DNA from: an uncultured Clostridia bacterium
GTDB lineage: Bacteria; Bacillota; Clostridia; Oscillospirales; Acutalibacteraceae
DNA length: 64,000 nt
NCBI GenBank assembly: GCA_947166625.1
Contig: CAMVEX010000012.1
Location: 1 to 64,000 of the forward strand
Reading direction: 5' to 3'
The notes under the pieces are model-generated. The model ran no database searches. It had not been told where the DNA came from and saw only the letters and a program-made list of their open reading frames with translations. Positions within the stretch are counted from its first letter, which is position 1, and each line of letters starts with the position of its first letter. Below are positions 1 to 64,000 of this stretch, one piece after another. A program made the translations under genes and the position numbers.

Positions 1-66
1 GTTTTTGTGGGATATTGAACTCAAAAAGTGTTGCACTTAGTTTGACAAATCACTACTGCTGTTTAA

Positions 67-534
67 TTACATATTATCTATGATCGAGGCTGCATTATCG
101 GAATTGTTGCTGATACAGAATACGACACAGTTGCCGTAAGTGAGCAGGGCGTTTGCGTCGATTTTGGGGACCTGCGCAGGGCCGTAGCCAGACCACTGAT
201 CGTGAAGATACTGAACTCTTGCCTGAACAGCCTCTTTGACGGAGGAAACGGCGTTTTCATCGGCGCATTCAAATACTGCTATCTCGTCGGCGCTGCCTGC
301 GCTGTTGTCAATATAATAGCTGACATTGACGATCAGCTCCTTATCAATCCCGTAAACATCATAAACTCTCTCGGGATCAAGCACCTTTTCTACCTGACCG
401 TCAAACTCAAGACCGTTTGCAAGGGCCTCGGCTGTTTTTTCGACATCAAGAGAATTTGCCTGAGTATTTCCGCCGCAAGCGGCAAGAGAAAGCACCAAAG
501 CCAGAATAACTGCGATAACAATTGATTTTTTCAT
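67..534 (-). CDS. DUF4358-type lipoprotein
   Basis: Predicted 155-aa surface lipoprotein. The N-terminus is a lipoprotein signal peptide (MKKS start, hydrophobic stretch, lipobox LAAC around residue 20), so it should be lipid-anchored outside the membrane. The mature part, with its short DPERVYDVYGI-like segment and a central stretch on vectorial averages of charge, resembles the DUF4358 family of small clostridial lipoproteins, whose role is unknown. I chose the ATG at 534 because GGAGG lies just upstream and the signal peptide begins there; a longer in-frame start at 591 would add a basic, non-signal extension. It lies 17 bp downstream of an SGNH hydrolase gene on the same strand, so the two are probably co-transcribed. 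The family call rests on overall resemblance, not on a catalytic motif. Confidence 0.75.
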   Translation of the reverse strand: MKKSIVIAVILALVLSLAACGGNTQANSLDVEKTAEALANGLEFDGQVEKVLDPERVYDVYGIDKELIVNVSYYIDNSAGSADEIAVFECADENAVSSVKEAVQARVQYLHDQWSGYGPAQVPKIDANALLTYGNCVVFCISNNSDNAASIIDNM

Positions 535-551
535 ACCTGTCCTCCGTTTTA

Positions 552-1340
552 TCACATATTGTCTGCGACAGTCCGTGCCCAGACCATACAATAATCTTTT
601 AAAAGATGAGCGCCGTCAGCCGAATAGCTTTCGGGAAGATAACCGTCGCTTCCGGTAATATCAACGCCCGCTTTGATATATTTGCAATTTTCTTCTTCGG
701 CGATCTGCTCGATAATACCGTTCATTTTAATCAAAGCGTCTTTATTATATCCGTAAAGATTCTCATCGGATTTTGTCTTTGAAATAGGCAGGGTCGAGAG
801 AAGAATTATCTGAGCTCCCGGTACCTTTTCGCGCGCGGCGGCAATGACCTTCTTATATTGGGAAGTAAACACTTCCATACTGCCCCAGCCGCATTCGTTA
901 TCACCGAACATTATGAAGATTTTATCAAACTGCTTACCGTCAAGCTCATTGATGACCGGGACTTTTCTGCCCTCGCTCGGATCGGTAAACACGGTATTGA
1001 CATTGAGAGAAACTTTTGCGTAAACATTCTTTGCGATGCCGTAATTGCCGAGGGCGAGAAGCCTCGAATTACCGATAAACGCACAGTTGTCAAAGCAGGA
1101 GAAATCCGTATTTATCGAAGAAGGGTCAACAAGCGAATACTCGGATTCGGTAACCGAAACGGATTCAACAGGGGAAGGCTGCGTATCCGCCGTATCGGAA
1201 GCCGAAGAAGATGAGGTTTCGGGGTCATCCGCAGGTTTTTTTACGGCGTGAAAAACGCAGATAAATATAACAAACGCAAGAATTACAAAAACAACGCCGA
1301 CAGCGAATTTTTTAACGCCGCCGCTTTTATCATTACTCAT
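552..1340 (-). CDS. Membrane-anchored SGNH/GDSL-type hydrolase
   Basis: A 262-aa protein with one N-terminal transmembrane segment (about residues 11-31), a Ser/Thr-rich linker, and an extracytoplasmic SGNH-hydrolase domain. Block I appears as FIGNSRL (catalytic Ser, with N in place of the usual D), block III as FGDNECGWG, and block V as SADGAHL (Asp-His pair). The family includes esterases and acetyltransferase-partner deacetylases for cell-wall polymers or glycans; the substrate here is unknown. The ATG at 1340 is preferred because the transmembrane helix follows it; the open frame continues upstream to 1397 without a matching signal. It is the first gene of a two-gene unit with the DUF4358 lipoprotein. 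Confidence 0.8.
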   Translation of the reverse strand: MSNDKSGGVKKFAVGVVFVILAFVIFICVFHAVKKPADDPETSSSSASDTADTQPSPVESVSVTESEYSLVDPSSINTDFSCFDNCAFIGNSRLLALGNYGIAKNVYAKVSLNVNTVFTDPSEGRKVPVINELDGKQFDKIFIMFGDNECGWGSMEVFTSQYKKVIAAAREKVPGAQIILLSTLPISKTKSDENLYGYNKDALIKMNGIIEQIAEEENCKYIKAGVDITGSDGYLPESYSADGAHLLKDYCMVWARTVADNM

Positions 1341-1485
1341 ACATGGCCTCAAAAATGCTGAAAATCTCAAGGCGCCGCTAAAACGGCAACCTTGCACATA
1401 TTACTCTACTACTTTATATATAAGTATTCAATTTACAATATATTACAAATAAGTAACAAAAGAATTACACGGGAATTCTGAGCGG

Positions 1486-2094
1486 TCACGGTTTGAGGAT
1501 ACCGCTCTCGACAGAATTTTTGACAATTCCTGTGACGACCTTCCAAAGTTCGGGGGCCGCATCCCTGATGACGCTCATTCTTTTGAGTACGGCAGGGGCA
1601 TGGACATCCCCTTCTTTCCAGGTATGTCCGCCGGTAAAATAATTATGGATCAGCGGCTGAATCCTGTCACAGACATTGGCAAATTGCGCCTCGGGAGTTT
1701 CTTTCGCCTCAAACTCATCCCAGAGAGAACGGATCTCGTCGCGGCAATCATCGGGAAGAAGCGAAAACAGCTTATCGGCCGCATTCAATTCACGCTCTCT
1801 TTTATCCTTATGGCCTTCGCTGTCATAAGCGAAGGTATCGCCCGCATAGACCTCAACGAGATCGTGGCAGAGGGCAATTTTGATTACTCTTGAAACATCA
1901 ACCGTTTCGCTTGAATATTCACTCAAGATCAAAGCGAACACGGCAAAATGCCAGGAGTGCTCCGCATCATTCTCACGCCTTGAGCCGTCAATCAAAAGAG
2001 TGCGCCTGAATACATTTTTCATTTTGTCGATTTCGACAAGAAAGCCGAGCTGTTTCCTGAGCCTTTCATTATCGAGAAATTCAAAATCAGCCAT
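1486..2094 (-). CDS. HD-domain phosphohydrolase (YfbR/HDDC2-like)
   Basis: A 202-aa soluble HD-superfamily metal-dependent phosphohydrolase. The metal-binding signature is visible as AEHSWH (His46 region), then CHDLVE (His77-Asp78), and a downstream Asp-containing segment near 140 (CDRIQPLIHNY). This arrangement matches the YfbR / HDDC2 group of 5'-deoxynucleotidases, which dephosphorylate deoxynucleoside monophosphates; that specific activity is inferred from family only. The gene starts 11 bp after the FemAB-like gene and closes a minus-strand operon running from the fucosidase (6252) through arsC-like, cca and femAB-like genes. Nothing abnormal in length or motifs. Confidence 0.85.
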   Translation of the reverse strand: MADFEFLDNERLRKQLGFLVEIDKMKNVFRRTLLIDGSRRENDAEHSWHFAVFALILSEYSSETVDVSRVIKIALCHDLVEVYAGDTFAYDSEGHKDKRERELNAADKLFSLLPDDCRDEIRSLWDEFEAKETPEAQFANVCDRIQPLIHNYFTGGHTWKEGDVHAPAVLKRMSVIRDAAPELWKVVTGIVKNSVESGILKP

Positions 2095-2105
2095 TTTTTC
2101 ACCGT

Positions 2106-3155
2106 TTATTTAATCAGTTTTGAGCGCAGCTTGCGCATCGATTTCATGGTGCGGGTGGCAAAATCAACGAATTTATAGCCTGCTTTATCCATTATCAGAT
2201 CCGCCTCGCCCATAAACTCGATATAATCATTGCAAAAACCCTTTTTGAATTTATAGATGCCGTGGAGCGGATTGTTTTCATCCGGGTAGCCGCCCCTGAA
2301 ATCATACCAGTTGCATCCCTCTTCAATAGCCCATTTTATCATAGACCACTGAACGAGATAAGTCGGCATAAGATTGCGGTGTTCGTTGGAACTTGCGCCG
2401 TAAACATACCATATTTTATCGCCCACGTGAACATCGAGGGCGCCCGCAAGAAGCTCATCCTCATAATAAGCAAAATAGATCCTGGCGTCATCGCCGAAGG
2501 CATCCATGATCCTTTCAAAATACTCGGTGCTTCTGATAGCGAAATTATCGCGCGAGCCGGTTATGAGCATAAGCTTATGAAAATCGCCGCAGGCTTCTTT
2601 GCCTTTGATTTCTATCCTTACACCCTTACGCTCCGCAAGCCTTGTATTATATCTTGTCTTGGAATGAAAGCCTGCCATTACCTCCTCCTCGGTTTTGCCC
2701 TCGAGAGGAAGCCTGAAAATATACCTCGCCTGAACGGTATCGAAGCCTTCGCCGTGTTCGCGGAAGGTGAAACCGAGAGATTTGAGTAAATCAATATATT
2801 GCGTGTTATCATTGGGAGTGTCGGTATCTATTTTGAAGGTATAAGCCTTATTTTTTTTGCCGAAATCCGATACGGCTCCGATAAGCTCGGTGACCGTTTC
2901 TTTATCGGTGAGGTCGCACACGGGGCCTCTGGGCGCATACATCATTCTGAACGGAGTATAAGGGATTTTACGGATAAGCACTCCGCACACACCTTTGATC
3001 TCACCGGAATCGCCGCGGCAGATAAAACCCGTCCAATCCCATTCTTTTTTGACCCTGCCCCACATGGAGGTCTGCATCATGTGACCTTTCGGGTGGCTTT
3101 TGATAAAAGAATCGAATTCACCGGCTTCATTTATCCTGACTGTTTCTATACTCAT
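2106..3155 (-). CDS. FemAB-family aminoacyltransferase (peptidoglycan bridge type)
   Basis: A 349-aa GNAT-fold protein of the FemAB/FmhB family, which transfers amino acids from aminoacyl-tRNA to the peptide of lipid II to build peptidoglycan cross-bridges. Support: a duplicated acyltransferase layout, the opening segment GHMMQTSMWGRVKKEW, a central GFHSKTRYNTRLAERKG (typical Fem basic patch) and the C-terminal YDFRGGYPDENNPLHGIYKF. The coiled-coil arm of FemA/X is not evident. Start chosen at 3155 (MSIETV) with a GGGGAG ribosome site; an upstream extension to 3305 would lie inside cca in another frame. It overlaps the end of cca by 29 bp, so translation is probably coupled. The amino acid transferred cannot be read from sequence. 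Confidence 0.88.
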   Translation of the reverse strand: MSIETVRINEAGEFDSFIKSHPKGHMMQTSMWGRVKKEWDWTGFICRGDSGEIKGVCGVLIRKIPYTPFRMMYAPRGPVCDLTDKETVTELIGAVSDFGKKNKAYTFKIDTDTPNDNTQYIDLLKSLGFTFREHGEGFDTVQARYIFRLPLEGKTEEEVMAGFHSKTRYNTRLAERKGVRIEIKGKEACGDFHKLMLITGSRDNFAIRSTEYFERIMDAFGDDARIYFAYYEDELLAGALDVHVGDKIWYVYGASSNEHRNLMPTYLVQWSMIKWAIEEGCNWYDFRGGYPDENNPLHGIYKFKKGFCNDYIEFMGEADLIMDKAGYKFVDFATRTMKSMRKLRSKLIK

Positions 3156-4509
3156 TAAGCAACTCCCCGGCTCTTGATAAGAGAGCCTCTTTTTCATTTT
3201 TGATTTTATTATCCATGACTTCATCAAGAAGTATTCTGAGCACTTCGCCGAGACTGCGTGAAGGCTCGAAGCCGAGCGAGATGAGATCGGCTCCGTCAAC
3301 GGCAAGGTCTTTGAGGGTAAAGCATTTCTGCTCCGATATTATCTGCTCAAATATTTCTCTTGCGCGCTCGTTTTCGGAAAGGAATTTCGGCGTGAGGAAA
3401 GAATCGAGGGCCGTCACATCGGCTTTGCGCACCTCGTAAAGCTCACGCACGGTATCCTCGCCGAGCTTTCCGATATATTTCTTAAAAGTCTTTTTGCTCA
3501 TTTTTTCGGGCATCAGCCCGTGATTCTCCACAAGAGTGCAGACATGTTTTTTGAGCCTGTTGGAGGCTTTCATATTGTTGAGGATCATACGGGCGATTTT
3601 AACGCTTATCTCTGCGTGACCGTAAAAATGCCCGATCCCGTTCTCATCAACCGTCTTTGTATAAGGCTTTCCGCTGTCGTGAAAAAGCATGGCGAGACGG
3701 AGTTCACAATCCGGTCTGATATTATCGACCGCGTGGAGGGTATGATTCCAGACATCGTATCTGTGAGCGGGATTTTGCTGATCGAGATCTTTCATCGGCT
3801 CGAGCTCGGGCATAACGGTAAAGATAACATCACCGAAAGCCGAGAGAACTCCGGCGGCGTTTTTACCCTCAAGGAGTTTACAAAGCTCCGAAAAAATCCT
3901 CTCATTTGAAATTAATTTAAGTAACTCTCTGTTTTTGTGAATCGACTTTTCGGTTTCACTGTCTATCTCAAATCCCAGAACGCTCGAAAAACGCAGAGCG
4001 CGCATTATCCTCAGAGCGTCTTCGCCGAATCTTTTATCAGGGTTGCCTACGCATCGGATGATTTTATTCCGGATATCTTCCGTTCCGCCGAAAAGATCCG
4101 TGATCCCCTTCACGGGGTGAAAAGCGAGGGCATTGCAGGTAAAATCGCGCCTTGACAGATCATCCTCAAGCCTGCCGGTGAAAATTACGCCATCCGGCCG
4201 GCGGCGGTCCGAATAATCTCCGTCAATGCGAAAGGCTGTTATCTCATAAGGCACGGAATCGGAGATAACGGTGACGGTACCGTGCCTGATACCGGTTTCT
4301 ATACACCGGAAACCCGAAAAGACATTTTTTATCTCATCGGGCTTGGCGGAGGTGGTGATGTCAAAATCATGAGGCTCTTTGCCCATGACCATATCTCTGA
4401 CCGCTCCGCCCACGGCATAAGCCTCAAAGCCCGCTTCATTGAGCATATTTATTATCTTTACGGCGCCGGGCGGTAAAGAATAATTATCACTTACTCCCAT
4501 GATTTCCAT
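3127..4509 (-). CDS. cca: CCA-adding tRNA nucleotidyltransferase
   Basis: A 460-aa class II tRNA nucleotidyltransferase that adds or repairs the 3' CCA of tRNAs. The nucleotidyltransferase head shows GGAVRD (residues about 35-40) and the metal-binding HDFDITT; the following RRDFTCNALAFHP and the RALRFSSVLGF region are the standard poly(A)/CCA neck motifs. A C-terminal HD domain (LFHDSGKP, then VENHGLMP) is present, as in the longer bacterial members with added phosphohydrolase activity. Its ATG lies inside the end of the arsC-like gene (19-bp overlap), and its end overlaps the FemAB-like gene. A second in-frame ATG at 4500 is a possible alternative start. Note that both tRNA genes in this window already encode CCA, so here the enzyme would mainly serve repair or other tRNAs. 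Confidence 0.93.
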   Translation of the reverse strand: MEIMGVSDNYSLPPGAVKIINMLNEAGFEAYAVGGAVRDMVMGKEPHDFDITTSAKPDEIKNVFSGFRCIETGIRHGTVTVISDSVPYEITAFRIDGDYSDRRRPDGVIFTGRLEDDLSRRDFTCNALAFHPVKGITDLFGGTEDIRNKIIRCVGNPDKRFGEDALRIMRALRFSSVLGFEIDSETEKSIHKNRELLKLISNERIFSELCKLLEGKNAAGVLSAFGDVIFTVMPELEPMKDLDQQNPAHRYDVWNHTLHAVDNIRPDCELRLAMLFHDSGKPYTKTVDENGIGHFYGHAEISVKIARMILNNMKASNRLKKHVCTLVENHGLMPEKMSKKTFKKYIGKLGEDTVRELYEVRKADVTALDSFLTPKFLSENERAREIFEQIISEQKCFTLKDLAVDGADLISLGFEPSRSLGEVLRILLDEVMDNKIKNEKEALLSRAGELLNEYRNSQDK

Positions 4510-4829
4510 ACATCGGGGCAGTAGCCGACCGTACTCTGTCTGCCGTTTCTGACGATGGGAGTTCTGAACAACTCCCCGTTTTCCAAAAGCTTCTCAATTT
4601 TAGCCTCATAAGGAACATATTTGATGAAGCTTTTTTCGTATGCCTTGGATTTCTCGTTTATCAATTCATCTAGCGAGCCGACATTCGCGAGCACGCTGCT
4701 GAGCTCGCCCTTACTCAGACTTTTTTGGCTGAGGTCGATAAACTGAAACCTGATATTTCTCTCTTTGAAATATCTCTGCGCTTTTTTAGTATCAAAGCAT
4801 TTGTTTGATCCGAAAATCTGAATATTCAT
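4491..4829 (-). CDS. ArsC/Spx-family thioredoxin-fold protein
   Basis: A 112-aa protein of the arsenate reductase (ArsC)/Spx/YffB family. It begins MNIQIFGSNKCFDTKKA with a single active-site Cys at residue 11, followed by the family's ERNIRFQFIDL strand and the conserved FRTPIVRNG segment containing the Arg of the ArsC signature. Without the second Cys of a CxxC pair it is neither a clear arsenate reductase nor Spx, and its actual role is unknown. The ATG at 4829 is directly after the stop of the fucosidase gene (4831), so it is probably translated by coupling; the longer frame to 4862 overlaps the fucosidase. It is embedded in an operon with cca, with no arsenic genes nearby. Confidence 0.8.
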   Translation of the reverse strand: MNIQIFGSNKCFDTKKAQRYFKERNIRFQFIDLSQKSLSKGELSSVLANVGSLDELINEKSKAYEKSFIKYVPYEAKIEKLLENGELFRTPIVRNGRQSTVGYCPDVWKSWE

Positions 4830-4830
4830 A

Positions 4831-6252
4831 TCAATAAGCCTCAAATTTTGAAATTGCGGCAAAGCATCTGGCTTTATTTATCCTGAGCTTGAAATACCTT
4901 GCTCTTATCTCATCAAAACGGCAGATGCGTTTATAGCCTATAACGGTTTCGCGGGCAAGGCGTTTCCACTTGCCGTCTGCCATTACAAAAAGCTCAAATT
5001 CCTCTATCTGCTGACCGGTGCGGATATGCTCGCCGAGAACTATTTTATTGATATCATATTCATCGCCGAGGTCGAGAGTGAGCTCCGCCCCTTCGGGGTC
5101 GCCGCCGGAATGCCAATATGATTCATCGGAGGGCTCAAGAATTTTTTGAGCGATATGATCATCGTCAAGATGGCGGTTATCCGTCATTACGGAATCCTCG
5201 GCAAGATTCTCTTTGAAATCAATATCGAGCTGGGCGCCGAGGGACAGAATCACCTCGACATCCTTCTCATTGATCTTACCGGATGGCATAGGCGGAATAT
5301 TGAGAAGAAGAGACGCGTTTGCGCCGACGGAATTATAATATATCTCGGTAAGTTTCGCGAGAGATTTTACGGTGTATTCATCAGAATCGTGATAAAACCA
5401 GCCTTTGCGCAGAGAAACATCGACCTCGGCGGGGTACCATATAAGCCTGTTGCAATGCTTTATCGCCTTCCTGCCGCCCAGATCAAGCTCCGTGGGATTT
5501 ATCTTTTTGGGAGGCTTTGTAACAGACGGATCTGCCGCGGCGGCGATCCTGTCTGCCTCGCTGTAATAATAAGGCACAACGCTCCATTCACTCTTGCGGC
5601 AAACTCCGGCTTCATTCCCGCACCAGCGGACATCGGGCCCGCAGATATGGATGGTCGCATTCGGCTGATACTTTCGGACTGTGTCAAAATATCGCTGCCA
5701 GTCATACTCCTGCTTTTTGCCGTGTTTACCCTCACCGCAGGCGCCGTCAAGCCAGACGCAGAAAAGATCGCCGTAGCCCGTGAGCAGTTCGGTGAGCTGA
5801 TTTACATAAAAATCATCATAAGCTTTACCGGTGCCGTAGGAATCCTCGTGGCGATCCCACGGGGAGAGATAAATTCCGAATTTAATGCCGTATTCCCTGC
5901 AGGCATCCGCGCATTCTCTGACGACATCGCCCTTGCCGCCCTTCCAAAGAGATGAAGCGACGGAGTGATCGGTATATTTACTCGGCCAAAGGCAGAAGCC
6001 GTCATGATGCTTTGCTGTGAGTATGATGCCCTTCATGTGAGACAGCATACAGAGCCTCGCCCACTGCCTGCAATCAAGCTCCTCCGGGGCAAAGAGCTCG
6101 GGGTCTTCGTTTCCGCTGCCCCACTCGGAATCGGTAAAAGTGTTTATGCCGAAATGCATAAAGGCGTAAAATTCATTTTTTTGCCATTCAAGCTGCCTCT
6201 CGGACGGTTTAATCGAAGCGGCGTATTCTATATAATCGGGATATTTTTTCAT
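4831..6252 (-). CDS. Alpha-L-fucosidase, GH29, with C-terminal F5/8-type C domain
   Basis: A 473-aa glycoside hydrolase family 29 enzyme that releases alpha-linked L-fucose from glycans. The catalytic (beta/alpha)8 domain has the family hallmarks FMHFGINTFTDSEWG, TAKHHDGFCLWPS, and FCVWLDGACGEG, whose Asp is the expected nucleophile; the end of the barrel is ASLLLNIPPMPSG. Residues from about 350 form a galactose-binding-like (F5/8 type C) module ending ARCFAAISKFEAY. No signal peptide, so it is cytoplasmic and should act on imported fucosylated oligosaccharides. The ATG at 6252 has TGGAGATC just upstream. It is first in an operon with arsC-like, cca, femAB-like and HD genes and is divergent from the GH92 gene. 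Confidence 0.93.
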   Translation of the reverse strand: MKKYPDYIEYAASIKPSERQLEWQKNEFYAFMHFGINTFTDSEWGSGNEDPELFAPEELDCRQWARLCMLSHMKGIILTAKHHDGFCLWPSKYTDHSVASSLWKGGKGDVVRECADACREYGIKFGIYLSPWDRHEDSYGTGKAYDDFYVNQLTELLTGYGDLFCVWLDGACGEGKHGKKQEYDWQRYFDTVRKYQPNATIHICGPDVRWCGNEAGVCRKSEWSVVPYYYSEADRIAAAADPSVTKPPKKINPTELDLGGRKAIKHCNRLIWYPAEVDVSLRKGWFYHDSDEYTVKSLAKLTEIYYNSVGANASLLLNIPPMPSGKINEKDVEVILSLGAQLDIDFKENLAEDSVMTDNRHLDDDHIAQKILEPSDESYWHSGGDPEGAELTLDLGDEYDINKIVLGEHIRTGQQIEEFELFVMADGKWKRLARETVIGYKRICRFDEIRARYFKLRINKARCFAAISKFEAY

Positions 6253-6281
6253 AATGATCTCCATAAAAACATACTGCATAT

Positions 6282-6310
6282 ATGATAACATCTTTCGGTA
6301 AATGTTTCAA
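6282..6310 (-). promoter_or_regulatory. Sigma-A promoter of the fucosidase operon
   Basis: On the minus strand, TTGAAA (6310-6305) and TATCAT (6287-6282) are separated by exactly 17 bp and lie about 30-58 bp upstream of the fucosidase ATG. It is back to back with the plus-strand GH92 promoter, so the two glycan genes share one 110-bp control region. Confidence 0.6.
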
Positions 6311-6317
6311 TATGATA

Positions 6318-6346
6318 TTGACTTTATTTTTGAGGTAATTTATTAT
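6318..6346 (+). promoter_or_regulatory. Sigma-A promoter of the GH92 operon
   Basis: TTGACT (6318-6323) and TATTAT (6341-6346) with 17-bp spacing. Transcription should begin near 6353, which is downstream of the first possible ATG (6348) and therefore supports the ATG at 6363 as the GH92 start. Confidence 0.6.
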
Positions 6347-6362
6347 AATGAAGGGTGATAAA

Positions 6363-8408
6363 ATGAAATATTGTGACTATGTAAACGTCAAGCAGGGCTC
6401 GGATTCAACACACAGATTTTCAAACGGAAACACTCTGCCTCTGTGTCAGCTTCCGTTCGGGATGACGGCGTTCGCGCCGCAGACGGCGCAAAACAGTTTA
6501 AGATGGTATTATCAGCCCAAAAGCAGGAGCTTTGACGGCATAAGGCTCACTCATCAGCCCTCGCCTTGGATAGCGGATTACGGAGCCGTTTGCTTCATGC
6601 CGCAAAGGAAGCCTCTCAACATAACCGAAGACAGGCGCTGGTCGGGATTCAGACCGGCTGACGCTGTCTTAAAGCCGTATTATCTCAAATACAGCCTGCT
6701 GAGATATTTTGCTGATATTGAGATAACGCCCACCGAGCGATGCGCGGTAATGAAGCTTACATTCAAAAAAGACGGCGGGAACTTTTTATCCGTCCTCCCC
6801 GTTGACGGAAAATATTCATATAAGTTTTCCGCAAAGAAAAATACACTGTATGTGACGACAGATCAGAATATGGGCGGAGACTGCAAAAACTTCTGCGAAT
6901 ACCTCGTGATAAAATTCCCGCAGGGAAGCGTTGACACAGATGAGATTTTCACGGGCAGGGCCGATACGCTTAAACCGGGGAAATCTATAACCGGAAAAGA
7001 TACCGGAATACACATCGGATTAAACGGCGATAAAACCGAAATCAAAATCGGCGTATCATACATTTCATTTGAACAGGCTCAAATCAATCTCGACAGAGAA
7101 ATCGGAGATAAATCTTTTGACGAGATCTGCGCTCAGGGCGAAAATATATGGGAGGAATATCTCTCGAGAGTAAAAATCAAGCCCGTTGACGAAAAGCAGT
7201 TCAGGACCTTCTGCTCCTGTATGTACAGAGCGTTTTTATACCCTCACAAAGCGTATGAGACCGATTCTCAGGGAAACGACATACACTACTGCCCGCATAC
7301 CGGAAGCGTAAAAGAGGGCAAGAGATATACCGATAACGGATTCTGGGACACATACAGGACCTGCTATTCATTCTATTCTCTCTGCGCAAAGGATGAGCTT
7401 AAAGATATGATCTCATCTTTCATCAACGAATACAGAGAGAGCGGCTGGCTTCCGAGATGGCTCTCAATAGGCGAGCGCGGATGTATGCCGAGCACCCTGA
7501 TAGACGCCGTTATATGCGACTGCGCGAAGAAGGGCTTTATATCTCAGAAGGATCTGAAGACCGCTTTTGAAGGAATGAAAAAACACGCCGAAAAAGAAGC
7601 GGAGCAGGATTATTTCGGCAGAAACGGCGCGAAGGCATATTCAAAGCTCGGATATGTCCCCTGCGACAGGCAGAGAGAGAGCGTGAATCTCACCCTTGAC
7701 GCGGCTTACGGAGACTGGTGCATTGCCGAAATCGCAAAGATGCTCGGCGACGAAAAGGCCGAGAAAAAATACCGCGGGCGCTCAAAGAACTACGCAAATC
7801 TGTTTGACAAAGAAACCGGATTTATGCGCCCGAAATATTCTGACGGAAGATTCAGAGAGGATTTCTCTCCGATCGGCTGGGGCAGAGATTATACCGAGGG
7901 AAGCGCCTGGCAGAATTCATTCGCAGTGCCTCACGATATCGAAGGGCTCGCGGAGCTTTACGGAGGCAAAGAGAAATTCCTCAAAAAAATCGATGAGCTT
8001 TTTGAGACCGCTCCGGAATACGAAATAATCGGCTATAACGCAGAAATACATGAAATAACGGAAATGGCAGCCGCAGACTTCGGTCAGTGCGCCATATCGA
8101 ATCAGCCGAGCTTCCACATTCCCTATATTTACTCCGCTCTAGGTGAAACCGAAAAAACGGCATATTGGGTTAAAAGGATATGCGAAGAAGCGTTTTCTTA
8201 TGAGGATGACGGGTTCCCGGGGGATGAAGACAACGGGTCAATGGCGCTTTGGTATATCTTTTCCATTCTCGGCTTCTATCCGTTCTGCCCCGGAAAGCTT
8301 GAATTCGTTAAAGGAATAAAGCAGGTGAAATCCGCTGAAATTCTCGGCAAAAAAATAGATACGGAGAGCATAGAGGGCAATATAATACCCTATGACTATT
8401 TTATATGA
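6363..8408 (+). CDS. GH92 alpha-mannosidase
   Basis: A 681-aa member of glycoside hydrolase family 92, calcium-dependent exo-alpha-mannosidases that trim N-glycans and mannans. The N-terminal beta-sandwich begins with the family-typical YVNVKQGSDSTHRFSNGNT and LPFGMTAFAPQ; the helical catalytic half has YTDNGFWDTYRT, GRDYTEGSAWQNSF, NQPSFHIPYIYS and the conserved end FPGDEDNGSMALWYIFS. There is no signal peptide, unlike the secreted Bacteroides enzymes, so it should work in the cytoplasm. Start at 6363 is preferred over 6348 because AAGGGTG sits 6-8 bp upstream and the predicted transcript starts after 6348. It overlaps the next small gene by 4 bp (ATGA), giving a three-gene operon with the sialidase-like gene. 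Confidence 0.95.
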   Translation: MKYCDYVNVKQGSDSTHRFSNGNTLPLCQLPFGMTAFAPQTAQNSLRWYYQPKSRSFDGIRLTHQPSPWIADYGAVCFMPQRKPLNITEDRRWSGFRPADAVLKPYYLKYSLLRYFADIEITPTERCAVMKLTFKKDGGNFLSVLPVDGKYSYKFSAKKNTLYVTTDQNMGGDCKNFCEYLVIKFPQGSVDTDEIFTGRADTLKPGKSITGKDTGIHIGLNGDKTEIKIGVSYISFEQAQINLDREIGDKSFDEICAQGENIWEEYLSRVKIKPVDEKQFRTFCSCMYRAFLYPHKAYETDSQGNDIHYCPHTGSVKEGKRYTDNGFWDTYRTCYSFYSLCAKDELKDMISSFINEYRESGWLPRWLSIGERGCMPSTLIDAVICDCAKKGFISQKDLKTAFEGMKKHAEKEAEQDYFGRNGAKAYSKLGYVPCDRQRESVNLTLDAAYGDWCIAEIAKMLGDEKAEKKYRGRSKNYANLFDKETGFMRPKYSDGRFREDFSPIGWGRDYTEGSAWQNSFAVPHDIEGLAELYGGKEKFLKKIDELFETAPEYEIIGYNAEIHEITEMAAADFGQCAISNQPSFHIPYIYSALGETEKTAYWVKRICEEAFSYEDDGFPGDEDNGSMALWYIFSILGFYPFCPGKLEFVKGIKQVKSAEILGKKIDTESIEGNIIPYDYFI

Positions 8409-8623
8409 ACAGAAAACTCACAAATAAGAAAAACTATCCTCCCAAATGCGCTTATTGCGCAAAAGGCAGGCTGTCACCGGACGGAGAGAGCGTTCTCTGC
8501 CCCAAAAAGGGAATAACATCGCCTCAGGACAATTGCCGCTCTTACAAATATGATGTGATGAAAAGAATACCGGAAAAGGCGCCGGTGATCAAATCGGCAG
8601 ACCCGAAGGATTTTGAATTATGA
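8405..8623 (+). CDS. Small Cys-containing protein of unknown function
   Basis: A 72-aa basic protein that I do not recognise by name. It has a CAYC pair (residues 15-18), a third Cys in VLCPKKG, a fourth in DNCRSYKYD, and a Lys/Pro-rich C-terminus. Four cysteines in this spacing suggest a small zinc-ribbon-like fold, but this is inference. It is clearly a translated gene: its start overlaps the GH92 stop as ATGA, and its stop overlaps the next start in the same way, so all three are translationally coupled. No signal peptide or membrane segment. Confidence 0.7.
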   Translation: MNRKLTNKKNYPPKCAYCAKGRLSPDGESVLCPKKGITSPQDNCRSYKYDVMKRIPEKAPVIKSADPKDFEL

Positions 8624-9609
8624 ATTATAAAAAAGAATTTGTATGCCAAAAGATGCCGACCCTGAACTGCCACGCTTCAACGGTTTTGCCGCTTGATAAC
8701 GGAGACACTCTTGCTGCCTGGTTCGGCGGCACAAAAGAGGGAAACGACGATGTGAATATCTGGTATTCACTCAGGCACTCCGGCGAATTCTCAGAGCCGA
8801 AAGAAATAAGCGTATCAAAGGATCTCCCCCATTGGAATCCGGTATTGTTTCAAAAAAGCGAAAACGAGATAATTCTGTTTTTTAAGGTCGGCAAAAAAAT
8901 ACCGAAATGGAAAACATATTATTGCATTTCATCAGACGGCGGCAAAACTTTCGGCGAGCCGAAAGAGCTTGTGATCGCAGATAACAGCGGAGGCAGAGGT
9001 CCGGTCAAGAATAAATGCATAAGGCTTTCAAACGGCAGAGTTCTGGCGCCCGCTTCAACGGAAAATCACGGCTGGCGATGCTTTGTCGATATATCCGACG
9101 ACAACTGTGAAAGCTGGAAAAAAGGAAAATATATCAAAACGGAATCCGCATTCGCACCTTTTAACAAAGGAAACGGATACTGCTCAAACAAGACGGCGAT
9201 GATACAGCCGACGCTTTGGGAAAGCGGAGACGGTAAAGTGAGCATGCTCACAAGGACATCGTCGGGTAAGATTTACAGAAGCGACAGTGAAGATTACGCA
9301 GAGACCTGGTGCAGGGCATACCCCACCGCTCTGCCTAATAACAACAGCGGTATCGACGCAGTCGCCGCGCCCGGCGGAAAGCTCTTTTTGGTATATAACC
9401 CCGTTGGAGATAACTGGGGCGAGCGCTCGCCGCTTGTGCTCGCAGAATCAGACGACAACGGTAAAACCTTCAGAGAGATCCTCACACTTGAAGAGGAGAA
9501 AAAAGACAGCGAATTCTCTTACCCCGCAATAACATACAAAGACGGAAAGCTTTATATAACCTACACCTGGGAAAGGCTTAATATAGTTTACGCCGAGGTC
9601 GAGATATGA
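8620..9609 (+). CDS. Sialidase-like BNR-repeat beta-propeller protein
   Basis: A 329-aa six-bladed-propeller protein of the predicted-neuraminidase group (COG4692-like, BNR/Asp-box). The opening LNCHASTVLPLDNGDTLAAW followed by FGGTKEGNDDVNIW is typical of this group, and Asp boxes appear as SSDGGKTF and SDDNGKTF with a degenerate SDDNCESW. It lacks a signal peptide and any carbohydrate-binding module. Family members include GH33-type exo-sialidases and enzymes of other specificity, so sialic acid as substrate is inferred. It is the last gene of the GH92 operon, consistent with trimming of N- or O-glycan antennae, and its 3' end abuts a large inverted-repeat element. Confidence 0.8.
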   Translation: MNYKKEFVCQKMPTLNCHASTVLPLDNGDTLAAWFGGTKEGNDDVNIWYSLRHSGEFSEPKEISVSKDLPHWNPVLFQKSENEIILFFKVGKKIPKWKTYYCISSDGGKTFGEPKELVIADNSGGRGPVKNKCIRLSNGRVLAPASTENHGWRCFVDISDDNCESWKKGKYIKTESAFAPFNKGNGYCSNKTAMIQPTLWESGDGKVSMLTRTSSGKIYRSDSEDYAETWCRAYPTALPNNNSGIDAVAAPGGKLFLVYNPVGDNWGERSPLVLAESDDNGKTFREILTLEEEKKDSEFSYPAITYKDGKLYITYTWERLNIVYAEVEI

Positions 9610-9611
9610 AA

Positions 9612-9922
9612 AACGGAGTCGCCCGAAGGGCGGGTATTCATAAAACAGTAATGCCTCAAAAAGCGATCTTTGCACATCTTGTGCAGGCATTCCTCCTCGA
9701 AATACAGCAAGTATTCCTCGTCGTCAAGGCCTGCAAATCTGCACAAATCTCATCTTTTTGAGGTGCAAAGCAGTTTTCTCGTGAAAAATAAGCCGCAGAA
9801 CAAGGAAGGCTTGCGAAAGCATACTTTGTGTATGGTAAGCAAATCTGACGATGTTCCGCGGCTTTAGTTTTCCGTGAAAACCAATACTGTTTTACGAATA
9901 CCCGCCCAAAGACGGCTCCGTT
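9612..9922. repeat. 311-nt palindromic element with nested hairpins
   Basis: A long imperfect palindrome filling the space between two convergent genes. The outer arms are 9612-9650 and 9885-9922; both carry GGGCGGGTATTC(A/G)TAAAACAGTA in inverted orientation. Inside, 9655-9688 pairs extensively with 9729-9762 (shared ends CTCAAAAAG and TGCAGGC), with a smaller hairpin at its tip, and a second internal stem pairs AAGCCGC-GAACA near 9793-9803 with its complement near 9852-9864. No convincing reading frame is present. A solo, diverged copy of the left arm lies at 58281-58318, also just after a plus-strand stop codon. It could be a miniature mobile element, a structured RNA, or a bidirectional terminator. 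Confidence 0.75.
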
Positions 9923-9925
9923 AAT

Positions 9926-12139
9926 TTAAGATTTTCTTAAAGAATACTCCGCAAACATCACTCCCATGATCGGTTCGGAAAATTTAAGCTTCGCCCTGCC
10001 GCCGGGTATCAGTTTTTTAGGGACATGATATGAGGCGCAGACAAATCCAGGTTTACAGTATTTTGACGTATAATCCTCATCGATTTCTCCGAATTGAGAG
10101 CCGAGGTAAATATCCTCTCCGTTTACGGAAATACGGTGTGAAACTACGGCGGGATCGGTTTTGTCAAGATAAGTAATCCTCAGCACATAATCGCTTGAAG
10201 GATCAAGCCCGTCAACGGTATGCTCATACACAAAATTATCAAAGATATTGAATAGAGCGGTCGGAAGGGTGCCGTCATTTATATCGGGGCGGTCGCCCGT
10301 GAAATTGAAATAGGGCTCGCCCTCCTGCTTTTCTTTAACTGTATCGAGAGCGACGGAAAAATAATATTCACCCTTCCCGACGGTATTCCTGCAAAAATAA
10401 TCAAGAAGCCGGCGGGCATCGGCGCAGTTTTGCGCCTTATGGATAAGCCATTCTTTATCTGTTACGGGAAGGTCGATCGTATCAAGCACGGCTCCCCTCT
10501 CGGGATTATCGGCATAATAATGCTCAACATCGCTCTGATAACCGATAAGCTCAAACAGAGACGCCGCAAGCTTATCAATTTCGGCTCTGAGTTTTCTGCA
10601 ATCATCCGGCAAACGGGTATTGAGGATTTTGACAGCCCCTCTTAAATCATCGAGAAGAAGGCGCTCTTTCGCCTGCGAGATCAAGGATAAATCAAAGATA
10701 AGTCTGCTTTTAATATAATAATCACAACAAGCTCTGAAATAAAGCATCAGAAAACGCCAGTTGCAATTTAACGAATCGAATGAACGGGAAAGCGCAAGGC
10801 ATAATTCATAGGCATAATCAATGCTTTCATTATTTTCGGGGGCTCCCTGCCAGTTTTTTTCAAGCGCGAAAACAAGGTGGGAGATATTATCTGTATCGGT
10901 GCCGAAGAAAAACGCCCTCGCGTAGTCAGCGACCGCTTCTTCGGCGGAAATATCGGGATCGTATTCGAGGGCGGACCAGAGGAATTTATTCACATCATCC
11001 GTAACGCCCTCGGAATAACTGACAGAGCCGACAAAATAACGCTCCGTCTCCTTAAACAGTCTGAGGTATTCAAGCGGTCTGGGATTTGCGCACTCCCTGC
11101 CAAGGCAAGTACAAAGCGCGTAATTCCAATCATTTTTATCATAATGAACTGGATATTCGCACCTGACATTGTGGGTGATATCGGGATAAAAGCGAAGCGG
11201 GAAAAGCTCCGACAGCTCATCATAAAGCCTCTCAACGGGCATAGCGTGATTGGGGCCGTAAATGACACCGTCGATACCGCGCGGGTCTTTTTTGATTTCG
11301 GAAACAAATCTTTCGCCCCAGCCTTCAAACTGATGAGGCGCCTGAGCGGAAACATAAAGGCGGGCATTGGAATGAGCGCTCTTAAGCGAGGGAGAAATTG
11401 CCCGGCATCTCGATAATAATTCGTGAGCATCAAGATCGCCGGGATCACCGCCCGGGATGAAAAGATAATCGAGCCTTGATAATTTTGAATATAATTCTTT
11501 TCTTTTTTCGGCGGCGGACCGATCCGTTTCGCCGTTATAATTCGGATGCCAGAGAGATATATCGAGATCGAGCCTGTCAAGAGCATCGGCACTTTTTATC
11601 AAAAACTCTCCGCCGTCATATTTCATAAGTGGATTTTTTGAGGAATGCTCGGGGTCAAACGGGATATGCTCAATGGTATTGACCCCGAAATACATTAAAT
11701 CGAGGTAATATCTCTCGTAATCATCATAAGACCAGGCGTCATAAGTATTCGGAGTGGTCCTGTATCCGAGCTGATGACCTCTGATCTTTTTGTATGGCGA
11801 ATAAGAGCCTCTGATATCACATACGAGGCGCAGACCGTTATCGGTTTTTTCGCATTTTCGCAGGAATCTGCCGACGCAGTAAAGAGCGCCTCTTATGCCG
11901 CCGGAAATGAATCTGAGCCCATCGCCGAAAGATTCGATTTTATATTCGTCACGGCCGAAAGAGGGATCGGTTTCAAATATTATATCTGCATCGTTTTCGG
12001 ATGACGAAATAAAGGCGATATTGCAAACGCGCTTATTCAATTCCATACAGAAATGCTCCGCTGCATGATCTGACGGCGGAGCGCTGCTGAAAATTGCCAC
12101 TCTATCGAAATTCAAAAAATCCTGATACAAAGCAATCAA
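9926..12139 (-). CDS. Putative glycoside hydrolase with GH20b/GH67N-like N-terminus
   Basis: A 737-aa cytoplasmic protein I cannot assign to a named family. Residues 1-110 look like the alpha/beta domain that precedes the barrel in GH20 and GH67 enzymes (pattern ADIIFETD then GGIRGALYCVGRFL). The next ~300 residues fit a (beta/alpha)8 barrel: KIRGHQLGYRTTPNTYDAW, YFGVNTIEHIPFD, LDYLFIPGGDPGD and GVIYGPNHAMP. A helical part and a C-terminal beta-sandwich (from about residue 590) follow. No signal peptide. The start is a TTG at 12139 one base after the upstream stop, with no strong ribosome site, so the true start is uncertain. The neighbours (GH92, GH36-like, GH125) argue for a role in host-glycan breakdown; substrate unknown. 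Confidence 0.6.
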   Translation of the reverse strand: MIALYQDFLNFDRVAIFSSAPPSDHAAEHFCMELNKRVCNIAFISSSENDADIIFETDPSFGRDEYKIESFGDGLRFISGGIRGALYCVGRFLRKCEKTDNGLRLVCDIRGSYSPYKKIRGHQLGYRTTPNTYDAWSYDDYERYYLDLMYFGVNTIEHIPFDPEHSSKNPLMKYDGGEFLIKSADALDRLDLDISLWHPNYNGETDRSAAEKRKELYSKLSRLDYLFIPGGDPGDLDAHELLSRCRAISPSLKSAHSNARLYVSAQAPHQFEGWGERFVSEIKKDPRGIDGVIYGPNHAMPVERLYDELSELFPLRFYPDITHNVRCEYPVHYDKNDWNYALCTCLGRECANPRPLEYLRLFKETERYFVGSVSYSEGVTDDVNKFLWSALEYDPDISAEEAVADYARAFFFGTDTDNISHLVFALEKNWQGAPENNESIDYAYELCLALSRSFDSLNCNWRFLMLYFRACCDYYIKSRLIFDLSLISQAKERLLLDDLRGAVKILNTRLPDDCRKLRAEIDKLAASLFELIGYQSDVEHYYADNPERGAVLDTIDLPVTDKEWLIHKAQNCADARRLLDYFCRNTVGKGEYYFSVALDTVKEKQEGEPYFNFTGDRPDINDGTLPTALFNIFDNFVYEHTVDGLDPSSDYVLRITYLDKTDPAVVSHRISVNGEDIYLGSQFGEIDEDYTSKYCKPGFVCASYHVPKKLIPGGRAKLKFSEPIMGVMFAEYSLRKS

Positions 12140-12140
12140 C

Positions 12141-13628
12141 TCATTTATGATAAAGTTTTTTTGTCTGATAAACGGGCTCGCAGGTGATATTTATACCGAG
12201 CTTTCTGAATACATCGAGATCGACCTGTGAGAGAATGACGGTGGAATGAGCCTCGCTGCCCTTGATCTTATCTATCTGGCTGAGGGCGAGCTTTGCAACG
12301 GGGCTTGTATTCGCGCTCATAGAAAGGGCGATAAGCGTCTCGTCAAGATGAAGCCTCGGATTATGATTTTTAAGTATATTGACCTTGAGCATCTGAATAG
12401 GCTCAATAATGGAGGGAGCGATCATCAGAAGGTCATCGGGAAGCTTTGCGAGAGCCTTGACGGCGTTGAGAAGAGCCGCCGAGGAGGCGCCGAGAAGCTC
12501 GGAGGTCTTGCCGGTAACGATTTTACCGTCGGGAAGCTCGATGGCGACCGCAGGCTGATTATCCGTCGCCTCGCTCTTTTTGAGGGCGACATTAACGACC
12601 GCTCTGTCATCAACGCCTATGCCCGCCTGATGCATAAGCGAAACGATTTTATCTATCGCGGATTGCTCGCCCCTGCCCTGCTTTTTATCGCAGAGGGCGG
12701 CAAAATATCTGCGGATGATCTCATTCTTGGAAGCCTCTTTGCAAACCTCATCGTCACTTATGCAGTAGCCTGCCATATTAACGCCCATATCGGTGGGAGA
12801 TTTGTAAGGGGATTCGCCGTTGATTTTTTCAAAAATGGCATTGAGAACGGGGAAAGCCTCAACATCCCTGTTATAATTGACGGTAGTGACTCCGTAAGCC
12901 TCAAGGTGATAGGGATCTATCATATTGACATCGTTAAGATCTGCGGTAGCCGCTTCATAGGCAAGGTTTACGGGGTGCTTGAGCGGAAGATTCCATATCG
13001 GGAAGGTTTCAAATTTGGCGTAGCCCGCTTTGACTCCCCTCTTATTGTCATGATAAAGCTGTGAGAGGCAGGTCGCGAGCTTGCCGCTGCCGGGCCCGGG
13101 GGCGGTAACGGCGATAAGAGGACGGGTGGTCTCAATATATTCATTTCTGCCGAAGCCTTCGTCGCTGACTATAAGAGGAAGATTATAGGGATAGCCTTCA
13201 ATGGGATAATGAATAAAGACCTTGACGCCGAGAGATTCAAGCTTTTTCTTAAAAGCTATGGCGGACTGCTGGCCGCTGTATTGAGTGAGCACAACGCTGC
13301 CGACATATAAATCGGTGGCGCGGTAGGCGTCTATAAGGCGCAAAACATCGGTATCATAAGTAATGCCGAGGTCTCTGCGGATTTTGTTGCTCTCTATATC
13401 GCCCGCATTGATAGCGATGACAATCTCAACATCCTTGCTGATTTTTTTAAGCATCTGAAGCTTACTGTCGGGGGCGAATCCCGGTAAAACTCTTGACGCG
13501 TGCATATCGTCAAAAAGCTTGCCGCCGAGCTCAAGATAAAGCTTGCCGCCGAATTCGCTAATCCTTTTTGAAATCATCTCAGACTGCCTGGTGATATAGG
13601 CGTCATTATCAAAACCGATCTTATTCAT
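12141..13628 (-). CDS. DUF1846 domain protein
   Basis: A 495-aa protein of the DUF1846 family (PF08903), widespread in Firmicutes but without an established biochemical role. It opens with IGFDNDAYITRQSEMISKR and contains a nucleotide-binding-like loop APGPGSGKLATCLSQLYH around residues 175-192, then YAKFETFPIWNLPLKHPVN and TDMGVNMAGYCI, which are family hallmarks. Length is normal. It is cytoplasmic. It has a good promoter (13692-13664) and GAGGGAG ribosome site, and the putative glycosidase gene follows one base after its stop, so the two probably form one transcript. Confidence 0.9.
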   Translation of the reverse strand: MNKIGFDNDAYITRQSEMISKRISEFGGKLYLELGGKLFDDMHASRVLPGFAPDSKLQMLKKISKDVEIVIAINAGDIESNKIRRDLGITYDTDVLRLIDAYRATDLYVGSVVLTQYSGQQSAIAFKKKLESLGVKVFIHYPIEGYPYNLPLIVSDEGFGRNEYIETTRPLIAVTAPGPGSGKLATCLSQLYHDNKRGVKAGYAKFETFPIWNLPLKHPVNLAYEAATADLNDVNMIDPYHLEAYGVTTVNYNRDVEAFPVLNAIFEKINGESPYKSPTDMGVNMAGYCISDDEVCKEASKNEIIRRYFAALCDKKQGRGEQSAIDKIVSLMHQAGIGVDDRAVVNVALKKSEATDNQPAVAIELPDGKIVTGKTSELLGASSAALLNAVKALAKLPDDLLMIAPSIIEPIQMLKVNILKNHNPRLHLDETLIALSMSANTSPVAKLALSQIDKIKGSEAHSTVILSQVDLDVFRKLGINITCEPVYQTKKLYHK

Positions 13629-13663
13629 TTTGCACCCGCTCCCTCAAAAAAATTACTCTTGAA

Positions 13664-13692
13664 ATTATATAACAATATTCACTTCATTTCAA
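13664..13692 (-). promoter_or_regulatory. Sigma-A promoter of the DUF1846 gene
   Basis: Minus strand TTGAAA (13692-13687), 17 bp, TATAAT (13669-13664), about 36 bp upstream of the ATG at 13628. Divergent from the GH36-like promoter. Confidence 0.65.
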
Positions 13693-13711
13693 GACTTAAC
13701 GGCAAAAAATA

Positions 13712-13740
13712 TTGATATGAACCACAATATATGGTATAAT
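13712..13740 (+). promoter_or_regulatory. Sigma-A promoter of the GH36-like/GH125 pair
   Basis: TTGATA (13712-13717), 17 bp, TATAAT (13735-13740), 22 bp before the ATG at 13763. AAGGATG serves as ribosome site. Confidence 0.7.
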
Positions 13741-13762
13741 TCGGCTCAAAGGATGTGATTAT

Positions 13763-15289
13763 ATGCGGTTCAGATACCCCGATGAATTGATAAGCATTCC
13801 CGGCGGCGATGATTCGGAATTGATATTGGAATATGACGAACACAGATGCTCGGTATATATCAAAGCCGGAAAAAGCCCTGAATTATTTGAACTTATATGG
13901 AAACTGACGCCGGATGAAATAAGGCGGGAGCCCGTCAAGGTTCTCGGGGACGCGTGGGAGAGAAGCTACGGCGACCTTGAATGGAAATCACCCGAAGCCG
14001 AAAGACCTCTGCCCTGGTATTTCGCGGTATCAAACGGGAGCGACAGCCTGCCCGACCGCTCGGGAAGATTCACCGAATGTTTCGGGGTGATGACGCAGCC
14101 GGACGCCTTTTGCTGCTGGAAATATTCCGGAGAAGAAATAAGGCTGCAGATAGATATAAGGAACGGCGGAAAGCCGCTTCACGCAGAAGGGAAAACGATC
14201 CGCGCCGCCGATATAGTATTTGCGGAATACAGAGATGTATCGGCGTTTGAAGCTCTCGGATCATATTGCGCCGAGATCTCCCTCGCTCCGCTTAAAACCG
14301 GCCGGATAATCTACGGCTCAAACAACTGGTATTACGCATACGGTCAGACAGATTTTGAAGAATTCATTAAAGACGCCTCTCAGACCGCCGGTTTTGCAGA
14401 AGGATGCGAAAACAGACCTTTTGCAGTCGTTGACGACGGATGGCAGATAAATTCTACCAACCCTCCCTGGACGAACAATGACAGATTCCCGGAATTGACG
14501 CGTCTGTCAAAAGAGATTAGTTCAAAAGGCGACGAGCCCGGTATATGGGTAAGATTTTTATCCGATGAGCGTTTTGCTCTGGATCTGCCCGATGAGGCAA
14601 GGCGGGGCAAGGATAAAAAATATCTCGACCCGACCCATCCCGCGGTAAAGGAACATATAGTATCAACCGTTAAATTACTTGTTTCAAGCGGTTTTAAGCT
14701 GATAAAGCATGATTTCTCGGCTTGTGACATCCTCGGCGGCTGGGGAAAGGATATGGGCGATTCCGCCGTCTGCTGCGGCGATGGATTTTTTGATAAAAGC
14801 AAAACGACGGCTCAGGTAATCAAAGAATTTTACCGGCTGATCCTCAAAAATGCTGGAGAATGCCTGATACTCGGCTGCAACACCGTGAGCCATCTGAGCG
14901 CGGGCTTGGTCCACGCTTACAGAACGGGTGACGATACAAGCGGAAAAGAATGGGCAAGAACCCTGAAAATGGGAGTAAATACGCTCGCCTTCCGTTTGTG
15001 TCAGAATCATTCATTTTATATCTGTGACGCGGACTGCGTCGGGATAACCGGGCTGATAGATCACAGGCTCAACAGAGAATGGCTGAAGCTCCTCTCGATG
15101 AGCGGCACTTCTCTTTTTGTATCGTGCAAGCCCGATATCCTCAATAATGAAATCTCCGGGGATATCAAGAACGCATTCAAATCCGCCTCACGGCAGGAGG
15201 ATATATGTGAGCCGATCGACTGGATGGAGACAAAAACTCCTTCAAGATATATGATAAACGGAAAAGAAATCAAATTTGAATGGGAGTAA
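13763..15289 (+). CDS. GH36-like alpha-galactosidase
   Basis: A 508-aa retaining glycosidase of the GH27/GH36 clan. The barrel begins at GSNNWYYAYGQTDF, with the substrate-pocket segment FAVVDDGWQINS. KLIKHDFSACD carries the expected nucleophile Asp and YRTGDDTSG the acid/base Asp. The N-terminal beta-domain is shorter than in classical 700-aa GH36 enzymes, placing it in a compact subgroup whose specificity could be alpha-galactose or alpha-GalNAc. No signal peptide. The next gene (GH125) starts 4 bp after its stop, and the ribosome site of GH125 lies in its last codons, so expression is coupled. Confidence 0.82.
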   Translation: MRFRYPDELISIPGGDDSELILEYDEHRCSVYIKAGKSPELFELIWKLTPDEIRREPVKVLGDAWERSYGDLEWKSPEAERPLPWYFAVSNGSDSLPDRSGRFTECFGVMTQPDAFCCWKYSGEEIRLQIDIRNGGKPLHAEGKTIRAADIVFAEYRDVSAFEALGSYCAEISLAPLKTGRIIYGSNNWYYAYGQTDFEEFIKDASQTAGFAEGCENRPFAVVDDGWQINSTNPPWTNNDRFPELTRLSKEISSKGDEPGIWVRFLSDERFALDLPDEARRGKDKKYLDPTHPAVKEHIVSTVKLLVSSGFKLIKHDFSACDILGGWGKDMGDSAVCCGDGFFDKSKTTAQVIKEFYRLILKNAGECLILGCNTVSHLSAGLVHAYRTGDDTSGKEWARTLKMGVNTLAFRLCQNHSFYICDADCVGITGLIDHRLNREWLKLLSMSGTSLFVSCKPDILNNEISGDIKNAFKSASRQEDICEPIDWMETKTPSRYMINGKEIKFEWE

Positions 15290-15293
15290 AAAT

Positions 15294-16574
15294 ATGAAGA
15301 TACCGGAAAGTCTTATCAAAAGGACAAAAAAATACGCCGATAAAATCGGCAAATACAGCCCCAAGCTCTCAGCAATGTATGAAAAATGCTATCTCAGCAC
15401 CATTGAAACCTGCATGGAGCGGCTTGACGACGGCACCGTATTCCTCTGCACCGGAGATATACCCGCAATGTGGCTCAGAGACTCAACAGCACAGGTATCT
15501 CACTATATTCCCGCGGCGGTAAACGACGAAGAAACAGCCGGGATAATCAAAGGAGTAATAGCGAGGCAGAGAGATTATCTGAAGCAGGATCCATACGCCA
15601 ACGCTTTCAAGAAAGAGCCCGATGAAAGACAGATCCACAACGATCTGCCGCCGAATATCCCGATAGTATGGGAGAGAAAATATGAGATAGATTCCCTTTG
15701 TTATCCCATAAGGCTGACATATCTCTATTACAAGGCGACCGGTGACAGAAGCGTTTTGGGAAGCGATTTTATCGAGAGCGCCGAAATCACGGTAAAGCTG
15801 TGGAGAACGGAGCAGCATCACTTTGAAAAATCGCCTTACAGATTCACAAGAAACAACTGCCCCTATCATGATACCATTCACAACAACGGGATGGGAAACG
15901 AGGTTTCATATACCGGGATGACCTGGTCGGGATTCAGGCCGAGCGACGATGCCTGCGTTTACGGGTATCTTGTAGCCTCAAATATGTTTGCCTGCGTTGA
16001 GCTCGGGCATCTGACGGAAATGCTCGAAGACATAAACCATGATAAAGGCTTCATAGATGAATGCAAAGCACTCCGTGACGATATCGAAAAAGGAATAAGA
16101 GAATATTCGATAGTCAAAGACAAAAACGGAAACAGTATTTTTGCTAACGAGGTTGACGGCAGAGGAAACAGTTTCTGCTATGACGACGCCAATGTTCCGT
16201 CTCTTCTCTCCGCCCCTTATCTCGGCTACTGCGAAGCGGATGATGAAATATATCTGAATACGAGAAAGTTTATTCTGAGCAAAGATAACCCCTACTATTA
16301 TACGGGCAAATACGCAAAGGGAGTAGGCAGCCCTCACACGCCGGAGGGTTATGTATGGCATATCGCTCTCTCAATGCAGGGGCTCACAAGCCGCAACCCC
16401 GATGAAATAAGAGAGATATTGAAAATGCTCGAGACCACGGACGCGGGGACCCTGCTGATGCACGAAGGCTTTAACGCGGATGATCCCGAAGAATTCACGA
16501 GGCCATGGTTTACCTGGAGCTGTTCCCTTTTTGCGGAGCTGTGTGAAAAAGCCGTAAATGAAGGAATAATCTGA
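15294..16574 (+). CDS. GH125 exo-alpha-1,6-mannosidase
   Basis: A 426-aa glycoside hydrolase of family 125 (formerly DUF1237), an inverting exo-alpha-1,6-mannosidase acting on N-glycan cores and mannan. Visible hallmarks: GDIPAMWLRDSTAQVSHY, IWERKYEIDSL-type segment (VWERKYEIDSLCYPIRL), TGMTWSGFRPSDDACVYGY whose second Asp region supplies the general acid, and LLMHEGFNADDPEEFTRPWF with the Glu base. Length matches the family. The ATG at 15294 is chosen because GGGAG lies 8 bp upstream; an ATG at 15276 lies inside the previous gene with no ribosome site. No signal peptide. Together with GH92 it would strip alpha-mannose from imported high-mannose glycans. Confidence 0.95.
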   Translation: MKIPESLIKRTKKYADKIGKYSPKLSAMYEKCYLSTIETCMERLDDGTVFLCTGDIPAMWLRDSTAQVSHYIPAAVNDEETAGIIKGVIARQRDYLKQDPYANAFKKEPDERQIHNDLPPNIPIVWERKYEIDSLCYPIRLTYLYYKATGDRSVLGSDFIESAEITVKLWRTEQHHFEKSPYRFTRNNCPYHDTIHNNGMGNEVSYTGMTWSGFRPSDDACVYGYLVASNMFACVELGHLTEMLEDINHDKGFIDECKALRDDIEKGIREYSIVKDKNGNSIFANEVDGRGNSFCYDDANVPSLLSAPYLGYCEADDEIYLNTRKFILSKDNPYYYTGKYAKGVGSPHTPEGYVWHIALSMQGLTSRNPDEIREILKMLETTDAGTLLMHEGFNADDPEEFTRPWFTWSCSLFAELCEKAVNEGII

Positions 16575-16610
16575 TCGGATGTATTTATTTTAAAAAATTA
16601 AAAAAAACAC

Positions 16611-16639
16611 TTGCAAAATGCGAAAGTATGTGATAATAT
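16611..16639 (+). promoter_or_regulatory. Promoter of tRNA-Thr
   Basis: TTGCAA (16611-16616), 17 bp, TAATAT (16634-16639), ending 26 bp before the tRNA 5' end. Confidence 0.6.
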
Positions 16640-16665
16640 AATGTGCGTTCGGAAGAACGCTGTTT

Positions 16666-16741
<76 letters not shown>

Positions 16742-16744
16742 GCG

Positions 16745-16781
16745 CGGGAAGTCTTGTAAATCAAGGCTTCCCGTGTTTTTT
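16745..16781 (+). terminator. Intrinsic terminator of tRNA-Thr
   Basis: Perfectly placed stem CGGGAAGTCTTG (16745-16756) and CAAGGCTTCCCG (16762-16773) with one G-T type mismatch, followed by TGTTTTTT. Confidence 0.9.
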
Positions 16782-16891
16782 ATGACAGCAAGTCATTTTT
16801 CCAAAACCGGATATAAACTTCGTTCAGAATAAATTAAATATTTTAACCGAAACTTGATTCCGAAAAATTTTCAGAGACAAATATAACGGTT

Positions 16892-16930
16892 GAAAGAGAA
16901 AACAGCAGTCTGCTTTTGACAGGCTGCTGT
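16892..16930 (-). terminator. Intrinsic terminator of the thioester adhesin gene
   Basis: On the minus strand ACAGCAGCCTG (16930-16920) pairs with CAGACTGCTGT (16912-16902), followed by TTTCTCTTT. It lies 58 nt past the stop codon of the surface-protein gene. The interval 16782-16891 shows nothing else I can name. Confidence 0.75.
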
Positions 16931-16987
16931 TGTTTATATTTTTCAATTATTTAGCATAAAGATTTATATGAATCTTAATGCGGTATT

Positions 16988-19330
16988 TTACGCATTTGCC
17001 GTTTCGGATTTTTTCTTTTTTATGATAAAAATCAGCGATGTGAGCATAAGCGCAAGACCGCACGAGGTAAATATCGACGTACCGATCCCGCCGGTTTCGG
17101 GAAGCAGGCTGCCGGTCCTGTTTGAAATGCGTATCGTCTGCGCGGGGGTATCGGTAATATCCTGAACAACGGTCACGGAATAAACGCTCTGAGTCTTTCT
17201 GTATCCCGCAGGGGCTTTGATCTCTTCGAGATAATACACTCCGCAGGGAAGCGCCGGAGATTCTGCGGCGCCGTTTCCGTCCGTTTTAAGCACGAGATCT
17301 TCGTCTCCGGCTTTTACGGCGGCGGCGGTAACCGTTTTATCGCCGCATTTAAGGGAAACGGTCTGCGTATCGTTGATGCCTGCGGTACGGTAAACCTTAA
17401 ACTCCGCTCCTTCAAGCAGTTTTGATTCATCCCCTTCTTTATATTTGATGATCGAGAAGGTGCCGCTGACATTGTCGGGGATAGTAAGTTCGGGAATATC
17501 ATCGGGTGGGGTCACGGGTTTATTCTTGGGATAAACGGAAACTATATCGGTAAATTGATCCTGCGTATTCTCGACAGGCATCGGGATCGTGATATAAAAC
17601 GGAGGAGCCGCCTCTTCAACCTTTGAAGGATCATAGACCTCTTTGACAAGATATTTACCGTTTTCAAGTGACAGCGCGGCATAGCCCGTATCATCGGTAA
17701 CGGCGGTGCCTGCCTTGTTTGCCTCAACGGCATAGGTATCTACATCCTGCTGTGAAGGCTCATCGCCCGACGCGCCGTCTGCTCTGAATACATCAAACGA
17801 AATTCCGGAGATCGGAAGCCCGTCGTCAGCGGAGCTCTTGAAAATTCTCAAGCCTTTTTCTACATCATTATTGAATACGAATTGCTGTTTTGCTCTGATC
17901 CTGACGGGGCCTTCGGTAACACCGACAAGCGACTGTGAAGCTTCTTTGCCGCCCTCCGGCTCATAGAGATAAACACCCTTTGCCACATTTTGAATGCCCT
18001 TTGTCTCGACCGTTACGGTATCACCCGCTTTGGCGTTGACGGTCATGGGATACCTGCTCTTGGTATCGGCGCTGACGGTGAATGAATCGGTAGTGACAAA
18101 ATTACCCTCTCCGTCATCGTGACCGCTTTTTACGACGATTTCAATATCGTCATCTGATTCAAGCTTGCCGTTAAGGGTAACATACATTCCGACCTCATAA
18201 GTATCGGACGATCCCTGAGCAAGCTCCGCTCGAGTGACCTCGACATTTGAGATAATAAGCTGCTCTTCGGTCGCTTCTTCGCCGTCAAGATTAAAGAGGA
18301 AATAAACAAGATTATTCACCTTATAGGCGGAATCATCGCTGTATGATCTGCGGTTTCTGGCGGTGCTCCACCAATCCCACAATTCATTTTTGTAATTATG
18401 GATGGGGGTCATAACTCTCTGGGTCTCAATATCAAGAGTGCCGCCGTAAAATACGGCATCTTCGATCCTCTCTTTGCTCATATTGGAATATGCCCAGATC
18501 GCCATCTGAACGCCGCAGATAATATCGCTTCTGTTAAGCGAATCAACAAAATCCGGGTCAAGACCTTTTGCCTTGAGACCCGCTTTCATCTCGTCGATCG
18601 ACACAAACGGATATGAATTCTCAACGATGGCGCGGATATGCTTCGCGGCGGCATTGCTGTAATGGGAGCCGTCTTCAAGATTGAGGAGCTTATAATGAGT
18701 GCCGTCAACGGGCATAACCTCAAGATCGCAGCAATAGGTCAGATCGTAGTTATTGCCGCCGTAGCTATAGGGGCCGTCGGGAGTCCATGTATCGGAATCT
18801 CTTTCAGCGGTGTTTGTGACGACAATAGTGGCCGGCATATCAACGCTCGGCGAAAAATGCGAGCTCAGTTCATAGACGAGATTGCGCGGGAAAATAACTT
18901 CATAGCAATATTCGTCATATCTTCTGGTGATATTTTTGGTGATATTAAAATTATATTTGGTGGGAAGTTCGTCATTCAGCTTTGCGACAAGCTCCGCCGA
19001 TATCTGTGACTTCTGGGTATCGGTGAGCGCCTCATAAGCTTCTTTTGCCTCACGGCGGGCTGCGAACATATCGGCAACATAGCTCTCATATCCGTTTCTC
19101 GCAGAAGTATGCTCGGCAACCATATCGGGATTTGAAGCATCCCAGTGGCCTGAAACGGTAAAGGTCGCCCTCTTGCTCTGCATCTGCTCAAGGGTATCTA
19201 TCGCCTCAAGCTTTGAGATAACATCCTCAACAGAGTTATCATCCGCCGTAAACGCAGTCGGTACGGCGGCGCAGACAAAAATAAGCGCGGCAATGAAAGC
19301 CGCAAAAACTCTCATACACAGTTTTTTCAT
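16988..19330 (-). CDS. Sortase-anchored thioester-domain adhesin with SpaA/Cna_B repeats
   Basis: A 780-aa cell-wall surface protein. Signal peptide, residues 1-29. A thioester (TED) domain follows: TYCCDLE places Cys200 in the Y-C-x-D context, and VQMAIW supplies Gln275, the pair that forms an internal Cys-Gln thioester able to bind host amines covalently. A central Ig-like stretch leads to two SpaA/Cna_B-type domains (about 490-600 and 630-730; second one ends YYLEEIKAPAGY, whose Glu is the usual isopeptide catalyst). The C-terminus has the sorting signal LPETGG (743-748), a hydrophobic helix and KKKK. It is monocistronic with its own promoter and terminator. No sortase gene is in the window. 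Confidence 0.9.
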   Translation of the reverse strand: MKKLCMRVFAAFIAALIFVCAAVPTAFTADDNSVEDVISKLEAIDTLEQMQSKRATFTVSGHWDASNPDMVAEHTSARNGYESYVADMFAARREAKEAYEALTDTQKSQISAELVAKLNDELPTKYNFNITKNITRRYDEYCYEVIFPRNLVYELSSHFSPSVDMPATIVVTNTAERDSDTWTPDGPYSYGGNNYDLTYCCDLEVMPVDGTHYKLLNLEDGSHYSNAAAKHIRAIVENSYPFVSIDEMKAGLKAKGLDPDFVDSLNRSDIICGVQMAIWAYSNMSKERIEDAVFYGGTLDIETQRVMTPIHNYKNELWDWWSTARNRRSYSDDSAYKVNNLVYFLFNLDGEEATEEQLIISNVEVTRAELAQGSSDTYEVGMYVTLNGKLESDDDIEIVVKSGHDDGEGNFVTTDSFTVSADTKSRYPMTVNAKAGDTVTVETKGIQNVAKGVYLYEPEGGKEASQSLVGVTEGPVRIRAKQQFVFNNDVEKGLRIFKSSADDGLPISGISFDVFRADGASGDEPSQQDVDTYAVEANKAGTAVTDDTGYAALSLENGKYLVKEVYDPSKVEEAAPPFYITIPMPVENTQDQFTDIVSVYPKNKPVTPPDDIPELTIPDNVSGTFSIIKYKEGDESKLLEGAEFKVYRTAGINDTQTVSLKCGDKTVTAAAVKAGDEDLVLKTDGNGAAESPALPCGVYYLEEIKAPAGYRKTQSVYSVTVVQDITDTPAQTIRISNRTGSLLPETGGIGTSIFTSCGLALMLTSLIFIIKKKKSETANA

Positions 19331-19383
19331 CGGGTATCCTCCGTATTTTGGATATACTTTTTATCTTACATCATACAAAAAAT

Positions 19384-19412
19384 ATTATATTCTGAATTCA
19401 CAATTAAATCAA
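19384..19412 (-). promoter_or_regulatory. Sigma-A promoter of the adhesin gene
   Basis: Minus strand TTGATT (19412-19407), 17 bp, TATAAT (19389-19384), giving a leader of about 45 nt before the ATG at 19330, which has GGAGG upstream. Confidence 0.65.
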
Positions 19413-19472
19413 CGGTAATACTGCACAATAAATCAGCCGCGGAATAACGATTTGATAACGATATTGTGACAG

Positions 19473-19507
19473 TAAAAAAGCTTACGGAGCCGAAATGCTC
19501 CGTAAGC
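19473..19507 (-). terminator. Terminator of the thioesterase-ior-paaK-lipoprotein operon
   Basis: Perfect stem GCTTACGGAGC/GCTCCGTAAGC (19507-19497 with 19490-19480), then TTTTTT on the minus strand, 18 nt after the lipoprotein stop. Confidence 0.92.
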
Positions 19508-19524
19508 CGGGAAAATATATTTGA

Positions 19525-20511
19525 TCAGGAAGCCAATGTAAAGTTTTGGGTGAAATAATAATCTTCATAACCCGAATCTTTATAATCCTCGTGCCAGTCG
19601 TCAAGGAAGGGCTTGAGATTGGGGACATCATCGGCATTTTTGCCCATATATGTTAACGAAATATTTAATTTTTCCGAAACAACGGAAGATTTATCGGGAT
19701 CGGAATACTCTTTATAGCTGACGATCGTAAAGCCGTATGCGGTCGTGGTCTCGCCGTCATCCGCCGTAAGCTTGCCCTGATCGTTAAATGAAAGCTTATA
19801 GATCTTACCGCCGGCATTCATACCGTTATCGTCAACGGTCACATCGCCTTTTTCGCTGCTCCAAACACCGTAAAGTGATCTTAAATCCATCGGATTTGCC
19901 GAGACGGAAGCGGCGGCGCTTCCGGAATTATCGGCGCGGTATAAAATCTGAAGGGCGGCGGAATAGGATGTGCCCATACCTTCGGCGCTCTCAACGGACA
20001 TCATATACAAAACGTCGCCGTCGATCAAATATGAATCGTAGGCAAGGGTCGGAGTAAATTCTTCGGTACCGTCCTCATTATGAGTTACGGTTTCCGTTTC
20101 AACGCAGAGGACAGAAAAACCGTCATTTTTGAGGCAGGTATATTTAATCTCATTGTCAAAAACGCTGCCGTAATAATCGGTTTTTGTTTTGAGAACACCG
20201 TCTGAGCCGAAATCATACCGTGTTTTTGAATCGGCAGAGAGCCATAAACCTGCAAGGTCCGAATCGAGTTCGCCATCCGTAACATCGACAAATTCATTAT
20301 ATTTGTCAACGAGCCCGAGGTCTTTCTCGGTGTTATCAAGCTTATTTATAAGCTCCTTATAATCAATTATCTGAGGCTGCTGTGTTTCTGTAACATCGTT
20401 TTCGGTCCGATCGTTTTCATCTGCTTTGCCGCCGCATGAAACGAGCGAAAACAGGATGGCGAGCGAGCAGATAAGCGAAACGACTGTAATAAAACATTTT
20501 TTCATAAACAT
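19525..20511 (-). CDS. Lipoprotein of unknown function
   Basis: A ~328-aa predicted lipoprotein that I cannot assign. The signal peptide MFMKKCFITVVSLICS ends in the lipobox LVSC; then comes an acidic, Asn/Thr-rich linker. The rest shows two similar beta-rich segments: LAGLWLSADSKTRYDFGSDG and later LYGVWSSEKGDVTVDDNG, each a G-x-W opening followed by a strand-rich stretch, suggesting a duplicated lipocalin-like or DUF5640-like module that reports on small molecules or peptides. Start is one of several close ATGs (20505, 20511, 20517). The gene begins 20 bp past paaK and is the last gene of that operon. Confidence 0.6.
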   Translation of the reverse strand: MFMKKCFITVVSLICSLAILFSLVSCGGKADENDRTENDVTETQQPQIIDYKELINKLDNTEKDLGLVDKYNEFVDVTDGELDSDLAGLWLSADSKTRYDFGSDGVLKTKTDYYGSVFDNEIKYTCLKNDGFSVLCVETETVTHNEDGTEEFTPTLAYDSYLIDGDVLYMMSVESAEGMGTSYSAALQILYRADNSGSAAASVSANPMDLRSLYGVWSSEKGDVTVDDNGMNAGGKIYKLSFNDQGKLTADDGETTTAYGFTIVSYKEYSDPDKSSVVSEKLNISLTYMGKNADDVPNLKPFLDDWHEDYKDSGYEDYYFTQNFTLAS

Positions 20512-20531
20512 AATCATCCATTTCTTGAGGC

Positions 20532-21773
20532 TCAATCGCCTCTGTGATCGAATACGCGCTGAGTTTTCTTTTCGGATCGCGGAAGAGTATTTAGAGATAC
20601 GACCGCGACATTCGGGGTGACATTGAGTCTTGATTTGAACAGGGCTTTTATGGTATCCGCAGTGGCGGAGAAATCAACTCTGCCGTCCGCTTCGACGGTA
20701 AGCATGATTATATCTCTGTTTTTTGATTCGTCATGGGCTATATCTATCTTATATTCGCTTGAAACGCCGTCAACAGTGCCGAGGATCTCCTCGACCTGGC
20801 TCGGGAACATATTCACGCCGTGAACCTTGAACATATCGTCGCTTCTGCCCTTGATGGTATCAAGCCTCGGATATTCTCTGCCGCAGGGGCATTTGCCGGG
20901 GATTATCCTCGAAAGATCGTGGGTCCTGAATCTGATAAGCGGGGCGCCCTCTTTTACAAGAGTTGTAATAACGATCTCGCCCTCCTCGCCGTCGGGAAGA
21001 ACTTCGCCGGTCACTGGGTCTATGGTCTCGGTATAGAGGAAATCATCAAAAATATGCATACCCGTCTGCTCGGAGCAGTTGATACCGATACCGGGGCCGT
21101 ATATTTCGGTAAGGCCGTAGATATCATAGAGCTCGATACCAAGCTCTCTTGCGATATAATTTCTCTTCGCGTCGCTCCAGCGCTCCGAGCCGATAACGCC
21201 TTTTTTGAGTTTGATCTTATCTTTGATGCCTCGTTTATTTATTTCTTCGGCAAGAAGAAGAGCATAAGATGAGGTGGCGCACAAAACGGTCGAGCCGAGA
21301 TCCATCATCATCTGAAGCTGTTTTTCGGTATTACCGGGGCCCATGGGAATAGCCATTGCCCCGAGCTTTTCACAGCCTGCCTGGAAGCCTATGCCGGCAG
21401 TCCAGAGGCCGTAACCGGGTGTGATATGAATTCTGTCTTTTTTGGTGATGCCCGCAATTTCATAACATCTCGCGAACATCTCCGCCCAGTCTTCAACATC
21501 CTTGGAGGTGTAAGGGATAATAACGGGTTTTCCCGTTGTGCCCGAGGACGAGTGGATTCTGACGATGTCTTCATCGGGAGCTGCTTGAATGCCGAGAGGA
21601 TAGGCGTTTCTCAAATCAGCCTTATCGGTAAAGGGGATCTTTTCAAAATCTTCGGGAGTTTCAACGCCGGTAATTCCGGCTTTTTTATAGATCTCGCTGT
21701 AATAATTGCCGCTTGCAATGATTCTCTTTATCTGCCTGTCAACAAGTTTTAACTGTTTATCATTGATTTTCAT
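20532..21773 (-). CDS. paaK: Phenylacetate--CoA ligase
   Basis: A 413-aa adenylate-forming ligase that makes aryl-acetyl-CoA from phenylacetate-type acids, CoA and ATP. The P-loop-like motif HSSSGTTGKPVIIPYT (about residues 73-88), the TPGYGLWTAGIGF segment, the DIYGLTEIYGPG motif and the C-terminal PRLDTIKGRSDDMFKVHGVN are those of PaaK. No membrane segment. ATG at 21773 has GGAG upstream. It follows iorB by 11 bp, so with iorAB and the PaaI-type thioesterase it would handle aryl-acetyl-CoA made from aromatic amino acids, either conserving energy in the reverse direction or activating the acids. Confidence 0.93.
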   Translation of the reverse strand: MKINDKQLKLVDRQIKRIIASGNYYSEIYKKAGITGVETPEDFEKIPFTDKADLRNAYPLGIQAAPDEDIVRIHSSSGTTGKPVIIPYTSKDVEDWAEMFARCYEIAGITKKDRIHITPGYGLWTAGIGFQAGCEKLGAMAIPMGPGNTEKQLQMMMDLGSTVLCATSSYALLLAEEINKRGIKDKIKLKKGVIGSERWSDAKRNYIARELGIELYDIYGLTEIYGPGIGINCSEQTGMHIFDDFLYTETIDPVTGEVLPDGEEGEIVITTLVKEGAPLIRFRTHDLSRIIPGKCPCGREYPRLDTIKGRSDDMFKVHGVNMFPSQVEEILGTVDGVSSEYKIDIAHDESKNRDIIMLTVEADGRVDFSATADTIKALFKSRLNVTPNVAVVSLNTLPRSEKKTQRVFDHRGD

Positions 21774-21784
21774 TGTTTATCTCC

Positions 21785-22378
21785 TCATTTCCCTGCGTTT
21801 TGACCTGCCTCATACCCTGCGGTAAACGCTTTTATATTGGCTTCGACAAATTTTTCGGGCACGCGCTTTTTGATCTGTGAGAGCAGAGTATCTTTTGATA
21901 TACCGAGCTTTTCGCTTCCGGCGGCAACACCGAGCATAATGATATTAAAGAATTTTTCGGAGCCGAATGGCTTACAGATCTCTCTGCTGTTTACAAAAAT
22001 ACAATCCCGTTTTTTTTCAAGATATTCTGTCATAACCGCGCTCTCATATCCGCTCGGGGAGAGCGACTCCGTAACGGGTTTGGTAGGAGCGGTATTAACT
22101 ACGGCGACGCCGCTTTTATCAAGATATTTAAGATTTCTGACGGCTTCGGCAGGCTCAAAGGCGAGCATTATTTCTGCGCTGTAAAACGGTATCAACGGAG
22201 AACGGGCTTCGCCGCCGATACGAACATGGCTCGTTACGCTGCCGCCGCGCTGAGCCATACCGATGGTTTCGGCGGAGTGGACGGTGTTGCCCTCCTGCAT
22301 AGCCGAGGCGGCAAGTATTTTGGAGGCGAGCACGGTACCCTGCCCTCCTACGCCGCATATAATGATGTCTTTATTCAC
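21785..22378 (-). CDS. iorB: Indolepyruvate:ferredoxin oxidoreductase beta subunit
   Basis: A 197-aa gamma-type 2-oxoacid oxidoreductase subunit. It starts with IIICGVGGQGTVLASKIL and has the conserved IGMAQRGGSVTSHVRIG. I set the start at a GTG (22378), because a perfect GGAGGTG ribosome site is 7 bp upstream and the fold begins there; the open frame upstream to 22480 lies inside iorA in another frame. It overlaps iorA by 8 bp. With IorA it oxidises aryl pyruvates, from transaminated Trp, Phe or Tyr, to aryl-acetyl-CoA and reduced ferredoxin. Confidence 0.93.
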   Translation of the reverse strand: MNKDIIICGVGGQGTVLASKILAASAMQEGNTVHSAETIGMAQRGGSVTSHVRIGGEARSPLIPFYSAEIMLAFEPAEAVRNLKYLDKSGVAVVNTAPTKPVTESLSPSGYESAVMTEYLEKKRDCIFVNSREICKPFGSEKFFNIIMLGVAAGSEKLGISKDTLLSQIKKRVPEKFVEANIKAFTAGYEAGQNAGK

Positions 22379-24164
22379 TTTTCGCACCTCCGATGGCGCC
22401 GACCGGGCAGATTTCACCGCAAAGTCCGCATCCCGTACACAGATTTGAGTCAATGACAACACTATTCTCAGCCGCAACAAGAGCGGGGCAGCCTATTTCG
22501 CGGATACATTTTTTGCATTTTATGCATTTTTCATTATCAATAAGGCATTTGCCCTGAGGCTTTGAAACGGCGATGCAGGGTGATTTGAAAATTACGGCTC
22601 TGACTCCGCTTTCATCCACCGCCTTTTTAACGGCTTCGACAGCCCTTGAATGATCGAGCGGATCAACGGTAACAACGCTCTTAACTCCGATACCCTCAAA
22701 CACCTTCGCAATATCGACCTTATCGACAAAATTGCCCATCATATTAAGACCCGTTCCGGGGTGGGGCTGATTGCCCGTCATTGCGGTGGTAGAATTATCA
22801 AGCACACAGATAATTATATCGGCTTCGTTATAGACTGCGTTGACAACGCCGGTCATACCGGAAGCAAAGAAGGTTGAATCACCGATAAAGCCGAAGCAAA
22901 CCGCATCATCGTGAGTATAGCTGAAGCCCTGCGCCATCGTGACGCCGGCGCCCATACAAAGGCAGGTATCGACCATATCGAGAGGCATTGCGTTGCCGAG
23001 AGTATAGCATCCGATGTCTCCGCAGAAAAACGCCTTTTTGCCTTTAACTGCCTGTTTGACGGCATAGAACGACGCTCTGTGGGGGCAGCCCGCGCACAAT
23101 ACCGGAGGCCTGACGGGAAGATCGGGCATATCCGAATCGGCTTCGTCAGTGTCGGAGGATTTACCGAGAAATGCGTTTATTACGGTTTCGGAAAGTTCCG
23201 CGCTGTTTTCGCCGTTATGAGGCACGCTTCCGTCAAGCTTACCCGATACTTTGATATCAAGATGATATTTACCCGCAATTCTCAAAACCTGCTCCTCGAT
23301 ATAGGGGCTGAGCTCCTCGACGCATAAAATCTCTTTTACGCCGTCAAGCGAATCCAAAAGGAATTTTTCGGGGAAAGGAAACGCGGTAGCGATTCTGATA
23401 AGCTTGACGCCGGACGAATTTTTAAGGCACTCGCCGACATAAGAGAAGCTGACGCCCGAGGTGATGACCGCCTTCTCTCCCCCGCCCGAAACGCTGTTGA
23501 ACTCATAAGCGGAAAAATCATCGGATATTTCTTTATTACGCTCCTCGATCTTACCGTGATTGATATAGGAAAGGCGCGGGAAGATGACCCACTTCTTTGA
23601 ATCCTTAATGAATCCCTCATATTTTACGGGCGAAAATGAATCGGGAACATCTATCGAAGCATAGGCGTGACATACCCTGGTAGTAGGTCTGAATAAAACG
23701 GGAGTATGGTATTTTTCGGAATAATCAAATGCGTCGCCGATCATGGCGAAGGCTTCCTCGGGGGTTGACGGATCAAATACGGGGATCCTGCAAAAATCGG
23801 CGTATCTTCTCGTATCCTGCTCTGTCTGGGAGGAAATGGGTCCCGGATCATCGGCGCTGACAATGACAAGGCCGCCCTTAACGCCGACATAGGCTGCGGA
23901 CATAAGCGGATCGGACGCGACATTGAGCCCCATCTGTTTCATCGTCACAAGCGCTCTCGCGCCGCTGTAAGCCGCGGCAACGGCAACCTCAAGAGCCGCC
24001 TTTTCATTGACGGACCACTCAAGATGCACGCCTTCGTGAGGATATTTTGAAACAGTTTCGATAATTTCGGAGGATGGAGTGCCCGGATAGCCCGCGACGA
24101 GATTTACGCCCGCGGCAAGAGCGCCCAGAGCTATCGCTCCGTTTCCCATAACATATTCTTTCAT
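22371..24164 (-). CDS. iorA: Indolepyruvate:ferredoxin oxidoreductase alpha subunit
   Basis: A 597-aa thiamine-diphosphate and Fe-S enzyme subunit. N-terminal pyrimidine-binding domain: GNGAIALGALAAGVNLVAGY, then PGTPSSEII. TPP-binding domain: CAGCPHRASFYAV, then FCGDIGCYTLGNAMPL and FGFIGDSTFFASGM. The C-terminus has two 4Fe-4S sites, CIKCKKCIREIGCPAL and CTGCGLCGEICPVGAIG. In the first cluster the C-x2-C-x2-C spacing is followed by a wider gap to the fourth Cys, as is usual in IorA. GAGGTG precedes the ATG. It is followed directly by iorB and preceded by a PaaI-type thioesterase gene 29 bp upstream. Confidence 0.95.
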   Translation of the reverse strand: MKEYVMGNGAIALGALAAGVNLVAGYPGTPSSEIIETVSKYPHEGVHLEWSVNEKAALEVAVAAAYSGARALVTMKQMGLNVASDPLMSAAYVGVKGGLVIVSADDPGPISSQTEQDTRRYADFCRIPVFDPSTPEEAFAMIGDAFDYSEKYHTPVLFRPTTRVCHAYASIDVPDSFSPVKYEGFIKDSKKWVIFPRLSYINHGKIEERNKEISDDFSAYEFNSVSGGGEKAVITSGVSFSYVGECLKNSSGVKLIRIATAFPFPEKFLLDSLDGVKEILCVEELSPYIEEQVLRIAGKYHLDIKVSGKLDGSVPHNGENSAELSETVINAFLGKSSDTDEADSDMPDLPVRPPVLCAGCPHRASFYAVKQAVKGKKAFFCGDIGCYTLGNAMPLDMVDTCLCMGAGVTMAQGFSYTHDDAVCFGFIGDSTFFASGMTGVVNAVYNEADIIICVLDNSTTAMTGNQPHPGTGLNMMGNFVDKVDIAKVFEGIGVKSVVTVDPLDHSRAVEAVKKAVDESGVRAVIFKSPCIAVSKPQGKCLIDNEKCIKCKKCIREIGCPALVAAENSVVIDSNLCTGCGLCGEICPVGAIGGAKSE

Positions 24165-24193
24165 TTACTCACCTCAAAGGTCGATTGGATTTA

Positions 24194-24583
24194 TCAGATG
24201 CGGATACCGTTAGTTAAAACGGTTGCGACAAGATTACCCGCACCGTCTGAGACGGTAATTTCATAAAAACAGGCTTTTTTGCCGCTTTTGAGGCATTTGC
24301 TCACGGCGACAAGCCGTTTATCCTTTGGCATACCGATATAATTTATCGTGCTTGAAACGGTGACGGTAAGCTGCCCCGGAGCATTGGTCGAGACGGCAAA
24401 AGTAAAATCAGCGAGGGTAAATATCGCGCCGCCCATAACGCTGCCGTGAGCCGCGACATCATCATCGGTAATTTCAAATGAACAGACGGCGCAGCCTTCG
24501 CCCACCTCGTCGATGGTGATGCCGGTTTTATAAGTCGCAAATCTGTCCGCAGCAAAAAATTCTCTGGTTTCTTTAAGATTCAT
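24194..24583 (-). CDS. PaaI-family hotdog thioesterase
   Basis: A 129-aa hotdog-fold acyl-CoA thioesterase. The diagnostic stretch is DDVAAHGSVMGGAIFTLAD (HG and catalytic Asp), followed by the SSTINYIGMPKDKRLVAVSK strand pair. PaaI members hydrolyse aryl-acetyl-CoA esters. As first gene of the ior-paaK operon, the natural substrate would be phenylacetyl- or indoleacetyl-CoA (inference). It could serve as a safety valve that frees CoA when PaaK is saturated. Confidence 0.88.
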   Translation of the reverse strand: MNLKETREFFAADRFATYKTGITIDEVGEGCAVCSFEITDDDVAAHGSVMGGAIFTLADFTFAVSTNAPGQLTVTVSSTINYIGMPKDKRLVAVSKCLKSGKKACFYEITVSDGAGNLVATVLTNGIRI

Positions 24584-24691
24584 ATTATTTTCTCCGTATC
24601 CCTATGCCCGAAAACGGCACAAAAGTTACTGAAATTATACTCTTATTCAATAAAAAAATAAAGACTTTTTTGAAATAATTGAGAGAGCAAA

Positions 24692-24721
24692 GACAAAAGC
24701 CGCCCGGTAAATCCGAGCAGC
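24692..24721 (-). terminator. Terminator of the feo operon
   Basis: Minus-strand stem GCTGCTCGG/CCGGGCGGC (24721-24713 and 24707-24699), then TTTTGTCTTT. It ends the transcript of the HMA protein gene. Confidence 0.8.
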
Positions 24722-24742
24722 TTCTGTCAGAAGGATTGTTTA

Positions 24743-24994
24743 TCACTTAAAAAATCTGAATTTCTTTTTGGTTTCTTCCGAGATATCTGAAGATATTATC
24801 TTATATCCGGTTTTGTCGATGACTTCTTTAAGAGCCTCGAAATCAAGCGGAGATTCGGATAATATTTCCGTGATGCCTTTGGAATGAGAGGATGTGACTT
24901 TTTTAACTTTGAAATTATTCCTGACGGCGTCATTGATATGAGCCTCGCACATGGAGCACATCATACCGTCAATTTTCAAAACAGTCTTTGTCAT
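24743..24994 (-). CDS. HMA-domain metal-binding protein
   Basis: An 83-aa heavy-metal-associated domain: LKIDGMMCSMCEAHINDAV gives the MxCxxC ligand site at residues 11-14, then the usual beta-alpha-beta pattern. Such proteins carry copper or other soft metals, but this one is the last gene of an iron-uptake operon. The ATG at 24994 gives the standard domain start; the longer frame to 25051 overlaps the upstream gene. Its stop lies 18 nt before a terminator. Confidence 0.85.
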   Translation of the reverse strand: MTKTVLKIDGMMCSMCEAHINDAVRNNFKVKKVTSSHSKGITEILSESPLDFEALKEVIDKTGYKIISSDISEETKKKFRFFK

Positions 24995-24998
24995 ATTA

Positions 24999-25190
24999 TC
25001 ACTTACCTCCCTGAGTATTCTGAGAGGGGTGGCATTTGCCTGCCATTGCACAATGAGCGCAGTTATTGCCGCAGGTTGATTTACCCTTTCTCTTATCTTT
25101 TATCAGAGAGCGGATAACTCCGGCCACGATAAAAGCAAGCACAACGCACACGAGAATTGTTCCGAGATTGGCACTTAACCATTGAAGCAT
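24999..25190 (-). CDS. FeoB-associated Cys-rich membrane protein
   Basis: A 63-aa protein with one N-terminal transmembrane helix (about residues 8-28), a basic KDKRKGKST stretch and a Cys-rich tail CGNNCAHCAMAGKC. This matches the FeoB-associated family (PF12669), found after feoB in Firmicutes and thought to help ferrous-iron passage or membrane delivery; the precise role is unknown. It starts 34 bp after feoB. Confidence 0.92.
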   Translation of the reverse strand: MLQWLSANLGTILVCVVLAFIVAGVIRSLIKDKRKGKSTCGNNCAHCAMAGKCHPSQNTQGGK

Positions 25191-25224
25191 TATTATCCGC
25201 CCCTTTCTTTAAGTCAAATTATCA

Positions 25225-27726
25225 TTACTTTGCCGAGCCTTCGCCGTTGGCAAGAGTGGTAGCTTCGTGATACTTCTTGATAAAGAGCATATAAATAATT
25301 CCGCAGAGAATAGCGGCGGCGACGATTATGCCGATTATATTTGCGTTGCCGGTGAATATACCGCCGAACTGATTTATCATAAGAGCTATCGCATAAGCGA
25401 ATCCGCACTGATAAGCAATGGCAAAGCAGGTCCATTTTGCGCTGTTCATCTCGCGTCTGATAGCGCCGATAGCGGCGAAGCAGGGCGCGCAGAGAAGATT
25501 GAAAACAAGGAAGGAATAGCCGGTTACGCCGGTGAATACGCCCGCAAGGGTCTGATATACGGTGCCTTCTCCGCCGCCGTAAAGTATGCCCATGGTGCCG
25601 ACGATATTTTCTTTTGCGACAAGGCCGGTGATTGAAGCAACAGCCGCCTGCCAGTTACCCCAGCCGAGAGGAGCAAAGATCCAGGCAAACACATTGCCGA
25701 TCTTAGCAAGGATCGAGAGATCAAGCTCTTCTTCGCCGAGCATTCTGAAGCCGTCGGCAGTGAAGCCGAAATAGGTCGTAAACCATACAACGATAGTTGA
25801 AAGAAGGATTATTGTGCCCGCCTTCTTGATGAAGGACCAGCCGCGCTCCCACATTGAGCGGAGAACATTGGCGACGGTGGGCATATGATAAGCAGGCAGC
25901 TCCATAACGAAGGGAGCCGGGTTGCCCGAGAACATCTTGGTCTTTTTAAGCATTACGCCGGAAATTATGATCGCCGCCATACCTATGAAATACGCCGAAG
26001 TGGCTACCCACGCAGAGCCGCCGAAAATAGCGCCCGCGATCATGGCGATAAAGGGAACCTTAGCACCGCAGGGAATAAAGGTGGTGGTCATAATGGTCAT
26101 TCTGCGGTCGCGTTCGTTTTCGATAGTTCTTGAAGCCATAACGCCGGGGATACCGCAGCCCGTGCCGATAAGCATGGGAATGAAGGATTTGCCCGAAAGG
26201 CCGAAACGGCGGAAGATACGGTCAAGCACGAATGCGATTCTCGCCATATAGCCGCACGCCTCAAGGAACGCAAGAAGCAGGAAGAGAACAAGCATCTGGG
26301 GAACGAAACCGAGGACCGCGCCGACACCGGCGATAATACCGTCAAGGACAAGGCCTTTGACCCAATCGGAAGCATTGAGCTTATCAAGCAGTCCTTCAGC
26401 GAGGACGGGAATACCGGGGACCCATACGCCGTAAGCGGCGGGATCGGGCTCTTCAAAGCCGTTTTCTTCAAAATATTTAACGGCGTCAAGGTATGATACG
26501 CCGATAACAGTCTCTGCTTCTTTCTTTGAAAGCTCAGGAACCTCGGAGAAATAAACGGTCATATCATCGACCGCGAGAGTCTCTTCATCCTCAACGGCAA
26601 CAACGGATGTTTCGGGGCCGGTGACCGCTTTCATCTCGGCAAGCGCGGATTCTTCATCAAAATCCTCTGCTTCGGTATCAAGCTCAACATAGGCATTGAC
26701 CGCATTCATAGAATCCGTATATTCCTCAGAAGCGTCGCTGTAGGCTGCTCCTCCGATATGGAAGAGATGGAAACCGTCGCCGAAAAGGCCGTCATTCGCC
26801 CAATCGGTAGCCGCGGAGCCGACAGTTACCATTGAAATATAATAAACAAGGAACATTATGATTGCGAATATCGGAAGACCGAGCCAGCGGTTGGTAACTA
26901 CTTTATCGATTTTATCGGAGGTGGTGAGGTTGCCTTTATTTGCCTTCTTATAGCAGCTCTGAATCACTTCGCCGATATAGACATATCTCTCATTGGTGAT
27001 AATGCTCTCGGCATCATCGTCAAGCTCTTTTTCCGCAGCCTCGATATCGGAATTGATATGAGCGAGAGTATCGGCGGGGATATTGAGAGACTCAAGCACC
27101 TTTTCATCACGTTCAAAGATCTTGACCGCATACCAGCGTTGCTGCTCCTCGGGCATAGAATGAACAGCCGCCTCCTCGATATGAGCGAGAGCGTGCTCAA
27201 CAACGCCGGAGAAAGTATGCTGAGGAACGGTCTTTGTGCCCTTCGCAGCCTCTATCGCAGCCTCGGCGGCCTCGTTGATACCGGTGCCCTTGAGAGCGGA
27301 GATCTCAACGATTTTGCAGCCGAGTTTTTCGCCGAGGGCGTTTATATCGATCTTATCGCCGTTTTTCTTTACTATATCCATCATGTTGACGGCTATTACA
27401 ACGGGGATACCGAGCTCGGTAAGCTGGGTGGTGAGATAAAGGTTTCTCTCAAGATTGGTGCCGTCAACGATATTGAGGATGGCATCGGGTCTTTCGTTTA
27501 TGAGATAGTTTCTCGCGACGACCTCCTCGAGAGTATAGGGAGACAGTGAATAGATACCGGGAAGATCGGTGATCGTGACACCGTCATGTTTTTTAAGCTT
27601 GCCCTCTTTTTTTTCGACGGTAACGCCCGGCCAGTTGCCGACAAACTGATTTGAGCCGGTAAGGGCATTGAATAACGTAGTTTTACCGCTGTTGGGGTTG
27701 CCCGCAAGGGCAATTCTGATATCCAT
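25225..27726 (-). CDS. feoB: Ferrous iron transporter FeoB with large periplasmic-side insert
   Basis: An 833-aa Fe(II) permease. The cytosolic G-protein domain shows GNPNSGKTT (G1), FVGNWPGVTVEKKEG (switch I with TVE), DLPGIYSL (G3) and NMMD (G4). The two Gate-like membrane repeats are intact (GLVLDGIIAGVGAVLGFVPQ, GTGCGIPGVMASRT, PCGAKVPFI). Between the first helix (TVGSAATDWANDGLFGDG) and the ELL-like helix, about residues 320-430, there is an acidic insert of roughly 110 residues that ordinary FeoBs lack. Start at 27726 fits with AAAGGAT and the usual MDIRIALAG opening. Placed between feoA genes and the Cys-rich protein. Confidence 0.96.
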   Translation of the reverse strand: MDIRIALAGNPNSGKTTLFNALTGSNQFVGNWPGVTVEKKEGKLKKHDGVTITDLPGIYSLSPYTLEEVVARNYLINERPDAILNIVDGTNLERNLYLTTQLTELGIPVVIAVNMMDIVKKNGDKIDINALGEKLGCKIVEISALKGTGINEAAEAAIEAAKGTKTVPQHTFSGVVEHALAHIEEAAVHSMPEEQQRWYAVKIFERDEKVLESLNIPADTLAHINSDIEAAEKELDDDAESIITNERYVYIGEVIQSCYKKANKGNLTTSDKIDKVVTNRWLGLPIFAIIMFLVYYISMVTVGSAATDWANDGLFGDGFHLFHIGGAAYSDASEEYTDSMNAVNAYVELDTEAEDFDEESALAEMKAVTGPETSVVAVEDEETLAVDDMTVYFSEVPELSKKEAETVIGVSYLDAVKYFEENGFEEPDPAAYGVWVPGIPVLAEGLLDKLNASDWVKGLVLDGIIAGVGAVLGFVPQMLVLFLLLAFLEACGYMARIAFVLDRIFRRFGLSGKSFIPMLIGTGCGIPGVMASRTIENERDRRMTIMTTTFIPCGAKVPFIAMIAGAIFGGSAWVATSAYFIGMAAIIISGVMLKKTKMFSGNPAPFVMELPAYHMPTVANVLRSMWERGWSFIKKAGTIILLSTIVVWFTTYFGFTADGFRMLGEEELDLSILAKIGNVFAWIFAPLGWGNWQAAVASITGLVAKENIVGTMGILYGGGEGTVYQTLAGVFTGVTGYSFLVFNLLCAPCFAAIGAIRREMNSAKWTCFAIAYQCGFAYAIALMINQFGGIFTGNANIIGIIVAAAILCGIIYMLFIKKYHEATTLANGEGSAK

Positions 27727-27754
27727 ACGAAACATCCTTTCAATATCAATCAAA

Positions 27755-27770
27755 GTTAGTTTCCGCTAAC
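27755..27770. promoter_or_regulatory. Feo operator copy 3 (feoA-feoB gap)
   Basis: 16-bp inverted repeat GTTAGTTTCCGCTAAC, 29 bp upstream of the feoB ATG. It matches the copies at 28317 and 28388 (GTTAnnnnnnnnTAAC with GCTAAC right half). A weak internal promoter or a relic of leader duplication are both possible. Confidence 0.6.
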
Positions 27771-27812
27771 TCAAATTCCAAAATAAACGGCGTATGCCGG
27801 GTAAAAGAAGGA

Positions 27813-28034
27813 TCATTCGACCTCAACCATTTCGGCATCCGCTTTACGAAGCGACAGCTCATAATTGCGAACGGTAATTTCAACGGGATCGCCGAGAGGA
27901 GCGACCTTGCGCACATAAATCTGAACGCCGCGGGTGATTCCCATATCCATTATGCGGCGCTTGACCGCGCCTTCACCGTGGAGCTTGACGACCTTCACGG
28001 TTTCGCCTATTTTGACGTCTCTGAGTGTTTTCAT
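27813..28034 (-). CDS. feoA: FeoA-family SH3-like protein (downstream copy)
   Basis: A 73-aa FeoA, an SH3-fold cytosolic partner of FeoB. It shows GETVKVVKLHGEGAVKRRI, the MDMGITRGVQIYVRKVAPLG core, and ends with NYELSLRKADAEMVEVE. The ATG at 28034 gives the normal size. It is one of two tandem feoA genes ahead of feoB; this copy matches the classical family better. Confidence 0.93.
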   Translation of the reverse strand: MKTLRDVKIGETVKVVKLHGEGAVKRRIMDMGITRGVQIYVRKVAPLGDPVEITVRNYELSLRKADAEMVEVE

Positions 28035-28074
28035 CTGTATATCCTCCTTGAGCTTAAAATACAATCAAAATGAA

Positions 28075-28287
28075 TCAGACCATTATTCTTCTTGCTAGAT
28101 CTTCATTTATGGCAATGCGGGATTCTTTGACCTTGACAATGACATTCCCGCCGAGTCTGTTTATGACCGTGACGGGCGATCCGACACAGAAGCCGAGATC
28201 TTCAAGATGCTTTTTGACCTCGGGGCTGCCGCCGATCTTTTTTATGATAATTTCCTCGCCTTGATTAGCTACATGCAAGGGCAGCAT
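28075..28287 (-). CDS. FeoA-family SH3-like protein (upstream copy)
   Basis: A 70-aa second FeoA: GEEIIIKKIGGSPEVKKHL, DLGFCVGSPVTVINRLGG, NVIVKVKESRIAINEDLARRI. This is the divergent FeoA type frequent in Clostridia with tandem copies, including a Cys in the DLGFCVG turn. First gene of the operon, about 90 nt downstream of the promoter. Confidence 0.92.
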   Translation of the reverse strand: MLPLHVANQGEEIIIKKIGGSPEVKKHLEDLGFCVGSPVTVINRLGGNVIVKVKESRIAINEDLARRIMV

Positions 28288-28316
28288 AATACCATCTCCG
28301 TTCCGAAACGGGCTCG

Positions 28317-28332
28317 GTTAGCACAGGCTAAC
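28317..28332. promoter_or_regulatory. Feo operator copy 2 (leader)
   Basis: GTTAGCACAGGCTAAC, a 16-bp inverted repeat with six-base perfect arms, 30 bp upstream of the first feoA ATG and about 50 bp downstream of the promoter. The arms resemble DtxR/IdeR-type boxes (TTAG..CTAA). Confidence 0.7.
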
Positions 28333-28381
28333 GGGATACCCTAAAATAAACGGCGCATACGCACCTCATTTCATCGTCAAT

Positions 28382-28410
28382 ATTATAGTTATCTTATGCT
28401 AACTTGTCAA
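28382..28410 (-). promoter_or_regulatory. Consensus feo promoter with operator copy 1 in its spacer
   Basis: Minus strand TTGACA (28410-28405), 17 bp, TATAAT (28387-28382), a perfect consensus. The spacer consists almost entirely of the 16-bp inverted repeat GTTAGCATAAGATAAC (28403-28388). A repressor bound there would block RNA polymerase, so iron-dependent repression is the natural reading. Confidence 0.8.
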
Positions 28411-28484
28411 TAGGGAAATTAAAATTTGTATAAAATTATCAAATTAAATTTTGAGCGGAGACATTTATGGGCAAAAATACAATA

Positions 28485-28570
28485 TTAGAGAAGAGAGAAG
28501 AGAGAAGAGAGAAGAGAGAAGAGAGAAGAATGAAGAATGAAGAGTGAAGAATGAAGAGTGAATAGTGAAA
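28485..28570. repeat. Heptanucleotide tandem repeat
   Basis: About eleven units with a 7-bp period: AGAAGAG repeated five times, then graded variants ATGAAGA, GTGAAGA, GTGAATA, GTGAAAA. Strand-asymmetric purine tract. The open frames through it are low-complexity and not genes. It lies between the feo promoter and tRNA-Val. Confidence 0.9.
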
Positions 28571-28575
28571 AGAAC

Positions 28576-28798
28576 AAAAAGAAAAGCCGCTGACGCGACT
28601 TTTTTGTCTGTTGCTCTGAAGCGCAACTTCGGCAGATTCTTTCTCAAGCTAACAAGTGAAATATCCGGCTTATGCCAAATGTGATATGATTTGCAGGAGC
28701 AAAACGTTATATTTTTCGCTGACGCGAAAAGTGAAATTATATTCGCATACAAAACTGAGCACAGCGCAATATCACTCGGCGTAAGGCGAATATAACTG
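28576..28798. repeat. Array of short hairpins with ATATCAC/GTTATAT motifs
   Basis: An interval without genes that holds repeated short palindromes: AAAGCCGC-TGAC-GCGACTTT, TTTTCGC-TGAC-GCGAAAA and GGCGTAAGGC-like turns, each bordered by AGTGAAATAT, GTGATAT, GTTATAT, or TATAACT. The pieces GTTATAT..CGC and GCGAATATAAC form a larger inverted pair around 28709-28796. It looks like a nest of small dispersed repeats (REP-like) of the host genome. Confidence 0.55.
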
Positions 28799-28828
28799 AA
28801 AAATCCCCATCATAAGATGAGGATTTTT
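28799..28828 (-). terminator. Terminator of tRNA-Val
   Basis: Stem AAAAATCCTCATC/GATGGGGATTTTT on the minus strand, immediately after the tRNA 3' end, closing with a U-run. Confidence 0.9.
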
Positions 28829-28829
28829 C

Positions 28830-28906
28830 TGGTGGAGACGCACGGGCTCGAACCGTGGACCTCCTGCGTGTGAAGCAGGCACTCTGACCAGCTGAGCTAC
28901 GCCTCC
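28830..28906 (-). tRNA. tRNA-Val (CAC anticodon)
   Basis: Complete 77-nt cloverleaf on the minus strand: acceptor GGAGGCG pairs with CGTCTCC (one G-T), D arm TAGCTCAGCTGGTCAGAG, anticodon stem CCTGC/GCAGG closing loop TTCACAC with anticodon CAC (codon GUG), T arm GGTTCGAGCCC, discriminator A and encoded CCA. Confidence 0.95.
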
Positions 28907-28946
28907 GTATTATATCAGACACCGGTCGATCGGTGTTGTCTAATGT

Positions 28947-28974
28947 ATTTTACCACAAAATCGGAAATTGTCAA
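28947..28974 (-). promoter_or_regulatory. Promoter of tRNA-Val
   Basis: TTGACA (28974-28969), 16 bp, TAAAAT (28952-28947). A short inverted repeat CACCG/CGGTG lies between it and the tRNA. Confidence 0.65.
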
Positions 28975-29061
28975 CGGTAAAATGTCATAAGATTTTTTAT
29001 CATACATTTTTCATTATGATATATCCTAATCCGATTATTCAATTATTCCCGCACAATACTA

Positions 29062-29090
29062 TTGACAATTTATCTGTTAAAATGTAAAAT
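29062..29090 (+). promoter_or_regulatory. Sigma-A promoter of the iolG-like gene
   Basis: TTGACA (29062-29067), 17 bp, TAAAAT (29085-29090). The ATG at 29135 is preceded by AAAGGAAG. Confidence 0.8.
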
Positions 29091-29134
29091 ATTTTCAGCT
29101 TTAATCAGCAAAAAAGCGAAAGGAAGAATGCCGT

Positions 29135-30148
29135 ATGAAACAGTTAAAAATCGGTATCATCGGCGCAGGGCGCATCGGATCGCTTCACGCGAAATCAATA
29201 GCATACAACGTTCCGACTGCGACGGTCGCGGGTATTACCGACGTTAGGACCGAAAATGCTCAGAAGGTAGCGGCGGAGCTGAATATCCCGAAGGTATATG
29301 CGGATTATAAAGAAATGCTCGCCGACCCCGAGGTAGAGGCAGTCCTCGTCTGCTCATCCACCGACACTCACGCGGACATCGCCATCGAAGCCGCGAAAGC
29401 GGGCAAACACATTTTTTGCGAAAAGCCCGTTGACCTCACTCCCGAAAAGGTGCGCGCGGTAATCGCCGCGGTAAAGGAAGCCGGAGTTAAGCTCCAGGTA
29501 GGCTTCAACCGCCGTTTTGACCACAACTTCGCCAATGTGAGAGCGATGGTAAACGACGGAAAAATAGGCGACGTACACATCATCAAAATCACTTCAAGAG
29601 ATCCCGCTCCCCCGCCGGCGGAATATTCGGCGGTCAGCGGCGGTATGTTCCTTGACATGACGATACATGATTTTGATATGGCGAGATTCCTCGCGGGCGC
29701 GGATGTGACCGAGGTATATGCCAACGCGACCTGCCTTGTTGACCCGGCTATCGGAGAAGCGGGCGACGTTGACACCGCGGTAATCAGCCTTAAATTTGCA
29801 AACGGCGCCGTAGGCGTTATAGACAACAGCAGACGCGCGGCTTACGGCTACGATCAGAGGATCGAAGTATTCGGCAGTAAGGGCGCTGCGGTCGCTTCAA
29901 ACGACACGCCCACAAATGTGGTATTCATGGGCGAAGACGGCGTTGTAGCCGACAAGCCCCTCTATTTCTTCCTTGAAAGATATATGCAGTCCTTCAGAGA
30001 TGAAATGCTTCAGTTTGTTGACGCCGTTCTCAACGACAAAGATACTCCCACCAACGGCGAAGACGGTCTGAATTCGATACTTATCGCTCTTGCGGCAAAG
30101 AAATCCGTCGCAGAGGGCAGACCCGTTCTTGTGAGCGAAATCAACTGA
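29135..30148 (+). CDS. iolG: Gfo/Idh/MocA dehydrogenase, inositol 2-dehydrogenase type
   Basis: A 337-aa NAD-dependent sugar/inositol dehydrogenase. Rossmann start KIGIIGAGRIGSLHAKSI, then the signature GKHIFCEKPVDL with catalytic Lys of EKP, then GGMFLDMTIHDFDMARFL with the Asp-His pair. These match IolG-like enzymes that oxidise myo-inositol to scyllo-inosose; other sugar substrates remain possible, since no other iol genes are nearby. The promoter is strong. The GDPD gene follows after 58 bp containing a GC hairpin (GGCGC..GCGCC), so partial attenuation is possible. Confidence 0.85.
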   Translation: MKQLKIGIIGAGRIGSLHAKSIAYNVPTATVAGITDVRTENAQKVAAELNIPKVYADYKEMLADPEVEAVLVCSSTDTHADIAIEAAKAGKHIFCEKPVDLTPEKVRAVIAAVKEAGVKLQVGFNRRFDHNFANVRAMVNDGKIGDVHIIKITSRDPAPPPAEYSAVSGGMFLDMTIHDFDMARFLAGADVTEVYANATCLVDPAIGEAGDVDTAVISLKFANGAVGVIDNSRRAAYGYDQRIEVFGSKGAAVASNDTPTNVVFMGEDGVVADKPLYFFLERYMQSFRDEMLQFVDAVLNDKDTPTNGEDGLNSILIALAAKKSVAEGRPVLVSEIN

Positions 30149-30206
30149 AAACACAACATTACAGGCGCTCTGTCTCGCGGCAGGGCGCCGAATCATAGGT
30201 GATGAT

Positions 30207-31193
30207 ATGAAAATACTCGGTATTATCCTTGCCGTAATCGGCTGCCTTATCGCATTGATATTGCTGCTGCTTATTTACGCGCTCATCAGCGGAGCGTTCA
30301 TCCCGAAAAATCTTAAAAACGTGAAGAAAAACAGCTCTCCCCTCTTTGCAGAAGGAAAAGCTCAGATAGGCGCGCACAGAGCCGGAGCCGGCATCGCCCC
30401 CGAAAACACGCCGATGGCATTTGATATCTGCCTAAACTCGGAGGATTTCAAGGTGCAGGAGCTGGAATTTGACCTTCACATGACAAAGGATGAGAAGCTG
30501 ATAATCCTCCACGACCCGACTCTTGACAGAACTACCGACGCAAAAGAGATATACGGCCGCGATAAAATATTCCCGAAGGATCTCACTTTTGATGAGATCG
30601 TGAAACTGAATCCCGGAGAGAGCTTTGTAACCGACAGCGGAGAAATGCCGTATAAAGGGCTCAGAGGCGAAGATATTCCCGAAGGGCTGACGATCCCCCT
30701 GCTCGAGGACATAATTGATAAAATAGAGGCTCACGGCAAATATCTCTACAGCATTGATATAAAAGACAGCGGCGAAACCGGCAGAAAGGCCGCCGACGCA
30801 CTTGTGGCGCTGACAAGGGCAAAGGGAATAGCCGACAGAGTAATAATCGCCACCTTCAACAATGATATAACGAGGTATCTGACAAAAAAATACCCCGACG
30901 CACAGAGATCCATCGGAGTGTTTGAAGGAGTATTATTCTATTTTGCCTGCGCATTCAACATAAAGCTCAATAAAGATAAGCTGCCGTTCAAGGCAGTTCA
31001 GCTCCCTGCGAATCAATTCAAAATAATAAGGCTCGGCACAGAGAGATTCATAAGATACTGTCACAATCTCGGCATCGCCGTACAATACTGGACCATAGAC
31101 GATATTGACGAAATCAAGAGGCTGAGCGATATAGGAGCGGACTGCATAATAACGGATATACCCGATAAAATGTATAACCTGCTGTATAAATAA
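30207..31193 (+). CDS. Membrane-anchored glycerophosphodiester phosphodiesterase
   Basis: A 328-aa GDPD-family enzyme hydrolysing glycerophosphodiesters to glycerol-3-phosphate and an alcohol. Residues 1-24 form a single transmembrane anchor. The catalytic TIM barrel starts at IGAHRAGAGIAPENT (His-Arg, then Glu), continues with ELEFDLHMTKDEKLIILHDP (Glu, Asp, catalytic His) and ends in VQYWTIDDIDEIKRL and GADCIITDIPD. All metal-site residues are present. It is directly followed by a bidirectional terminator. Confidence 0.92.
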   Translation: MKILGIILAVIGCLIALILLLLIYALISGAFIPKNLKNVKKNSSPLFAEGKAQIGAHRAGAGIAPENTPMAFDICLNSEDFKVQELEFDLHMTKDEKLIILHDPTLDRTTDAKEIYGRDKIFPKDLTFDEIVKLNPGESFVTDSGEMPYKGLRGEDIPEGLTIPLLEDIIDKIEAHGKYLYSIDIKDSGETGRKAADALVALTRAKGIADRVIIATFNNDITRYLTKKYPDAQRSIGVFEGVLFYFACAFNIKLNKDKLPFKAVQLPANQFKIIRLGTERFIRYCHNLGIAVQYWTIDDIDEIKRLSDIGADCIITDIPDKMYNLLYK

Positions 31194-31195
31194 AC

Positions 31196-31234
31196 AAAAA
31201 GAAGAGAGCCGCCACAGAGTGACGGCTCTTTTGA
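31196..31234. terminator. Bidirectional terminator
   Basis: Stem AGAGCCG (31205-31211) and CGGCTCT (31223-31229) with A-rich flank on one side and TTTT on the other, so it works for both the GDPD gene (plus) and the 59-aa gene (minus). The stop of the small gene is only 8 nt from the stem. Confidence 0.85.
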
Positions 31235-31236
31235 AT

Positions 31237-31416
31237 TTACGCAAGCTGTCCGAAGATAGCAAGAATATTTGAAAGCAGAGAGCTTATCTGGGAAAGGTCA
31301 ATATTAGCAAGGAATTTCTGCACGATATTGAGGATTCCGGAAGCCTCAAACTCACCGAGAAAACCGGTCAACTGCTTTGCAAACTCAAGTGCCTGAGTGA
31401 TGAAACTTGCATCCAT
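31237..31416 (-). CDS. Small amphipathic helical protein (59 aa)
   Basis: A short gene not recognised by name but well supported as real: MDASFITQALEFAKQLTGFL begins 9 bp after a perfect GGAGG, and the frame ends just before a terminator, with a consensus promoter upstream. The product is almost entirely helix-forming, with repeating hydrophobic positions (ILNIVQKFLANIDLSQ, LLSNILAIFGQLA), no Cys and no positively charged signal region. It could be a membrane-active or oligomerising peptide, a small scaffold, or a secreted amphipathic peptide. The tail resembles the hydrophobic ends of larger secreted proteins in this window. Confidence 0.8.
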   Translation of the reverse strand: MDASFITQALEFAKQLTGFLGEFEASGILNIVQKFLANIDLSQISSLLSNILAIFGQLA

Positions 31417-31460
31417 TGAAATATACCTCCGTAAAAAGTTTTAGGTTTTCACCTGCGGTT

Positions 31461-31489
31461 ATTATACAATATATTGTATAAAATGTCAA
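31461..31489 (-). promoter_or_regulatory. Consensus promoter with 18-bp palindrome in the spacer
   Basis: Minus strand TTGACA (31489-31484), 17 bp, TATAAT (31466-31461). The interval 31463-31480 is a perfect palindrome, TATACAATATATTGTATA, overlapping the spacer and the -10 element, in the right place for a repressor. It drives the 59-aa gene. Confidence 0.8.
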
Positions 31490-31492
31490 CTT

Positions 31493-33097
31493 TTACAATA
31501 TGTCAAATTTGAAATTTGACTGAATCAAGCCGTTGATGCGTTCACGCAGATAGAGCAGGAAATCCGGAGAATGAGGATAATCCTTGAATGTAATATCTCC
31601 GAGAAGTTTATCGGCCGTTTCTTTATCCGTAAGGGATTCGAGCAGTTTCAGGGCGGAAATATCCTGCATAGCTTCATAAAAGACCTTCAGGCGCAGGGAG
31701 CAGATCGCCTCGCCGTTTTTGCCCGGATAAACGGAAAAGGAATCGCCCGACGGGAAGCTGCCGCCGGCATCGGTGACCTCATAGGGATCGATATGTTTGA
31801 GGGAATATTGGGTATTGTAAAAATTATAACCCCACTGTAAAAAGCCTTCGACGGAGTATTTGTAGCAGAGAATACCGAGAACGCGGTTTCTGACGGAGGG
31901 CATAGCCATAAATCTGTTCGGCACATTCTCGTTGCACTGGCCGCAGCAGTAATAGGTCCAGAAATGAGGCACTTTACCGTAAAATTTCCCGGCGCTGTTG
32001 ACATTCGGAATCGGAATATCGACAAAGCCTTTTTCATAAAATTCATAATCGGAGAGGGCGTCGATAATCGGGAATTCGCCGAAAAGATTTTTGATAAACT
32101 CCGCTCTGTAGGCGTAGGTTTCGATATGGTCGGAATCCGGCTCGTCGGAAATATGGAAAAAGACGGAATTTTCAAGAGAATTATCACGGATGAATTCTTT
32201 TAAATCAGAGGCAAAGGCGGTCAGGAAACGCTCATAACTCTCGCTGTGAGTCTCCGTTTCCCAGCCGAAAATTTTCCTCCGGACACCGTCCGCACCGGTC
32301 GCGATGATTTTGGGAGCATGCTCGGCGCCCCACTGGGTAAAGAAATGGCTCATTTCAAAATAACGGATACCGAGGCTTCGGCAGATATCGACCCACTTTT
32401 TAAGGCCGCTCAAATCAAAGCGCCACGAATCGCCCGCTTCGGTGACTCCGACAAGCTGGGCGGTGGTCCTCTCGCCGCCGACGGCGGTATCGAGAGCCGG
32501 TGTAAAAAGCGGGGTGAGGATGCAGTTCATCCCGTGCCTTACCGCGGCAGAAACAAAACTGCGAAAAATATCATAAAATTCATCCGAAAAGGCTTCGACA
32601 CCGTAATAATCGCAAATCGCATCGCAGTGAAACCAATTTGTATAGATAAGCGTCTGCCCGGGCAAATCGGCGGGGATGACATTCACCGAAACTTTTCTTG
32701 TTTCGGCTCCGACAGTGATTTTCATTTCACATTTGCCCGAAATACCGGCAGGCTCAAACTCAAACCAGAATGAATACCACTTGCCGCTTTCTGCATTGAC
32801 GGTATCGTCGGGAACGAGGATATCGGGATACATCCCCGAGGTTTTTTTAATGAAAAAATCATCGGAAAAATCAAATGCGGCAAGCCCTACGGGGACATCT
32901 TTTACAGAATAAACCGTAACATAATCCGAATATGCGGGCGATACACGCGCTTTGATTTCTCCGTCGGCATCCGCGCAGAATGCCGCCTGGAATGAGAGGC
33001 GTTCATTTTGAAAAATCGAATATGAACACCTTTCTTTCGCTTCGGGCTCGGTATCGGAAAAAACTTTTTCGAGAGAGGACAGGATCTTTATTTTCAT
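31493..33097 (-). CDS. GH123-like (DUF4091) glycoside hydrolase
   Basis: A 534-aa cytoplasmic protein of the PF13320 group (glycoside hydrolase 123 catalytic domain, formerly DUF4091), a family of beta-N-acetylgalactosaminidases using substrate-assisted catalysis. The N-terminal beta-sandwich (NERLSFQAAFCADADG) is followed by the barrel; FFHISDEPD around residue 307 has the adjacent Asp-Glu pair of GH123. The C-terminal segment has GFLQWGYNFYNTQYSL, GDSFSVYPGKNG and the SLRLKVFYEAMQDISALKLLE helix typical of the family. No signal peptide. It follows the mscL terminator; no separate promoter is obvious, so transcription may depend on read-through. Confidence 0.82.
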   Translation of the reverse strand: MKIKILSSLEKVFSDTEPEAKERCSYSIFQNERLSFQAAFCADADGEIKARVSPAYSDYVTVYSVKDVPVGLAAFDFSDDFFIKKTSGMYPDILVPDDTVNAESGKWYSFWFEFEPAGISGKCEMKITVGAETRKVSVNVIPADLPGQTLIYTNWFHCDAICDYYGVEAFSDEFYDIFRSFVSAAVRHGMNCILTPLFTPALDTAVGGERTTAQLVGVTEAGDSWRFDLSGLKKWVDICRSLGIRYFEMSHFFTQWGAEHAPKIIATGADGVRRKIFGWETETHSESYERFLTAFASDLKEFIRDNSLENSVFFHISDEPDSDHIETYAYRAEFIKNLFGEFPIIDALSDYEFYEKGFVDIPIPNVNSAGKFYGKVPHFWTYYCCGQCNENVPNRFMAMPSVRNRVLGILCYKYSVEGFLQWGYNFYNTQYSLKHIDPYEVTDAGGSFPSGDSFSVYPGKNGEAICSLRLKVFYEAMQDISALKLLESLTDKETADKLLGDITFKDYPHSPDFLLYLRERINGLIQSNFKFDIL

Positions 33098-33108
33098 ACG
33101 ATCACCTT

Positions 33109-33138
33109 AAAAAACCGCCTGTGTGAATTCACAGGCGG
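33109..33138 (-). terminator. Terminator after mscL
   Basis: Stem CCGCCTGTG/CACAGGCGG with loop AATTCA (33138-33115), followed by TTTTTT on the minus strand. Confidence 0.92.
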
Positions 33139-33153
33139 CAATATGAGGAAAAT

Positions 33154-33621
33154 TTATGCTTCTTCTTTGATATCGGAAGTGCAATGCGGGCACTTTGTGG
33201 CCTCGATCGCGATCTCGCTCTTGCAGTAGGGGCAGACCTTGGTGGTCGGAGCAGCTTCCTCAGCGGGCTTCTTGACCTTGTCATTAAGCTTATTGATGGC
33301 CTTGACAATGCAGAAGATAACAAATGCCATAATGATGAAATTGATTATCGCACTGATGAACACACCGTAAGAAAGAACATTCGCGCCCGCTTCCTGAGCG
33401 GCGGCAAGAGTAGCATATTTATTACCGTCAAGCGAAACAAACAGATTTTCAAAGCTGCCCTTGGTGATGAGACCGATAAGGGGCATGATAATATCATTTA
33501 CAAGAGAATTGACTATCGCCTGAAAAGCGCCGCCGATGATAACGCCGACTGCAAGGTCGATAACATTGCCTCTCATAATAAATGTTTTGAATTCGCCGAA
33601 AAATCCTTTGGTTTTTTTCAT
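33154..33621 (-). CDS. mscL: Large-conductance mechanosensitive channel with zinc-ribbon tail
   Basis: A 155-aa MscL, which opens under membrane tension to release solutes during osmotic downshock. The first helix is [20 protein letters not shown], the pore lining [19 protein letters not shown], and the second membrane helix [18 protein letters not shown]. The C-terminus replaces the usual short helical bundle end with [18 protein letters not shown], a rubredoxin-like zinc ribbon, seen in a subset of Clostridia. Its promoter lies in the end of the upstream radical SAM gene, and a perfect terminator follows. Confidence 0.95.
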
Positions 33622-33649
33622 AAAACACCCTCCTAATTAAGTTGACATT

Positions 33650-33678
33650 ATTTTATAATATCAATTAAAAAATGTCAA
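33650..33678 (-). promoter_or_regulatory. Promoter of mscL inside a 39-bp inverted repeat
   Basis: TTGACA (33678-33673), 17 bp, TAAAAT (33655-33650). The promoter is bounded by a perfect 9-bp inverted repeat GTTGACATT (33641-33649) and AATGTCAAC (33671-33679). Confidence 0.7.
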
Positions 33679-34546
33679 CACCTTCAAGATCAAAATCGGG
33701 AATAAAAATTTCGCTGCTTGAGGCTTTGCTTTGAAGAAAAACATTATTGAAGCCGAGAGAGAATATCTTATCGGTAACGATCTTATATTCTCTTGAAGAG
33801 AGCGGCCTGTCGATCGGAGGCATTTTTACGGCGGCGCCGCAGGGAATATACTGGCGCATAATACTGATATAAGCATCAGAGCCGAATTCATCGAGGACGC
33901 GTGAAAAAATCGAAACCGCCTGGGAGATATTGCCGGGCAGCACCATGTGGCGGATAAGCACCCCTCTTTCGGCGATACCTTCGCCGTTAACGCAAAGATT
34001 CCCGACCTGACGATACATTTCTTTAACGGCTTCAAAGGCAATTTTGAAATAACCGGGCGCGGAGGAATATTTTACGGCAGGCGAATCGTCAAAATATTTT
34101 ATATCGGGAAGGTAGATATCTACAAGCCCTTCAAGCATCCTGAGGGTTTCCGCCTTTTCATAAGAGGATGTATTATAAACCACGGGGATCGGAGAATGAT
34201 ATTCTTTAAGCACTTTTGAAAGCATGGGCACAAAGTGTGAAGGAGTGACAAGGTTGAGATTATGAACTCCCTTGGAAACAAGGTTATCAAAAATTTTCAT
34301 AAGCTGTGCGGGAGTTACATCTTTGCCGAAACATCCGGAGCTGATATTATGATTCTGACAGAATACGCATCTCAGATTACATCCGGAAAAAAATACGGTG
34401 CCCGATCCGTTTACGCCGCTTATCGGCGGCTCCTCCCAAAAATGAGGGGCGGCTCTCGCTACCCTGAAGCTCTCGCCTACGCCGCAGAAACCGGGAGATA
34501 TATTTCTCTCGGCTCGGCAGTTTCTCGGGCAAATATTACAAATCAA
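33665..34546 (-). CDS. PflX-type radical SAM protein
   Basis: A 293-aa protein of the COG1313 (PflX) group, relatives of pyruvate formate-lyase activating enzyme with unknown substrates. An N-terminal ligand cluster CNICPRNCRAER precedes the radical SAM motif FFSGCNLRCVFCQNH, in which three Cys bind the 4Fe-4S cluster. The remaining barrel shows NLVTPSHFVPML and VYNTSSYEKAETLRML, then LIRHMVLPGN. I favour the TTG at 34546 as start because AGGTG lies 6 bp upstream and the family usually begins at the CxxC cluster; the ATG at 34561 has no ribosome site. Divergent from the amidase gene. Confidence 0.85.
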   Translation of the reverse strand: MICNICPRNCRAERNISPGFCGVGESFRVARAAPHFWEEPPISGVNGSGTVFFSGCNLRCVFCQNHNISSGCFGKDVTPAQLMKIFDNLVSKGVHNLNLVTPSHFVPMLSKVLKEYHSPIPVVYNTSSYEKAETLRMLEGLVDIYLPDIKYFDDSPAVKYSSAPGYFKIAFEAVKEMYRQVGNLCVNGEGIAERGVLIRHMVLPGNISQAVSIFSRVLDEFGSDAYISIMRQYIPCGAAVKMPPIDRPLSSREYKIVTDKIFSLGFNNVFLQSKASSSEIFIPDFDLEGVDIF

Positions 34547-34574
34547 GATGATCACCTGCATTCAAAAATCGCGG

Positions 34575-34603
34575 TTGAATTCACAACTGTGTTATAGTAT
34601 AAT
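34575..34603 (+). promoter_or_regulatory. Sigma-A promoter of the amidase gene
   Basis: TTGAAT (34575-34580), 17 bp, TATAAT (34598-34603), about 52 bp before the ATG at 34656. Confidence 0.65.
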
Positions 34604-34655
34604 AAGTATCTATACAATTATAAATACTTGTTTACACACTGTCAACAGAGGAAAT

Positions 34656-37577
34656 ATGATAAAGAGAAAAACATTGCTGACGGTAACGGCGCTGATCCTC
34701 GTCCTCGCGGCGGCAGCCGGCACGATAATAGGCTTGAAATTAAGAAAAAAGCCGGCAGAAAGCGGCACGAGCCCTACCGTTTCAGACACAAGCGGCGAAA
34801 CCGTAAATAATCGGAATACGGCAGGCAGAGGTGAATTAAATCTGCCCGTTTCGGCTTGCGCCGTCATTTTTTCTCCCTCTGATTTTGAAAATGAAGATTA
34901 CGCAAACGAAGCGGCGCAATCCGGCTTTAACACAGCCGTATTTGACTACTCCGCCGATGACAGAAAGCAGATATTGACAGAGATAGGCAAAGCGTCGGAG
35001 ACATTTGAAGCCAAAGGAATAAGAATAAGCGAAAAAGACGCAAACGATGATTTCGGCGAATTTGAGGGCAAGGCGGATTTTATTATCATTGCCCTTGACG
35101 AAAACAGCGGGTCGCACATTTTTTCAAATGAATCAAAAGAAAAATTCGGCTCTTTTTATCTCGGGCTTGAGGCGCCGGATCCGCTTGAGATAAGCGATGA
35201 AATCAGAGAGATATTTGAAAGCAACACCTTTGATTTCATATTTGTTTCACAGCATCACGCGCTGATAGACGAATTTGAATCAATGCTTGATTCCTGGACG
35301 GAATTCCCCGCAGATCTCTGGATATGCTTCAGCACAAAGGGTCTCAATTCGTTTTCTGCCAGAGATTCGACGGATTTTATCAATATTCTCAAAGGGTTTG
35401 AGGATTACAGCCGTTGCAGGCTGATAGCCTTCTCATCATATTCGGATATAAGCTCCGCAAGATCCGCCCCCGCTCTCGCGGTAAAGAACTATATCAAGGA
35501 CCGTGAAACGCATTTGATCTCAAAGGAATTTGAGATAACGAATTACGCCGGCACGGATATAGTAACGGATAAGCCCGTAATAAATCTGAGAGGAACGAGC
35601 AGCCCGCTCTATGAGCTGCTTTGCAACGGCAAAAAAATTCAGACAGCCGAAAACGGCGATTTTACCGTTGATATTGATCTGAAACGCGGCGAAAACAAGG
35701 TTGAATTCCTTCACAAAGGCAAAACGTTTACATACAATATTTCATATAATATCACGCTGATAAGGAGCGTGTCTCCGTCAAGCGAGGTGACCGTACCCGG
35801 CTCAATGGAGGTCGATTTCAGCGCGGTCGCTCTTGACGGCTCCGATGTGACTCTGACCTTTAACGGCAACACATACAAAATGCAGGCAGTCAGCGACGAA
35901 AATGATGACGATTCGGAAAAGATCTCGGGATTTTCGACATACAAAGTAAGCGTCAAAATGCCCTCGGGCAAATCGGCTCAGCAAAAGCTCGGCGCTTTTA
36001 AAGTGACCGCGCGAAACAACGGAATCACGCAAAGCAAAAGCGGGGCAACCGTAACGCTCTCGCCCGCAGAAAATGTCAAGATAGAAAAGGTGAGGACGAC
36101 CGCCGCAAGAAGAAGCGCTTCGACCAAAACAGAGACTCAGACCTCCTCTCAGGCTCAGAGGACAACGGAAGAATCGCTGACTGTTTCCGAAAGCGATATT
36201 CAGAGCGGTATATCCACAAGGGTAAGCCACGGAAAAAACGCGAGGACAACGAGAACGACTTCAGCCCCACGAAATCGTTCCTCCTCCGAATCGGCTTCCG
36301 AGCAGACGCAGGGAAACAACGGCGGCAGATTGCAGCGATTCTCTTACAGCGAAAATTACGGGCTCGGTAAAGCAAAGCTTGCCGAAATTACGGAGGATTA
36401 TGTTGAGGTCTTTCCCGGAGGAAATCTCTCCCCTCTCTCAGCTCCCGAATGCACCCCGTTTCTTAAAGGAACGGTCGATTACATAACAGGCACAGCGGTG
36501 ATAGATTCGGACAGATACTGCTTCCTGAATTCGGGATATAAAGCGCCCGTTACAAGGAAAGAAAACAGCGCAAACGGCAAGGTCACATTCACTAACCTTA
36601 AAATGATCGACGGATATGTGATGCCTTCAAACAACATAAATATCGTTTCCTGCGTTACCGAGGGCGGCAAAACCCGTATAAAGCTCGATATGAACAGGCG
36701 GGTACCCTTTAACGCGAGGCTCACCGGTCAATCATACGCGGATAACGGCTTCGGAAGGCTCTGCAAGGTAAACACCGTTGACTGCAAAGGAATAAGATTC
36801 ACTTTTTATGATACGGTAAAGATCACCGGCTCTCTTGATTTTACGGGCTCGCTGCTCGGAAAGGGCTCAACAAGCGTTTCGGGCGATGAAGCGGTATTGA
36901 ACATAGCATTCGCAAAGCCCGGCAAATTTTACGGCTGGCACTGCGAATATGATTCGCAGGGTTTCCTCGTCATCACAATTAAAAGCAAACCGTCATCCAT
37001 AAAGAATTATACGATAATGATAGACGCGGGTCACGGCGGAGTGGATACCGGCGCCTCCTGTGCGGTTTCATCGGGGACCTGGAATGAAAAGACGCTGAAC
37101 TTCTCCATCGCTTCAAAAATAAAATCAATGCTTGAGGCGGAGGGCGCATCCGTCATAATGACAAGGAGCGCAGACGGCTATATGAGCCTGACCGCAAGGA
37201 ACGAATATGTAAGGAAATATCACCCCGACCTGTTTATTTCAGTACACTGCGACGCGGCATCTTCATCCGGCGCATACGGCACGACCGCATATTATTACCG
37301 GGCGTTTTCGCAGCCGCTCGCGAAATATGTTCACGAATCCATCGTTTCGGCATACAGGAATTCAATATATGCGGGAATGAAAAGAAGCGGCGTTGACAGA
37401 GGCGCGCTTTTCGGAGCATACAGAGTGACAAGGGTAGAGGAATGCCCGTCGATACTGGTTGAATACGGATTTGTGACGGAAGCCGTCGAATGCAGGGCGC
37501 TCCAAAACGCCACAAACAGGGATATTCTCGCAAAAGCCACCGTAAACGGAATAAAAAAATATATCGAAAACAGTTAA
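34656..37577 (+). CDS. Large secreted N-acetylmuramoyl-L-alanine amidase
   Basis: A 973-aa cell-wall hydrolase. An N-terminal membrane anchor or signal (residues 6-27) is followed by a domain of about 290 residues (LPVSACAVIFSPSDFENEDY onwards) resembling a TIM-barrel-like region, then a beta-domain with LRGTSSPLYELLCNGKK and a Ser/Thr/Arg-rich linker (about 490-590). The C-terminal Amidase_3 domain has all zinc and catalytic residues: MIDAGHGGVDTG, WNEKTLNFS, FISVHCDAASS and ILVEYGFVT. It should split the muramic acid-peptide bond, perhaps during division or sporulation. The N-terminal half is not one I recognise. Start at 34656 has GAGGAAAT; the frame extends upstream to 34548 without a signal. 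Confidence 0.9.
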   Translation: MIKRKTLLTVTALILVLAAAAGTIIGLKLRKKPAESGTSPTVSDTSGETVNNRNTAGRGELNLPVSACAVIFSPSDFENEDYANEAAQSGFNTAVFDYSADDRKQILTEIGKASETFEAKGIRISEKDANDDFGEFEGKADFIIIALDENSGSHIFSNESKEKFGSFYLGLEAPDPLEISDEIREIFESNTFDFIFVSQHHALIDEFESMLDSWTEFPADLWICFSTKGLNSFSARDSTDFINILKGFEDYSRCRLIAFSSYSDISSARSAPALAVKNYIKDRETHLISKEFEITNYAGTDIVTDKPVINLRGTSSPLYELLCNGKKIQTAENGDFTVDIDLKRGENKVEFLHKGKTFTYNISYNITLIRSVSPSSEVTVPGSMEVDFSAVALDGSDVTLTFNGNTYKMQAVSDENDDDSEKISGFSTYKVSVKMPSGKSAQQKLGAFKVTARNNGITQSKSGATVTLSPAENVKIEKVRTTAARRSASTKTETQTSSQAQRTTEESLTVSESDIQSGISTRVSHGKNARTTRTTSAPRNRSSSESASEQTQGNNGGRLQRFSYSENYGLGKAKLAEITEDYVEVFPGGNLSPLSAPECTPFLKGTVDYITGTAVIDSDRYCFLNSGYKAPVTRKENSANGKVTFTNLKMIDGYVMPSNNINIVSCVTEGGKTRIKLDMNRRVPFNARLTGQSYADNGFGRLCKVNTVDCKGIRFTFYDTVKITGSLDFTGSLLGKGSTSVSGDEAVLNIAFAKPGKFYGWHCEYDSQGFLVITIKSKPSSIKNYTIMIDAGHGGVDTGASCAVSSGTWNEKTLNFSIASKIKSMLEAEGASVIMTRSADGYMSLTARNEYVRKYHPDLFISVHCDAASSSGAYGTTAYYYRAFSQPLAKYVHESIVSAYRNSIYAGMKRSGVDRGALFGAYRVTRVEECPSILVEYGFVTEAVECRALQNATNRDILAKATVNGIKKYIENS

Positions 37578-37602
37578 AAATCTATAACGGAGGAACCGTT
37601 TT

Positions 37603-38547
37603 ATGCCGATAAAAATACCAAACGAACTGCCGGCGACCAAAATACTGACACGCGAAAATATATTCGTAATGACAGAAACCCGCGCCATGACGCAGGATAT
37701 ACGCCCGCTTCAGATTTTGCTGCTCAATCTGATGCCCACAAAAATAGATACTGAAACTCAGCTTTCGAGGCTGCTCGGAAACACTCCGCTTCAGGTGGAG
37801 CTGACGCTCCTGCACACCAAAACACATAAATCAAAAAACACGAGCGAAGAGCATCTGCTTTCATTTTATCAGGTATTCGACGATATAAAAGAAAGATTTT
37901 TTGACGGTATGATAATCACGGGGGCGCCCGTGGAGCAGCTTGAATTTGAACAGGTGGAGTATTGGCACGAGCTTTGCGAGATAATGGAATGGAGCAAATC
38001 ACACGTTCATTCGACCTTCCATATCTGCTGGGGAGCGCAGGCGGCGCTGTATTATCACTTCGGCATCAGGAAAATACAGCTTGAAGAAAAATTATTCGGC
38101 GTTTTTCCTCACAGGGTGGAGCATAAAAACAGCATTCTTGCAAGAGGGTTTGACGATACTTTTTATCTGCCTCATTCAAGGCATACTTCCGTTAGCCGTG
38201 AAGATATAGAAAATGAGCCGGCGCTTAAAATCATAGCCTCCTCCCCTGTTGCCGGAGTTTCGCTGATGATGACGAAAAACGGCAGGCAGATATTTATCAC
38301 CGGCCACGCGGAATATGATCAATATACGCTTGATAAAGAATACAGGCGCGATCTCATGGCGGGCAAGCCCATAAAATGCCCGGTCAACTATTATCCTCAC
38401 GACGATATGACACAGCCCCCGAAGGTTATATGGAGATCGCACGCAAACCTGCTTTATTCAAACTGGCTGAATTATTTCGTATATCAGTCAACGCCCTATG
38501 AGCTCAAAGACATCAATACGGAGACGGGCGAAAACTTCGCAGAATAA
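37603..38547 (+). CDS. metA: Homoserine O-acyltransferase (MetA), acetyl type
   Basis: A 314-aa MetA, which activates homoserine for methionine synthesis. The catalytic Cys is residue 142 in [12 protein letters not shown], with the His-Glu partners later in the chain. Residue 111 is Glu ([11 protein letters not shown]); established work on this family links Glu at 111 to acetyl-CoA and Gly to succinyl-CoA, so it should be a homoserine O-acetyltransferase. The normal length is intact. It lies 25 bp after the amidase stop with its own ribosome site (GGAGG), so it is probably partly co-transcribed. Confidence 0.95.
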
Positions 38548-38573
38548 TTTTTTATAAAAATATAAAATAAATG

Positions 38574-38602
38574 TTTACTTTTTTGTTTTTATATTATATA
38601 AT
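38574..38602 (+). promoter_or_regulatory. Sigma-A promoter of the ydbC-like gene
   Basis: TTTACT (38574-38579), 17 bp, TATAAT (38597-38602); AAAGGAG precedes the ATG at 38639. Confidence 0.7.
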
Positions 38603-38638
38603 GTAGCGGAGGAAATATATTTTGAAAGGAGAACTACT

Positions 38639-38854
38639 ATGCCTGCTTTTACCTACGAGATAGTGGAAACCGTTGCAGTTCTTTCCGAAAACGCCAGAGG
38701 TTGGCGCAAAGAGTTGAATCTTGTAAGCTGGGGCGGACGCGATGCCAAATATGATATCCGCGAATGGTCACCCGAGCACGACAGAATGGGCAAAGGCGTT
38801 ACACTCAGCGATGATGAAATGAAGGCTCTTGTTGAGGCTCTCAAAAAAATGTAA
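38639..38854 (+). CDS. YdbC-family PC4-like nucleic-acid-binding protein
   Basis: A 71-aa protein of the bacterial PC4/YdbC group, which binds single-stranded DNA as a dimer. It shows ARGWRKELNLVSWGGRDAKY, then DIREWSPEHDRMGKGVTLSD and an end helix MKALVEALKKM, all typical. Single-gene transcript with its own promoter and terminator. Physiological role in Clostridia is not established. Confidence 0.92.
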   Translation: MPAFTYEIVETVAVLSENARGWRKELNLVSWGGRDAKYDIREWSPEHDRMGKGVTLSDDEMKALVEALKKM

Positions 38855-38893
38855 TGCTCCCCTGTATCGGCACGATCTAAAACATTAAATTTT

Positions 38894-38925
38894 AAAGGAC
38901 TTGCGTTTTTCGCAAGTCCTTTTTT
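38894..38925. terminator. Bidirectional terminator between ydbC-like and potD
   Basis: AAAGGACTTGCG/CGCAAGTCCTTT stem with TTTTTT on the plus side and TTTAAAATTT on the minus side. Serves both convergent units. Confidence 0.92.
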
Positions 38926-38938
38926 GCCGTCTTATATA

Positions 38939-40204
38939 TTATGCGTTTTCTCTGTATTTTTTGCGCACGAATCTGAAGATGAGATAAGCGATGACAAGGG
39001 CAAGGAATACGCCTATGCAAACAGCGTATTTTGCGGTCTCAGCGGTCATTTTTTCCGCATCCGCTCCCGGAGCATCATCCTCTCCGCCGAAAAACAGAGC
39101 CGAATAGGAATTGGCGGACGGGACATAATTCTTCACATCATCCCAAAGTGTGCTCATAAGAGCGAGAGTTTCGGGAGACATATTTCTGAAAAGCTGAGTT
39201 TTGAAGGAGCCCTCCTCGGGATAGAGAAGCTCATCCTCATAATAGGAATAATCGGGATCGGTATATACCGCTTCGTTGGGGCTGCCGTAGCAGATATATT
39301 CTGCATTTGCAAGGGCTACCTCGGGCTCATTGAGAAAATCGAGATAAAGCTCCGCCGCACGCTTATTTTTGGCGCCTTTGAGGATACAGGCGGCGTCAAA
39401 GAAATAATTCACGCCCTCTTCGGGATAAACGAAAGCAAGATCGGGATTGTTATCGTGCATGGTGAGATAATCGCCGACATAGTAGGGCGCAAGCGCAGCC
39501 TCGCCCGCTTCCATTTTAAGGAAAACCTCATCGTTTACATAAACGGGAGAAACGGTCTTTTGCTCTTTGAGAAGAGCCGCAGCGGTCCTCCACGCTACAT
39601 CGGATTCCATATTATAATCCATACCGAGAATGCTCTGCGCTATCGCAAAGGCATCACGCGGATTGTTAAACATAAGAATTCGGTTTTCATACTCGGTATC
39701 CCAAAGGGCTTTCCAGCTGACGGGCGCCTCTTTTACCATAGAGGTATTATAGATAAGCCCGACATAGCTTACGGTATAGGGAATGGAATATTCATTCTTG
39801 GGGTCATAAGAAAGGTTTCTGTATTTTTCGGGGATATACTTGAAATTCGGGATATTGTCAAAATCTATTTTTTCGAGCATATCTTCCGCTATCATACGCT
39901 CAATCATATAATCGGAGGGTATGACCACATCATAAGATACGCCGCCGCTCTTAAGTTTTGAATACATCACCTCATTATTATCATAGGTGTCGTAAACGAC
40001 CTGAATGCCGTATTTCTCTTCAAAAGCGGCGTTTACATCAAGGGAACCGTCTTCACCGTCCGATATATATTCGCCCCAGTTGTAAACATAGAGTTTTGTA
40101 CCTCTGAGGGATTCTATATCGTCATCGCCCTTTGCCGCAAAAGCGACGCTGAGGGGCGCAACACAAAACGCAAGCGCAAGCAAAAACGCGAAAATCTTTT
40201 TCAA
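38939..40204 (-). CDS. potD: Spermidine/putrescine-binding protein PotD with C-terminal membrane anchor
   Basis: A 421-aa polyamine-binding protein of the ABC transporter. The signal peptide (LKKIFAFLLALAFC to VAFA) lacks a lipobox Cys; instead a C-terminal transmembrane helix (AVCIGVFLALVIAYLIF) followed by RKKYREN anchors it. Binding-fold hallmarks: LYVYNWGEYISDGEDGSLD, YDVVIPSDYMIERM, and YYVGDYLTMHDNNP. The start is a TTG at 40204 with GAGGTG 6 bp upstream, preferred over a GTG at 40213 and an ATG frame inside potC. Last gene of a four-gene operon ordered potA-potB-potC-potD. Confidence 0.93.
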   Translation of the reverse strand: MKKIFAFLLALAFCVAPLSVAFAAKGDDDIESLRGTKLYVYNWGEYISDGEDGSLDVNAAFEEKYGIQVVYDTYDNNEVMYSKLKSGGVSYDVVIPSDYMIERMIAEDMLEKIDFDNIPNFKYIPEKYRNLSYDPKNEYSIPYTVSYVGLIYNTSMVKEAPVSWKALWDTEYENRILMFNNPRDAFAIAQSILGMDYNMESDVAWRTAAALLKEQKTVSPVYVNDEVFLKMEAGEAALAPYYVGDYLTMHDNNPDLAFVYPEEGVNYFFDAACILKGAKNKRAAELYLDFLNEPEVALANAEYICYGSPNEAVYTDPDYSYYEDELLYPEEGSFKTQLFRNMSPETLALMSTLWDDVKNYVPSANSYSALFFGGEDDAPGADAEKMTAETAKYAVCIGVFLALVIAYLIFRFVRKKYRENA

Positions 40205-40214
40205 TTCTGTCACC

Positions 40215-41021
40215 TCACACTGACTTTTTGGCTTTTTCGTCGCTCTTTTGCTGAACGACATTATAGATGATAAGCAATATCAGAATACTTACGAATATAA
40301 TTGCCGAAAGGGCGTACATATCGGGCTTGACCCTCTTTTTGGTCATTGAGAATATGACTATCGGCAGAGTCTGGAAGCCGGGTCCGCTGGTAAAATAGCT
40401 GATAATGAAATCATCAAGCGAAAGAGTAAAGGACATAATAAGCCCGGTAAGAACTCCCGGCATAATGGCAGGAAGAACGACCTTGAAGAAAGCCGAAACG
40501 GGTCTGCATCCAAGATCCTGCGCCGCCTCTGCGAGATTTTTATCCGTCTGCCTGAGTTTTGGCAAAACGGTCAGGATAACATAAGGCAGATTAAAGGTAA
40601 CATGGGCTATCAGCATAGTACCGAAGCCGAGAACGGAATCTGTCCTGATAAGCTTGCCGATGAATACAAAGAGAAGCATCATCGAAACGCCGGTGACGAT
40701 CTCGGGATTGGTCATTGGGATATTTGTGGCAGCCATGAGCCCGGTACGGAACGGGCCTTTTCTGAATTTTTCAATACCGACCGACGCGGCGGTACCGATA
40801 ACGGTAGCGAGAAAAGACGAACATACCGCGAGCACGAGCGTATTTCTCAAGGCGGTGATAGAGGCGGTATCGTGCATTATCAGCTTATACCACTGGACGG
40901 AAAAGCCCGAAAAAACACTTGTGGAGCTCGACGAATTGAATGAGAAGAGAAGCAACACCAATATCGGGGCATAGAGAAACAAAAATATGAGAAAAGTATA
41001 AATTCTTGAAAACGCTTTCAT
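40215..41021 (-). CDS. potC: Polyamine ABC transporter permease PotC
   Basis: A 268-aa inner-membrane permease with about six helices. The coupling EAA loop is NLAEAAQDLGCRPVSAFFKV, followed by VVLPAIMPGVLTG. It pairs with PotB. Overlaps potB by 4 bp and is 10 bp ahead of potD. Confidence 0.95.
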   Translation of the reverse strand: MKAFSRIYTFLIFLFLYAPILVLLLFSFNSSSSTSVFSGFSVQWYKLIMHDTASITALRNTLVLAVCSSFLATVIGTAASVGIEKFRKGPFRTGLMAATNIPMTNPEIVTGVSMMLLFVFIGKLIRTDSVLGFGTMLIAHVTFNLPYVILTVLPKLRQTDKNLAEAAQDLGCRPVSAFFKVVLPAIMPGVLTGLIMSFTLSLDDFIISYFTSGPGFQTLPIVIFSMTKKRVKPDMYALSAIIFVSILILLIIYNVVQQKSDEKAKKSV

Positions 41022-41842
41022 ATAATCATCTCCCCCTCTCCTTCGGAGAAATGATTCATGATCGCCATACTGATAACTATAAGCACCATCAGCACGAGCG
41101 ACAGAGCAGCGCCGAGATTATAATTATAAGACTGCTGGAACTGCCTCTCGATAACGTCGCCTATGAGGTCAAATGAACCGCCGCCGAGCTTCTGGGAAAT
41201 ATAGAAGGTACTGACGGAGGGAACGAAAACCATCGTGATACCGCTGACCACTCCGGGAATGCTCATCGGAATTATACAGCGGCGGATAACATTGAAGGAA
41301 TTGCCTCCGAGATCCTGACACGCCTCGACCATGGAATAATCGAGCTTTGCCATAACGGAATAAATCGGGAGGATCATATAGGGCAGGAAATTATAAACCA
41401 TTCCGAGAATAACGGCGCCGCCGGTATTTATCATATGGATAGGGTCAATACCGAGTTTTCCGAGGAATGAATTGATAATGCCCGTATCCTGAAGAAGAGC
41501 CATCCAGGAATAGGTCCTGATAAGAAAGCTCATCCACATAGGGAGCATAACGAGCATAACGAAGGTACGCTGAGCCTTCTCGCTCTTTTGAGAAATGATA
41601 TAGGCGAGAGGAAAAGCGATGACAAGGCAAATCAGAGTAGCGACAATACCGAACCATATAGAACGCAGAAAGGTCGGCAGATATTTGTGAAGGGTCTGAA
41701 TATTAAGCAGAGTGAAATCGCCCGCAGAATTCGTAAATGAATAATATACGACAAAGAAAAGCGGAGCGATAATGAACAGAGCCGCCCAGACGATATAAGG
41801 CGAAGCGATGACCCTCGAAAGAAGAGCGGAGCGTCTGTTCAT
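41018..41842 (-). CDS. potB: Polyamine ABC transporter permease PotB
   Basis: A 274-aa permease with about six helices and the coupling loop [19 protein letters not shown], then [13 protein letters not shown]. Its start overlaps the potA stop by 4 bp and its stop overlaps the potC start, so the operon is translated in a tightly coupled manner. Confidence 0.95.
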
Positions 41843-42966
41843 TCCTCTTCCTCCTCTTCTTCGGGATTTGAGAGCTCGTCAAACTCTTCGCTGAACGAAC
41901 TGTAATCGCCGAACATACCGGAATATTCGGATTTTTTCATGATATGGATGGCGTCGGGCTCGATGAAAAGCCCAATCTGAGCGCCCTCGGCAACATAATC
42001 GGTGGTCTGTATCATCCATTTGAAGCCGCCGATATCGACGATGATCTCAAAATGGACACCCTTGAATGTGACTGAGGTGACAACTCCCTTGAGCATACCC
42101 TTATCGGGAGCAACAACATCGACATCCTCAGGCCTGACAACGACATCGACCGCCTCGTTTTTATCAAAGCCCTTATCGAGACATTCAAATCTGTGGCCGG
42201 AGAAATCAACGACGCAGTCTTCGATCATCACGCCGTCAACGATATTGCTCTCGCCGATAAAATCGGCTACAAAGGCATTCTTGGGCTCATTGTAAATATC
42301 TATGGGAGAGCCTATCTGCTGGATGATACCGTTATCCATTACAACGACGGTATCTGACATAGAAAGAGCCTCTTCCTGATCGTGGGTAACATAGATAAAG
42401 GTGATACCGAGGCGCTGCTGGATATTTTTAAGCTCGACCTGCATATCCTTGCGCAGCTTTAAATCGAGAGCTCCGAGTGGCTCATCGAGGAGAAGGACTC
42501 TCGGATGGACCGCAAGAGCACGGGCAATGGCGACACGCTGCTGCTGGCCGCCCGAAAGAGAATTTATATTACGTTTATTGAAGCCCTTGAGGTTAACAAG
42601 AGCGAGCATTTCTTCCACGGTCTGCTTGATCTGCTTTTCGGGAGTTTTCCTTATACGGAGACCGAAAGCGACATTCTCATAAACATTAAGATGGGGAAAA
42701 AGAGCGTAACGCTGGAAAATGGTGTTGACCTGGCGTTTATGAGGAGGCAGAGAATTGATTTTTTTGCCATCAAAAATAACCTCACCTTCGTCAGGCTCTA
42801 TAAATCCGGCAATGATTCTCAGGGTAGTGGTCTTGCCGCAACCCGAAGGACCGAGCAGAGTTATAAACTCCTTATCACGAATGTAAAGGTTAAGATCTTT
42901 GAGCACCTGATTATCCCCGAAAGAAACGGAGATGTTTTTGAGATCGATGATTACGTTGTTTTTCAA
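41839..42966 (-). CDS. potA: Polyamine ABC transporter ATPase PotA
   Basis: A 375-aa ABC ATPase: Walker [11 protein letters not shown]-loop [10 protein letters not shown], signature [15 protein letters not shown], Walker [14 protein letters not shown]-loop [11 protein letters not shown]-terminal TOBE/OB regulatory domain is present, then a strongly acidic tail ending in Glu repeats. The start is a TTG (42966) with GAGGGG upstream. The gene leads the operon after a consensus promoter. Confidence 0.96.
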
Positions 42967-43017
42967 TTATCTAACCCCTCTCTTTTTACGGAAAAACATT
43001 TCCTTTATTGATAAATA

Positions 43018-43046
43018 AATATATTGCAAAGTAAGCGATTTGTCAA
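43018..43046 (-). promoter_or_regulatory. Promoter of the potABCD operon
   Basis: TTGACA (43046-43041), 17 bp, TATATT (43023-43018); leader of about 45 nt. Confidence 0.75.
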
Positions 43047-43136
43047 CAGTTTTTGAAAAAAACTTGAATAAATTTGAAAGCAAATTGAAAATGCTCCGTT
43101 TTTCTCGCTTTTGCTCTGTTTTTCTCATTTTTGCGC

Positions 43137-43164
43137 AAAAAAGCACCGTACAAAAGTACGGTGC
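43137..43164 (-). terminator. Terminator of the mltG-LRR-phosphoesterase operon
   Basis: Stem GCACCGTAC/GTACGGTGC (43164-43156 and 43151-43143) with a TTTT loop, then TTTTTT. It lies 16 nt after the phosphoesterase stop. Confidence 0.92.
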
Positions 43165-43179
43165 CCGAAAGGGATATTA

Positions 43180-44886
43180 TCAGCCGATCCTAAAGATTTT
43201 GAGGATATATCTGAAAAACAGAGAAAGATAGAGCATTATCTTTTGCATTCCGCCCGTTATTTTATCCGAGAGAGCCTGAGCATTTGAATGCTCCGCCCCG
43301 TAGCCGGGTAAGCTGTCGTTATTATCGGAAAGGGAATCTCTGTCATAAGCGAGGCCGTAAAGCAGAGGCGAAGCAACAGCGAGAATGAAATATTCGCCCG
43401 CCGTAACGGGGCCGACGGTCTTTGCTGCCGCTTTGGTGAAATCCTTGCAAACAGAATCGGTGCCGAAATTTGAGAGGATCTTATTTGCGGCTCCGAGGAA
43501 ATGCTTATCGTTTACGCTTGACAAATCCTCAAGGAGCAGATAATCGGCTATTTTGAGGATCAGCGTAACTTCAACGGAATCGAGAGCGAAAGGCTCGTCA
43601 CCTGCGTAATGATAACCCACGACCTCCGTTGCGACATCCCAGCCGTTCTCATAATCACTGTCTGGAATATCGATATTATATTCTTTCGCCTTTTCTTTAA
43701 GACCGTTTTCGCCGTAAAGAGGCATTGCGAGAATATCCGTAAGTCCGCCCACGGCATCAAAGACGAGATCGGCATAAAATGCATCGCTGTCGATACCGAG
43801 CTTTTCGGGGGTGAGCCCGAGCCACAGGCGATATCTGATGCCCGCCTTGAAAAACTGCTTGGAATATTCGCCGAAATCCGCTTTCATCAGAGAGAGCTGC
43901 TCGGGAGTATAGCCGGAAACTCTTTCGGTGAGGGCATCGAAATCAATGCTTTCTATCTTCCTTTCGGAATAAGTGACAGTATCATCTGAAAACTCGACAA
44001 AGCGGTATGAAAGCGGATACATTGTGCGCGATGTGGTGGAAAAATCGGCAATCGTATTACCGAGAGCGCTCGTGTATGAGATAACATCGCTGCCGTGCTC
44101 GTGGCCGGTGAAAACAATCCTGATACCGGCATCCGCAAGCTTCGCCGCAGTCGAAAAATGATTGCGGACTATGAAATTCCTGCTGAGGATCCGCTGGAGC
44201 GGCATATGATCGAGAAGGTTATGATGCATCATCAAAACGGGATATCTGCCGTCTTTTTCGGCTTTTTCCGCCTGCTTGACTATCCAGTTGACGCGGTCTG
44301 AAGTGAGCCCGTCTTCGGTGGATTTTGAGGGATCGCAGCTGTCGGCGGCGATAAGCCTGTATTTTTCGCCGAGGTCGGCGGTATAGGAGAGGTTGCCGGG
44401 CATTGTTTCAATAGCTTCATTGAAGCCAAATTCATAATAAATTTCACGGAATCTTTCATTTGTGATGTCTTCCGCTCCGGCGCCGGTATCGTGGTTTCCG
44501 TTTATCACATAAACAGGCTTCCCTGTTTCCTCTTCAAAACGGGCGAGTTTTGAGGCAACATCAAGATGCTCCTGCTCGATCCTTCTGCCGTTATCTGCAA
44601 GGTCTCCGCTGATAAAAACATATTGGATCGCGTCGTCTTCGGCGCATTGTCTGAGAAACTCGTCGATAATAAATCCGCTCTCATCCTCCATTGCGGCGCG
44701 CCTGTTGGCATAGAAGAAGATTTCATCGTCTATATCGCCTTCTATCTCGTCACGCGGGATATTATAATGAAGGTCGGAAGCGACGGCTATACCGATTTTT
44801 TCATCCGCGGCAAAAGCGTTGAAGGAAACCGATAATGCTCCGAAAACGATCAGTGCGGAAAGTAATGCACAGACAGCTTTTTTCAT
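43180..44886 (-). CDS. Secreted metallophosphoesterase with hydrophobic C-terminal tail
   Basis: A 568-aa extracellular calcineurin-type phosphoesterase. Signal peptide MKKAVCALLSALIVFG to FAADEK. Metal-site motifs: VASDLHYN (Asp-x-His), FISGDLADNG, YVINGNHDTG and MMHHNLLDH, then VFTGHEHGSDV. All five blocks are complete. A C-terminal region of about 200 residues follows and ends in IMLYLSLFFRYILKIF, an amphipathic, basic-aromatic helix. The substrate is unknown; relatives include nucleotidases and teichoic-acid-linked enzymes. Third gene of an operon with mltG and an LRR lipoprotein. Confidence 0.88.
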   Translation of the reverse strand: MKKAVCALLSALIVFGALSVSFNAFAADEKIGIAVASDLHYNIPRDEIEGDIDDEIFFYANRRAAMEDESGFIIDEFLRQCAEDDAIQYVFISGDLADNGRRIEQEHLDVASKLARFEEETGKPVYVINGNHDTGAGAEDITNERFREIYYEFGFNEAIETMPGNLSYTADLGEKYRLIAADSCDPSKSTEDGLTSDRVNWIVKQAEKAEKDGRYPVLMMHHNLLDHMPLQRILSRNFIVRNHFSTAAKLADAGIRIVFTGHEHGSDVISYTSALGNTIADFSTTSRTMYPLSYRFVEFSDDTVTYSERKIESIDFDALTERVSGYTPEQLSLMKADFGEYSKQFFKAGIRYRLWLGLTPEKLGIDSDAFYADLVFDAVGGLTDILAMPLYGENGLKEKAKEYNIDIPDSDYENGWDVATEVVGYHYAGDEPFALDSVEVTLILKIADYLLLEDLSSVNDKHFLGAANKILSNFGTDSVCKDFTKAAAKTVGPVTAGEYFILAVASPLLYGLAYDRDSLSDNNDSLPGYGAEHSNAQALSDKITGGMQKIMLYLSLFFRYILKIFRIG

Positions 44887-44910
44887 ATCATTCAACCTCT
44901 TTGACAGAAA

Positions 44911-45561
44911 TTAAAGATTATCTCCCGTTTTGACCTCATAGCCGTTATCCTTCGCGAATTTAACGGTTTTGGCGTTGGCTTTGTTAGTCCACAGGACAAA
45001 GGTCTTGGTAGAATTTTCAAAAATCGAAGCCGAGAGAGAAACATCGCCTCTGATCGTAACTACTCTGAGCTTGGGGCAGTTGCCGAAGCAGCGCTCGCCG
45101 TAGCTCTCAACCGATTTGGGCACATCTATCTGAACGAGATTGGTGCAGAATGAAAATGCGTCGGCTCCGATAGTCTTGAGACGGGAGGAATAGACCATGA
45201 GAGCGATATGGATATCGGACTCTTTGAACGCTCCGTCTTCAATGGTTTCAAGCATAGCGGGGAATTTGACCTCGCTGATTTTTTTATTGCCCGCAAAGGC
45301 TTCTTTGCCGATAACGGTAACGGGAGCCCCGCCGAGTTTATCGGGGATCTCAAGCTTTTCCTGCATATCGTGGACTTCATACTTGACTATAGTCGCGTTG
45401 CCGTCTTCTCCGATAACATAACTGAAACCGTCCTGAGTGACGATATCCTCGGGCTTATACTTTTCGCCTGATCCTTCGCTGGGCTTATCCTTGCCCGAAC
45501 AGCCGGCAAAAAGGGAAACGGCGATAACCGAACATAAAATAAAAGCGATAATTTTTTTCAT
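44911..45561 (-). CDS. BspA-type leucine-rich-repeat lipoprotein
   Basis: A 216-aa lipoprotein. Signal peptide MKKIIAFILCSVIAVS with lipobox LFAGC. The mature part holds BspA-like LRR_5 repeats: TVIGKEAFAGNKKISEVKFP, LETIEDGAFKESDI, LKTIGADAFSFCTNLVQIDV and SYGERCFGNCPKLRVVTIRG. Such repeats mediate binding to proteins or host matrix. It ends with an Ala/Lys-rich segment. ATG at 45561 with GGAGG upstream. Confidence 0.88.
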   Translation of the reverse strand: MKKIIAFILCSVIAVSLFAGCSGKDKPSEGSGEKYKPEDIVTQDGFSYVIGEDGNATIVKYEVHDMQEKLEIPDKLGGAPVTVIGKEAFAGNKKISEVKFPAMLETIEDGAFKESDIHIALMVYSSRLKTIGADAFSFCTNLVQIDVPKSVESYGERCFGNCPKLRVVTIRGDVSLSASIFENSTKTFVLWTNKANAKTVKFAKDNGYEVKTGDNL

Positions 45562-45580
45562 ACAGATAACCTCCGTTATA

Positions 45581-46447
45581 TTACAGACCTGCGCGGGCAA
45601 CGTTGCTCTGATGCTCTTGCCAGGTTTCGGAATAATGATAAACACCGTCGGAATCGGTCACAAAGAAATAATACGGAGTGGATTCCGGATAGAGCGCGGC
45701 TTTGATCGAGGTAAGCCCCGGATTATTTATTGCGCCTGCCGGGAGCCCGTCACACATATAGGTATTGTAATTCTCACAATAGGTATAATAAGTATCCTCA
45801 TCAAAATAGGGCTTTACGCTGCCTTTGAGATAAGAAATGGTGGCGTCACACTGAAGCCGCTTGAAATCGGGGCTGTCAAGCCTGTTGTGGATAACGGACG
45901 AAACTCTTGCCGCTTCACCGCCTCCGCCCGATTCCTTCTGGACCACAGAGGCGAGAGTGAGTATCTCATCCATACTGTAGCCGAGCTCACGGGCTCTCGC
46001 TTTGAAATCATCATTGAATCTCGACATCGTGTTTCGCAGAAATTTCTTTATCACCGATGATACATTTTCATTTTTGTAAAAATCGTAAGTATCGGGGAAA
46101 AGATAACCCTCGAGCAAAAACGCTCTGTCACCGGGATTGCTTATTTCAATGCCGAATTCTCCGAGATATTCTGTTTTATCCGCTTCGCTGCGGAAATCCT
46201 CGGCGGAGCACACTCCGTTTTTTTCGAGCCTGTCGGCAATCTGAGAAACGGTGAAGCCTTCGGGGAAAGTGAGCCTGACGGTATTACCCGAATCCTCCTC
46301 TGCCGAATCTGACACTCCGGAAGGATCTTCTGCGCCGCTCTGAGTCTGATCCCGCGAGCCGCTGCCGGGCATCGCGCACGAGGCGAATATGAGGATCAGG
46401 GAAACGGTCATCACGCAGAATACAATAAAAATTTTATAATTTTTCAT
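45581..46447 (-). CDS. mltG: MltG-like endolytic transglycosylase (lipoprotein form)
   Basis: A 288-aa YceG/MltG-family enzyme that cuts nascent glycan strands and sets their length. The catalytic Glu is in LTLASVVQKESGGGG, with the conserved IHNRL downstream and the typical end CDGLPAGAINNPGLTSIKAA. The N-terminal YceG LysM-like part is LTFPEGFTVSQIADRLEKNG. Instead of the usual transmembrane segment it carries MKNYKIFIVFCVMTVSL to a lipobox FASC, so it is probably a lipoprotein. It has its own promoter and starts the operon with the LRR and phosphoesterase genes. Confidence 0.92.
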   Translation of the reverse strand: MKNYKIFIVFCVMTVSLILIFASCAMPGSGSRDQTQSGAEDPSGVSDSAEEDSGNTVRLTFPEGFTVSQIADRLEKNGVCSAEDFRSEADKTEYLGEFGIEISNPGDRAFLLEGYLFPDTYDFYKNENVSSVIKKFLRNTMSRFNDDFKARARELGYSMDEILTLASVVQKESGGGGEAARVSSVIHNRLDSPDFKRLQCDATISYLKGSVKPYFDEDTYYTYCENYNTYMCDGLPAGAINNPGLTSIKAALYPESTPYYFFVTDSDGVYHYSETWQEHQSNVARAGL

Positions 46448-46453
46448 AATTAT

Positions 46454-46482
46454 TTTATACCACACAGCGTTTTTTAATTCAA
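46454..46482 (-). promoter_or_regulatory. Sigma-A promoter of the mltG operon
   Basis: TTGAAT (46482-46477), 17 bp, TATAAA (46459-46454), very close to the ATG at 46447. Confidence 0.6.
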
Positions 46483-46501
46483 GGAAAAAGATGTGAACAA
46501 A

Positions 46502-48199
46502 TCAGCCGTAGAGCAGAGGGATGGCGTAAGTGAATCCGTCATACTCGGAAAGAGATTCGATGGATTCGGGAGAGATCACGGAAGAATCGTAAACCGTGAT
46601 GATCTGATTCTGATAAACAGGCATTTCAACAGCCTTTTCCATAACGGCGTTGAGCAGACCGATCATCAGCCCTTTTTTATCTGAATTGCCGACCGCGCCT
46701 CTGATCTTTTCGGTGAGAATATCAATGGAGCCGTCCGAAAGGCCGGTGAGATTTTTATCCGCTCCGCTGTGCCAATAATCATATTTATCGCAGGTGCCGC
46801 CGTCAGGAATACGGGCGATCCACAAATCCGCTTTGCCGGAGGCGGCAGCCTTCGCGAGCCCCGATTCATCGGCTGAGACAACGCTTGTTTTAATACCGAT
46901 ATTATTGAGCCTCGCCGCCATTTCTTCAGCCAGTGCCCTCTCATCGGAGCCCTCGGCGCCCGTGCAGTAGAAATTGATTTTTTCCACCTCTTTTGTCAGC
47001 AGGGCGGTGATCGTATCTCCGCTGTAATAGGGGGAATTCACATTGGGATATTCCTCAAAGCGCACGCTCAGGGGCATATAAACTTTGGTATAGTGGCTGC
47101 CGTAGGTTTTATCGAGATAATCATAACCCGCACAGACCTTCATTATCTGCTTGCGGATTGAATCATTTTTAATGCTCCTCGTATTGATAAAGAGCGAAAC
47201 ATAGCTTTTATCATCGGTGAGGAAATATTTGCAATCCGACCCGTTCAGCTTATTAACGGAAGCGGTTGAGGCAAGAGCCTCGGAAACATCCGCCATACCT
47301 TTGAGCACACACTGCGCGCCGTCTCTCTCCGGAGTGATGATATCGAGAAACTCAAGCTTTGAGAATGACGGAGCGGAATATCCGCTGCCGCTGTTGAATT
47401 TAAGTTCTGCCTTTTTGGTATCGGGATTGTAATTTGAAACATAATAAGGGCCGCACCCCATCGAAAGGGTGGTGAAATTCTTGACCGCTGATGCGGAGCC
47501 CTTGACATAATTCACCGTATAAAACGCCTTTGAAACTATCACGGCGTTGAGCTGAGATACGGCGTTGATATTACGTGAATTATATGTGACGGTGCAGGTG
47601 CAGTCATCGATCCTGCGGATCCCTTTTATCTCGGTGACATCGGCACCGTCTTCATAATTCTTTTTGATATAATTTTTTATCTGTTTTTCTCTGTCTGCTT
47701 TTTCACCAAAGGCGGAAAGAGCCGAGGACCAGTCTTTATCATCATAATAGTAGGCTTTAATGCCCTCAATATCATTGAGATAAAAATCGGAATAAACACC
47801 GTCATAGCTCGCATCTGCGCAGAAATAATAGAAGAAGATCACATCGTCTATCGTGACGGGGGTTCCGTCCGAAAAGCGCAGACCGTTCTTTATGGTGACA
47901 GTGTATTTAACCTTTTTTTCGCCTTCAAATTCGTAAGAAATGCTACCCACGGAATTTATCAGCTTATTGTTTTTGCCCACACGCTGAATAGTGCGGAAAA
48001 CCTGGCCGTTAACGGCTTTGTCACCATCCTGCGTTGCGTAAAACGGATTGAAATTGCCGCTCAATGACCGGGTGGCTATCCTGAGAGTTTTTTCGCCCTT
48101 CTTTGAGGAGCCGCAGGATGAAAAAACAAGAGAGGCGCAAATCAGGATACACAGCAGAGAATAAAATTTGGATAATTTTACAGACATAAGCATTACCAT
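46502..48199 (-). CDS. Orphan peptide-type ABC substrate-binding lipoprotein
   Basis: A ~565-aa family 5 solute-binding protein (OppA/DppA class). Lipobox VFSSC around residue 29. Family hallmarks: KYTVTIKNGLRFSDGTPVTI, DDVIFFYYFCADASYDGVYS, FTTLSMGCGPYYVSNYNPD and the closing region with MPVYQNQIITVYDSSV. No permease or ATPase gene adjoins it, so the transporter partners must be elsewhere. The start could be any of three in-frame ATGs at 48199, 48193 or 48187; none has a good ribosome site. It lies just after the SDR gene and a hairpin. Confidence 0.88.
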   Translation of the reverse strand: MVMLMSVKLSKFYSLLCILICASLVFSSCGSSKKGEKTLRIATRSLSGNFNPFYATQDGDKAVNGQVFRTIQRVGKNNKLINSVGSISYEFEGEKKVKYTVTIKNGLRFSDGTPVTIDDVIFFYYFCADASYDGVYSDFYLNDIEGIKAYYYDDKDWSSALSAFGEKADREKQIKNYIKKNYEDGADVTEIKGIRRIDDCTCTVTYNSRNINAVSQLNAVIVSKAFYTVNYVKGSASAVKNFTTLSMGCGPYYVSNYNPDTKKAELKFNSGSGYSAPSFSKLEFLDIITPERDGAQCVLKGMADVSEALASTASVNKLNGSDCKYFLTDDKSYVSLFINTRSIKNDSIRKQIMKVCAGYDYLDKTYGSHYTKVYMPLSVRFEEYPNVNSPYYSGDTITALLTKEVEKINFYCTGAEGSDERALAEEMAARLNNIGIKTSVVSADESGLAKAAASGKADLWIARIPDGGTCDKYDYWHSGADKNLTGLSDGSIDILTEKIRGAVGNSDKKGLMIGLLNAVMEKAVEMPVYQNQIITVYDSSVISPESIESLSEYDGFTYAIPLLYG

Positions 48200-48203
48200 T
48201 CAT

Positions 48204-48228
48204 AAAGGCAGAGACGAGCTCTGCCTTT
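48204..48228 (-). terminator. Hairpin after the SDR gene
   Basis: Stem AAAGGCAGAG/CTCTGCCTTT. On the minus strand only TTTATG follows, so termination is probably partial and the substrate-binding-protein gene may be read through. The plus side has a better U-run. Confidence 0.55.
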
Positions 48229-48239
48229 TTAATAAAATA

Positions 48240-49787
48240 TCAGTCTTTGAAGCCTTCAAAGCCCTTGAAAATAGCCTCGGTATAAACATTGTTTTCGCTC
48301 TTGCTGTGGAGAGGATACCAGACCTGAGCAAAGAAGGGATTGATTTGGGCTTCGTGATCGTAATCCCAATAGAACTTCTTGCCCTCGCAATCGGTCGGGA
48401 ACTCCTGCGGGCACCAGTGGCCGCCTCTGAGGACGAGGTTGGGGCTCATCATAAACTCATTGCCTCTCGCGCTCTTCCACTTGATGGGAGTATAGAAATC
48501 AACATAATCGGATTCTGTCGCGAGGCATTCGCCGCCTCTGAACTGAGCCGCCTTTTTGAAATCCTCTATCGTGAGCTCCTCGACGGGCTTGCTCTCATCA
48601 TAGCCGTGATCGAGAATGACAACATCGGAAGCGGTGGTCTTCTTTGAGGGGATCTCGATCTTGAATTTATCCCAGGTAGTGGGCAGAGCGTTATACTCCT
48701 CCATTGAGCCGTAATACGCCGAAATCCTCTCGGGGACCTGATTTTTGATCCACCACTGAGTGCCGTAAATCTCTTTATTGGCAAGAGACTTCATAAATGT
48801 ATTTTTAAGAATACCGGCGATGGGCTTTGCAAGGAAAGCGAGCTTGAAATAGGGCTCGACATGATTCATGAGAGATTTGAAATACTGCTTGACAGGGATG
48901 TTTGCTCTGAAATGGCAGTATTTCTCGAGCTCGTCGCCGTCATAATACCACTGGCCGTGGAAATTGCGGGTGATAAACCAGTTGGGCTGGAACATCTTTT
49001 TGGCGGAGCCGATGCCGAGAGTACCGAGAAGGAGCTCTTCAAACTCAAAATTGGTGAGCCTGTATTCTTCGCCGGAGCCTATATTATAGAATCTTCTCCA
49101 GAATTCTTCGGGGATATCGTCGCCGCAGACATTGACCATAAGCCTTGCAGAATCCTCAACGGTAGCCCATTCAAGAACGCCGTTAATGGGAACATGGAAC
49201 ATAATGGGATCCATATTTTTAAGGATATCGGCATAGAGGATGCCCGACTGACGGCAGGATACCCAGTATTTAAGGCCGCTCTCGGCAAAGATCTCTTCTG
49301 CGATAACCTTTGAGCAGGCATAATGATCGTAGATACTGATTTTGATGGGATCGCCGGTACGCGCCCAGTGGATGGGAGCGTTTCTGTCGCCGGTTTCGGC
49401 AACGGTGCCTATATAAACGACCTTGACGGCATCGGGGTTGGGCTGAGCCTTGACAGCCTGAACGATATTCTTTGCAGCCGTGGTATTGGTGACAACGGTC
49501 TTGGTGGGATAATAATCCGCAGAAGGAGACACCATACCGCCGATATGAAGAACATAATCTGCTCCGTCAACGCCCTTTTTGATGTCATCATAGTTTTTGA
49601 GATCGCCCCAAACTATTCTGACGGAAGGATCATTGAGGTATTCGGCAAACATCTTTCTGTTCTTATCACTGTCACGAAGGAGAACGACGATGTTGAATTC
49701 ATCTTTATGCTTGATGAATTCAAGAAAACTCTGGTGACCCATATTGCCGGAAGCACCGGTTAAAAATACTGTTTTTTTCTGTGACAT
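48240..49787 (-). CDS. Extended-SDR NAD(P)-dependent oxidoreductase with C-terminal extension
   Basis: A 515-aa protein. Residues 1-330 form an extended short-chain dehydrogenase: VFLTGASGNMGHQSFLEF (TGxxGxxG), a GDL turn, IGGMVSPSAD, and the YxxxK active site in YDHYACSKVIAEE. A further ~180 residues (from about residue 335) include ISAYYGSMEEYNALPTTWDK and a Trp/Tyr-rich end QINPFFAQVWYPLHS that I do not recognise. Ordinary NAD-epimerase members are ~320 aa. The function is unknown, perhaps on a sugar or sterol-like substrate. It has its own promoter. Confidence 0.78.
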   Translation of the reverse strand: MSQKKTVFLTGASGNMGHQSFLEFIKHKDEFNIVVLLRDSDKNRKMFAEYLNDPSVRIVWGDLKNYDDIKKGVDGADYVLHIGGMVSPSADYYPTKTVVTNTTAAKNIVQAVKAQPNPDAVKVVYIGTVAETGDRNAPIHWARTGDPIKISIYDHYACSKVIAEEIFAESGLKYWVSCRQSGILYADILKNMDPIMFHVPINGVLEWATVEDSARLMVNVCGDDIPEEFWRRFYNIGSGEEYRLTNFEFEELLLGTLGIGSAKKMFQPNWFITRNFHGQWYYDGDELEKYCHFRANIPVKQYFKSLMNHVEPYFKLAFLAKPIAGILKNTFMKSLANKEIYGTQWWIKNQVPERISAYYGSMEEYNALPTTWDKFKIEIPSKKTTASDVVILDHGYDESKPVEELTIEDFKKAAQFRGGECLATESDYVDFYTPIKWKSARGNEFMMSPNLVLRGGHWCPQEFPTDCEGKKFYWDYDHEAQINPFFAQVWYPLHSKSENNVYTEAIFKGFEGFKD

Positions 49788-49827
49788 TACTTTCCCTCCA
49801 AATTAAATGAACAAAAAATTATTATTT

Positions 49828-49856
49828 ATAATAACATTTTATCTCAAATAAATCAA
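49828..49856 (-). promoter_or_regulatory. Promoter of the SDR gene
   Basis: TTGATT (49856-49851), 17 bp, TATTAT (49833-49828). GGAGGG precedes the ATG. Confidence 0.55.
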
Positions 49857-49880
49857 TATATTTTTGTATAAAAATACAAA

Positions 49881-50801
49881 TTATATGCCTAATGCCGTTT
49901 TAATCGAGTTTTCAACGGTAATCATCGCCTGCATTTCCATTTTGTTGCCCTGAGCAAAAGAGGAATCATCACACACTCTCGATTTTGTAAGCATATCGAC
50001 ACCGCGAAGCGAGAGATGATATTTTGCATTTACGGGATATTGCCTTGATTCGACGGTCGAGGCAAACGAGAGGAAGTCGGCGGCAAGCTTTACCTTTTCA
50101 CTGTCTTCATTGAAATGCCCGCAGAGCCACGCATAGATCTCGGGATGGAAATTTGCCATCACTCCCGAATAACCTGCGCAGCCGAGCTTCAGCGACTCAA
50201 GCAGAGTGGCTCCGTTTGCATTGAATATTTTAAGACCCGTGCCCTCGGTCGCTTCAAGCTTTGCCTTTATCATTTCGATCCGTGAGCAGGTATCCTTTAT
50301 GAACAGAAGATTCCCGATTTCGCAGCATTTCGCGAGGGTTTCGGGCTGCATAAGGCGCTTATAAGGATAGGGACACTCATAAATCCCGAGACCTATCTCG
50401 GGAATGGATGAGACGAATTTTTCATAATTTTTGAGGAATACCGTATCATCCTCATCCTCTTTCGCGAGCCTGTTGGCGATAAAAACATAAGCGTCTATAC
50501 CGGTATCTATAAAAGCATTCGCCTCGTAGATCTGGCGGTCAATATCATCCGCCGTATGGCCGGAGGCGACAATGCTGACCCCTTCGGGCTTATGCTCCAT
50601 TATGAATCTGAGCAGTTCGAGCCTTTCTTCAAATGAGAGATAAAATATCTCGCTCGACTGACATATCGCAAAAATGCCCGATACGCCGTTATCGGCGTAA
50701 AAAGAGAGAAGCTGCTCGACAGCGCCGTAATCTATCTTATTATCCGCCGTGAAGGGAGTGAGCATGGTGGGATAGACGCCCGGATTGATATTTTTGATCA
50801 T
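49881..50801 (-). CDS. DHDPS/NAL-family class I aldolase
   Basis: A 306-aa member of the dihydrodipicolinate synthase/N-acetylneuraminate lyase family. Schiff-base Lys169 in LLFIKDTCSR and catalytic Tyr141 in GIYECPYPYKR are present. The substrate loop near residue 46 reads AICQSSEIFYLS, unlike the GTTGE of DapA, so it is not a canonical lysine-pathway enzyme and may split another keto acid such as a sialic- or sugar-acid derivative. It overlaps folC by 4 bp and is the last gene of the valS operon. Confidence 0.85.
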   Translation of the reverse strand: MIKNINPGVYPTMLTPFTADNKIDYGAVEQLLSFYADNGVSGIFAICQSSEIFYLSFEERLELLRFIMEHKPEGVSIVASGHTADDIDRQIYEANAFIDTGIDAYVFIANRLAKEDEDDTVFLKNYEKFVSSIPEIGLGIYECPYPYKRLMQPETLAKCCEIGNLLFIKDTCSRIEMIKAKLEATEGTGLKIFNANGATLLESLKLGCAGYSGVMANFHPEIYAWLCGHFNEDSEKVKLAADFLSFASTVESRQYPVNAKYHLSLRGVDMLTKSRVCDDSSFAQGNKMEMQAMITVENSIKTALGI

Positions 50802-52066
50802 TTCTTTAACCTCTCAATCACATAATTTCTGACCTCTCCGGCGAGATAAAACGAGCCGCAGACGATCACCGCGGAATCCCCTTCCTGATTATCTAGCGCA
50901 TTTTTTACGGCTTCGACGGGATCGGGAATACATTCGGTTTTTATGCCCGAACGCGAAGCCAGATCCGCAAGCTCTTCGCTTGAAAGAGCGCGGGGAACAC
51001 CTGCTTTGGTCGCTGTAAAAGAATCAAAACACGGCAGCACGGTTTCAAGATATTTTTTATAATCTTTATCTGCCATTATGGAGCATACGGCCGTGATGCG
51101 CCTGCCGGGGATAACGGAATTTATATAGTTTTTAAGTGCCGAAGCGCAGTCTTCATTATGACCGCCGTCAAGGATCACAAGCGGATCGGAGCTTATGAGT
51201 TCAAGCCTTGCGGGCATAACGGAGGCGGCGACACCGCGGGAAACCGCATCATCTGAAATATCAGGCAAAACCGCTCTTACTGCTTCAACGGCGGTAACGG
51301 CATTAAATACCATGTGTTCGCCGGGCAGAGGCAGAGTCAGATATAATCCGCCGTAAGTGAATTCATTGCCCGAAACGGAAAGCCCTTTGATTTTGATTTT
51401 ATTGACATCGGGAATAATCGGCACGGTTGAATTTCTCGCGCAGTATCCCTCAATCACCCCGGATACTTCGGGGAGCTGATAAGGATAGGAAATCACCTTG
51501 ACTCCCCTCTTGATGATCCCGCATTTTTCCGCGGCTATCTTCTCGACGGTATCTCCGAGGATCTCGGTATGGTCGAGAGAAATGCAGGTAAGCACGCATG
51601 CGAGCGGCGAGGAAACGACATTGGTGGCGTCAAGCCTTCCGCCGAGGCCTGTTTCGAGAACGACATAATCACACTTGCGCTCTGAAAAATAAAGGAAAGC
51701 GACGGCGGTGATGAATTCAAATTCAGTCACTTTGATCTCATATTCCGAAGCGGTATTTTTGACGATGTCGGCGCGATCGGCAAGATCCTCTTTTGAAATC
51801 ATTTCGCCGTCAATCTGGATCCGCTCACGGAAATCGGTGACATAAGGCGAAATATAAAGCCCGGTTTTGTAACCTGCCGCTCTGAGGATATTTGAGCAGA
51901 CGGTGCAGGTCGAGCCCTTGCCGTTGGTGCCTGCGACGTGGATTATTTTTAATTTCTCCTGCGGATTACCGAGCTTTTCGCAGAGTTTTGAAATTCTTTC
52001 AAGCCCCGGCATAATGCCGAATCTTTCAAGAGAATGGATATATTCAAGAGATTCATCGTAATTCAT
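50798..52066 (-). CDS. folC: Folylpolyglutamate/dihydrofolate synthase
   Basis: A 422-aa Mur-ligase-family enzyme that extends folate with glutamate. P-loop VAGTNGKGSTCT, the folate segment FEFITAVAFLYFSERKCDYV, then ETGLGGRLDATN, the LDHTEILGDTVEKIA motif and VILDGGHNEDCA. Full length. It follows valS by 77 bp, a gap that carries a 16-bp palindrome AGCTTTTGCAAAAGCT around 52081-52096. Confidence 0.95.
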   Translation of the reverse strand: MNYDESLEYIHSLERFGIMPGLERISKLCEKLGNPQEKLKIIHVAGTNGKGSTCTVCSNILRAAGYKTGLYISPYVTDFRERIQIDGEMISKEDLADRADIVKNTASEYEIKVTEFEFITAVAFLYFSERKCDYVVLETGLGGRLDATNVVSSPLACVLTCISLDHTEILGDTVEKIAAEKCGIIKRGVKVISYPYQLPEVSGVIEGYCARNSTVPIIPDVNKIKIKGLSVSGNEFTYGGLYLTLPLPGEHMVFNAVTAVEAVRAVLPDISDDAVSRGVAASVMPARLELISSDPLVILDGGHNEDCASALKNYINSVIPGRRITAVCSIMADKDYKKYLETVLPCFDSFTATKAGVPRALSSEELADLASRSGIKTECIPDPVEAVKNALDNQEGDSAVIVCGSFYLAGEVRNYVIERLKK

Positions 52067-52143
52067 AAATCACCGTAAAACAGCTTTTGCAAAAGCTCGG
52101 GACAGACTAAATCCTTCACTTCTGCAAAAGCGTAATCAATTAT

Positions 52144-54762
52144 TTAACCGAGCTTCGCAATACTCTCTTCGAGCATGGCGATCTTTTCCGCATATTTTGC
52201 GGCGGCCTCTTTCTGAGCCTCGACGACCTTTGCGGGGGCTTTTGAAACAAAGTTTTCATTTGAAAGCTTTGAATTCACGAATTCGAGATCCTTGCGGACT
52301 TTTTCGAGCTCCTTGCCGAGACGGGCTTTTTCCGCCTCAAAATCGACGAGATCGCCCATCGGGATATAGATTTTCGCATCCTCGGTGACGATGCTGACGG
52401 CTCCTTCGATATCAAAGCTGTCACCGACCTCGGTCCCGGAAGCGCCGGCAAGCCTTGACATAAAGACTCCCGCCTTCTCAAAGGTCGATTTATAGGCGCT
52501 CGCGATATATACTTTCGCCTTCTTTGAAGGAGCGACATTCATCTCCGCGCGTCTGTTTCTCACGGCGCGGATCGCAGTCATGATCCTGTTCATTTCCGCT
52601 TCTTCGGAAGCGAAATCGAGATTTTCATCATATTCGGGCCAAGCGGAAATCATGATGGATTCGCCTTCGTGAGGAAGGGTCTGCCATATTTCCTCGGTGA
52701 TGAAGGGCATAAAGGGATGAAGCAGCTTGAGGGTACCGGTGAGCACCCATACAAGAACACGCTTTGCATTTTCGGCTCCTTCGCCGCCCTGCTGAAGTCT
52801 TATTTTTGCAAGCTCAATATACCAATCGCAGAAGATATCCCAAATGAAATCATAAAGCTTCTGAACGGCGATACCGAGCTCGAATTTTTCGAGATTATCG
52901 GTGATGTCTTTGGCAAGAGTATTGAAAAGGCTTATCACCCATTTATCTTCAAGGGCCAGATTTTCGGGAAGGGAGGTTTCGATCTCCTCTTCTCCTATAT
53001 TCATCAGAACGAAACGCGCCGCATTCCAGAGCTTATTGGCAAAGTTACGGCTTGCGCCGACCTTTTCATCGGAGAAACGCATATCGTTTCCGGGGCTGTT
53101 GCCGGTAGCGAGGGTAAATCTGAGGGCATCGGCGCCGTATTGATCTATGATCACAAGCGGATCGATACCGTTGCCGAGAGATTTGGACATCTTCCTGCCC
53201 TGAGCATCTCTGACAATACCGTGAATGAATACGGTATCAAACGGCTGTTTGCCCATATGCTCAATGGAGGAGAATATCATCCTCGCGACCCAGAAGAAGA
53301 TAATATCATAACCGGTAACGAGGGTGCTTGTCGGGAAATAATGGGCGAGCTCGGGAGTATTATCGGGCCAGCCCATAGTTGAAAACGGCCAGAGAGCGGA
53401 GGAAAACCAGGTGTCGAGAGTGTCGGGATCCTGATGCACCTTGCCGCCGCACTTCGGGCAGCATTCGGGAGCTTCTCTCGAAACGATGATCTCGCCGCAA
53501 TCATCGCAGTAATAAGCGGGGATCCTGTGACCCCACCAGAGCTGGCGGGAAATACACCAGTCTTTTATATTTTCCATCCAATGGAAATAAATCTTATCGA
53601 ATCTTTCGGGGATAAATTTTGTCTTACCGCTCTTGACACATTCGATCGCGGGCTTTGCAAGGGGCTCCATTTTGACAAACCACTGCTTTGAAACTCTGGG
53701 CTCAACGGTGGTATGGCAGCGGTAGCAGGTGCCGACATTGTGGCTGTAATCTTCAATCCTGACAAGCGCGCCCTCAGCCTCAAGATCTTTGACGATAGCC
53801 TTTCTCGCCTCGTATCTGTCCATACCGGCGTAGGCGGGATAATCGGGGGTGATGTGCGCGTCATCGGTCATCACATTGATAACCTCGAGATTATGGCGAA
53901 GACCCACTTCAAAGTCGTTGGGGTCGTGGGCGGGAGTGATCTTGACAACGCCCGTACCGAAATCCATCTCAACATAATCATCGGCGACAACGGGGATTTC
54001 TCTGTGGACAATCGGGAGGATGACGGTTTTGCCGACAACATCCTTATATCTCTCATCATTCGGATTGACCGCGACGGCGGTATCGCCGAGAAGAGTTTCG
54101 GGGCGGGTCGTGGCAAGCTCAAGATAACCGCTTCCATCCTTGAAGGGATAGCGCAGATGCCAGAAATGACCGGGCTGATCCTCATACTCAACCTCGGCAT
54201 CCGAAATGGATGTAAGGCAATGGGGGCACCAGTTTATAATTCTTTCGCCTCTGTAAATAAGGCCTTTTTCATAGAGCTTGCAAAACACCTCGCGAACGGC
54301 TCTGCTGCAGCCCTCGTCAAGGGTGAAACGCTCTCTGTCCCAATCGCAGGAGGAGCCCATCTTTTTGAGCTGCTGAATGATCCTGCCGCCGTAGGTCTCT
54401 TTCCACTCCCACGCTCTTTTGAGGAAAGCCTCTCTGCCGATCTCTTCCTTTGTGATGCCTTCCTTTTTCATAGCCTCAACTATCTTTGCCTCGGTGGCTA
54501 TGGAAGCGTGATCGGTGCCGGGGAGCCAAAGGGTATCATAGCCCTGCATCCTTCTCCAGCGAATGAGAATATCTTGCAGAGTATTATCAAGGGCGTGACC
54601 CATGTGAAGCTGACCTGTGATATTCGGAGGCGGAATAACGATGCTGTAGGGCTTTTTGTCATTCTCGACCTTGGCATGGAAATACTTGCCCTTTAACCAG
54701 AAATCATATATGCGATCCTCAACATTTTTGGGATCATACTGCTTGGCGAGTTCTTTTGCCAT
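52144..54762 (-). CDS. valS: Valyl-tRNA synthetase
   Basis: An 872-aa class I synthetase. HIGH-type motif [15 protein letters not shown], the editing (CP1) domain with [17 protein letters not shown], and KMSKS in [14 protein letters not shown]. The zinc/anticodon-associated part and the C-terminal coiled-coil ([20 protein letters not shown]) are complete. Start at 54762 with AGGAGG; an upstream continuation to 54864 runs through the T-box leader. It is regulated by the T-box directly upstream and is followed by folC and the DHDPS-like gene. Confidence 0.97.
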
Positions 54763-54784
54763 TGAAAAATTCCTCCTGAAAATA

Positions 54785-55017
54785 AAATAAACCCGTCTCT
54801 TACATGAGACGGGATAACCCGCGGTACCACTCAAATTGCCGCATCTGCGGCCTCTCTGAGGCATTAACGCTGCCGCACGGGGAAGGTCTAATAACCGACG
54901 GGCGGCTTTCTTCTTCCCGATTCGGGGGCTACGGACAGCGAGCGCTTTTACCGGCTTTCACCTGCCGCCGGCTCTCTGAAAAAACGGTTTCGCCGCTCTC
55001 CCCTTCACAATCTTTAC
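54785..55017 (-). ncRNA. T-box leader of valS
   Basis: A T-box riboswitch that senses uncharged tRNA. The conserved T-box motif GAGTGGTACCGCGG is at 54832-54819. Stem I begins AGAGAGCCGGCGGCAGGTG with its closing AAGCCGGT. The terminator is CCCGTCTC/GAGACGGG (54813-54806, 54799-54792) followed by TTTATTTTATT. The specifier should be a valine codon; a GTA triplet at 54932-54930 in the stem I 3' side is a candidate, but I could not fold it well enough to be sure. Confidence 0.93.
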
Positions 55018-55023
55018 TGCGTG

Positions 55024-55052
55024 ATTTTAGCACAAAGAAATAAAAATGTCAA
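55024..55052 (-). promoter_or_regulatory. Promoter of the valS operon
   Basis: TTGACA (55052-55047), 17 bp, TAAAAT (55029-55024), just upstream of the T-box leader. Confidence 0.85.
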
Positions 55053-55107
55053 TAAATATATTATAACAAAAACTTATGAAATGCCCGAAAAACAACGGAG
55101 TAGAGGA

Positions 55108-55980
55108 TCACTGAAAATGCAGAGTGAGAAGCCTCACGATAGCCGTTATCAAAATACCCGGAACGGTGCCGAAGGAATCGACAAAATAATTATAATCAAT
55201 ACCCGGCTCATTTATCACGGGATCTGTTTTATCGGTCAGAGCGCGCTCATTGAGGAAGCCGAGCATGGCTTTGGCTATGGCAACATTCCCTTCGGAATCG
55301 GGATGCGTGGAATCCGCCGCAACAAGCTCACCGTGGCCGTTAATAACGCCGGCGATATCAAATATCTCAAATTCTCCCGGATTGCTTTTGAGAGCGCGGT
55401 CAAGAGCTTTGTTTACTCTGACGACCGCTTTATTGAAAGGAATTCTGCCGAGACCCTCCCAGGAGCAATAAACATTATCAAATATGAGCCTCGCATCGGG
55501 ATTCAGAGAACGGATGATAGAAATGATTTTATTATAATCCTCGTAGATGCCCTCTGCGATCTCATCGAGCTCTCTGTTATTTATGCCGAGAAGCGCGCCG
55601 ACAGTGATGAGAACGACACGGTCGTTGGCAAGATAATTATTTGAGCCGATGCTGATATTTATAACATCTGCCCACCTGACAGCCTGCGCAAAGCGCTCGG
55701 AATTCTCAAGCTGATAGATAAGCCTCTGTGTATCGGTCGCGACCCTTGAGAGATTGAGATAATCATACCCCGCCGTATCGCAGACTATACGGGCATAGCA
55801 GGCTTCATCGCTGTTTCGCACGCCGAAGCCCTCGGTAATGGAATCGCCGAGGACAAGGAAATTGAGCCCGCTGCCGTCGGGAAAAGAATAATCATCAAAA
55901 GCGCAGGCGCCGAAGCCGAAAGCGGCTATCGAAATAACGGCGCAGAGCAATATGCAAAGCAGAGATCTGATATTTTTCAT
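55108..55980 (-). CDS. Secreted SGNH/GDSL hydrolase with hydrophobic C-terminal tail
   Basis: A 290-aa lipase/esterase-fold protein with a signal peptide (MKNIRSLLCILLCAVIS to GACAFDDY). Block I FLVLGDSITEGFG, block III INISIGSNNYL, block V AADSTHPDSEGNVAIA are complete. It ends with GILITAIVRLLTLHF, a hydrophobic helix after a folded domain. Acetyl or acyl esters on surface polymers are the likely substrates. It follows the glycosyltransferase gene by 15 bp. Confidence 0.88.
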   Translation of the reverse strand: MKNIRSLLCILLCAVISIAAFGFGACAFDDYSFPDGSGLNFLVLGDSITEGFGVRNSDEACYARIVCDTAGYDYLNLSRVATDTQRLIYQLENSERFAQAVRWADVINISIGSNNYLANDRVVLITVGALLGINNRELDEIAEGIYEDYNKIISIIRSLNPDARLIFDNVYCSWEGLGRIPFNKAVVRVNKALDRALKSNPGEFEIFDIAGVINGHGELVAADSTHPDSEGNVAIAKAMLGFLNERALTDKTDPVINEPGIDYNYFVDSFGTVPGILITAIVRLLTLHFQ

Positions 55981-55995
55981 AATTCAGCCACTTTC

Positions 55996-56919
55996 TCAGA
56001 AGATCGTTTTCATAAACAGCCTGAAATCCGTCGCGGCATTTTTCGCATCATTCAGACCGCCCTGCGAATAATGCTTTTTAAGCGCTTTTTGTATATCCTG
56101 ATTTATCTCGGGAGTTTCAAGCTCAAAATTCTCAATGGCTCTGTCAAGGTCGATGCTCGCCATATCGCTGTCTTCAACTGTGTTTTTGCTCGCGAGGGCT
56201 TCATCGCCGATATTGAGGATATAAGAATATCTCGGATAAATGGTGAGCCAGTTATTCTTGACCATGTGAGCGCCGAATCTGACGGACCAGGAGGTACCGA
56301 TACCTTTTGAGAGATTGTAAAGGCGCTTGAATCTGTCGCCGCCGTTGGCGTTGAGACGCCTGACCATATCGCGGCTCTTCATAAAGGTCTTGATATCTTT
56401 GAGCTCCCAATCGCAGCCATCCCAATTCTCGCGCCAGGTGGCCCAGCCGAAGCTGCATGATCTGTAAGCGGTAAAGACATCTTTCCTGTAATCCGCGGGA
56501 ATATCTATCGCGGGGGTATAACCTGCGATAGAGCCGATAGTATTATCATCCTCATAATAATCGAGGGCGGCATTCATGAATTTGAGGAAATAGGGAGAAA
56601 CCAGCGCATCGTCTTCGATAACGATGACTCTGCCGTATTTTTCGATAACCTGAGAAACGCCGTCAATGACCGACGGAGAAAGACCCATATTCTCTTTACG
56701 CTCCTCAAGATGCATACGCGAAAAAGCCCTGAGGCGCATCATTTTGCGAACGCTCCGCCTGACCCCCGCCACACGGATGGAGTCTGACTCGTTTCTCGGA
56801 CCGTCCGAGAAAATAAATAATTCACTTTCGGATGCCTCGGGACACTTTGCCAGCGCCTCGAAAGCCTGCTCAAAATGACGCGCTCTGTTATATACGAACA
56901 TAACGATGGGTGCGTACAT
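55996..56919 (-). CDS. GT-A-fold glycosyltransferase
   Basis: A 307-aa cytoplasmic glycosyltransferase, related to family 2/GNT-I-like sugar transferases. APIVMFVYNRARHFEQAFEA is the nucleotide-sugar-binding start, VIVIEDDALVSPYFLKFM carries the acidic metal-binding DD motif, then SCSFGWATWRENWDGCDW. The acceptor is unknown. Start at 56919 with GGGAGG; the frame upstream is not supported. Together with the SGNH gene it may add and edit sugars on a surface polymer. Confidence 0.82.
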   Translation of the reverse strand: MYAPIVMFVYNRARHFEQAFEALAKCPEASESELFIFSDGPRNESDSIRVAGVRRSVRKMMRLRAFSRMHLEERKENMGLSPSVIDGVSQVIEKYGRVIVIEDDALVSPYFLKFMNAALDYYEDDNTIGSIAGYTPAIDIPADYRKDVFTAYRSCSFGWATWRENWDGCDWELKDIKTFMKSRDMVRRLNANGGDRFKRLYNLSKGIGTSWSVRFGAHMVKNNWLTIYPRYSYILNIGDEALASKNTVEDSDMASIDLDRAIENFELETPEINQDIQKALKKHYSQGGLNDAKNAATDFRLFMKTIF

Positions 56920-56991
56920 TTTACCGGCCTCCCTTAATGTGAAATTCAACCCTGATGCCCGAAATGAACAATTCCTCAATTTAGTGTAAAT

Positions 56992-57020
56992 ATCATATCA
57001 TATACTTTCGCCATAATCAA
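56992..57020 (-). promoter_or_regulatory. Promoter of the glycosyltransferase-SGNH pair
   Basis: TTGATT (57020-57015), 17 bp, TATGAT (56997-56992). Divergent from the flavodiiron promoter. Confidence 0.55.
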
Positions 57021-57049
57021 ACATTTTTTAAAAATAATAATTCTTGTTA

Positions 57050-57078
57050 TTGTGCCGGGGCAAAAAATATGTTATAAT
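57050..57078 (+). promoter_or_regulatory. Promoter of the flavodiiron gene
   Basis: TTGTGC (57050-57055), 17 bp, TATAAT (57073-57078); GGAGG precedes the ATG at 57112. Confidence 0.6.
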
Positions 57079-57111
57079 CTGCAGAGCAATGAATAAAACG
57101 GAGGCATTTTA

Positions 57112-58266
57112 ATGACGGTAACAAAAGATATTATTCAGGTAGGCGTAAACGACAGGACCCTTGATTTATTTGAAGGGCAGTATATCGTTCCCGAAGGAAT
57201 GGCCTATAATTCATACCTTATCAAGGATGAAAAAATCGCAGTTATGGACAGCGTTGAAGGCGGCTTCTCAGCCGAATGGCTCAAAAATATTGAAGCAGCA
57301 TCGGACGGCAGAGAGCCCGATTATCTGATAGTCCAGCACATGGAGCCCGATCATTCATCAAGCATTACGGCATTTATGGAAAAATATCCGCGCGCTGTCA
57401 TCGCCGCAAGTTCAAAAGCATTCCCGATGCTCAAAAACTTCTACTCAGCCGAATACCCCGACAGACAGCTTGTGATATCCGACGGCGATACGCTTGAGCT
57501 CGGCAGACACATTCTCGGATTCATCGCGGCGCCGATGGTGCATTGGCCCGAGGTAATGATGACCTATGACCGCACCGATAAGGTTTTCTTCTCTGCTGAC
57601 GCCTTCGGCAAATTCGGCGCATCGGATGCGGACGAAGACTGGGCATGCGAAGCGAGACGCTATTATTTCGGTATAGTCGGCAAATACGGCGCGCAGGTGC
57701 AGGCGCTCCTCAAAAAAGCGGCAAATCTTGAGATAGACGCGATATGCCCGCTTCACGGGCCGGTACTCACGGAAAATCTCCCCTACTACATCAATCTCTA
57801 TGATATATGGTCGTCATACGGCGTTGAGAGCGAAGGCGTGGTTATAAACTACACATCCGTTTACGGAAACACGGAAAAAGCGGCAAAGCTGCTCGCTCAG
57901 AAGCTTGAAGCGAAGGGCTGCCCCAAGATCGCGCTCAACGACCTTGCAAGATGCGACATGGCGGAAGCCGTGGAGGATACCTTCAGATACGGCAAAATCG
58001 TGCTTGCCACCACCACATACAACGGCGACATTTTCCCGTTTATGAGGCAGTTTATAGGTGACCTGACCGAGCGCGGGATCAAAAACAAAAAGATCGCCCT
58101 CATAGAAAACGGCTCCTGGGGACCGATGGCGATAAAGAAGATGACCGCGATGCTCGAAGGCATGAAAAATATCGAATACGCCGAAAATCAGGTGACGATA
58201 AAATCCGCTCTCAGCCCCGAAAGCGAAGCCGCGATCGAAGCTCTTGCGGATGAATTGATGAAATAA
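57112..58266 (+). CDS. FprA-type flavodiiron protein
   Basis: A 384-aa oxygen- or NO-reducing flavodiiron protein. The N-terminal metallo-beta-lactamase-like diiron domain has HMEPDHSS (His76, Glu78, Asp80, His81), PMVHWPEVM and ICPLHGPV; the C-terminal flavodoxin domain begins VVINYTSVYGNTEKAA. It protects anaerobes by reducing O2 to water using reduced rubredoxin or F420-like donors. No rubredoxin is fused. Monocistronic; a repeat fragment follows its stop. Confidence 0.95.
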   Translation: MTVTKDIIQVGVNDRTLDLFEGQYIVPEGMAYNSYLIKDEKIAVMDSVEGGFSAEWLKNIEAASDGREPDYLIVQHMEPDHSSSITAFMEKYPRAVIAASSKAFPMLKNFYSAEYPDRQLVISDGDTLELGRHILGFIAAPMVHWPEVMMTYDRTDKVFFSADAFGKFGASDADEDWACEARRYYFGIVGKYGAQVQALLKKAANLEIDAICPLHGPVLTENLPYYINLYDIWSSYGVESEGVVINYTSVYGNTEKAAKLLAQKLEAKGCPKIALNDLARCDMAEAVEDTFRYGKIVLATTTYNGDIFPFMRQFIGDLTERGIKNKKIALIENGSWGPMAIKKMTAMLEGMKNIEYAENQVTIKSALSPESEAAIEALADELMK

Positions 58267-58280
58267 GAATATAAAACTAC

Positions 58281-58318
58281 GACCGTCCTCTGAGGCCAGG
58301 TATCCATAAACCAGTAAT
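58281..58318 (+). repeat. Partial copy of the palindromic element arm
   Basis: GGCCAGGTATCCATAAACCAGTAAT matches the left arm of the 9612-9922 element (GGGCGGGTATTCATAAAACAGTAAT) with few differences. It lies 15 bp past the flavodiiron stop, as the full copy lies 3 bp past the sialidase-like stop. No matching right arm was found here. Confidence 0.55.
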
Positions 58319-58451
58319 TTCAAATAATAATCAAATAATATGATTGCGGAGCTGTTAAACAGAGTTGGTTACGGTGAAACTGTTAAACAACAATTGATTA
58401 TTTGAGCAAGGTTGCTTGTAGAATGGAGAAAACTATGGTTTATGCGACGAA

Positions 58452-58565
58452 ATGCAAACAAACATTGATGTCGGCACATTAGAAAAAGAAGATACTTCAG
58501 ACGATCATTATAGTATTGATTTTTATGCTGTTGGAACTGAAAAAGAGTTAAGTGGTCAGCTTTAG
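58452..58565 (+). pseudogene. Short gene remnant
   Basis: A 37-codon stretch (start MQTNIDVGTLEKED, end VGTEKELSGQL) with acidic, protein-like composition but no good ribosome site or upstream start context. It might be the last part of a decayed gene; too short to name. It lies in the AT-rich gap after the flavodiiron gene. Confidence 0.3.
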
Positions 58566-58683
58566 ATTATCTGCTCAACAAAACGCCTGATAATGTGTAA
58601 ATCTTCTGAATAAAGTCAAGCTAAGAGGTTGTGTTTGAGGAAATATGAAAACGCATTAAAAATTAAATAAACTATAAGCAGAG

Positions 58684-58709
58684 CGCCAACCGCAATAAAG
58701 CGATTGGCG
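58684..58709 (-). terminator. Likely end hairpin of the vWA-module operon
   Basis: CGCCAATCGC/GCGGTTGGCG stem on the minus strand with one mismatch, TTTATT loop, then CTCTGCTTATAGTTTATTT. It lies 34 nt past the 87-aa gene; the U-run is weak. Confidence 0.55.
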
Positions 58710-58742
58710 TTATTTTGATTGTTAATGTGTCTGTCAGTCAAT

Positions 58743-59006
58743 TTAAACCGGGTCCATATAAGTAGTCTGCTCCGATTTATCGTATATAGGCGCGAATACA
58801 TATTTACTGTCTTTTTTGAATACTGCCTGGACAGCATCTTTGTCTTCATATGTGTATTCCACATATATCCGGCTTTTCGGCTCAAGGTGATCATTAATAA
58901 AATCCTGGCCCATTGAGGGCGCTGATCTGTAATTAAGCACGATATTCCGATTGGTTATATAATTTTTCCTTCTTTGGTCAGGTAATCTGCATAAGGTTTC
59001 ATTCAT
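58743..59006 (-). CDS. Small protein of unknown function (87 aa)
   Basis: A 87-aa soluble protein beginning MNETLCRLPDQRRKN. Its start overlaps the end of the zinc-ribbon gene (58999) as ATGAATGA, so it is probably translated by coupling. Middle part is acidic and beta-like (SRIYVEYTYEDKDAVQ, SKYVFAPIYDKSEQ). It might instead be a frameshifted tail of the upstream protein; the overlap geometry favours a separate gene. Not recognised. Confidence 0.5.
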   Translation of the reverse strand: MNETLCRLPDQRRKNYITNRNIVLNYRSAPSMGQDFINDHLEPKSRIYVEYTYEDKDAVQAVFKKDSKYVFAPIYDKSEQTTYMDPV

Positions 59007-60258
59007 CCGGCAGAGTATTATCGGGAGTAGGGAATGAAACAACCTTTGTATTTATATAGTTGTAATCTCTGCCTTCTGTAAGCGTGTAATCAAGAATTAT
59101 ATAGTTTGCATACTTCTCACCGAAATATTTTTCTTTAAGAGTTGCTTTGCCTGCTCCTACCACTTTGCTTTTTCCGATATTCTCGTCTCCGATACCGCGA
59201 TAGATGTTGGTATCTATTTCAAGCCCTTTACAATCATAATTTTTGAAATAAACGGTCAAGGTGCCGTCGGAATTTCCGGTCGCTTTGTAAGCTTTGGAAA
59301 AATAGCTGCTCACATTTGCAATATCATCCGGAATGTAATATTTGCCGCTTTCAAATAGATAAGTATCGGTTGAACTGTCGTTTACGGAAATATCAAAATA
59401 TCTTTTTACTCTTTCATTTACATAATAAGCGTCAATATATCTGTCATATTTTGTTCCGCCGGATGTAAACGCTTCATTACCGAGCTCATATATTTTTGAA
59501 GGATTGTTGATTATTGCCTGCTCAATAACAAAATCAATCATTTGATTTTGTTTGCCGGATGAAATATCCTTAACTCCGGCCTCGGCAAAATTTGACAGGA
59601 ATATATTAAGAAGGCGTATATTTTCCGATGAAAACGAATTTAATAAATTATCATCTGATTTGTTTTGAGTAGGATATTGCAGATTGTTATTGTCTGTATA
59701 TGTGCTTGGGAGGGAGTTTTCCCCGGTGTTGTCATATTCGTAATGGTATTCTTCGGTTTCCTGTTCATAACCGGAATTATAGGATTCCTGAGAAGAATTT
59801 CCTCTGATAATCCTGTTTATTGCAGCCTTGTATTCGATCATTTTGCCGTCATCGGTAGCTTTGAAAATGATGATATTAAACAAAGTAAATAATAAAATCA
59901 ATGCAATCAAAGAGGATAACAGAACGATTGACACTTTAGCAAGCCTTTCGGAGGGGCTTTTATAGTTTGTTGCGGTTCTGTTATTGTATGACGATTTTTT
60001 TGCATAGTGATCGTCAAACAGAGAATCGATCCCGCTGTTAAATTCGTTTTGATTTTGACTTCTTTCTTCAAAGAATGAATTCAGTTCGTCCCACGAATCA
60101 GTATTTTTGCTGTCTGAAAAGATGTTGTTCTCGAAACGGGATTCCGAAAAGATTCCGTCATCAGTCGCATCAATTACTGTACCTGTGACTTTTGCTCCGC
60201 AATAGGAGCAAAACACGCTTTCTTTTTTCAGCTCTGCGCCGCAATTTAAACACTTCAT
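58999..60258 (-). CDS. Zinc-ribbon membrane protein of unknown function
   Basis: A 419-aa protein. Residues 3-20 form a zinc ribbon, CLNCGAELKKESVFCSYCG. An acidic linker of about 85 residues follows, then one transmembrane helix (about 110-132, SIVLLSSLIALILLFTLFN). The external part has an Asn/Ser/Tyr-rich linker (about 150-200) and a folded domain of ~210 residues (LLNIFLSNFAEAGVKDISSG onwards, ending near DYTLTEGRDYNYINTKVV). The layout, cytosolic zinc ribbon plus one helix plus external domain, is common in Clostridia, function unknown. It sits between the 299-aa and 87-aa genes. Confidence 0.72.
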   Translation of the reverse strand: MKCLNCGAELKKESVFCSYCGAKVTGTVIDATDDGIFSESRFENNIFSDSKNTDSWDELNSFFEERSQNQNEFNSGIDSLFDDHYAKKSSYNNRTATNYKSPSERLAKVSIVLLSSLIALILLFTLFNIIIFKATDDGKMIEYKAAINRIIRGNSSQESYNSGYEQETEEYHYEYDNTGENSLPSTYTDNNNLQYPTQNKSDDNLLNSFSSENIRLLNIFLSNFAEAGVKDISSGKQNQMIDFVIEQAIINNPSKIYELGNEAFTSGGTKYDRYIDAYYVNERVKRYFDISVNDSSTDTYLFESGKYYIPDDIANVSSYFSKAYKATGNSDGTLTVYFKNYDCKGLEIDTNIYRGIGDENIGKSKVVGAGKATLKEKYFGEKYANYIILDYTLTEGRDYNYINTKVVSFPTPDNTLPDE

Positions 60259-60304
60259 TTTTTTACCCTTGATCCATTTTAATTGAAAATTACCCGTTTT
60301 TTCA

Positions 60305-60328
60305 GAGCAGCCGCTTCAGCGGCTGCTC
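60305..60328 (-). other. Perfect GC hairpin between two genes
   Basis: GAGCAGCCGCT/AGCGGCTGCTC with a 2-nt turn, in the gap before the zinc-ribbon gene. On the minus strand it is followed by TGAAAAAACGG, not a U-run, so it is not a clear terminator; an mRNA-stability or processing hairpin is more likely. Confidence 0.6.
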
Positions 60329-60338
60329 CTTATCATTA

Positions 60339-61238
60339 TCACCATGTAAATAAAGCTTTGAAAAAGTCTGCGATCCCTTCAAAAAATCCTCCGAAAATCG
60401 CTCCTGCGGGAAGGATGGTCAACGGATTAAGCGAAAACAGGAATCCGAGCGGGAGCAGGGGAATCGCTTCCTTTAACATTTCCCAGCCGTCTTTGAACAG
60501 GGATCTTCTTTCCTCGCTTTTTCCTTCTACACGGACTTTCCATTCTGTCTGAATTATGTCATTCAAACAGATTTTTATTATCTGATCGCCCGTTTCGTCA
60601 AAGGTTATGTCATAAGACCACTGGCCTTCGCCGATAAGCCGGTCATTCATATATACCTTATATTTATCCGCAAAGAGACCGCCTAACATAAAATGAATTT
60701 TATCGCCCTGATAAAAGCTCGGATCTCTGTAATTTCCCTCAATAAAATAATTCCCGTCATATTTTTTATATGAATACAGAGTTTCTCCGCCGTCTGCGCC
60801 GGCAAATTTTGCTATCCTGGGGTTTTCGTTCCCTTCGGAATCAATGAAAGAGCCGGGCATTATAACAACTCTGAGATACCCGTAATTTGACCGATATCGG
60901 ATAAAAATAACATAATGCTCTCCGTCATCGAGCTCTCTTTTTCCTATTATGTAATCTTCCTCGGGTATTTCTATTGTCTTGAGTTCGTCGGATGAATACG
61001 TGGGATAATAGCCGAGCCAAAGATTGACCGAATCGGTTACGCCGACATATTTCGCATCCATTACAACGGTGCAAAATCTGTCTGAGCTGTTATATATCCA
61101 GAGCTTATCGGGAACGGAAATGTCTTTGTAGTTTTCATAAACGAAATCTGCAAATGACGATTGAATGAATGCGCATAAAGCAAGACATAGAGCAAGAGCA
61201 AGGGCAATTAAGTTTTTTGAAACTCTTTTGATTTTCAT
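60339..61238 (-). CDS. Secreted beta-rich protein with hydrophobic C-terminus
   Basis: A 299-aa exported protein I cannot name. Signal peptide residues 1-30 (ending QSSFA). Two beta-rich domains follow (LWIYNSSDRFCTVVMDAKY to MPGSFIDSEG, then the Ig-like stretch GDKIHFMLGGLFADKYKVYM to CLNDIIQTEWKVRV). Residues 262-299 are strongly hydrophobic (LLPLGFLFSLNPLTILPAG) and the protein ends GFFEGIADFFKALFTW. This tail could insert into the membrane or mediate assembly. Adjacent to the vWA protein gene, 68 bp downstream. Confidence 0.7.
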   Translation of the reverse strand: MKIKRVSKNLIALALALCLALCAFIQSSFADFVYENYKDISVPDKLWIYNSSDRFCTVVMDAKYVGVTDSVNLWLGYYPTYSSDELKTIEIPEEDYIIGKRELDDGEHYVIFIRYRSNYGYLRVVIMPGSFIDSEGNENPRIAKFAGADGGETLYSYKKYDGNYFIEGNYRDPSFYQGDKIHFMLGGLFADKYKVYMNDRLIGEGQWSYDITFDETGDQIIKICLNDIIQTEWKVRVEGKSEERRSLFKDGWEMLKEAIPLLPLGFLFSLNPLTILPAGAIFGGFFEGIADFFKALFTW

Positions 61239-61306
61239 GGCAGTAACTCCTGTTTTATGGGAAGGGGATGTTTTCTCTTTTCGCTTTTTAATCCGTTTTT
61301 TGCTGC

Positions 61307-62734
61307 TTAAGCTGTTGCTGCAGTAAATGCTTTCAATGCAGCTTGCAGTAACATCAGCATTACGCTGAACATATTTTTGAGCAGGGCAACTACTTTTTCA
61401 AGCAGTTCTTCCATAGATGTGCCCGGATCAACAATTTCTTTTGCTATATCTTCAAAAACATCTGTTAATTGCTCAGGGTCATTTACATTATAATATCCTT
61501 CGTTTTGCAGATCGTTCATAAACTTCTGTCCGAAAGTTAAATCGTTTCCGGAAAGGGAATGGAAAAATCCGAGGGTATATATTTCATAAGATTTCTTTAG
61601 TTCTATTGCAGTATCATAAGCAGCATTTGCGTAGGCATAAGCATCGTGGTCGTTGCCGGTATATTTACCGCTTGTTTTTCTCGCGCCCTCGCAGGGCAAT
61701 CCGTCAGAACACAACACTATTATTTTGTTTGCGTTATTGTTTGTTACTCCCTGTAGCTTATTCCCTGCCTTTAGCAGAGCGTCGTTTGTATTTGTTGTTC
61801 CGCTTGCATCTGTTGAGTTGATAATTGATTTCAATGTGTTAAGGTCATTTGTGAAATCACATTTTACGCTTGCTGATGAGCTGAATGTGATGATTGACAC
61901 ATAATTATTTGACGAAGTATTTATAAGAGTTTCGCAAAAACTTGTTGCCGCTTCTTTCTGCTTTGCAATCGGTGTACCGCTCATACTGCCCGAAGTATCA
62001 AGAACGAGAGCGGTGTATTGGGAATTGGAAGATTCAGGATTAGCGTATAATCCTTTTTCATCTATAGAAATTGTATTATTGGGAGCTCTGTAGATACCGC
62101 GTTCTTCACAAGTAGCGTTTAATTTTGACTGCAGATCACCCTTGCTGATTTCATTATCCCAGTCTATAAGACAGGGACCATTATAATTGGATTGTGTATA
62201 TTTAACGGTATCTCCGATAATATCTGTAATGAATATTGAATGCGGACCTGCAGCTAAAAATCTTACATGATCTCCCGGCTTAAGTTGGTTTACATCTGTT
62301 CCGATATTTTTCCATTTATTGCTTTTAATATATGGATCAATTCCGAAAATATCAAGTCCTAACTGGCATGCATAGGCGTTACACTGTCCGCATACCCAGG
62401 TGCCGTTTACATAATAACTGCCGCATTCACATCTGCAGTTTTCATTGCAATAATCACCTGTGTGGTAATAAGTGTCATTACATAATTTATTAGTAGAAGA
62501 TTTTGTTAAATTAACTTGTTTTTCAGATGGACTGTACCATTTGTTGTTGCCCGCAAAGTATTCTCCGTTTTTGAATTTTTCTCTCTCTGCTTTAATAGCT
62601 GAAATGAATTGATTATTACCAATGGGCGTATCTGCCGAGGCTTTAGGTAAAATATCCCTGCCGCAGACTATTGTACCTGTTAAAAGCACAAAAGCCAGCA
62701 ATAAAGAAACCGTGATTTTCATATTCTTTTTCAT
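61307..62734 (-). CDS. Secreted protein with Cys/His hydrolase-like domain fused to a vWA domain
   Basis: A 475-aa exported protein. Signal peptide ending near KASADT (residue 36). Residues 80-120 are Cys-rich (CNDTYYHTGDYC, CRCECG, VCGQCNAYACQLGL), with a papain/CHAP-like Cys118; LKPGDHVRFLAAGPHSIFIT supplies His165. Residues 238-410 form a von Willebrand A domain with a full MIDAS: LDTSGSMSG (Asp246, Ser248, Ser250), a Thr in GTTNTNDAL, and CSDG (Asp344). The C-terminus is an amphipathic helical tail (LLEKVVALLKNMFSVMLM). It may be a metal-dependent adhesin with an amidase/peptidase-like module. AAAGGAG precedes the ATG. Confidence 0.8.
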   Translation of the reverse strand: MKKNMKITVSLLLAFVLLTGTIVCGRDILPKASADTPIGNNQFISAIKAEREKFKNGEYFAGNNKWYSPSEKQVNLTKSSTNKLCNDTYYHTGDYCNENCRCECGSYYVNGTWVCGQCNAYACQLGLDIFGIDPYIKSNKWKNIGTDVNQLKPGDHVRFLAAGPHSIFITDIIGDTVKYTQSNYNGPCLIDWDNEISKGDLQSKLNATCEERGIYRAPNNTISIDEKGLYANPESSNSQYTALVLDTSGSMSGTPIAKQKEAATSFCETLINTSSNNYVSIITFSSSASVKCDFTNDLNTLKSIINSTDASGTTNTNDALLKAGNKLQGVTNNNANKIIVLCSDGLPCEGARKTSGKYTGNDHDAYAYANAAYDTAIELKKSYEIYTLGFFHSLSGNDLTFGQKFMNDLQNEGYYNVNDPEQLTDVFEDIAKEIVDPGTSMEELLEKVVALLKNMFSVMLMLLQAALKAFTAATA

Positions 62735-62761
62735 AAAATCTTTACTCCTTTATATTATATA

Positions 62762-62911
62762 TCAGTATTTATCATACTCGCTGAGGATATAGTTGAGGTC
62801 GGCGGATTGTTTCTTTAATTCGCCGTTGATATAGAGTGCATACCATCCTGCTGTGCTTGCCTCGCGTACCTCGATCAGCCCGTATCCGGTCCTTTTGGAT
62901 TTCAAAATCAT
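62762..62911 (-). CDS. Small protein of unknown function (49 aa)
   Basis: A 49-aa gene starting MILKSKRTGYGLIEVREAST with AAAGGGGTG 7 bp upstream and ending SEYDKY 27 bp before the vWA gene. The composition is a small beta-alpha unit (GYGLIEVREASTAGWYALYI then NGELKKQSADLNYILSEYD). Such short proteins occur near clostridial secreted-protein genes, but I do not recognise a family. It is the first gene of the module. Confidence 0.72.
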   Translation of the reverse strand: MILKSKRTGYGLIEVREASTAGWYALYINGELKKQSADLNYILSEYDKY

Positions 62912-62941
62912 ATTTTCACCCCTTTCTCGTATAGTAAACTG

Positions 62942-62980
62942 TCCGCCGGAAAATTTACACTCCGACCGTTTTCCGGCGGA
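62942..62980. other. 12-bp inverted repeat upstream of the module
   Basis: Perfect arms TCCGCCGGAAAA (62942-62953) and TTTTCCGGCGGA (62969-62980), 31 bp upstream of the 49-aa gene. It could end transcription from the TM2 gene or act as an operator; the promoter for the module cannot be pinned down. Confidence 0.6.
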
Positions 62981-63156
62981 TTATAAGATTCCTCGGCACC
63001 CGGTAAAAAATCATTGTGCCGGAATCATTTTTTGTTATCACCCGAAACCGATCGGGTAAGGCTAATATACTGCAACCCGTAAATAAACTGATGCTTGGGG
63101 TGTGCATATTTGAAATCCGACCCCTTAAATTTGACATCTGTGTCGCTCACACCCGT

Positions 63157-63198
63157 CACGGCTTCGCCGTGCCACCCTCTCCGCAATCGGAGAGGGTG
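63157..63198. repeat. Double hairpin, REP-like
   Basis: CACGGCTTCGCCGTG (63157-63171) followed at once by CACCCTCTCCG-CAAT-CGGAGAGGGTG (63173-63198). Two tandem stable hairpins in a gap of about 360 bp (62912-63273). This pair looks like a dispersed palindromic repeat of the host genome. Nothing else in the gap looks coding. Confidence 0.7.
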
Positions 63199-63273
63199 CC
63201 GCAAAGGGGACGCTGTTAACGAAATTACCCTGTTTCCCCGAAAGCCAACAATGATAATCGCTTACTTTCGGTG

Positions 63274-63936
63274 TCAGTTATTTCTTTTGACTGCCCGACC
63301 TTGTGAATCTTTGAAGCTCTGAGTGAGGATCATGATAAAATCAATCAGACATCCTATTCCGAATAATCCGGCTGTGAATATATACAGTATGCCTGTCCCG
63401 ACTTTTCCTACATAAAAACGATGAGCACCCAAAACTCCGAGGAAAATATAAAGCAGTAAACAAGTTAACCAATCCTTATCGGAAACATTCGGATCGTTTG
63501 TCCTGTTATAATAATTCTGATTGTAATTATTCTGTTGATTCTGATAATTTGTTTGTCTTTGGCCGTTTAAGCTGTAGCCGCAAGCGCTGCAAAATACAGA
63601 ATGAGCCGGCAGTGAGCTTCCGCAATTTGGGCATACCGTCTGATTATTTTCAGGGGTATATACCGGCACGGGCGGAGCCGATTGACGGGAAACAACTACA
63701 GGATCATTAAAGCCTGCGCTGTCCGCTGCTTTTACGGCGGTGCTGTAAATATCTTCCTGCTCGTTTTTCTGCTTAACGGATGAATAAAGCTTCTTTGAGC
63801 AGGACGGACAGAGACGCATCTGCTTCGTTCTGCTGCCGTCACTGAGCATTAAAGTGAACAAATCATCCGTCGGCGTGCTGCATTTGGTGCATACGCCATG
63901 TTCTCCTCTGTTGGTTACTGTTAATTCATAAGCCAT
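63274..63936 (-). CDS. TM2-domain protein with zinc ribbons
   Basis: A 220-aa membrane protein. N-terminal Cys clusters CTKCSTP and CPSCSKK, then a second zinc ribbon [20 protein letters not shown], a Gln/Asn/Tyr-rich spacer (about 125-150), and a TM2 domain of two helices with [20 protein letters not shown] and [14 protein letters not shown]2 proteins with zinc ribbons are common in Firmicutes with no established biochemical role. Its ATG has GGAGG upstream. The gene may lead the AT-rich module. Confidence 0.88.
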
Positions 63937-64000
63937 GTTTTACCCTCCGTTTGTATGATTCGCTTATTTTTTCGTATTTTCTATTTTTTTAGAGTGGATT

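Follow-up and report, generated by a model that had tools for sequence, protein, structure and literature searches.

Introduction

TcaA is laid out as an N-terminal zinc ribbon, a transmembrane (TM) segment and an outer domain, and one gene of the locus analyzed here is compared with it below. For a second gene, the closest described systems are the CHAP and NlpC/P60 amidases and peptidases (PF05257 and PF00877; Ly7917, PlyC, LysK, MepS and the GspA amidase), with which its product has a papain-like fold in common, as modelled. The NlpC/P60 protein RflaF_05439 of R. flavefaciens has Cys109, His215 and Gln230, with Gln as the third residue, and in the accessible part of that report the authors state that proof of activity is still wanting for the Cys-His-Gln module (PMC3573020).

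Here, we examined the window, the whole stretch of 64,000 nucleotides from contig CAMVEX010000012.1 of an uncultured Clostridia bacterium. Near its end, a first-pass annotation had grouped five minus-strand genes, encoding products of 49, 475, 299, 419 and 87 aa, into a surface machine such as an adhesin processor or a contact-dependent module. On balance, we favor a different account, in which the core is one gene encoding a wall hydrolase or peptidase held at the surface and equipped with a ligand-binding vWA module, species-specific and not a conserved machine. Feature coordinates are collected in Table 1.

Table 1 Features of the locus in window coordinates, with the basis of each call
Feature	Position	Strand	Basis
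220-aa zinc ribbon + TM2 protein	63274..63936	-	first in a zinc-ribbon gene run going past the window
49-aa ORF, 27-nt gap upstream of 475-aa gene	62762..62911	-	ORF list
475-aa secreted protein ORF	61307..62734	-	ORF list, vWA profile match, query-free profiles, hydropathy
CHAP/NlpC-P60-like domain of 475-aa protein	62045..62611, residues 42-230	-	55-row alignment, structure model, fold comparison
Cys118	62381-62383	-	C in 55/55 aligned rows
His165	62240-62242	-	H in 55/55 aligned rows
Asn183	62186-62188	-	N in 55/55 aligned rows
vWA domain of 475-aa protein	61433..62017, residues 240-434	-	Pfam, query-free profile, motifs
Hydrophobic C-terminal segment of 475-aa protein	61337..61393, residues 448-466	-	hydropathy
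299-aa secreted orphan with hydrophobic C-terminus	60339..61238	-	ORF list, sequence, genome searches
GC-rich hairpin between 299- and 419-aa genes, 10 pairs, 8 G-C	60305..60328	.	terminator-like on + strand only
419-aa membrane protein	58999..60258	-	ORF list, zinc-ribbon profile, hydropathy
87-aa ORF overlapping stop of 419-aa gene	58743..59006 (ATG at 59006)	-	ORF list

Results

The 475-aa protein joins a CHAP-like domain to a vWA domain

The 475-aa protein comprises, in order, a signal peptide, a CHAP/NlpC-P60-like domain, a vWA domain and a hydrophobic C-terminus, with hydropathy peaks at residues 7 and 448. Profiles made without the query matched both of its domains (E = 1.2e-24 for CHAP-like, 9.6e-66 for vWA). 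The identity of the vWA domain is certain from its sequence: PF13519 matched with E = 5e-19, and both PF13519 and PF00092 scored above their cut-offs (69.3 bits vs 27 and 60.5 vs 23.8, respectively). The protein carries DTSGS (residues 246-250), TTNTND (from residue 313) and D344, which are the motifs of a MIDAS; with the DxSxS, T and D motifs all present, the earlier reading of a full vWA metal site appears sound. The C-terminal segment is a possible membrane tether, and inspection of the C-terminus by eye revealed no LPXTG.

To build the CHAP-like family, relatives were chosen by two peptide patterns, and 80 loci were kept out of 89; 59 of these were inspected for the alignment, and removing one with stop codons and four near duplicates left 54 of the 80. 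A Cys118/His165 layout like that of CHAP or papain enzymes had been suggested to precede the vWA domain, and it was borne out by the 55-row alignment, in which both residues are invariant, as well as by profile and structure comparison. Further conserved cysteines lie at positions 85, 104 and 188; the invariance of C85 is partly a product of locus selection, because one of the two patterns ends in a Cys that aligns with it. The domain was modelled with a papain-like fold (pLDDT 80, pTM 0.82), and fold comparison by a single method, VIA-align 2, returned CHAP endolysins in its top three rows. Fold and the presence of Cys and His thus support its predicted membership of the papain-like CHAP/NlpC-P60 superfamily.

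Direct sequence searches were less informative. No Pfam family, CHAP PF05257 included, matched this domain of the 475-aa protein at E up to 1, and CHAP was matched by 12 of the 55 aligned rows at the same threshold, such that Pfam mostly misses this papain-like secreted domain. Among PDB sequences, the CHAP-like profile had no significant match (best E 1.1; GspA, E 1.7).

The alignment also bears on activity. Position 181 is Asp or Glu in 52 of 55 rows and Gly in two, and the 475-aa protein is the sole row with Gln; at position 120 it has the sole Ala, against Gly in the other 54, and it further departs from the family majority at positions 105 and 182. Because of Gln181 and Ala120, the activity of the CHAP-like domain may be reduced or lost. 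These departures would fit an adhesin in which a catalytically dead or altered domain binds wall peptides while the vWA domain binds a ligand. We consider this possible but rather unlikely, given that C118, H165 and N183 are all retained and that Gln is described as the third residue of a superfamily member in the accessible part of PMC3573020.

Among the sampled genomes, the fusion occurs in the source genome only

Genome samples covered the genus (45 genomes), the family (200) and the order (394). The CHAP-like/vWA fusion occurred once in each (1/45, 1/200 and 1/394), in the source genome every time, a new domain combination relative to the other genomes examined; relatives bear its two halves on separate proteins. 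The vWA profile had no match among ORFs of at least 60 aa in the 80 CHAP-like loci. Matches spanning the domain junction in G397, G146 and G096 were rejected as fusions, each having one of the two domains only. In the literature, as far as the accessible parts of the sources extend, we found no report of a CHAP domain fused to a vWA domain. Selection on the whole fusion gene is not indicated, because no close relative was found in other species. Nothing closely related to the 475-aa protein turned up in viral contigs, and a phage origin was rejected: the CHAP-like relative L084 was unmatched in the phage collection, and there was one plasmid match (Ruminococcus albus 7).

The lack of a second genome with the fusion would also follow if two genes had been joined in silico in this draft assembly of 49 contigs, and close records of the source genome may be missing from the searched collections. 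We give this reading very little credence, as the gene is one open frame without a stop, with one signal peptide and AT-rich composition overall (37.8%), and lies in the interior of a 78.6-kb contig.

Neighboring genes do not form a conserved unit in the sampled genomes

Four minus-strand ORFs of the proposed run (49, 475, 299 and 419 aa) are all present, with Shine-Dalgarno-like sequences, as judged by eye, ahead of the first three. GC content is 38.6% over 58700-63000 vs 47.0% over 1-58000, and the lowest 4.2-kb GC of the window begins near 58600. The earlier description of the run stands for the presence of these four ORFs and for the low regional GC. It fails for the 49-aa gene, whose composition is not AT-rich (45.3%), and for the 87-aa ORF, which is not supported as a gene. 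The latter was without a Pfam match up to E 0.05 and, in its longer TTG form, without an NCBIfam match, and it had a single weak PHROG row (E 0.02). The 49-aa ORF matched no family above cut-off. Spacing is not shared along the run (49-475-299-419-87), with gaps of 27, 68 and 80 nt followed by an 8-nt overlap, and the five-gene boundary is arbitrary, since further genes for zinc-ribbon, secreted and membrane proteins follow as far as the end of the contig (78559).

The 299-aa protein is secreted, as had been proposed, and its single-sequence structure model was poor (pLDDT 38). Among the sampled genomes it was found in the source genome only (1/200 in the family, 1/394 in the order), where a second copy (48% identity) has no relative of the other run genes within 20 kb. 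The description of a membrane-anchored zinc-ribbon protein agrees with the 419-aa product, which consists of a zinc ribbon at residues 2-24 (Zn_Ribbon_1, 30.8 bits vs a cut-off of 25), a linker, one hydrophobic TM segment at 109-127 (hydropathy 2.78 at residue 109) and an outer domain from about residue 161. A sister species carries this outer domain as a lipoprotein-like protein, and its two sister-genome relatives occur apart from the other run genes. A link of the 419-aa protein to type VII secretion was rejected (EssA NCBIfam, 18.4 bits, below the cut-off of 32.45). The 49-aa protein was found in 1/45 genus genomes, the source genome.

Conserved synteny had been set beforehand as the test of the surface-machine idea, and none was seen in the 45, 200 and 394 genomes, the partners being apart or absent. 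A common strand, tight spacing, low GC in four of the five genes and a promoter-like site (63007-62980, 10/12) preceding the 49-aa gene speak for a joint machine; promoter-like sites in the region number 25 vs 17.7 expected, and terminator-like sites 7 vs 5.1 expected by chance. Because these counts are near chance, we make no operon claim on such sites. With components confined to the source genome or found apart in the sampled genomes, and with the 87-aa ORF unsupported, we reject the five-gene system because its components do not co-occur, and regard it as very improbable.

PADLOC found nothing in the three proteins scanned (475, 299 and 419 aa), and a role in anti-phage defense was rejected; beyond the window, a VirD4-like ATPase matched HerA/mad8-type models. 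The same result weighs against a role as an interbacterial weapon, in which the protein would be secreted to lyse competitors and directed at them by its vWA domain, as does the occurrence of several CHAP-like relatives on repeat-rich, surface-type proteins (by eye; also L068). Neither an immunity gene nor a specialized secretion context was recognized, and although the signal peptide and the nearest folds, CHAP endolysins, would suit such a weapon, we hold it to be highly unlikely.

A C-terminal tail occurs across the genus

Many secreted proteins across the genus end in a tail, GFFxKIIAFFRxLF, that is apparently uncatalogued; the accessible parts of the literature yielded no report of it. 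One reading sees the whole region as a species-specific surface outfit, with the CHAP-like/vWA protein as a ligand-gated processing enzyme in which metal-dependent vWA binding would set the Cys-His domain on its substrate, and with the C-termini of the 475- and 299-aa proteins as diverged tails. We find this unlikely: the tail profile reached the 299-aa C-terminus at E 1.6 and the 475-aa protein was not among its matches, which counts against diverged tails. Equally doubtful is the associated notion that the tail anchors many secreted proteins, unrelated in other respects, to the cell surface. Even so, the tail may deserve more attention than the fusion; if it serves as a signal for sorting or anchoring, it would offer a testable answer to how these bacteria retain large surface proteins lacking LPXTG.

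Discussion

Because the fusion is unique among the genomes examined and its neighbors do not travel along with it, we interpret the 475-aa product as a domain-shuffled surface protein and not as part of a five-part machine. In the favored account of a surface-held wall hydrolase or peptidase, His165 would activate the thiolate of Cys118, Asn183 and/or Gln181 would orient it, and the thiolate would then cleave an amide or peptide bond, probably one of peptidoglycan. The vWA module would most likely bind a protein or glycan ligand via a bound metal and thereby keep the protein in place, taking the position of the repeats and other modules usual in the CHAP-like family. The fusion was presumably born of domain shuffling within one species, and its gene would sit in a variable AT-rich stretch of surface and membrane genes extending beyond the window edge. 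The combination suggests how gut Clostridia exchange the modules that follow a shared papain-like secreted domain. The lack of a conserved five-gene unit in the sampled genomes, in turn, saves further work on a system that probably does not exist.

Among known systems, TcaA-like proteins (NF053815) resemble the 419-aa protein in their layout of zinc ribbon, TM segment and outer domain; the model was matched weakly, far below cut-off, by the 220-, 282- and 375-aa neighbors and not by the 419-aa protein itself. The secreted vWA proteins L052 and L053 are 44% and 40% identical to the 475-aa protein over the vWA domain, but they have no CHAP-like domain and end in LPXTG-like sequences (Gram_pos_anchor in L052, 18.9 bits, below the cut-off of 20). 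Conversely, the CHAP-like secreted family of gut Clostridia (80 loci) has the same domain, commonly with a signal peptide (by eye), but without vWA. With CHAP/NlpC-P60 enzymes, the 475-aa protein shares a Cys at a helix start, a His in the sheet, a CHAP-type Asn and a weak GspA register; unlike them, it has no direct Pfam match, a Gln where an acidic residue is usual, extra conserved Cys residues (85, 104 and 188) and the vWA fusion. The modules of RflaF_05439 differ in being duplicated and joined to a dockerin instead of vWA, and they are likened here by layout and not by sequence relation; in that layout, as given in the accessible part of the report, both are secreted papain-like modules of gut Clostridia with a Cys-His-Gln triad (PMC3573020).

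The CHAP-like/vWA fusion and its relatives

Matches to the 475-aa CHAP-like/vWA protein were found in 53 of 200 family genomes, 21 of 45 genus genomes and, at E 1e-8, 52 of 394 order genomes (the samples overlap, and each includes the source genome), and in all three sets both halves were covered by the window gene's match only. Matches spanning the junction in genomes G397, G146 and G096 were rejected as fusions, each having one domain only. When profiles of the two domains were searched against the ORFs in the collected loci, the two again shared a single frame in window-gene copies and nowhere else; the CHAP-like domain was present in 110 loci and the vWA domain in 50 (six window-gene copies included in each count). 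No close relative of the whole protein turned up among viral contigs or in a genome_contigs scan, which reports close relatives only and possibly omits near own-genome records; seven plasmid records matched, every one in the vWA half. The fusion is a new combination of known domains, to all appearance produced by shuffling domains from two widespread families of surface proteins, and it is probably a surface protein of one species.

Within the family, the two closest vWA relatives are ~366-aa secreted proteins with LPXTG-like ends; the one at locus L052 scored 18.9 bits against Gram_pos_anchor, under the cut-off of 20. CHAP-like frames (n = 83, window included) span 107 to 1646 aa, several carrying repeat or dockerin-like parts as judged by eye. 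We also observed that loci L084-L163 represent a large family of secreted CHAP-like proteins in gut Clostridia, mostly missed by Pfam; 12 of 55 aligned rows of the CHAP-like family matched Pfam CHAP at E up to 1.

The neighbouring genes

The first-pass annotation had described five adjacent minus-strand genes sharing spacing and low GC. Four minus-strand ORFs and the low GC were borne out (58700-63000 has 38.6%, a minimum among 4.2-kb windows, vs 47.0% across the first 58 kb), but the 49-aa gene has a GC of 45.3% and the intergenic distances are unequal, at 27, 68 and 80 nt in order, followed by an overlap of 8 nt. The 87-aa gene did not hold up, with no Pfam match at E up to 0.05, no NCBIfam match for its longer TTG form, no relative in three sets of compared loci and a single weak PHROG row (E 0.02). 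Terminator-like hairpin sites occur in the region at about chance frequency.

Neither Pfam nor NCBIfam has a family for the 299-aa protein (its one Pfam row, E 0.12, is at chance level). It was found in its own genome only, both in the family sample (1 of 200) and, with a two-row profile, in the order sample (1 of 394); the 49-aa protein was likewise found in no genus genome but its own (1 of 45). Two copies of the 299-aa protein, 48% identical, share a hydrophobic, well-conserved C-terminal end of 45 residues; none of the other genes has a relative inside the 20 kb of the second copy. Single-sequence structure prediction for the 299-aa protein gave no usable model (pLDDT 38).

The 419-aa protein comprises a zinc ribbon, a transmembrane segment at 109-127 and an outer domain, and was matched in four of 44 other genus genomes. 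The outer domain matches a 263-aa lipoprotein-like protein in G015 and a signal-anchored 472-aa frame in G200, while G221 and G231 match solely at the zinc-ribbon/transmembrane end; across the family, 13 of 200 genomes matched, mostly weakly and at the zinc-ribbon end. In the two neighbourhoods examined, those of the G015 and G200 matches, no vWA, 299-aa or 49-aa relative adjoins. With the fusion seen in its own genome only among those sampled and these relatives standing apart, the proposal that the five genes form one system is not supported.

Features of the region and of the contig beyond it (L036, stretch of the same contig past the window edge; L068 and L194, other loci)
Feature	Position	Strand	Remark
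49-aa ORF	62762-62911	minus	ORF call
475-aa ORF	61307-62734	minus	ORF call
299-aa ORF	60339-61238	minus	ORF call
419-aa ORF	58999-60258	minus	ORF call
87-aa ORF	58743-59006	minus	overlaps stop of 419-aa ORF
GC-rich hairpin	60305-60328		between 299- and 419-aa genes; terminator-like on + strand only
Zinc ribbon/TM2 protein, 220 aa	window 63274-63936		
Zinc-ribbon-type proteins, 384, 375, 282 aa	L036:19-1173, 6763-7890, 10255-11103		
Two DUF6273 surface-type proteins	L036:1436-5098, 7887-10241		close together
Sigma-70 type factor (ECF-like)	L036:5113-6633		hydrophobic stretch; long Thr/Ser-rich C-terminal extension
VirD4/TraG-like ATPase, zinc ribbon/GRAM protein, partial serine recombinase	L036:11964-14559		
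Tail examples	L036:1436-1540 (contig base 65436 on), L068:13958-14062, L194:11834-11938		

A longer gene run beyond the window edge

The window takes up bases 1-64000 of a 78,559-base contig in a draft genome (2.49 Mb, 49 contigs), and genes of similar style continue past its edge; the five genes are one end of a longer gene run. An N-terminal Cys-rich module, GVCxKC...LCxxC, is common to the 220-, 384-, 375- and 282-aa proteins, the membrane and outer parts after it differing, and relatives are present in sister genomes such as G214. The C-terminal extension of the sigma-70 type factor may lie outside the cell. The ATPase, zinc ribbon/GRAM and recombinase genes, the last interrupted by the contig end, are signs of a mobile element adjoining the region. 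As a separate observation, DUF6273 turns up in excerpts of the literature on diversity-generating retroelement targets.

A C-terminal tail common to the genus

Non-homologous large secreted proteins, including List_Bact-repeat proteins, BspA-type LRR proteins and a CHAP-like/repeat protein (L068), carry a common tail with a consensus of about ETVxVKTGFFxKIIAFFRxLFGxLPVxxQ. A four-tail profile matched 45 of 45 genus genomes at a lax E of 1, the best E being <=5.5e-4 in 43 and weakest in G221 (0.0022) and G227 (0.289); the source genome had 22 matches at E 1 and G015 had 46. With a 29-tail profile at E 1e-3, scoring at most 20 candidates per genome, 38 of 378 family genomes matched; six of these belong to the genus, and many of the others had a single weak match.

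The tail ends 0-13 residues from the stop in 31 of 31 matches (30 best loci), and in the source genome, where 16 distinct tail frames are 5'-complete, 14 have a signal-peptide-like start by a lenient ad hoc rule, the other two being short (98 and 149 aa). In the Pfam and NCBIfam rows listed for the eight and five tail proteins scanned, the best-matching stretch was never the tail, apart from a sub-threshold NCBIfam row (PRK07121.1-2, E 0.11) over the end of a 167-aa protein at L213. The tail resembles a sorting or anchoring signal, apparently one not yet catalogued. It was not significant on any of the five genes (299-aa end, E 1.6; the 475-aa protein is absent from the matches listed).

Proposed action of the 475-aa protein

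The domain reading in the first-pass annotation is supported: domain identity, conserved catalytic-type residues and the modelled fold are established, and the sequence carries a predicted secretion signal. The protein would act on the wall as a thiol amidase/peptidase, with the vWA domain as a putative ligand-binding module. The CHAP-like domain could instead be a dead enzyme, because at Gln181 and Ala120 it departs from the family majority. Two published proteins lend support to a wall-acting enzyme: a secreted, dockerin-bearing papain-like module of R. flavefaciens with Cys109/His215/Gln230 and putative activity (PMC3573020), and a goat-rumen CHAP/SH3 protein that hydrolysed cell walls (PMC5146660).
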